Below, one piece after another: positions 1 to 17,742 of a stretch of 17,742 nt of DNA. The notes beneath the pieces are model-generated. The model was not told the origin of the DNA. It did no database searches and saw only the letters and a program-made list of their open reading frames with translations. Within the stretch, counting starts at the first letter, position 1; each line of letters starts with the position of its first letter. A program made the translations under genes and the position numbers. The stretch lies in contig JAQWAJ010000001.1 of the NCBI GenBank assembly GCA_028707745.1, positions 1 through 17,742 of the forward strand, read 5' to 3'. This DNA is from Bacteroidales bacterium (GTDB lineage Bacteria > Bacteroidota > Bacteroidia > Bacteroidales > UBA12481).

Positions 1-230
1 TTCTCTTCCTGAAAAAGGATGTTCATCCATTTGATTTTATTTTTGCCGATCCCCCGTACGATCATCCTCAGCTTATCAATCTACCTTCTCTGGTTATTGG
101 CAAAAACAAACTTCTGCCTGAGGGTTTTTTCATTCTCGAGCACGGTCCGGATAAATCCTTTAAGGAATCCCCCGGATTTATTGAAGAACGCCATTACGGT
201 AAGGTACACTTTTCATTTTTCAGGGATTAA
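1..230 (+). CDS. rsmD: 16S rRNA (guanine-N2)-methyltransferase RsmD, C-terminal part (5' end outside window)
   Basis: The first complete codon is at position 3 and the stop is TAA at 228-230. The frame gives about 75 residues containing FDFIFADPPYD, the DPPY catalytic motif of N2-guanine and N6-adenine methyltransferases. It continues with LPEGFFILEH and ends in RHYGKVHFSFFRD, which is the usual C-terminal pattern of Bacteroidota RsmD. RsmD methylates G966 of 16S rRNA in the 30S subunit, using S-adenosylmethionine in the cytoplasm. The gene has no start codon inside the window, and a different-frame reading beginning at the ATG at 19 hides it. About 70 nt separate it from the peptidase gene downstream, with no obvious terminator. 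The family call is confident because both the DPPY motif and the tail pattern fit. Confidence 0.9.
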   Translation, partial: LFLKKDVHPFDFIFADPPYDHPQLINLPSLVIGKNKLLPEGFFILEHGPDKSFKESPGFIEERHYGKVHFSFFRD

Positions 231-273
231 CAACTTTTAACTATTGAGGCATGAGTTAACCGGTTACAACCTC

Positions 274-281
274 TATTTTTG
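274..281 (+). promoter_or_regulatory. Possible Bacteroidota -7 element for the M28 peptidase pair
   Basis: TATTTTTG fits the Bacteroidota -7 consensus TAnnTTTG exactly and lies 21 nt upstream of the ATG at 303. That would leave a short leader of about 15 nt. No good TTTG or TTG -33 box is found at 17-21 nt upstream; the nearest TTG (244-246) is 27 nt away. This is therefore only a candidate. Confidence 0.35.
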
Positions 282-302
282 TTAGGGTTGATCCTGATTA
301 CT

Positions 303-1901
303 ATGAAACGTCTCTCCCTGTTTTTCCTTTGTCTTTCCATTCTCCACCTACTTCTGCCGGCACAGGAACAACCTAAAGATAAAGGGTTGAAAACCATTAC
401 CGAAAATGCTCTTCAAGGGCCTTTGGAATTTTTATCCTCCGACTGGATGACCGGGCGTGAAACCGGAACCCAGGGTGAATATATGGCATCCGACTATATT
501 GCCAGTATGTTTAAGATCATGGGGCTGAAGCCGGGCGTAAATACAGGCTTTTTTACCCGAAGCTATTTTCAGAATATCAGTTTCATCCAGATCCGGCCGG
601 GGACCCGTCAGGAGTGCGCAATTATCAGGATGGATCAAGGCAGCCGTCAGCAGTTTAATCTTCATTATTCAACTGATTATAACATTATACCGGGAAGCCA
701 ATCTATTGAAAATGAGGGTCAGGTGGTATTTGTCGGATATGGGATTCAGGATAAAAAGCTCAGACATAACGACTTCAAAAACATCGATATAAAAGATAAA
801 ATCCTGGTCAGGCTTTTCGGTTACCCAGGATGGAGGTCGCCGGGATCGAAGAATTACAAGCGTTTCACTGTTGATGAACTATCCACGCTGAGATTGATTC
901 AGAAAGAAAAAGACCGCATTGCCCTGGCCGGAGGAGCTGTGGCGATCATTGAAATCAGAAAGGGATCAACTCAGTTTTCAGCAATTCCTGAAAACCTTCC
1001 TTTCAGATATAATTCTGACACCTATGAAGGAGATGTACCATTTTCCACCGAAATACCCTACCGTACGCTTCTGCAAGGGACATTTGCACCATCGCTGACC
1101 CGGATTACCTTGTCGAAGTCGTCTCTTGACCTGCTGATGAGCGGTTCAGAAATTGATTTCAATGACTATGAAAGCAGAGCGGCTGAAAAGAACATCACGC
1201 CTGAAGAGATGCCAACCGACCGATATCTTAAATTCGTCAGTGCAGTTGAAACACGCACCATCAGGGGAAGAAATGTCATTGGAATGATTGAAGGAAAGAA
1301 TCCGAACAGCTGTATGGTAATCGGTGCACACTATGACCATGAAGGAAAGACCAACGGATTTATCTATAACGGGTCGGATGACAATGCCTCGGGGACTGTC
1401 GGTATTCTGACCATTGCCCGTGCCATGATGGAGACCGGTGAAAAGCCTGATATCTCGCTGGTTTTTTGTGCCTGGACAGCTGAAGAAAAAGGACTCCTTG
1501 GTTCGAAGTATTATGGGGAGCATCCGGTGATCGATGACATTAAGTGTTATATGAATTATGACATGATCAGTCGGACTGATCCTGAAGATTCCACCGGCAT
1601 GCAGTGTGATTACACCTATTCATCAGGATTGCCCTGTTTAAAGGATCTGACCGAAAAACACCTCAAAGATTACGGAATACGGCTCAATCCGGCTTATCAC
1701 GCCGCTACCCGGCCTGAAGGGGGATCTGATTTTGTAACATTTTCAAAGAAGGGCATTCCAATCTTCCTGATACATGGAAAATTCACACCCGATTATCATC
1801 AGTTCACCGATCATGCTGAAAAAGCAGTAATGCCGTATATGACTGAAATCGTCAAACTGGGATATCTGAATATATATGAACTCGCTCACAGAAATTGGTA
1901 A
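303..1901 (+). CDS. Secreted M28 family zinc aminopeptidase with PA-type insert (first of a tandem pair)
   Basis: The protein is 532 residues. The start is the ATG at 303, which places a signal peptide (MKRLSLFF through LLPAQ) at the N-terminus; an upstream in-frame TTG at 279 would only add eight residues. A protease-associated-type segment begins near residue 141 (VVFVGYGI) and interrupts the peptidase fold, as is usual in this subfamily. All M28 metal and catalytic positions are visible: H343 and D345 in GAHYDH, D359/D360 in GSDDNASG, E394/E395 in TAEEKG, D420 in NYDMISR and H499 in DYHQF. The enzyme should bind two zinc ions and release N-terminal amino acids from peptides in the periplasm or outside the cell. 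The gene lies 15 nt before a paralogue and is probably cotranscribed with it. Substrate preference cannot be read from the sequence. Confidence 0.9.
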   Translation: MKRLSLFFLCLSILHLLLPAQEQPKDKGLKTITENALQGPLEFLSSDWMTGRETGTQGEYMASDYIASMFKIMGLKPGVNTGFFTRSYFQNISFIQIRPGTRQECAIIRMDQGSRQQFNLHYSTDYNIIPGSQSIENEGQVVFVGYGIQDKKLRHNDFKNIDIKDKILVRLFGYPGWRSPGSKNYKRFTVDELSTLRLIQKEKDRIALAGGAVAIIEIRKGSTQFSAIPENLPFRYNSDTYEGDVPFSTEIPYRTLLQGTFAPSLTRITLSKSSLDLLMSGSEIDFNDYESRAAEKNITPEEMPTDRYLKFVSAVETRTIRGRNVIGMIEGKNPNSCMVIGAHYDHEGKTNGFIYNGSDDNASGTVGILTIARAMMETGEKPDISLVFCAWTAEEKGLLGSKYYGEHPVIDDIKCYMNYDMISRTDPEDSTGMQCDYTYSSGLPCLKDLTEKHLKDYGIRLNPAYHAATRPEGGSDFVTFSKKGIPIFLIHGKFTPDYHQFTDHAEKAVMPYMTEIVKLGYLNIYELAHRNW

Positions 1902-1916
1902 ACAAATAACTCAACT

Positions 1917-3617
1917 ATGAAAAAACAGATTCGTTTTATCTTATTGGCTGGAGTGTTGCTTGGCTTTGCACTGCCGCAATATGCCCAGGAGAGCGCCAGA
2001 GACAAAGGCTATCAGTCAATCACTAAAGAAGTTCTTCAGGGCCAGCTGGAATTTCTTGCCTCTGACTGGACCGAAGGCCGTGAAACAGGAACCAAAGGTG
2101 AATATATGGCAGGTGATTATATCGCCAGTCTATTCAAAATGTACGGCTTAACGCCTGGTGGTGATCTGGAACCCATGCGGCTTGACCGCAGACCCAGGAC
2201 CAGTGGCGGTGGAGCCCCACAACGTCTGGAACCTAAAAGGACCTATTTTCAGAATATCAATTTTATCGAATCGTCACCGGGAGCAACTCAGGAGATGAGT
2301 ATCATTACTAAAAACGGTGCTGGATCTAGATCCGTTGATTTTGAATATCAGACTGATTTTTCGGTAAATGCAGGTCAGGTAGGCACCGAAATGGAGGTTC
2401 CGATTGTATTTGTAGGTTACGGTTTGGTCGATGAAAAGAACGGTTATGATGATTTCAAAGGGGTTGATGTTAAAGGCAAGTTTGTGATCAAACTAAACGG
2501 ATTTCCGGGATCAAAGGATGTCAATTCCAAAGCTTACGCAAAATTCAAACCCAAGATGGATCCGAATGATCAGAGTGGCCGCAGACAATTTGGTCCCGGA
2601 GGACCTGGTGGATGGAGCCGCTATGCCTGGGCGAATCAAAGAGGGATCGTAGGTGTCGTTGAATACCGGCCAGGATTTGACCCAACCTCACAGTGGGCTA
2701 AAAATGTGCCTTTCCGCTACAACTCCGCAACTTACGAAGGTGATGTTCCCCAGCCCCGAAATCAGAAATCTTACTCAATCATGGGTGATTCTCTTAAAAA
2801 CGATGCTATGTCGATCACGATTACTGAAAGGGTAATGAATGAGATTATCAACGGTTTGGGAATTGATTTTGCCGCAATTGAAAAACAAATTGCAGAAACC
2901 GGCAAGCCAGCTTCACGCGAACTGACCGGAAAGTTGATCCGCATTAAGACTACTGTTGAATCGCGCATTGTCAGGGGTCGGAATGTAGTCGGTGTCATTG
3001 AAGGCAAAAACAAAGACGAGATCATCGTGATTGGCGGGCATTACGACCATCAGGGAAAACAGAACGGGTTCATTTTCAATGGAGCCGATGACAACGGTTC
3101 AGGAACCGTTGGGGTGATGACTGTTGCAAAAGCCATTAAAGAATCCGGAATCGTTCCGGAAAAAACGCTGGTTTTCTGCGCCTGGACCGGTGAAGAAAAA
3201 AACTTGCTTGGATCGAAATATTTCGCCAATCATCCATACAAAGAGAAGATGCTTTGCTACCTAAATTACGACATGATATCGAGAAACAGCACCGGCGAGG
3301 ATCAGGACAATAAAATTGAAATGACCTTTTCAAAAAAATTCACGGTATCTAAAGAATTGATCGAAAAGTTCAATAAAGAGATGAATATGGGGCTGGAAAT
3401 CGATTTCCAGGGAGACTCAGAACAGCCTGGAGGGGGAAGCGACCATGCTCCATTTGCTCAAAAGGGTGTACCTATCTATTATTTTATGGCAGGAATGCCG
3501 CCGGAATATCACAAATTCGGCGACCACGTTGAACTCGTTAACTGGGATAAGATGTTAAAAATCGTTCAGCTGGGTTATCTGAGTATTTTCGAATTGGCCC
3601 AGATGTCGTGGAATTAG
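1917..3617 (+). CDS. Secreted M28 family zinc aminopeptidase with PA-type insert (second of a tandem pair)
   Basis: The protein is 566 residues with a signal peptide (MKKQIRFILLAGVLLGFALPQYAQ). It is collinear with the preceding protein over almost its whole length, for example LQGxLEFLxSDW near the N-terminus and IRGRNV/VRGRNV before the catalytic part, so the pair arose by gene duplication. The M28 ligands are intact: H375 and D377 (GGHYDH), D391/D392 (GADDNGSG), E426/E427 (TGEEKN), D452 (NYDMISR) and H532 (EYHKF). The PA-type segment begins near residue 163. Two insertions set it apart from its neighbour: an Arg/Pro/Gly-rich stretch at residues 83-107 and a Gly-rich loop at about 215-236 (GPGGPGG). 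It ends 37 nt before a strong terminator that closes the unit. The duplicates probably differ in peptide preference; that is inference. Confidence 0.92.
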   Translation: MKKQIRFILLAGVLLGFALPQYAQESARDKGYQSITKEVLQGQLEFLASDWTEGRETGTKGEYMAGDYIASLFKMYGLTPGGDLEPMRLDRRPRTSGGGAPQRLEPKRTYFQNINFIESSPGATQEMSIITKNGAGSRSVDFEYQTDFSVNAGQVGTEMEVPIVFVGYGLVDEKNGYDDFKGVDVKGKFVIKLNGFPGSKDVNSKAYAKFKPKMDPNDQSGRRQFGPGGPGGWSRYAWANQRGIVGVVEYRPGFDPTSQWAKNVPFRYNSATYEGDVPQPRNQKSYSIMGDSLKNDAMSITITERVMNEIINGLGIDFAAIEKQIAETGKPASRELTGKLIRIKTTVESRIVRGRNVVGVIEGKNKDEIIVIGGHYDHQGKQNGFIFNGADDNGSGTVGVMTVAKAIKESGIVPEKTLVFCAWTGEEKNLLGSKYFANHPYKEKMLCYLNYDMISRNSTGEDQDNKIEMTFSKKFTVSKELIEKFNKEMNMGLEIDFQGDSEQPGGGSDHAPFAQKGVPIYYFMAGMPPEYHKFGDHVELVNWDKMLKIVQLGYLSIFELAQMSWN

Positions 3618-3653
3618 TCGACAAAGTACAGTAGATTAATTATTTGTTTGTAT

Positions 3654-3685
3654 AGCTGCCGGTGAAAGCCGGCAGCTTTTTTTTT
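3654..3685 (+). terminator. Rho-independent terminator of the M28 peptidase unit
   Basis: A perfect 9-bp stem (AGCTGCCGG / CCGGCAGCT) with a 6-nt loop TGAAAG is followed by nine T residues (3677-3685). It lies just after the second peptidase stop, so it separates the peptidase pair from the lipoprotein/receptor pair. Confidence 0.93.
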
Positions 3686-3740
3686 ATGTCTGCAACAAAA
3701 TTTGTCGCTAATTGTATTAAGTCCAAATAAAAAGTAAAAG

Positions 3741-4508
3741 ATGAGAATATTTCAAGCATCAGGAATATCACTTTTGATTGCTCTGGGAATCGCCTTTAGC
3801 AGTTGCTCCATACAGGAGGGAATGCCGAAAGATTCGATTACCACTGACACCATCAGAATTGAAGAAACCGGAAACAGTTTGTCGCTCCGGATTGATTTTG
3901 CAAAGGGCGAAGAACACAATCATCCGACTTTTGCCATCTGGCTGGAGGATATGGACCAGAAGTACATCCGTACCATTTTTGTCACACAATATATTGCAAC
4001 AGGTATTTATGGTCACGGCCCGATAAAAGAACTCGAATGGGACAACCGTCCGGGTCCGCAAAAGAGACCGGCTACCCTTCCCTATTGGTTGCATAAAAGG
4101 TCAGCAGCTCTGAGTGTTCCCTTGTTACCCGACATGAACAATTTGGTACTGGATGGTTATACGGGAGCAACGCCAAAAGGTGATTTTGTGATTGAAACCG
4201 TGACCCCTAAAGCATTACCCCGTAAATTCAGGGTGCTGATGGAAATTAACCAGTCGTGGGACTGGAACGAATACTGGACCAACGGTTTATATAACGATGT
4301 CGACTACAAGACATCCAGTCAACCATCACTCATTTATGCAGTGAGCATTGATCTTGATCAACCTGAAACCATATACTATCTGAATCCGATTGGTCACGGT
4401 CATTTTGCGGGCAAAGACGGAAAGCTATACACCGATTTGCGAACCATGACCACCGCATTAAGAATTATCCATCATGTGAGCGTGGATTTAATAAACACAA
4501 AGAAGTAA
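3741..4508 (+). CDS. DUF2271-like lipoprotein, likely partner of the downstream TonB-dependent receptor
   Basis: The protein is 255 residues. The N-terminus is a lipoprotein signal with the modified cysteine at C22 (AFSSC), so the mature protein should be membrane-anchored. The body carries PTFAIWLEDMDQKYIRT near residues 55-70, DGYTGATPKGDF in the middle, FRVLMEINQSWDWNEYW after it, and a C-terminal LNPIGHGHFAGKDG segment rich in His and aromatic residues. The first and second blocks resemble DUF2271 periplasmic proteins. That family is of unknown function and, to my knowledge, is often encoded near PepSY or FMN-transfer genes and TonB receptors. The gene ends 4 nt before the receptor start, which suggests one transcript and a joint job in ligand capture. 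No other domain is recognised, and the DUF2271 assignment is by eye only. Confidence 0.6.
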   Translation: MRIFQASGISLLIALGIAFSSCSIQEGMPKDSITTDTIRIEETGNSLSLRIDFAKGEEHNHPTFAIWLEDMDQKYIRTIFVTQYIATGIYGHGPIKELEWDNRPGPQKRPATLPYWLHKRSAALSVPLLPDMNNLVLDGYTGATPKGDFVIETVTPKALPRKFRVLMEINQSWDWNEYWTNGLYNDVDYKTSSQPSLIYAVSIDLDQPETIYYLNPIGHGHFAGKDGKLYTDLRTMTTALRIIHHVSVDLINTKK

Positions 4509-4512
4509 CAAC

Positions 4513-6924
4513 GTGAATACCAATATACTTAAGTACATTTTCATGCTATGCAGCCTGATTCTGCCTATATCCCTTTTTCAGCCGGCAATGGCGCAGAGCT
4601 CCGGGCGAATCGAAGGACTGGTGAAAGATGCAAACAACAACGAACCGCTGCCGTTTGTAAACATCATTGTTAAAGGAACTCAGATTGGAACGACGAGTGA
4701 CCTTGATGGTAAGTTCATTCTGACCGGTTTGGACCCCGGCTTTGTCACTTTGCAGGCTTCATTTGTCGGGTATGAAACCGGATATTCCCCGGAGGTTCAG
4801 GTTACGAATGCCAATGTCGCATTCGCTGAAATCAAGCTATCGGCGAAAGAAAAGTTGCTGGGCGAAGTAGTGGTCAAACCCTCGCTGTTCCGAAAGACCG
4901 TAGAGAGCCCTGTTTCGTTGCAAAGAATCGGTGTCAGTGAAATTGAGACCAATCCGGGAAGTAACCGGGATATTTCCAAAGTAATCCGGTCGTTTCCGGG
5001 CATTGGGTCTGGCGCCAGTTTCCGCAGTGACATTATCGTCCGCGGAGGGGGGCCGAGTGAAAGTCGTTTCTACCTCGACGGGGTAGAAATTCCAAACATC
5101 AACCATTTTGCCACCCAGGGAGCTTCCGGCGGGCCGGTTGGGATCATCAATGCCGACTTTCTCACCGGGGTCAATTACTATTCCGGAGCGTTTCCTGCCA
5201 ACAGAGGGAATGCTTTGAGCGGTGTATTCGAGTTCACACAACTTGACGGAAATCCCGAAAAGTTAAAGTACCGTGGAACCCTCGGTGCATCTGAACTCAG
5301 TTTAACTGTCGATGGCCCGATAAACGATAAAACAACTTTGATATTCTCTGTCCGGAGAAGCTATTTGTCAATGCTCTTCGACCTGATCGGGCTTCCGTTT
5401 CTACCCACATTCAATGATTATCAGATGAAACTGAAAACCAGGTTTAATCCCAAAAACGAATTATCCATCATCTCCATTGGGGCGCTTGACCAGTTTAAGC
5501 TCAATCTGGGAATTAAAAACCCGGATGCCCAACAGGAATATATTCTGGCCAACATACCGGTTAACGAACAGTGGAGCTATGCTATCGGAGGAGTTTATAA
5601 ACACTACAGCGACAAATCATTCCAAACAATCGTTCTTAGCCGGAACATGCTGAATAATCGAACATACAAGTACCCTGACAATGATGAGAGCAGACCAAAA
5701 GTTTTGGATTACACATCACAGGAAATTGAGAATAAGTTCAGATTTGAAAACAGCGCGCGGAAAGGTTCATATAAGTTGGTTTATGGGTTATCCGGAGAAT
5801 ATGTTAAATACAACAATGCGACATCGCAACAGATCTATGCCGACGGAGGCTTGCAAAGCATTAATTATAATACCGATATCAATCTTTTCAAATGGGGATT
5901 GTTCGGACAGGCGAGCAAAACTTTCCTCGACAGTCGGTTGACTACTTCTTTGGGGGTAAGGATGGACGCCAACGATTATTCATCCGGTATGAGCAATCCA
6001 CTCGATCAATTCTCACCCCGGCTTTCAGCCTCCTATTCTTTAACAGAGAAATGGAGTATCAACATGAATACCGGCCGGTATTTTCAATTACCTGCATATA
6101 CATCACTAGGATATAAGAATAGTGCCGGCGAACTGGTCAATAAGAGTAATAATCTGAAATACATTCAATCAGATCACTTTATTGTCGGCGCACAATATCA
6201 GCGAAATGAAAATTTCATCACATCGGTTGAAGGATTTTATAAAACTTACAGCAACTACCCGTTCTCCGTCAGGGACAGTATCAGTCTGGCCTCAAAAGGA
6301 GCCGATTTTGGTGTCATCGGAGACGAAGAGGTTACCTCAACCGGTAAAGGACGCGCCTTCGGATTTGAGCTCCTGAACCGCACCAAATTGGAAGAAACGT
6401 TGAAGTTAAACATCATTGTTTCCTACACCTTTGTAATTAGTCAGTATAAAGATCTCAGCGGGGATTATTTATCCACTAACTGGGACAACAAGCACATCTT
6501 CAACCTGACGGTTTTCAAGGGATTCCGGAAGAACTGGAGTGCCGGTATCAAATGGCGTTTTGTGGGCGGTCAGCCCTATACTCCTTATGATATGCAGTCG
6601 TCCTCACTGAAGGAGGCCTGGGATGTCACGGGTCGGGCCTTGCTTGATTATAATGAAATGAACTCATTAAGGCTTGCCTCGTTCCATCAGCTGGACCTTC
6701 GTGTGGATAAGCGTTTTTATTTCAATAAATGGTCGTTAATGGCCTATTTCGATATACAGAATGCCTATGGATTTAAAGCCGAGCAGCCTGATTATGTAGT
6801 CAGGAAAAAAGATGTAAATGGCAATTACATACTGGTTGACAACGGATTAAGATACCAGCTTCAAAGAATTCCTTCAACAGCAGGTACCGTGTTGCCGACG
6901 ATTGGGGTTATGATTCAGTTTTAG
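4513..6924 (+). CDS. TonB-dependent outer-membrane receptor with CarboxypepD-regulatory-like domain
   Basis: The protein is 803 residues. The start is GTG at 4513, 4 nt after the previous stop; it gives a complete signal peptide (MNTNILKYIFMLCSL to QPAMAQ), whereas the next ATG (4543) would cut off its basic part. Residues 31-120 form a carboxypeptidase-regulatory-like beta domain (GRIEGLVKDANNNEPLPFVN, then DLDGKFILTGL and FVGYET). The plug spans about 128-240, with SDIIVRGGGPSESRFYLDG as its clearest stretch. The rest is the 22-strand barrel, ending in VMIQF with the terminal Phe typical of outer-membrane proteins. It would import a ligand using TonB energy. It is shorter than usual SusC proteins and no susD lies beside it, so glycan import is less likely than import of a metal chelate or cofactor. 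The stop codon TAG overlaps the first unit of a G-rich heptad array. Confidence 0.9.
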   Translation: MNTNILKYIFMLCSLILPISLFQPAMAQSSGRIEGLVKDANNNEPLPFVNIIVKGTQIGTTSDLDGKFILTGLDPGFVTLQASFVGYETGYSPEVQVTNANVAFAEIKLSAKEKLLGEVVVKPSLFRKTVESPVSLQRIGVSEIETNPGSNRDISKVIRSFPGIGSGASFRSDIIVRGGGPSESRFYLDGVEIPNINHFATQGASGGPVGIINADFLTGVNYYSGAFPANRGNALSGVFEFTQLDGNPEKLKYRGTLGASELSLTVDGPINDKTTLIFSVRRSYLSMLFDLIGLPFLPTFNDYQMKLKTRFNPKNELSIISIGALDQFKLNLGIKNPDAQQEYILANIPVNEQWSYAIGGVYKHYSDKSFQTIVLSRNMLNNRTYKYPDNDESRPKVLDYTSQEIENKFRFENSARKGSYKLVYGLSGEYVKYNNATSQQIYADGGLQSINYNTDINLFKWGLFGQASKTFLDSRLTTSLGVRMDANDYSSGMSNPLDQFSPRLSASYSLTEKWSINMNTGRYFQLPAYTSLGYKNSAGELVNKSNNLKYIQSDHFIVGAQYQRNENFITSVEGFYKTYSNYPFSVRDSISLASKGADFGVIGDEEVTSTGKGRAFGFELLNRTKLEETLKLNIIVSYTFVISQYKDLSGDYLSTNWDNKHIFNLTVFKGFRKNWSAGIKWRFVGGQPYTPYDMQSSSLKEAWDVTGRALLDYNEMNSLRLASFHQLDLRVDKRFYFNKWSLMAYFDIQNAYGFKAEQPDYVVRKKDVNGNYILVDNGLRYQLQRIPSTAGTVLPTIGVMIQF

Positions 6925-6986
6925 GGCGAAGGGCGAAGGGCGAAGGGCGAAGGGCATAGGGCATAGGGCTAAGGGCATAGGGCGGG
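6924..6986 (+). repeat. G-rich heptad tandem array (GGGCGAA/GGGCATA) at the receptor 3' end
   Basis: Eight head-to-tail 7-nt units fill 6924-6979: four GGGCGAA, two GGGCATA, one GGGCTAA and one GGGCATA. They are followed by GGGCGGG (6980-6986). This gives ten G3 tracts on the + strand, eight of the nine gaps being 4 nt and the last 1 nt, so the array fits a G-quadruplex pattern. The first unit begins inside the stop codon of the receptor gene, so the array would be the start of its 3' untranslated RNA. Confidence 0.9.
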
Positions 6987-7005
6987 ATTCGTGGTATGCG
7001 ACGAG

Positions 7006-7025
7006 ATCCCGGCGTTCGCCGGGAT
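7006..7025. repeat. Perfect 20-nt REP-like palindrome in the convergent gap
   Basis: ATCCCGGCGTTCGCCGGGAT is fully self-complementary apart from the two central T residues, giving a 9-bp stem. With its flanks (GACGAG on the left, GACAGG on the right) it resembles dispersed ATCCCG...CGGGAT-GAC elements known from many bacterial genomes. It may act as a bidirectional transcription barrier between the converging receptor and esterase genes. It has no T tract, so a classic terminator is not claimed. Confidence 0.7.
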
Positions 7026-7066
7026 GACAGGTGCTTTGAGGGAAAATTCGTGAACGCCCCTTTTTC

Positions 7067-7087
7067 CGGTCTCCGATCTCCGGTCTC
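7067..7087 (-). repeat. CGGTCTC heptad repeat, three units
   Basis: Three tandem 7-nt units occur: CGGTCTC (7067-7073), CGATCTC (7074-7080) and CGGTCTC (7081-7087). Read on the - strand they are purine-rich (GAGACCG type) and lie about 30 nt after the stop of the SGNH esterase gene. The same heptad recurs at 12185-12198, after the stop of the phosphoesterase gene. Confidence 0.8.
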
Positions 7088-7091
7088 CCTC

Positions 7092-7105
7092 TTTGCCCTT
7101 CGCCC
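7092..7105 (-). repeat. Inverted GGGCGAA heptads after the SGNH esterase stop
   Basis: TTTGCCC and TTCGCCC on the + strand are GGGCGAA followed by GGGCAAA on the - strand. They are inverted relative to the array at 6924-6986 and could pair with it in a read-through transcript. They start 11 nt after the stop of the leftward esterase gene. Confidence 0.75.
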
Positions 7106-7116
7106 TAGGCTCTATG

Positions 7117-8889
7117 CTATTTCAGCACCTCAGCTATCTTTTCGGCTATCCTGTTGTATCCTTCGGCGTTTGGATGCAAGCCATCGGAAAACAGGGATTC
7201 ATTAGTTTTACCTTCAGCGGTAAGCAGACCCGATCCTGCATCTTTGTACCGGATGTTCATTTTCCCGGCCAGAAGAGCATATTTAATGTTCAATGCGGCT
7301 ATACGCTCCTCCATTTTGACTCTCGGATAGAGTCCGAGTAAAAGAATATCCGCTTTTGGCTGACGTGTTTTTATCGCATTGATCAGGAGTTCCATACCCT
7401 CCAGAATCTGTTCATCGCTATCGCGGCTCAGGTTGTTTGTCCCGATGCAGATTATAACCCTTTCGGCCTGATATCCTGTAAGTTCATCATGATACACGCG
7501 CCACAACACATTTTCGATCATGTCCCAGCCAAACCCGAAATTACGGGTGCCCATAGGTTCCAGCACTCTTTTCCAGGATTCATCACCCTGGTGCTTAGTA
7601 TGTGCAGGATTTCCTGACCAAAAATGGGTGATGGAATTACCGATAAAGAGGGTACGCGGGGCACTTTCGTTGTTCATTTTCAACAACTTCTGATGCCGTA
7701 TTTCCCAATCGTAGTTTCCGGGTTCACGTAATTGAGTGCAAGGATGAGTGGTAACACTAACACCAACAGGTTCCTGCAATATTTCGCGGATGATCTTCTC
7801 ATATGCTAAAGCATACTGTTGCATACCCAAATCCGAAGGATGAGTTCCATCGACCATCGCATCCTGAGAGAGGTTAATATCCTGATTTTCTAACAGATAT
7901 ATATTATTGACTCCTTCTGATTTCAACACGGCAAAAGCCTCATGCTGAATCTGGTTTGCCTCCATATACATTTTTTTCCGTGAAGGGTTGGTCGAACCAT
8001 TGGTATAACCGGCATGATCGGTCAATAAAACAGGAATCTGTGGATGATCTTTTCTTAGCTGCCTGACAGATTGCAGAATCCGGTCGGTTGTCAGTTTTTT
8101 CATATCATCGCCCAGTTCTGCCATATTCGGCATACAATCAAGCACATATAGCCGGGCATCGATTTCGGAGATCAAACTAATCATCTCAGGTTCCAATTTT
8201 CCGTTCCCTGAAAATCCCAGGTTGATCAGAGGTCGGTCGAGATTACGTCCGAGGATAGCGGTCCAGGCCATTCCCGGTCTTGACGCGCAACCTCCCTGAG
8301 CAATAGAAGTTCCGTAAACAACAACCGGCTTTTCCAATCGCAGAGGAAGTGGTGTAAAGATGGTTCCCTCTGGAACTCCGATTTCCATCCATTTCACTGA
8401 ATTATAAAGCGGCAGGTACAACCGGTACTCCCGCCCCAGGTTGTGATAACGTTCTTTTGAATCCAGGTTATTGTATTGATAAACAATAGTATCGTTAAAC
8501 GAGTAATTGGCAGATGACCACAACCAGGTTCCATTACAATCTTTTGAATAAAGATCCACTCCGCTGAAACCGGTTGATGGCATGTGATGCATGTTTAGCC
8601 TTCCGCTAACTGTATATCTGACTGTAATTCTCGATGAATTGGAGCGAAAGCGGATAACCAGTCCGGCCGACTGACGCGAGAGGCTCCAGACATCGGGTCT
8701 GACTGTTTTTTCGGCTCTTGCGGGTAGCCTGTCATAGAATGATTTAACCTCTTTCGGCCATGCCTGGCCCTCGATTACCGATTCAGTGGAATTTGCAGGG
8801 TTCCACCATACTGTTTTCTCAGTTGATTGAGCATTTCCAGAGAGCCCGATTATCAAGGCGCTGAGGTAAATTACCAGGTTTTTATTCAA
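7117..8889 (-). CDS. Secreted tandem-domain SGNH/GDSL esterase (likely carbohydrate deacetylase)
   Basis: The protein is 590 residues. The start is a TTG at 8889, because an in-frame stop (8899-8901) lies just upstream and no ATG precedes the signal peptide MNKNLVIYLSALIIGLSGNAQ. After a beta-rich N-terminal domain (about 25-180) comes a first SGNH domain with S195 in YGTSIAQGG, glycine/asparagine in FSGNGK, and D347/H350 in DGTHP. A second domain has S419 in FIGNSIT, the block-III GTNN, and D569/H572 in DGLHP. Both triads appear intact, so two active sites are expected. Such secreted SGNH enzymes commonly remove acetyl or other acyl groups from glycans. As last gene of a unit with a GH127-type enzyme and a lipoprotein, a role in de-esterifying plant or algal arabinose-containing polymers is inferred; the actual substrate is not visible. 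Confidence 0.88.
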   Translation of the reverse strand: MNKNLVIYLSALIIGLSGNAQSTEKTVWWNPANSTESVIEGQAWPKEVKSFYDRLPARAEKTVRPDVWSLSRQSAGLVIRFRSNSSRITVRYTVSGRLNMHHMPSTGFSGVDLYSKDCNGTWLWSSANYSFNDTIVYQYNNLDSKERYHNLGREYRLYLPLYNSVKWMEIGVPEGTIFTPLPLRLEKPVVVYGTSIAQGGCASRPGMAWTAILGRNLDRPLINLGFSGNGKLEPEMISLISEIDARLYVLDCMPNMAELGDDMKKLTTDRILQSVRQLRKDHPQIPVLLTDHAGYTNGSTNPSRKKMYMEANQIQHEAFAVLKSEGVNNIYLLENQDINLSQDAMVDGTHPSDLGMQQYALAYEKIIREILQEPVGVSVTTHPCTQLREPGNYDWEIRHQKLLKMNNESAPRTLFIGNSITHFWSGNPAHTKHQGDESWKRVLEPMGTRNFGFGWDMIENVLWRVYHDELTGYQAERVIICIGTNNLSRDSDEQILEGMELLINAIKTRQPKADILLLGLYPRVKMEERIAALNIKYALLAGKMNIRYKDAGSGLLTAEGKTNESLFSDGLHPNAEGYNRIAEKIAEVLK

Positions 8890-8912
8890 TTTCTTAAATT
8901 AAAAGATTCATC

Positions 8913-9479
8913 TCAAATGGCATCTAGCCAGAAATAGTCCCAAATATTCTTTCCGATGTCACACAGCCAATCGGCAACCAAATCAACAGATGCATGGGAA
9001 TTCACTTTGTTCTGGTCACCATAGGATTTCAAAAAGACAAATTGATATTTCTCAGCCTTTTCATTCCAGTACCATGCAGAAAACGTCCCGGTACCGGCAT
9101 CAGCCATGTAAATGCCAGTATCTATAATTTCGCCGTCGCGAAGGCTTTCAATATCCGCATAATACTTATCCATATCTTCTTCTTTAACAGTCAGATAAAG
9201 GGTGTCGCACTGAGCAAGATTATATTCAAGGTCACTCCGGCTCATCATCCCGGTTGAATCGGGCATTTTCCAGTTTTTCGGATTATTAAAACCACGTACT
9301 TTCCCGTTCCCTTCGATCAGAAATCCTAAATGTTTATATCCCCACGCGTAATTGAAATACTCGTACTGAAAAAGGACCGGATGTTTTTCGGCCTCATGGC
9401 ATCCGCAGTCTTGTTTTTTACAACTTGCCAGGCCAATAACCGTAATCAGCAGGATTGTGTAAAATATAGAGCGTTTCAT
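8913..9479 (-). CDS. Unrecognised Cys-rich lipoprotein between GH127 and SGNH genes
   Basis: The protein is 188 residues when started at the ATG at 9479; an in-frame ATG at 9497 would add six residues before it. The N-terminus MKRSIFYTILLITVIGLASC is a canonical lipoprotein signal with lipidation at C20. Right after it comes a cluster of cysteines and charged residues (KKQDCGCHEAEKH). The mature part is acidic and rich in Tyr and Trp (YEYFNYAWGYKHLGF, AWYWNEKAEKYQF), and the C-terminus ends in DIGKNIWDYFWLDAI. I do not recognise a family. The gene lies 28 nt after the GH127-type gene and 23 nt before the esterase gene on the same strand, so it is probably cotranscribed with both. Aromatic surfaces might bind sugars, but that is a guess. 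Confidence 0.8.
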   Translation of the reverse strand: MKRSIFYTILLITVIGLASCKKQDCGCHEAEKHPVLFQYEYFNYAWGYKHLGFLIEGNGKVRGFNNPKNWKMPDSTGMMSRSDLEYNLAQCDTLYLTVKEEDMDKYYADIESLRDGEIIDTGIYMADAGTGTFSAWYWNEKAEKYQFVFLKSYGDQNKVNSHASVDLVADWLCDIGKNIWDYFWLDAI

Positions 9480-9507
9480 TTTGGCTCGTTTAAACATTCA
9501 TACAAAT

Positions 9508-11877
9508 TTACTCTTTTTTCAGAGTTCTTACGCCGAAAACCGGTCCTGCCATGTGTCCCTTAAAAGCCTCGAATTTCACGGTAATTTTAGATTTCCCCTC
9601 GGTCAGATTGTGCTTAACAGGATACTCGATATCGATCCACTGGCCATCTTTAATATTGGTAATGTTTTCAGTAGCAATCACTTCGTTGTTAACCAGGATA
9701 TTAAAGGTTTTAGCACCGGGAAATCCTCCCCAGTATTCCACCATCAGTATATTTTCATGATCAGATGAGACTTTCATATCGAATGAGAACCAACCGCTTC
9801 TGGCTTCGCGGTTTTTGCGATCCTGGAACTCACCCGGAGTGGTCTTTTCGCCCTGGAAGTTGTGATTACGCTCAGGCTGCATTTCGCCAGGCTGCACAAA
9901 GTCGATGGTTCTGGATTCGATGACTGTTTTGCGGGCCAGCTCATTTTGATAATCTTCCTGACGTTTATCCCAGGCAGCCTGGGTAAACAGATCCCAGTAA
10001 ATGCTGTAACGCACATCATGAATTGCGTAGAATGGTTTCAGTTCAACGTCTTTCGGCTTTCCCACTCCATTCATCATAAAAGTATTTACTTTCCCATCCA
10101 CCGGTTTCAGCCAATCCGAAGGATTTCGCGATTCCGACATGATCACCGGAACAAACATCGGAGAAGCAGCTTCAGGATTGTCGATTGCCCCCAAATCTCC
10201 GGCAAGTACCAGTGGGCCATACATTATTGCCACCCGGGAAGAATCATCCGGCATAGGTTCGAGCCTCAGGCTAAATGGGAAACTAACCTCGACCCGGTCG
10301 CCATCTTTCCAGGTACGGTAAACGCTTACAAAGCTGGAAGGCTGGCTTTTTACTTTGACTTCCCTGCCATTTACCTTCACGATCATTCCATTTTTTGCCC
10401 AGTATGGATATCTGATCTGCAGATTCAGTTTGATGGGTTCTTTACAGGCAAAATCAAGTAAGGTCGATTGTTTATCCGGATATTGGGTTTTCTGGGTCAG
10501 TTTCAGTCCTTTTTCAGCCCAGTTCAGTTCCGATGCAATAAACTGTGTCACAAACAATTCCTGATCGTTTGAGTAATAGATGTTCTCTCCGTATTTGGCA
10601 TGATTTTCCATCCCGGTACCCACGCAGCAGGTAAAATCCTCATAAATCTGATATTCCTTATAGCCGCCCATTTTGAGTGCCAGATTATAGACAACTCTCC
10701 CATCTTCAGGATGTTGTGATGACAAAATATGATTAAACAATGCCCTTTCATAGAAGTCAGCCTCTGCCGGGTCGGCATTCCATTCAAAAAGATGCTCAGT
10801 CAGTTTCAGCATATTATACACATTGCAGGTTTCAGTAGTTCCCTGGCTAAGTCGGTTACGCAATTGGTCGGGTTTCCCCAGATATTCATTATTGCCGTTA
10901 CCGCCCGTAACATACGAATGGTGATTAACCACCCGATTCCAGAAAAACTCGGCAGCTTTCCGGTTCACAGTGTCTCCGGTAAGTTCATATCTGCGGGCCA
11001 TTCCAATCAACTTCGGGATGTTGGTATTGGCATGTTTTCCGGGAAGAATATCAATTCCGGCGGCGAGTGAATCCAAGATCACTTTATGATGAAATTTCTT
11101 CGCGTAATCCAGATATTTTTTATCGCCGGTGTCAGCTGACAGGTCTGCTAAAACCTCCATGATTCCTCCCTGTTCGCAACGCATCATTACCTGCATCTGT
11201 CCATCAGATAAGCCACTGATTATCATGCCAGTCCAATCACCCAATTTCCGTTCCACCTCCAGCGCTTTTTGGTTTCCGCATAGCTGATATGCATCACGAA
11301 GACCAGCCATATCTTTGTGAATGGTATACCACGGAACCCAGATCCCGTTCAGATCGAACCCCTGAGAACGGATATCCCCTTTTGCCACTTCTTCTTCCAT
11401 GATGCGCTTTCCATCAGGGAAAGCTCCTATAAAGCCATTCTTATTGGCATCCTGAACTATTGCCAGTTCATCCACGATATAATTTACCCTTTCCAGAAAT
11501 CTTTTATCGCCTGTCGACTGATACATCAAAGCGCAGGCGCTCAGGTAGTGACCCAGCGTATGCCCGGCAATGGTGCCATCTTCCCATCCGTGGTAATGTT
11601 CAGCTTTAGGAGTCAGCCCAGCCTCTTTATAGAATTTCGACAGCATTCGGTCGGGCTGATAATCGAGCAGGACTTTCTTATCCAGTTCCATTGCATGTTT
11701 GAATGGACCGTCAAGTAGTTTGACTTCATCGAGTCTGAATTTTTTCACCCTGAATGGCACCGCTTCTTTCGTTCCCTGAACCGAGCCGACAGGTGGTGTT
11801 GAGCTGCAGGAGACCAGCATCCAGGCGCCTGTGATCAGGCAGATTAATGATAAGATTGGGATGTTCGTGCGTTTCAT
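9508..11877 (-). CDS. Lipoprotein GH127/GH146-like beta-L-arabinofuranosidase (DUF1680 family)
   Basis: The protein is 789 residues from the ATG at 11877, which gives a lipoprotein signal with C24 (LVSC). A longer in-frame reading from 11952 would run into the tRNA terminator and the promoter, so it is rejected. The (alpha/alpha)6-barrel shows HYHGWEDGTIAGHTLGHYL near residue 95 and a GIWVPWYTIHK stretch. The zinc site of the family is present: E349 and C351 in TTETCN, and C417/C418 in FTCCVGTG, matching the Glu-Cys-Cys-Cys set of Bifidobacterium HypBA1, where the first Cys of the pair is the nucleophile. Beta domains follow, the last from about residue 690. The enzyme should release beta-L-arabinofuranose from plant glycoproteins or pectic chains. 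It is first in a unit with a lipoprotein and an esterase. The choice between GH127 and GH146 is uncertain. Confidence 0.92.
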   Translation of the reverse strand: MKRTNIPILSLICLITGAWMLVSCSSTPPVGSVQGTKEAVPFRVKKFRLDEVKLLDGPFKHAMELDKKVLLDYQPDRMLSKFYKEAGLTPKAEHYHGWEDGTIAGHTLGHYLSACALMYQSTGDKRFLERVNYIVDELAIVQDANKNGFIGAFPDGKRIMEEEVAKGDIRSQGFDLNGIWVPWYTIHKDMAGLRDAYQLCGNQKALEVERKLGDWTGMIISGLSDGQMQVMMRCEQGGIMEVLADLSADTGDKKYLDYAKKFHHKVILDSLAAGIDILPGKHANTNIPKLIGMARRYELTGDTVNRKAAEFFWNRVVNHHSYVTGGNGNNEYLGKPDQLRNRLSQGTTETCNVYNMLKLTEHLFEWNADPAEADFYERALFNHILSSQHPEDGRVVYNLALKMGGYKEYQIYEDFTCCVGTGMENHAKYGENIYYSNDQELFVTQFIASELNWAEKGLKLTQKTQYPDKQSTLLDFACKEPIKLNLQIRYPYWAKNGMIVKVNGREVKVKSQPSSFVSVYRTWKDGDRVEVSFPFSLRLEPMPDDSSRVAIMYGPLVLAGDLGAIDNPEAASPMFVPVIMSESRNPSDWLKPVDGKVNTFMMNGVGKPKDVELKPFYAIHDVRYSIYWDLFTQAAWDKRQEDYQNELARKTVIESRTIDFVQPGEMQPERNHNFQGEKTTPGEFQDRKNREARSGWFSFDMKVSSDHENILMVEYWGGFPGAKTFNILVNNEVIATENITNIKDGQWIDIEYPVKHNLTEGKSKITVKFEAFKGHMAGPVFGVRTLKKE

Positions 11878-11900
11878 GAATTTTGGCATTATAATAATTG

Positions 11901-11929
11901 TAAATATAACACTTATTGACAATACCAAA
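11901..11929 (-). promoter_or_regulatory. Promoter of the GH127-lipoprotein-esterase unit
   Basis: On the - strand TTTG (11926-11929) is followed after 17 nt by TATATTTA (11901-11908), seven of eight matches to the Bacteroidota -7 element TAnnTTTG. The ATG at 11877 lies 23 nt downstream, and the tRNA terminator lies just upstream, so the unit needs its own promoter here. Confidence 0.55.
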
Positions 11930-11950
11930 CCTGTTTCGTTGTATGAAAGC

Positions 11951-11979
11951 AAAAAAGGCCATCAATAATTTGATGACCT
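11951..11979 (-). terminator. Rho-independent terminator of tRNA-Asp
   Basis: Read on the - strand, AGGTCATCAA and TTGATGGCCT form a 10-bp stem (one T-G pair) around the loop ATTA, followed by six T residues. It starts 6 nt after the tRNA 3' end and separates the tRNA from the GH127 unit. Confidence 0.9.
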
Positions 11980-11985
11980 TTTCTG

Positions 11986-12059
11986 CGGGTACGACGAGAC
12001 TCGAACTCGCGACCTCCGGCGTGACAGGCCGGCATTCTAACCAACTGAACTACATACCC
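11986..12059 (-). tRNA. tRNA-Asp (anticodon GTC)
   Basis: The 74-nt - strand sequence folds as a standard cloverleaf. The acceptor stem is GGGTATG/CGTACCC (one T-G pair), the D stem GTTC/GAAT, and the anticodon stem CCGGC/GCCGG around the loop CTGTCAC with anticodon GTC. The T arm has the loop TTCGAGT, and the discriminator base is G, as expected for tRNA-Asp. The 3' CCA is not encoded (CA follows the discriminator directly), so it must be added enzymatically. It delivers aspartate to GAC and GAU codons. Confidence 0.97.
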
Positions 12060-12073
12060 GGTTGAATGAGGTG

Positions 12074-12103
12074 CAAATGTATAGGTTTTTTTGATTCCTG
12101 CAA
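12074..12103 (-). promoter_or_regulatory. Promoter of tRNA-Asp
   Basis: On the - strand TTG (12101-12103) is followed after exactly 19 nt by TACATTTG (12074-12081), a perfect match to the Bacteroidota -7 element. The tRNA 5' end lies 14 nt downstream, leaving a leader of a few bases. A run of seven A residues sits in the spacer. Confidence 0.8.
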
Positions 12104-12148
12104 GGCTCCGTGAAAAAAAAATAAGCTGTTGTTTTTCCCGCCCCAGCC

Positions 12149-12182
12149 AATCGTAACGCGTTACGCGTGACGCGTAACGATT
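12149..12182. repeat. Nested CGTAACG palindromic repeat between phosphoesterase and tRNA
   Basis: The 34-nt stretch is built from alternating copies of CGTAACG and its reverse complement. CGTAACGCGTTACG (12152-12165) is a perfect 14-nt palindrome, and CGTTACGCG (12159-12167) with CGCGTAACG (12171-12179) forms a 9-bp hairpin with loop TGA. The two structures overlap and exclude each other. It lies about 20 nt after the stop of the leftward phosphoesterase gene. The rest of the 144-nt gap holds the tRNA promoter and A/T runs. Confidence 0.8.
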
Positions 12183-12184
12183 TT

Positions 12185-12198
12185 CAGTCTCCGGTCTC
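12185..12198 (-). repeat. CGGTCTC heptad repeat after the phosphoesterase stop
   Basis: CAGTCTC (12185-12191) is followed by CGGTCTC (12192-12198), the same heptad as at 7067-7087, 5.1 kb away. Read on the - strand it follows the TAA stop of the phosphoesterase gene after only 5 nt. Confidence 0.7.
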
Positions 12199-12203
12199 CA
12201 TTG

Positions 12204-14972
12204 TTACTTCCTCCATTCTTCCATCTCTTTGCTATTACGCAACATATCCTTTACATTATCGATTTCCGGTGATTCTTTTACAGCTTTCCAGTCAAACTTT
12301 TCATCCAGCGGGTCGAGGGCTTTTGCCGGGTCAAATACCCTAATATCGACAGGAATAGCTTGATAAGGAGTAAAATCAGGATTTTGGGTAAACAGATCTG
12401 ACAAATCAGTGGCGCCGGCATCATATTGATTCAGATACGGGATTCCCAGAATATTCCAAAAGGTTTTGAATATACTGCCGAAGCTGTAATGTCCATGAGA
12501 CACATAGTTCTTTTTGGCATAAGGAGATACCACCATACAAACACTCCGGTGGGCATCAACATGGTCGACTCCACCCTGTGCATCGTCTTCAGTGATCACA
12601 ATCGCCATATTTTTCCAATAAGGAGTATTGCTTAAAAATTCGACCAACCGGCCTAATGCCAGATCATTATCGCATTCATAGCTTTCCATGAATGGGAAAC
12701 CCGCATCCGCACGTTCGCCGGCACCATGGTCGTTAGGCAAGATGATCGTCATCACTGAAGGGAAACCGGTGCCTTTCGTCCATTTCTTCTGATAGGTTTT
12801 GAGGAACTGGTCGATTCGGTACTGATCGGGTATAGCCATATTAAAGGTGGCATATTCCCTGGAGGTGTTTTCAAAAAGTGGAGCAGGTAAAGGGAAATTT
12901 GCCAGGTGCCGGATACCGGTGGTTTTATATTCAGGCTGATAAGCGCCAGGCTCAAACATAATGGAGAATCCGAAATTATAGAACGGGATTTTATGACGGT
13001 CGAGATGATCCCACATCGAGCCTGCTTCATTATAATCTTCGGGATAAATGGCCCCTGCTGATCCGGTTATTCCAAGCACACCGGGTGCCTTTGAGGTTTC
13101 GCGGTAATCCCGGTTTCCGCCGTAACTGGCCGGAACACTGGTTTCAACCCATTCATTCGGATAGGTATTGACCAGCCAGCGGTGCCCGTCGGCTGAAACA
13201 TCTGAATCCACGTAAAAATTATCCGACATGGCGTAGCGGTTGGCCAGTGAAAGGTGATTAATCATAATATCCGCCTGATTAACAGATCTTGTTTTCGCTT
13301 TATTGGTAAAGGAGACACCGGCTCCAAAGCGGGCCAGGGAGGGTTCCCCGTCGGCAGCCTTCACCTGTCCGAATATCTCATCAAATGTCCGGTTCTCCTT
13401 TGAAACAAAGACAATATATTTAATCGGCGATTGTGAAAATCCCGGATATAACGGCACCGGATTATCCTTGCGATTGGCAAATGAAGGATCCGTTGATTTT
13501 CTCATCAAAAAATTCATCTCAATAACCTCTTTGGTCATTTTCCTTAATCTCCCGTCTGAAGGAATATCCAGCACTGTAACCGAACCTTTCATCAGACTTC
13601 CGATATAGGTTCCTTCGGGGCCTTTTTTAAAATCCGGACCCCCGTTGGGACCGCTTCCATATCCTTTTGCGTTGGTTACGATCAGTTTTTTTCCGTCAGG
13701 AGTAACCTGGATTTTTGCCGGAAACCAGCCAACCGGAATGTGACCGACCACCTTCTTTGATGGGATATCAATAACGGCGATTGCATTTATGCCGGATTCT
13801 GCAACAAACAGGCGTTTCTGATCAGGAGTAACCGCCAGTCCGAAAGGAATGATTCCCCGAAAACTTCGGAGCCTCTGGTCCAAAATAATCGGGATGGTCT
13901 GAAAGACAGTGTCTGTGCGGATATCAAGTACCGAAATATTATCATTATTCCCGTTGCTGACAAATACATAGTCATTGGTTGCCACCAGGGAGTTCGGACT
14001 TGAGCCGCCTACTGCCGGGAAATCTTCGAGCATTTCTCCGACGAGGGTACCGGTTTTTGCTTTGGCAATCACTTTGGGGTTAGCCTGGTCACTAATGTCT
14101 ATTGTCCAAACCGAAAATGATTCCGTTGTATTAGGCTTGCCCAGACCTTTGATATGAACAGAATCATTGTTAATGCCCTCCTCAGATTCCTTGGAGAGAT
14201 AAGCATAAGCCGGGTACGCAAGGGAGGTTTTCGTGATACTATCCTTATTTGTGCTGGCAATCCGGGTATATTCATACATCCCGACATTAGCCACATAAGC
14301 TTTCATTTCATCCGGCGACAGGCACACTCCGAACGGATACCGACCGGTGTTCACCCGGCTCAGCACTTCCATTTTTAACGGATCGATAACCAGCAAAATG
14401 AAGTTTATCTGGTCAACTGCATACAGCCTGTCGCCTGCCTTATTGAGCGTCATATCCCCGATATAGCCATGAGAATAATCGCGTTCAGGTGTGACTGTTC
14501 CGCACAGGATTGAGCCTTTTTCCTGACCAGTATTCAGATCGAACAGATAGATTTTGTTTTCCTGTCCGCCCGATACATAAACGGTCTGATCATCAGGAGA
14601 TATCGCCAGTCCCATAAATACGCTGGCCAGAACGCCGTCATCTGTTTTAGCTCCCGGAGGGATCTGCTGTATTTCGGGGTGATCTGACCGGATATTTCTC
14701 AATATGGTAATGCTCAGCGGGCTGGTCCCTGAGTTTGCGGTTACCGCAGTATTTCCGTCATGACTCAGACAAAGTCCATAAGGATGCGGAGCGGTGCGAA
14801 AGGTATGTCCGATTGGTTTGATCAGTCTTCCGTTAGGGATAACAGTTACCCCTGAAGTGTCGATTTTGGTATATTTCTCACCTGCAGGCGACTGGATAAT
14901 CCAGAGGGAGTCAGGTGTTTTGCATGAGAACATGCAGACCAGTAAGAGAAAGGAGGGTATGTAATGCTTCAT
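12204..14972 (-). CDS. Bifunctional YncE-type beta-propeller / phosphoesterase (PF04185-like) lipoprotein
   Basis: The protein is 922 residues with a lipoprotein signal (MKHYIPSFLLLVCMFSC, C17). Residues about 40-480 form a seven-bladed YncE-like propeller, seen from repeated blocks such as GLAISPDDQTVYVSG, GVCLSPDEMKAYVAN and GLAVTPDQKRLFVAE. Residues about 515-900 are a phosphoesterase domain related to phospholipase C and acid phosphatase AcpA. It has E526/N527 in SKENRTFDEIFG, S593 and H597 in VSADGHRW, and an acidic and His-rich site in ITEDDAQGG (D796, D797) and DHVDAHRS (D803, H808). The fusion is common in Bacteroidota. The propeller probably positions the enzyme on the cell surface or in the periplasm; the phosphate-ester substrate is unknown. 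The gene is monocistronic and divergent from the next gene. Confidence 0.9.
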   Translation of the reverse strand: MKHYIPSFLLLVCMFSCKTPDSLWIIQSPAGEKYTKIDTSGVTVIPNGRLIKPIGHTFRTAPHPYGLCLSHDGNTAVTANSGTSPLSITILRNIRSDHPEIQQIPPGAKTDDGVLASVFMGLAISPDDQTVYVSGGQENKIYLFDLNTGQEKGSILCGTVTPERDYSHGYIGDMTLNKAGDRLYAVDQINFILLVIDPLKMEVLSRVNTGRYPFGVCLSPDEMKAYVANVGMYEYTRIASTNKDSITKTSLAYPAYAYLSKESEEGINNDSVHIKGLGKPNTTESFSVWTIDISDQANPKVIAKAKTGTLVGEMLEDFPAVGGSSPNSLVATNDYVFVSNGNNDNISVLDIRTDTVFQTIPIILDQRLRSFRGIIPFGLAVTPDQKRLFVAESGINAIAVIDIPSKKVVGHIPVGWFPAKIQVTPDGKKLIVTNAKGYGSGPNGGPDFKKGPEGTYIGSLMKGSVTVLDIPSDGRLRKMTKEVIEMNFLMRKSTDPSFANRKDNPVPLYPGFSQSPIKYIVFVSKENRTFDEIFGQVKAADGEPSLARFGAGVSFTNKAKTRSVNQADIMINHLSLANRYAMSDNFYVDSDVSADGHRWLVNTYPNEWVETSVPASYGGNRDYRETSKAPGVLGITGSAGAIYPEDYNEAGSMWDHLDRHKIPFYNFGFSIMFEPGAYQPEYKTTGIRHLANFPLPAPLFENTSREYATFNMAIPDQYRIDQFLKTYQKKWTKGTGFPSVMTIILPNDHGAGERADAGFPFMESYECDNDLALGRLVEFLSNTPYWKNMAIVITEDDAQGGVDHVDAHRSVCMVVSPYAKKNYVSHGHYSFGSIFKTFWNILGIPYLNQYDAGATDLSDLFTQNPDFTPYQAIPVDIRVFDPAKALDPLDEKFDWKAVKESPEIDNVKDMLRNSKEMEEWRK

Positions 14973-14989
14973 CGGGTTGATACTTTTCG

Positions 14990-15018
14990 TTTCCTACGAA
15001 ATTAATATTCTATCTTTG
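14990..15018 (+). promoter_or_regulatory. Candidate promoter of the PH-like membrane protein gene
   Basis: TATCTTTG (15011-15018) is a perfect TAnnTTTG element, preceded at 17 nt by TTTC (14990-14993), one mismatch to the -33 TTTG. The ATG at 15050 is 31 nt downstream. It lies in the 77-nt divergent gap shared with the phosphoesterase gene. Confidence 0.5.
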
Positions 15019-15049
15019 TTTTCAGGTATCGATTAATCTCAATTGCGCC

Positions 15050-15565
15050 ATGTCTTCAATCTATTTTACGGAAAAGCAAACCATCCCGTCGAACTTACGG
15101 TTAATCATTTTCGGCAGTATTACCTTGCTCATGGGTTTCATTGCTGTAATGACCTTTACCTCAGAATGGGACACTATGCCCCAGTCAGAAAAGCCAGCAC
15201 TTTTAACGCTTCTCATTGCCCCACTGTGTACATTGGTTTTGTTCATCATCAGGTTGGATACAAAATTAACATCGGAATCATTTGATTATAAGGTATATCC
15301 ATTCAGAAAGAATTACAAAGTGATCCCATTTGGGAAAATCGCGCTGATCGAACTCATGAAACCCAAAGGTTTCAATTCATACAAAGGGGTCGGCACTCAC
15401 CGCAACCTGAATCGTACCGAAATGAATTTCGGAGGCAAATATCTGATTAAGATTAGTTTGATCAATGGTAAGATGATTTCATTCAGCACCAATAAACCAC
15501 AGGAGCTCAAGAGCTTTCTTCTGAGCCTTTCTGATTCTGCTGTTAAAGTGAAGATCGACATATAA
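15050..15565 (+). CDS. Two-helix membrane protein with PH-like C-terminal domain
   Basis: The protein is 171 residues and starts at the ATG at 15050. Two hydrophobic helices lie at about residues 17-37 (LRLIIFGSITLLMGFIAVMTF) and 50-67 (ALLTLLIAPLCTLVLFII), joined by a short acidic loop. The remaining hundred residues are predicted beta-rich and cytoplasmic: FDYKVYPFRKNYKVIPFGKI, then FNSYKGVGTH, then KISLINGKMISFSTNKPQEL. This order (IPF-I, GVG, NGK, T-KPQEL) recalls the bacterial PH-like domains fused to short membrane hairpins. The function of such proteins is unknown. The gene stands alone: it is divergent from the phosphoesterase gene and 162 nt from the response regulator gene. The PH-like reading is by pattern only. 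Confidence 0.75.
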   Translation: MSSIYFTEKQTIPSNLRLIIFGSITLLMGFIAVMTFTSEWDTMPQSEKPALLTLLIAPLCTLVLFIIRLDTKLTSESFDYKVYPFRKNYKVIPFGKIALIELMKPKGFNSYKGVGTHRNLNRTEMNFGGKYLIKISLINGKMISFSTNKPQELKSFLLSLSDSAVKVKIDI

Positions 15566-15727
15566 TAGTGCTTATGCCCCGGATCATCCGTAATTCTGTC
15601 AATTATTTACAGCTACTATCAGAAGTAAAGGCTGATTGGTCTAACTTCTTATTGGTTAAATCAAATTTTTTACTGATATTTATTAGGTGTAACAGCTTGA
15701 ATTTCTAAAATTTATAAGTCAAATCAG

Positions 15728-16099
15728 ATGCAACCGCACAAGATATTATTGGCTGAAGACAACAAGTTAATCCTGGAAACAATAGCCCGAAGTCTCACTC
15801 GTGAAGGTTATGAAATCCTCAAAGCTTATGACGGTAAGGAGTGCCTTCAGATTCTTGAAGGCCAGAAAGTTGATCTCATTATCACCGACCTGTTCATGCC
15901 TTTCATCAATGGGCATGAGGTTATTTCCACTCTTCGGAATGAACGGAAAGATCAGACTCCGATTCTGGTACTATCGGCCGGAGGAGGAGAAGAGAATGTT
16001 TTAAAAGCATTTGAACTTGGAGCAGATGATTTCATGGTCAAACCTTTCAGTTTGATGGAGCTTAGTGTAAGAGTAAGAAAGTTACTGGCCAGTAAATGA
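15728..16099 (+). CDS. Stand-alone CheY-like response regulator
   Basis: The protein is 123 residues and consists only of a receiver domain. The acidic pocket is E10/D11 (LLAEDN), the phospho-acceptor is D54 (LIITDLFMP), and the switch residues are S83 (VLSAGG) and F102, with the invariant K105 in VKPF. No DNA-binding or enzyme domain follows, so the output must pass through protein contacts. The stop codon overlaps the start of the next gene in ATGA (16096-16099), so the two are probably translationally coupled. No histidine kinase is in the window. The natural partner is the HEAT-domain membrane protein next door, or the synthase behind it. The 162-nt upstream gap holds no convincing promoter; TTG (15652) and TATTTATT (22 nt later) are weak matches. 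Confidence 0.93.
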   Translation: MQPHKILLAEDNKLILETIARSLTREGYEILKAYDGKECLQILEGQKVDLIITDLFMPFINGHEVISTLRNERKDQTPILVLSAGGGEENVLKAFELGADDFMVKPFSLMELSVRVRKLLASK

Positions 16100-17508
16100 T
16101 AGCTCTAAAAGATCTTGCCATGTTACACACGCTTGCCGTTTTCTGTGTAATCACAATGGTTTTCCTTCCTCATGAAGCGCTGGCTCAGGAGCCAGTGATC
16201 AGAAATGATTATTATGAAATTTCACCTGATAAAAATCCGGATTCGCTAAAAGCTTCCCAAAATACCGGTACAACTAAGGCAAACTCTTTTTCTGGCATCC
16301 CGGGTAAAAGTTCATCCTACAAATCCGAACACTTGTTTCAGCGGATTTTGGGAATCAACAATCTCAAACTATTAAAGAAGGATTTGACTGAATACGGTAA
16401 CAACCATCTGCCCCCTTTCATGCGCCGGGTCTTTCTGGAGATAGTCCACAAAAGCTTCACCTATCCCATTGTATTTCTTATTATTACACTTATCCTGGTT
16501 TTACTTATTAATAGCATAACAGTCATTATTATACTGCGATACACCAATCATCAAAAGAACAGAAGAGAACGGTACATAAATATTTATCAAACCCGTTATG
16601 AAGAAGTTCTTTCCGGTTATCTGTTTCATGATATCGATTGGAATACCGCGTTCATCCTGATAAAAAAGAAAAAAAAACTACTGAACAGGAGAATTCTGAT
16701 TTCTGTACTCAGCAATTTTCAGGAGAACCTCAGGGGTGATTTCGATAGTCAGATTCAGGAGATTTTCATCAATCTTGGCTTACAAAGCTATGCAGTCAAG
16801 CTCATAAAATCGTCCATCTATTATAAAAAGGTATCCGGTATCAGGCAATTGACCCTTTTAAATCCAAAAGGCGCATATCATTTTATCGAACCATATCTTA
16901 ACAATTCAAATAATCTGGTAAGAGCAGAAGCGCAGGCTTCATACATCGTTTTGCGGCCTGAAGATCCTTTCTGTTTTTTAAAAGATCTGACCCGGCCTTT
17001 TAACCGATGGACACAACTTACGGCATTTAACCTCTACCGCAGTTATCAGCTAAAGGTTCCGTCGTTTGTGCAATATCTGAAATCAGAAAACATCAATGTC
17101 AGAAATTTCAGCTTAGTCATGATAACTTATTTTCAACAGGTTGAAAATTCACCGGTTATATTAAAAATGCTTGAAAGTCCTCAAGAAACAACCCGTTTTC
17201 ACTGTATTCGCGCCATAAACGACCTTCTTCTGTACGAAGGAAGAGAATTGATTAAAAGCAGGTATCCGTTTGAAACCAGGAAAAACCAGATAGAAATTAT
17301 CAAAACTCTCAGAAACATCGGAAACCAGGAGGATTTTGATTTTTTAGAAAACATTTTTCTGACAGGCTCAGTGACAGCCCGTACAGAAGCATGCAGATCG
17401 CTGTATTTTATCAGCGATGAAGGTCATCAAAGATTGATCAAAATGAAAGAGAATACAGATCTGAACCTTGAACAGTATTTAGCCCATATAACTGATCCCA
17501 GAAACTAG
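16096..17508 (+). CDS. Membrane protein with HEAT-like cytoplasmic repeat domain
   Basis: The protein is 470 residues. The start at 16096 overlaps the upstream stop by 4 nt. A signal peptide or first helix (about 9-30, ending HEALAQ) leads to a periplasmic, Ser/Lys-rich region (31-122). A long transmembrane helix follows at about 124-148 (YPIVFLIITLILVLLINSIT), then a basic linker. The rest (about 155-470) is an array of paired helices that reads like HEAT/Armadillo repeats, with alternating hydrophobic and Lys/Arg/Asn positions, such as NNLVRAEAQASYIVL and ENINVRNFSLVMITYF. These repeats would face the cytoplasm and bind proteins. The A6-G-A9 run at 16662-16677 encodes five lysines. The neighbouring receiver and GT2 genes suggest a coupling role in polysaccharide synthesis, which is inference. 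Confidence 0.88.
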   Translation: MIALKDLAMLHTLAVFCVITMVFLPHEALAQEPVIRNDYYEISPDKNPDSLKASQNTGTTKANSFSGIPGKSSSYKSEHLFQRILGINNLKLLKKDLTEYGNNHLPPFMRRVFLEIVHKSFTYPIVFLIITLILVLLINSITVIIILRYTNHQKNRRERYINIYQTRYEEVLSGYLFHDIDWNTAFILIKKKKKLLNRRILISVLSNFQENLRGDFDSQIQEIFINLGLQSYAVKLIKSSIYYKKVSGIRQLTLLNPKGAYHFIEPYLNNSNNLVRAEAQASYIVLRPEDPFCFLKDLTRPFNRWTQLTAFNLYRSYQLKVPSFVQYLKSENINVRNFSLVMITYFQQVENSPVILKMLESPQETTRFHCIRAINDLLLYEGRELIKSRYPFETRKNQIEIIKTLRNIGNQEDFDFLENIFLTGSVTARTEACRSLYFISDEGHQRLIKMKENTDLNLEQYLAHITDPRN

Positions 17509-17519
17509 CCGATACCCAA

Positions 17520-17742
17520 TTGGACATTATTAGAACCATATTTGAGACCTTCTTTTTTTATTATGCAATTTGCATTTTAGGGGCCTATTTTGTGCTCGCT
17601 ATTATTTCTGCCCAAACTTTAAAAAGAAACATTAATCGCTCAATGATAACTCATTACGATGCGATTATTTCATCGCCATTCTCACCTTTGATAACAGTGA
17701 TTGCCCCGGCGTATAATGAGTCGATGACCATCGTCGAAAACA
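17520..17742 (+). CDS. Membrane GT2 glycosyltransferase, N-terminal part (3' end outside window)
   Basis: Seventy-four codons are visible. The start is taken as TTG at 17520, 11 nt after the preceding stop. An in-frame TGA at 17493-17495 and the absence of ATG or GTG between them leave TTG as the only plausible start that keeps the N-terminal helix. The protein begins MDIIRTIFETFFFYYAICIL, a transmembrane helix at about 8-30. It then reaches SPLITVIAPAYNESMTIVEN (55-74), the first beta strand and nucleotide-sugar loop of GT-A family 2 enzymes. Processive synthases of the PgaC/IcaA and cellulose type start in this way. The order with a response regulator and a HEAT protein suggests regulated exopolysaccharide synthesis at the inner membrane. 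The DxD and QxxRW motifs lie outside the window, so processivity is not shown. Confidence 0.85.
   Translation, partial: MDIIRTIFETFFFYYAICILGAYFVLAIISAQTLKRNINRSMITHYDAIISSPFSPLITVIAPAYNESMTIVEN

Follow-up and report, generated by a model that had tools for sequence, protein, structure and literature searches.

A receiver-HEAT-GT2 operon of Bacteroidia as a candidate phosphorelay-controlled polysaccharide secretion system

Introduction

The described systems closest to the locus reported here are the Bcs cellulose system of E. coli (BcsABC, BcsZ, and BcsG), whose gene functions serve below for comparison, the PgaABCD/IcaADBC systems for PNAG, the E. coli YaiO-YaiP-YaiS genes, and, for a single enzyme, LtaS, OpgB, and VP1736 (PDB entry 3lxq). 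The switch of the Bcs, Pga, and alginate systems is c-di-GMP. Receivers without output domains are also known: EpsW of Myxococcus is a single-domain receiver that controls exopolysaccharide, and stand-alone receivers of the Spo0F and DivK types act as relay intermediates or phosphate sinks. To our knowledge, how biofilm polysaccharide synthesis is controlled in bacteria without c-di-GMP is an open question.

The DNA analysed here (the window) is the entire contig C399, 17,742 bp in length. The operon at its end resembles the Bcs system in having a membrane GT2 with D, DxD, ED, and QxxRW motifs, a TPR plus beta-barrel exporter, a phosphotransferase that appears to work with the synthase (the BcsA-BcsG3 entries 9fmv, 9fmz, and 9b8v are among the fold matches of the L029 GT2 protein), and a glycoside hydrolase gene. 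It differs from Bcs in that no BcsB was seen and no PilZ domain was matched by Pfam in the one GT2 protein scanned (that of L016), a HEAT membrane protein and a receiver being present instead; in addition, the barrel is of YaiO type, the hydrolase (in the window's genus) is GH16 as opposed to the GH8 of Bcs, and the HEAT-positive genomes sampled in the same class contain no GGDEF. With PgaABCD/IcaADBC it shares a TPR-barrel exporter and the nearest named GT2 family by profile, but the GT2 scores far below the family cut-off, no deacetylase or PgaD was found among the genes scanned, and YaiO stands in place of PgaA. A GT2 gene next to a YaiO barrel gene is also seen in YaiO-YaiP-YaiS of E. coli, where we know of no HEAT, receiver, or LtaS-like gene and of no assigned function; the two YaiO proteins scanned here differ by their N-terminal TPR part. 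The putative phosphotransferase is similar to LtaS, OpgB, and VP1736 in combining a membrane part with a sulfatase-fold domain that carries E, Thr, and D-H at the LtaS catalytic positions, but it is encoded in a Gram-negative operon setting, often adjoining or fused to the GT2. As in the case of EpsW, a CheY-like receiver is tied to exopolysaccharide genes; unlike EpsW, this receiver belongs to a conserved unit that also comprises the synthase itself and a HEAT membrane protein.

As far as could be seen, each part of the operon comes from a known family, and the novelty lies in their combination into one unit, in how widely it occurs, and in the way it is probably controlled. Among the matches listed by a full-text literature search, judged by titles and the first lines of abstracts, no description of the operon was found (most subscription journals lie outside the coverage of that search), and six terms had no occurrence in the word-searched text of PMC7112194.

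General features of the window

The source genome is fragmentary (67% complete, 440 contigs). A three-gene run at the contig end, spanning positions 15728-17742, consists of the following genes:

15728-16099, plus strand: stand-alone receiver (single-domain response regulator), 123 aa; Pfam Response_reg, 5.5e-28
16096-17508, plus strand: bitopic HEAT protein, 470 aa; HEAT_2 profile, hydrophobicity, and AlphaFold model
17520-17742, plus strand: 5' part of a membrane GT2 polysaccharide synthase gene, running 74 codons from its TTG start to the contig end

The receiver and HEAT genes overlap by 4 nt (ATGA), and the TTG start of the GT2 gene lies 11 nt after the HEAT stop codon; the coordinates and overlaps given in the preliminary description, as well as the receiver residues D54 and K105, proved exact.

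Elsewhere in the window, two M28-family peptidase genes lie side by side at 279-3617, perhaps as a tandem duplication. The heptamer AGGGCGA is repeated in tandem (8.9 copies) at 6923-6984, beginning at the stop codon of a TonB-dependent receptor gene, and a tRNA gene (11986-12059, minus strand) is located between a GH127 (beta-L-arabinofuranosidase) gene and a phosphoesterase/beta-propeller gene.

The HEAT protein

The HEAT protein scored 29.6 bits against HEAT_2, slightly over the curated Pfam cut-off of 27.7. It contains two hydrophobic segments, one at the N-terminus (residues 7-25) and a membrane segment at about residues 128-146. Because a basic stretch follows the second segment, we infer from the positive-inside rule that the solenoid is cytosolic. 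In the AlphaFold model (58 aligned sequences, mean pLDDT 87), residues 24-76 are of low confidence, a long helix (124-176) encloses the membrane segment, and a helical solenoid extends to the C-terminus, with block-mean pLDDT values mostly of 95-98 from about residue 140 onward. The best Foldseek matches in the PDB were engineered repeat proteins, alphaRep, armadillo, and PP2A-type solenoids, with modest TM-scores (0.23-0.40 by query length), and a profile search against PDB sequences agreed with this result, yielding 24 matches, mostly to alphaRep (best, 2.4e-30). The HEAT-like fold that had been claimed from the reading frame is thus upheld by a confidently predicted all-helical solenoid and a HEAT_2 score above cut-off.

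In locus L021, the HEAT protein (8972-10954) contains a SPOR domain (Pfam) N-terminal to the membrane helix. The HEAT proteins of L019 and L023 have a similar N-terminal SPOR region by sequence likeness, and several database relatives list PF05036, which hints that the periplasmic side of these HEAT proteins may bind the cell wall. No further Pfam domain was detected in five other long HEAT proteins that were scanned. Long HEAT proteins of 724-931 aa are encoded in L140, L142, and L144; in these, the HEAT core is N-terminal and is followed by a C-terminal extension, for which the only Pfam hint was a weak HEAT match in L140.

The GT2 synthase

The 74 GT2 codons of the window gave, by themselves, no significant Pfam match. 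Because the window holds the N-terminus only, the identity of this gene rests on relatives, and over this part it shares 66-67% identity with the GT2 of G004, a genome of the same genus. The motifs D91, D167/D169, E275-D276, and Q318/R321/W322 are invariant in all 111 GT2 sequences collected (109 distinct); the QxxRW motif, which the preliminary description expected beyond the contig end, is therefore present in the relatives together with the other processive-synthase motifs. A model of the GT2 from L029 (Maribellus; pLDDT 85), whose C-terminus extends about 25 residues beyond the last helix, matched the folds of hyaluronan synthases (8.4e-15), chitin synthases, and E. coli BcsA in BcsG complexes (1.3e-12). 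BcsA, for comparison, bears a PilZ domain at its C-terminus that binds c-di-GMP.

PgaC_IcaA was the top NCBIfam match of both GT2 proteins scanned (8.5e-37 and 2.5e-38). This match and the TPR plus beta-barrel nature of the exporter would fit a variant Pga system in which a PgaC-like enzyme produces poly-beta-1,6-GlcNAc. The scores, however, were 127.1 and 132.1 bits against a cut-off of 422.3, and because they lie so far below it the GT2 was not assigned to PgaC. Furthermore, neither a PgaB deacetylase nor PgaD was present among the genes scanned in the operons of L016 and L020, the barrel is of YaiO type, and the operon in the window's genus encodes a GH16 protein, a family that acts mostly on beta-glucans and galactans. 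We therefore regard a variant Pga system as improbable.

Conservation of the gene order

Relatives were collected with a GT2 profile, since the HEAT protein query alone gave no relative, and the best 80 of 584 confirmed candidates were analysed. Going by their titles, all but one of these 80 loci are from Bacteroidota, the exception being L071, which is labelled Armatimonadetes, perhaps through a binning error. Cultivated organisms that have the operon include Draconibacterium, Polaribacter, Pedobacter, Flavobacterium, and Pontibacter. A HEAT gene is located immediately upstream of the GT2 gene on the same strand in 76 of the 80 loci (median gap, -1 nt); the four exceptions are L037 and L071, which lie at contig ends, L064, and L053, where the GT2 stands without HEAT or receiver. 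A receiver gene is present within 6 kb of the GT2 in 72 of the 80 loci, 71 of them on the same strand. These 6-kb counts were made on all reading frames because greedy ORF calling hides some genes, e.g. the receiver of L027. Among the eight loci that lack a receiver within this distance, six have <1.7 kb of sequence upstream of the GT2, and L075 has a weaker match directly upstream of HEAT. The receiver directly precedes HEAT in 36 of the 76 loci (median gap, 20 nt), with L027 as one more, and YaiO lies between the two in 26. For comparison, single-domain receivers of like score account for 10 of 630 ORFs located farther out in the same 80 loci, a rough figure because all distances were taken from one fixed point and a few of the loci are incomplete.

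In a sample of 395 genomes from across the phylum, the HEAT profile had matches in 107, many of them weak. Excluding the window's own genome, 20 of the 25 strongest matching places, from 19 genomes, were examined, and GT2 is the next gene in every one of them. Seventeen of the 20 have a receiver no more than 6 kb away; in the other three, it is found at 6.06 kb on the other strand (L147), as a weaker match directly upstream (L149), or the contig ends 0.9 kb upstream (L152). Close relatives of the source genome gave HEAT matches in 13 other genomes, of which 11 were examined: GT2 adjoins HEAT in 10 (in L019 it is truncated where the contig stops), 8 of the 11 have a receiver at a distance of 6 kb or less, and L024 has a HEAT relative with no GT2 beside it. 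Two loci are present in two sets each (L025/L058 and L093/L153). Conserved adjacency of the three genes in related genomes, which the preliminary description had left for genome comparison, is thus borne out in both the GT2-found and the HEAT-found loci.

L077 (Flavobacterium degerlachei) and L139 each contain two consecutive HEAT-GT2-YaiO sets, which suggests either that two polymers are made or that the synthase was duplicated. A protein of 386-401 aa is encoded beside the operons of Pedobacter and other relatives (L052, 13720-14877; L147, 4613-5797; L025, 5113-6315); it has a hydrophobic N-terminus, as judged by eye, and no Pfam match, and is possibly a further operon component.

Genes downstream of the synthase

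The full set of receiver, HEAT, GT2, YaiO, sulfatase-fold membrane protein (670-674 aa), and GH16 genes is present in two genomes of the window's genus, G004 and G006. In G004 (L016), Pfam identified YaiO (2.9e-65), the sulfatase-fold domain (1.2e-30), and GH16 (1.2e-20). The orthologues in G006 (L017) are in the same order with 55-77% identity, YaiO, the sulfatase-fold protein, and GH16 being at 66-69%. In the window's own genome, the other half of the operon is on contig C377 (4,581 bp). C399 and C377 are separate contigs and were left unjoined, with a gap of about 2.2 kb as estimated from G004. The genes on C377 are as follows:

First 235 bases: last 77 codons of YaiO
243-2291: sulfatase-fold (LtaS-like) gene, following YaiO
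2288-3418: GH16 gene, overlapping the sulfatase-fold gene by 4 nt

A YaiO-type porin had been guessed to follow the synthase, and it does so both in the same-genus genomes and on C377; the polysaccharide deacetylase guessed at the same time was not found among the operon genes scanned, and an LtaS-like phosphotransferase and GH16 are there instead. The YaiO proteins of L016 and L020 bear an N-terminal TPR part, in keeping with an outer-membrane beta-barrel exporter that has a periplasmic TPR portion. Among the best 80 of the 584 loci, 68 have YaiO at most 6 kb from GT2 (52 on the same strand), whereas an LtaS-like gene is within this distance in 33, so that the LtaS-like gene looks accessory. 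GH16 was found within 6 kb in none of these 80 loci with a profile built from two sequences. The GH16 protein on C377 shows the motif EIDIE, which we take to fit the GH16 active-site pattern.

The best PDB match of the sulfatase-fold protein was the uncharacterised VP1736 (1.4e-25), and LtaS was matched at 5.3e-5. By sequence, the protein appears to be nearer to LtaS/OpgB-type enzymes than to sulfatases, and its score against the NCBIfam lipoteichoic acid synthase equivalog was 39.6 bits versus a cut-off of 970. In an alignment of 48 sequences, the LtaS catalytic positions are occupied by E in 45 (D in 3), T in 43 and S in 3, D in 43, and H in 46, and Thr is lacking at the nucleophile position in five; we assume that these positions have the same roles as in LtaS (E, Thr nucleophile, and D-H metal ligands). 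Eight of 111 loci encode the LtaS-like protein and GT2 as a single fusion, so that the two presumably share a task, as BcsG and BcsA do in E. coli. Taken on their own, the catalytic residues and the eight fusions might mean that the two enzymes make a lipid-linked product, lipoteichoic acid-like or a glycolipid, and not a secreted polysaccharide. Against this stand the processive-synthase motifs and hyaluronan/cellulose-synthase fold of the GT2, and the fact that the exporter accompanies the synthase about twice as often as the LtaS-like gene does; a lipid-linked product thus seems improbable, and a secreted polysaccharide is the reading adopted below.

The receiver and its partners

Pfam found Response_reg alone in the window's receiver, with no output domain, and the acidic pair E10/D11, D54, S83, and K105 are all in place. 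All 82 operon receivers, including that of the window, retain D54 and K105. In a tree of 160 receivers from the studied loci, 81 of these 82 fall into one group (support, 0.77), which also takes in 12 of the 78 other receivers; by our reading of their positions, 11 of the 12 belong to operon loci proper as well, being on the other strand, at another spacing, or second copies. The window contains no kinase gene close to the receiver. In 13 of the best 80 loci (of 584), the receiver is immediately preceded by a receiver-bearing ORF (632-1793 aa). Domain scans of three large ORFs identified HisKA-HATPase-REC-Hpt in L060, one of these 13, and in L142, and a kinase with two receivers in L146; L041 contains REC-Hpt-REC in a single protein, with the Hpt match slightly below cut-off. 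It is likely that a phosphorelay controls the polymer.

HEAT co-diverges best with GT2 (partial correlation, 0.40-0.44), and we consider it quite likely, a little more so than control by a phosphorelay, that the HEAT protein is a partner of the GT2. The partial correlation between receiver and HEAT was -0.09 (97 loci) or 0.07 (76 loci, YaiO included) with identity distances over whole matches, and 0.20 (interval, 0.03-0.39; 76 loci) with tree distances on the HEAT core. The receiver correlated better with GT2 (0.24-0.47) and with YaiO (0.45-0.46). The latter correlation hardly reflects contact, because YaiO is an outer-membrane protein, and it shows the limits of the co-divergence test. No fusion of receiver with HEAT or of HEAT with GT2 was found in 111 loci. 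The preliminary description had read the unit as a signal-controlled synthase with a receiver that docks on the HEAT solenoid and gates the enzyme: the synthase motifs and gene adjacency argue for the first part, and the docking and gating can be put forward only conditionally, co-divergence of receiver and HEAT being weak or none and fusions being absent from these loci.

The weak or absent co-divergence of receiver and HEAT would also fit the same secretion system with a receiver that does not gate it but, in the manner of Spo0F and DivK, serves a transcription-controlling kinase as a relay intermediate or as a sink for phosphate, with HEAT as an assembly scaffold of the GT2 only. The intervention of YaiO between receiver and HEAT in 26 of 76 loci points in the same direction. 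However, the receiver directly precedes HEAT, at a short distance, in 36 of these loci, and nearly all operon receivers share one tree group with 12 others; a non-gating receiver is in our view unlikely, though it is the most serious of the alternatives. Direct contact of the receiver with HEAT or GT2 is our best single guess, held tentatively.

c-di-GMP background

A search for GGDEF (PF00990) among 60 close relatives gave one positive genome; the 14 HEAT-positive ones, which include the window's genome, were all negative. In the phylum sample, 203 of 395 genomes contain GGDEF, but within the window's class, which we read as Bacteroidia from the named relatives, these are only G096 and G225, both HEAT-negative. 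GGDEF was absent from all 45 HEAT-positive genomes of the class; in this set, the HEAT match is weak in three cases and includes stops in some others, and the neighbouring GT2 was checked for 19 genomes. The same GGDEF search was positive in 8 of 14 control genomes. Since GGDEF is rare class-wide, its absence is a trait of the class and does not single out operon holders. Better HEAT matches (E up to 1.1e-19) were obtained in eight genomes outside the class, of which five contain GGDEF (G063, G152, G156, G287, and G299) and three do not (G105, G120, and G349); several outside-class genomes with weaker HEAT matches also have it. Control without c-di-GMP, as the preliminary description had suggested, fits these counts, in which the lack of GGDEF is a background and not a proof.

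Proposed mechanism and significance

The best explanation of the window is that it carries half of a synthase-dependent polysaccharide secretion system of Bacteroidia, namely the genes for regulation and for the synthase, and that the receiver acts by contact on the HEAT-GT2 pair, a proposal that we rate, as a whole, at about even chances. Gene order, motifs, predicted folds, conservation, GT2-LtaS-like fusions, and GGDEF counts are its observed part. In this system, the GT2 would polymerise a sugar nucleotide and pass the chain through the inner membrane, with the bitopic HEAT protein as its standing cytosolic partner. The receiver would be phosphorylated via a hybrid kinase/Hpt phosphorelay encoded elsewhere in the genome and, once phosphorylated, would contact the HEAT-GT2 pair and set synthase activity, in place of the c-di-GMP of Bcs and Pga. 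The LtaS-like enzyme may decorate the chain with a phospho-substituent, the TPR/YaiO barrel would carry it across the outer membrane, and GH16 may trim or release it. The product, the phosphorylation, the contact, and the direction of control are what we infer from the observed features. The narrower version, in which a widespread Bacteroidia machine has its phosphorylated receiver dock on the membrane HEAT subunit and so switch a processive synthase, while a synthase-coupled LtaS-like transferase decorates the chain, is advanced with more reserve, as a possibility somewhat short of even.

The operon is a concrete candidate for polysaccharide control without c-di-GMP, the HEAT-positive Bacteroidia sampled showing no GGDEF. 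If the proposal is true, phosphorelay signalling would fill in these bacteria the role that c-di-GMP has in the Bcs, Pga, and alginate systems.
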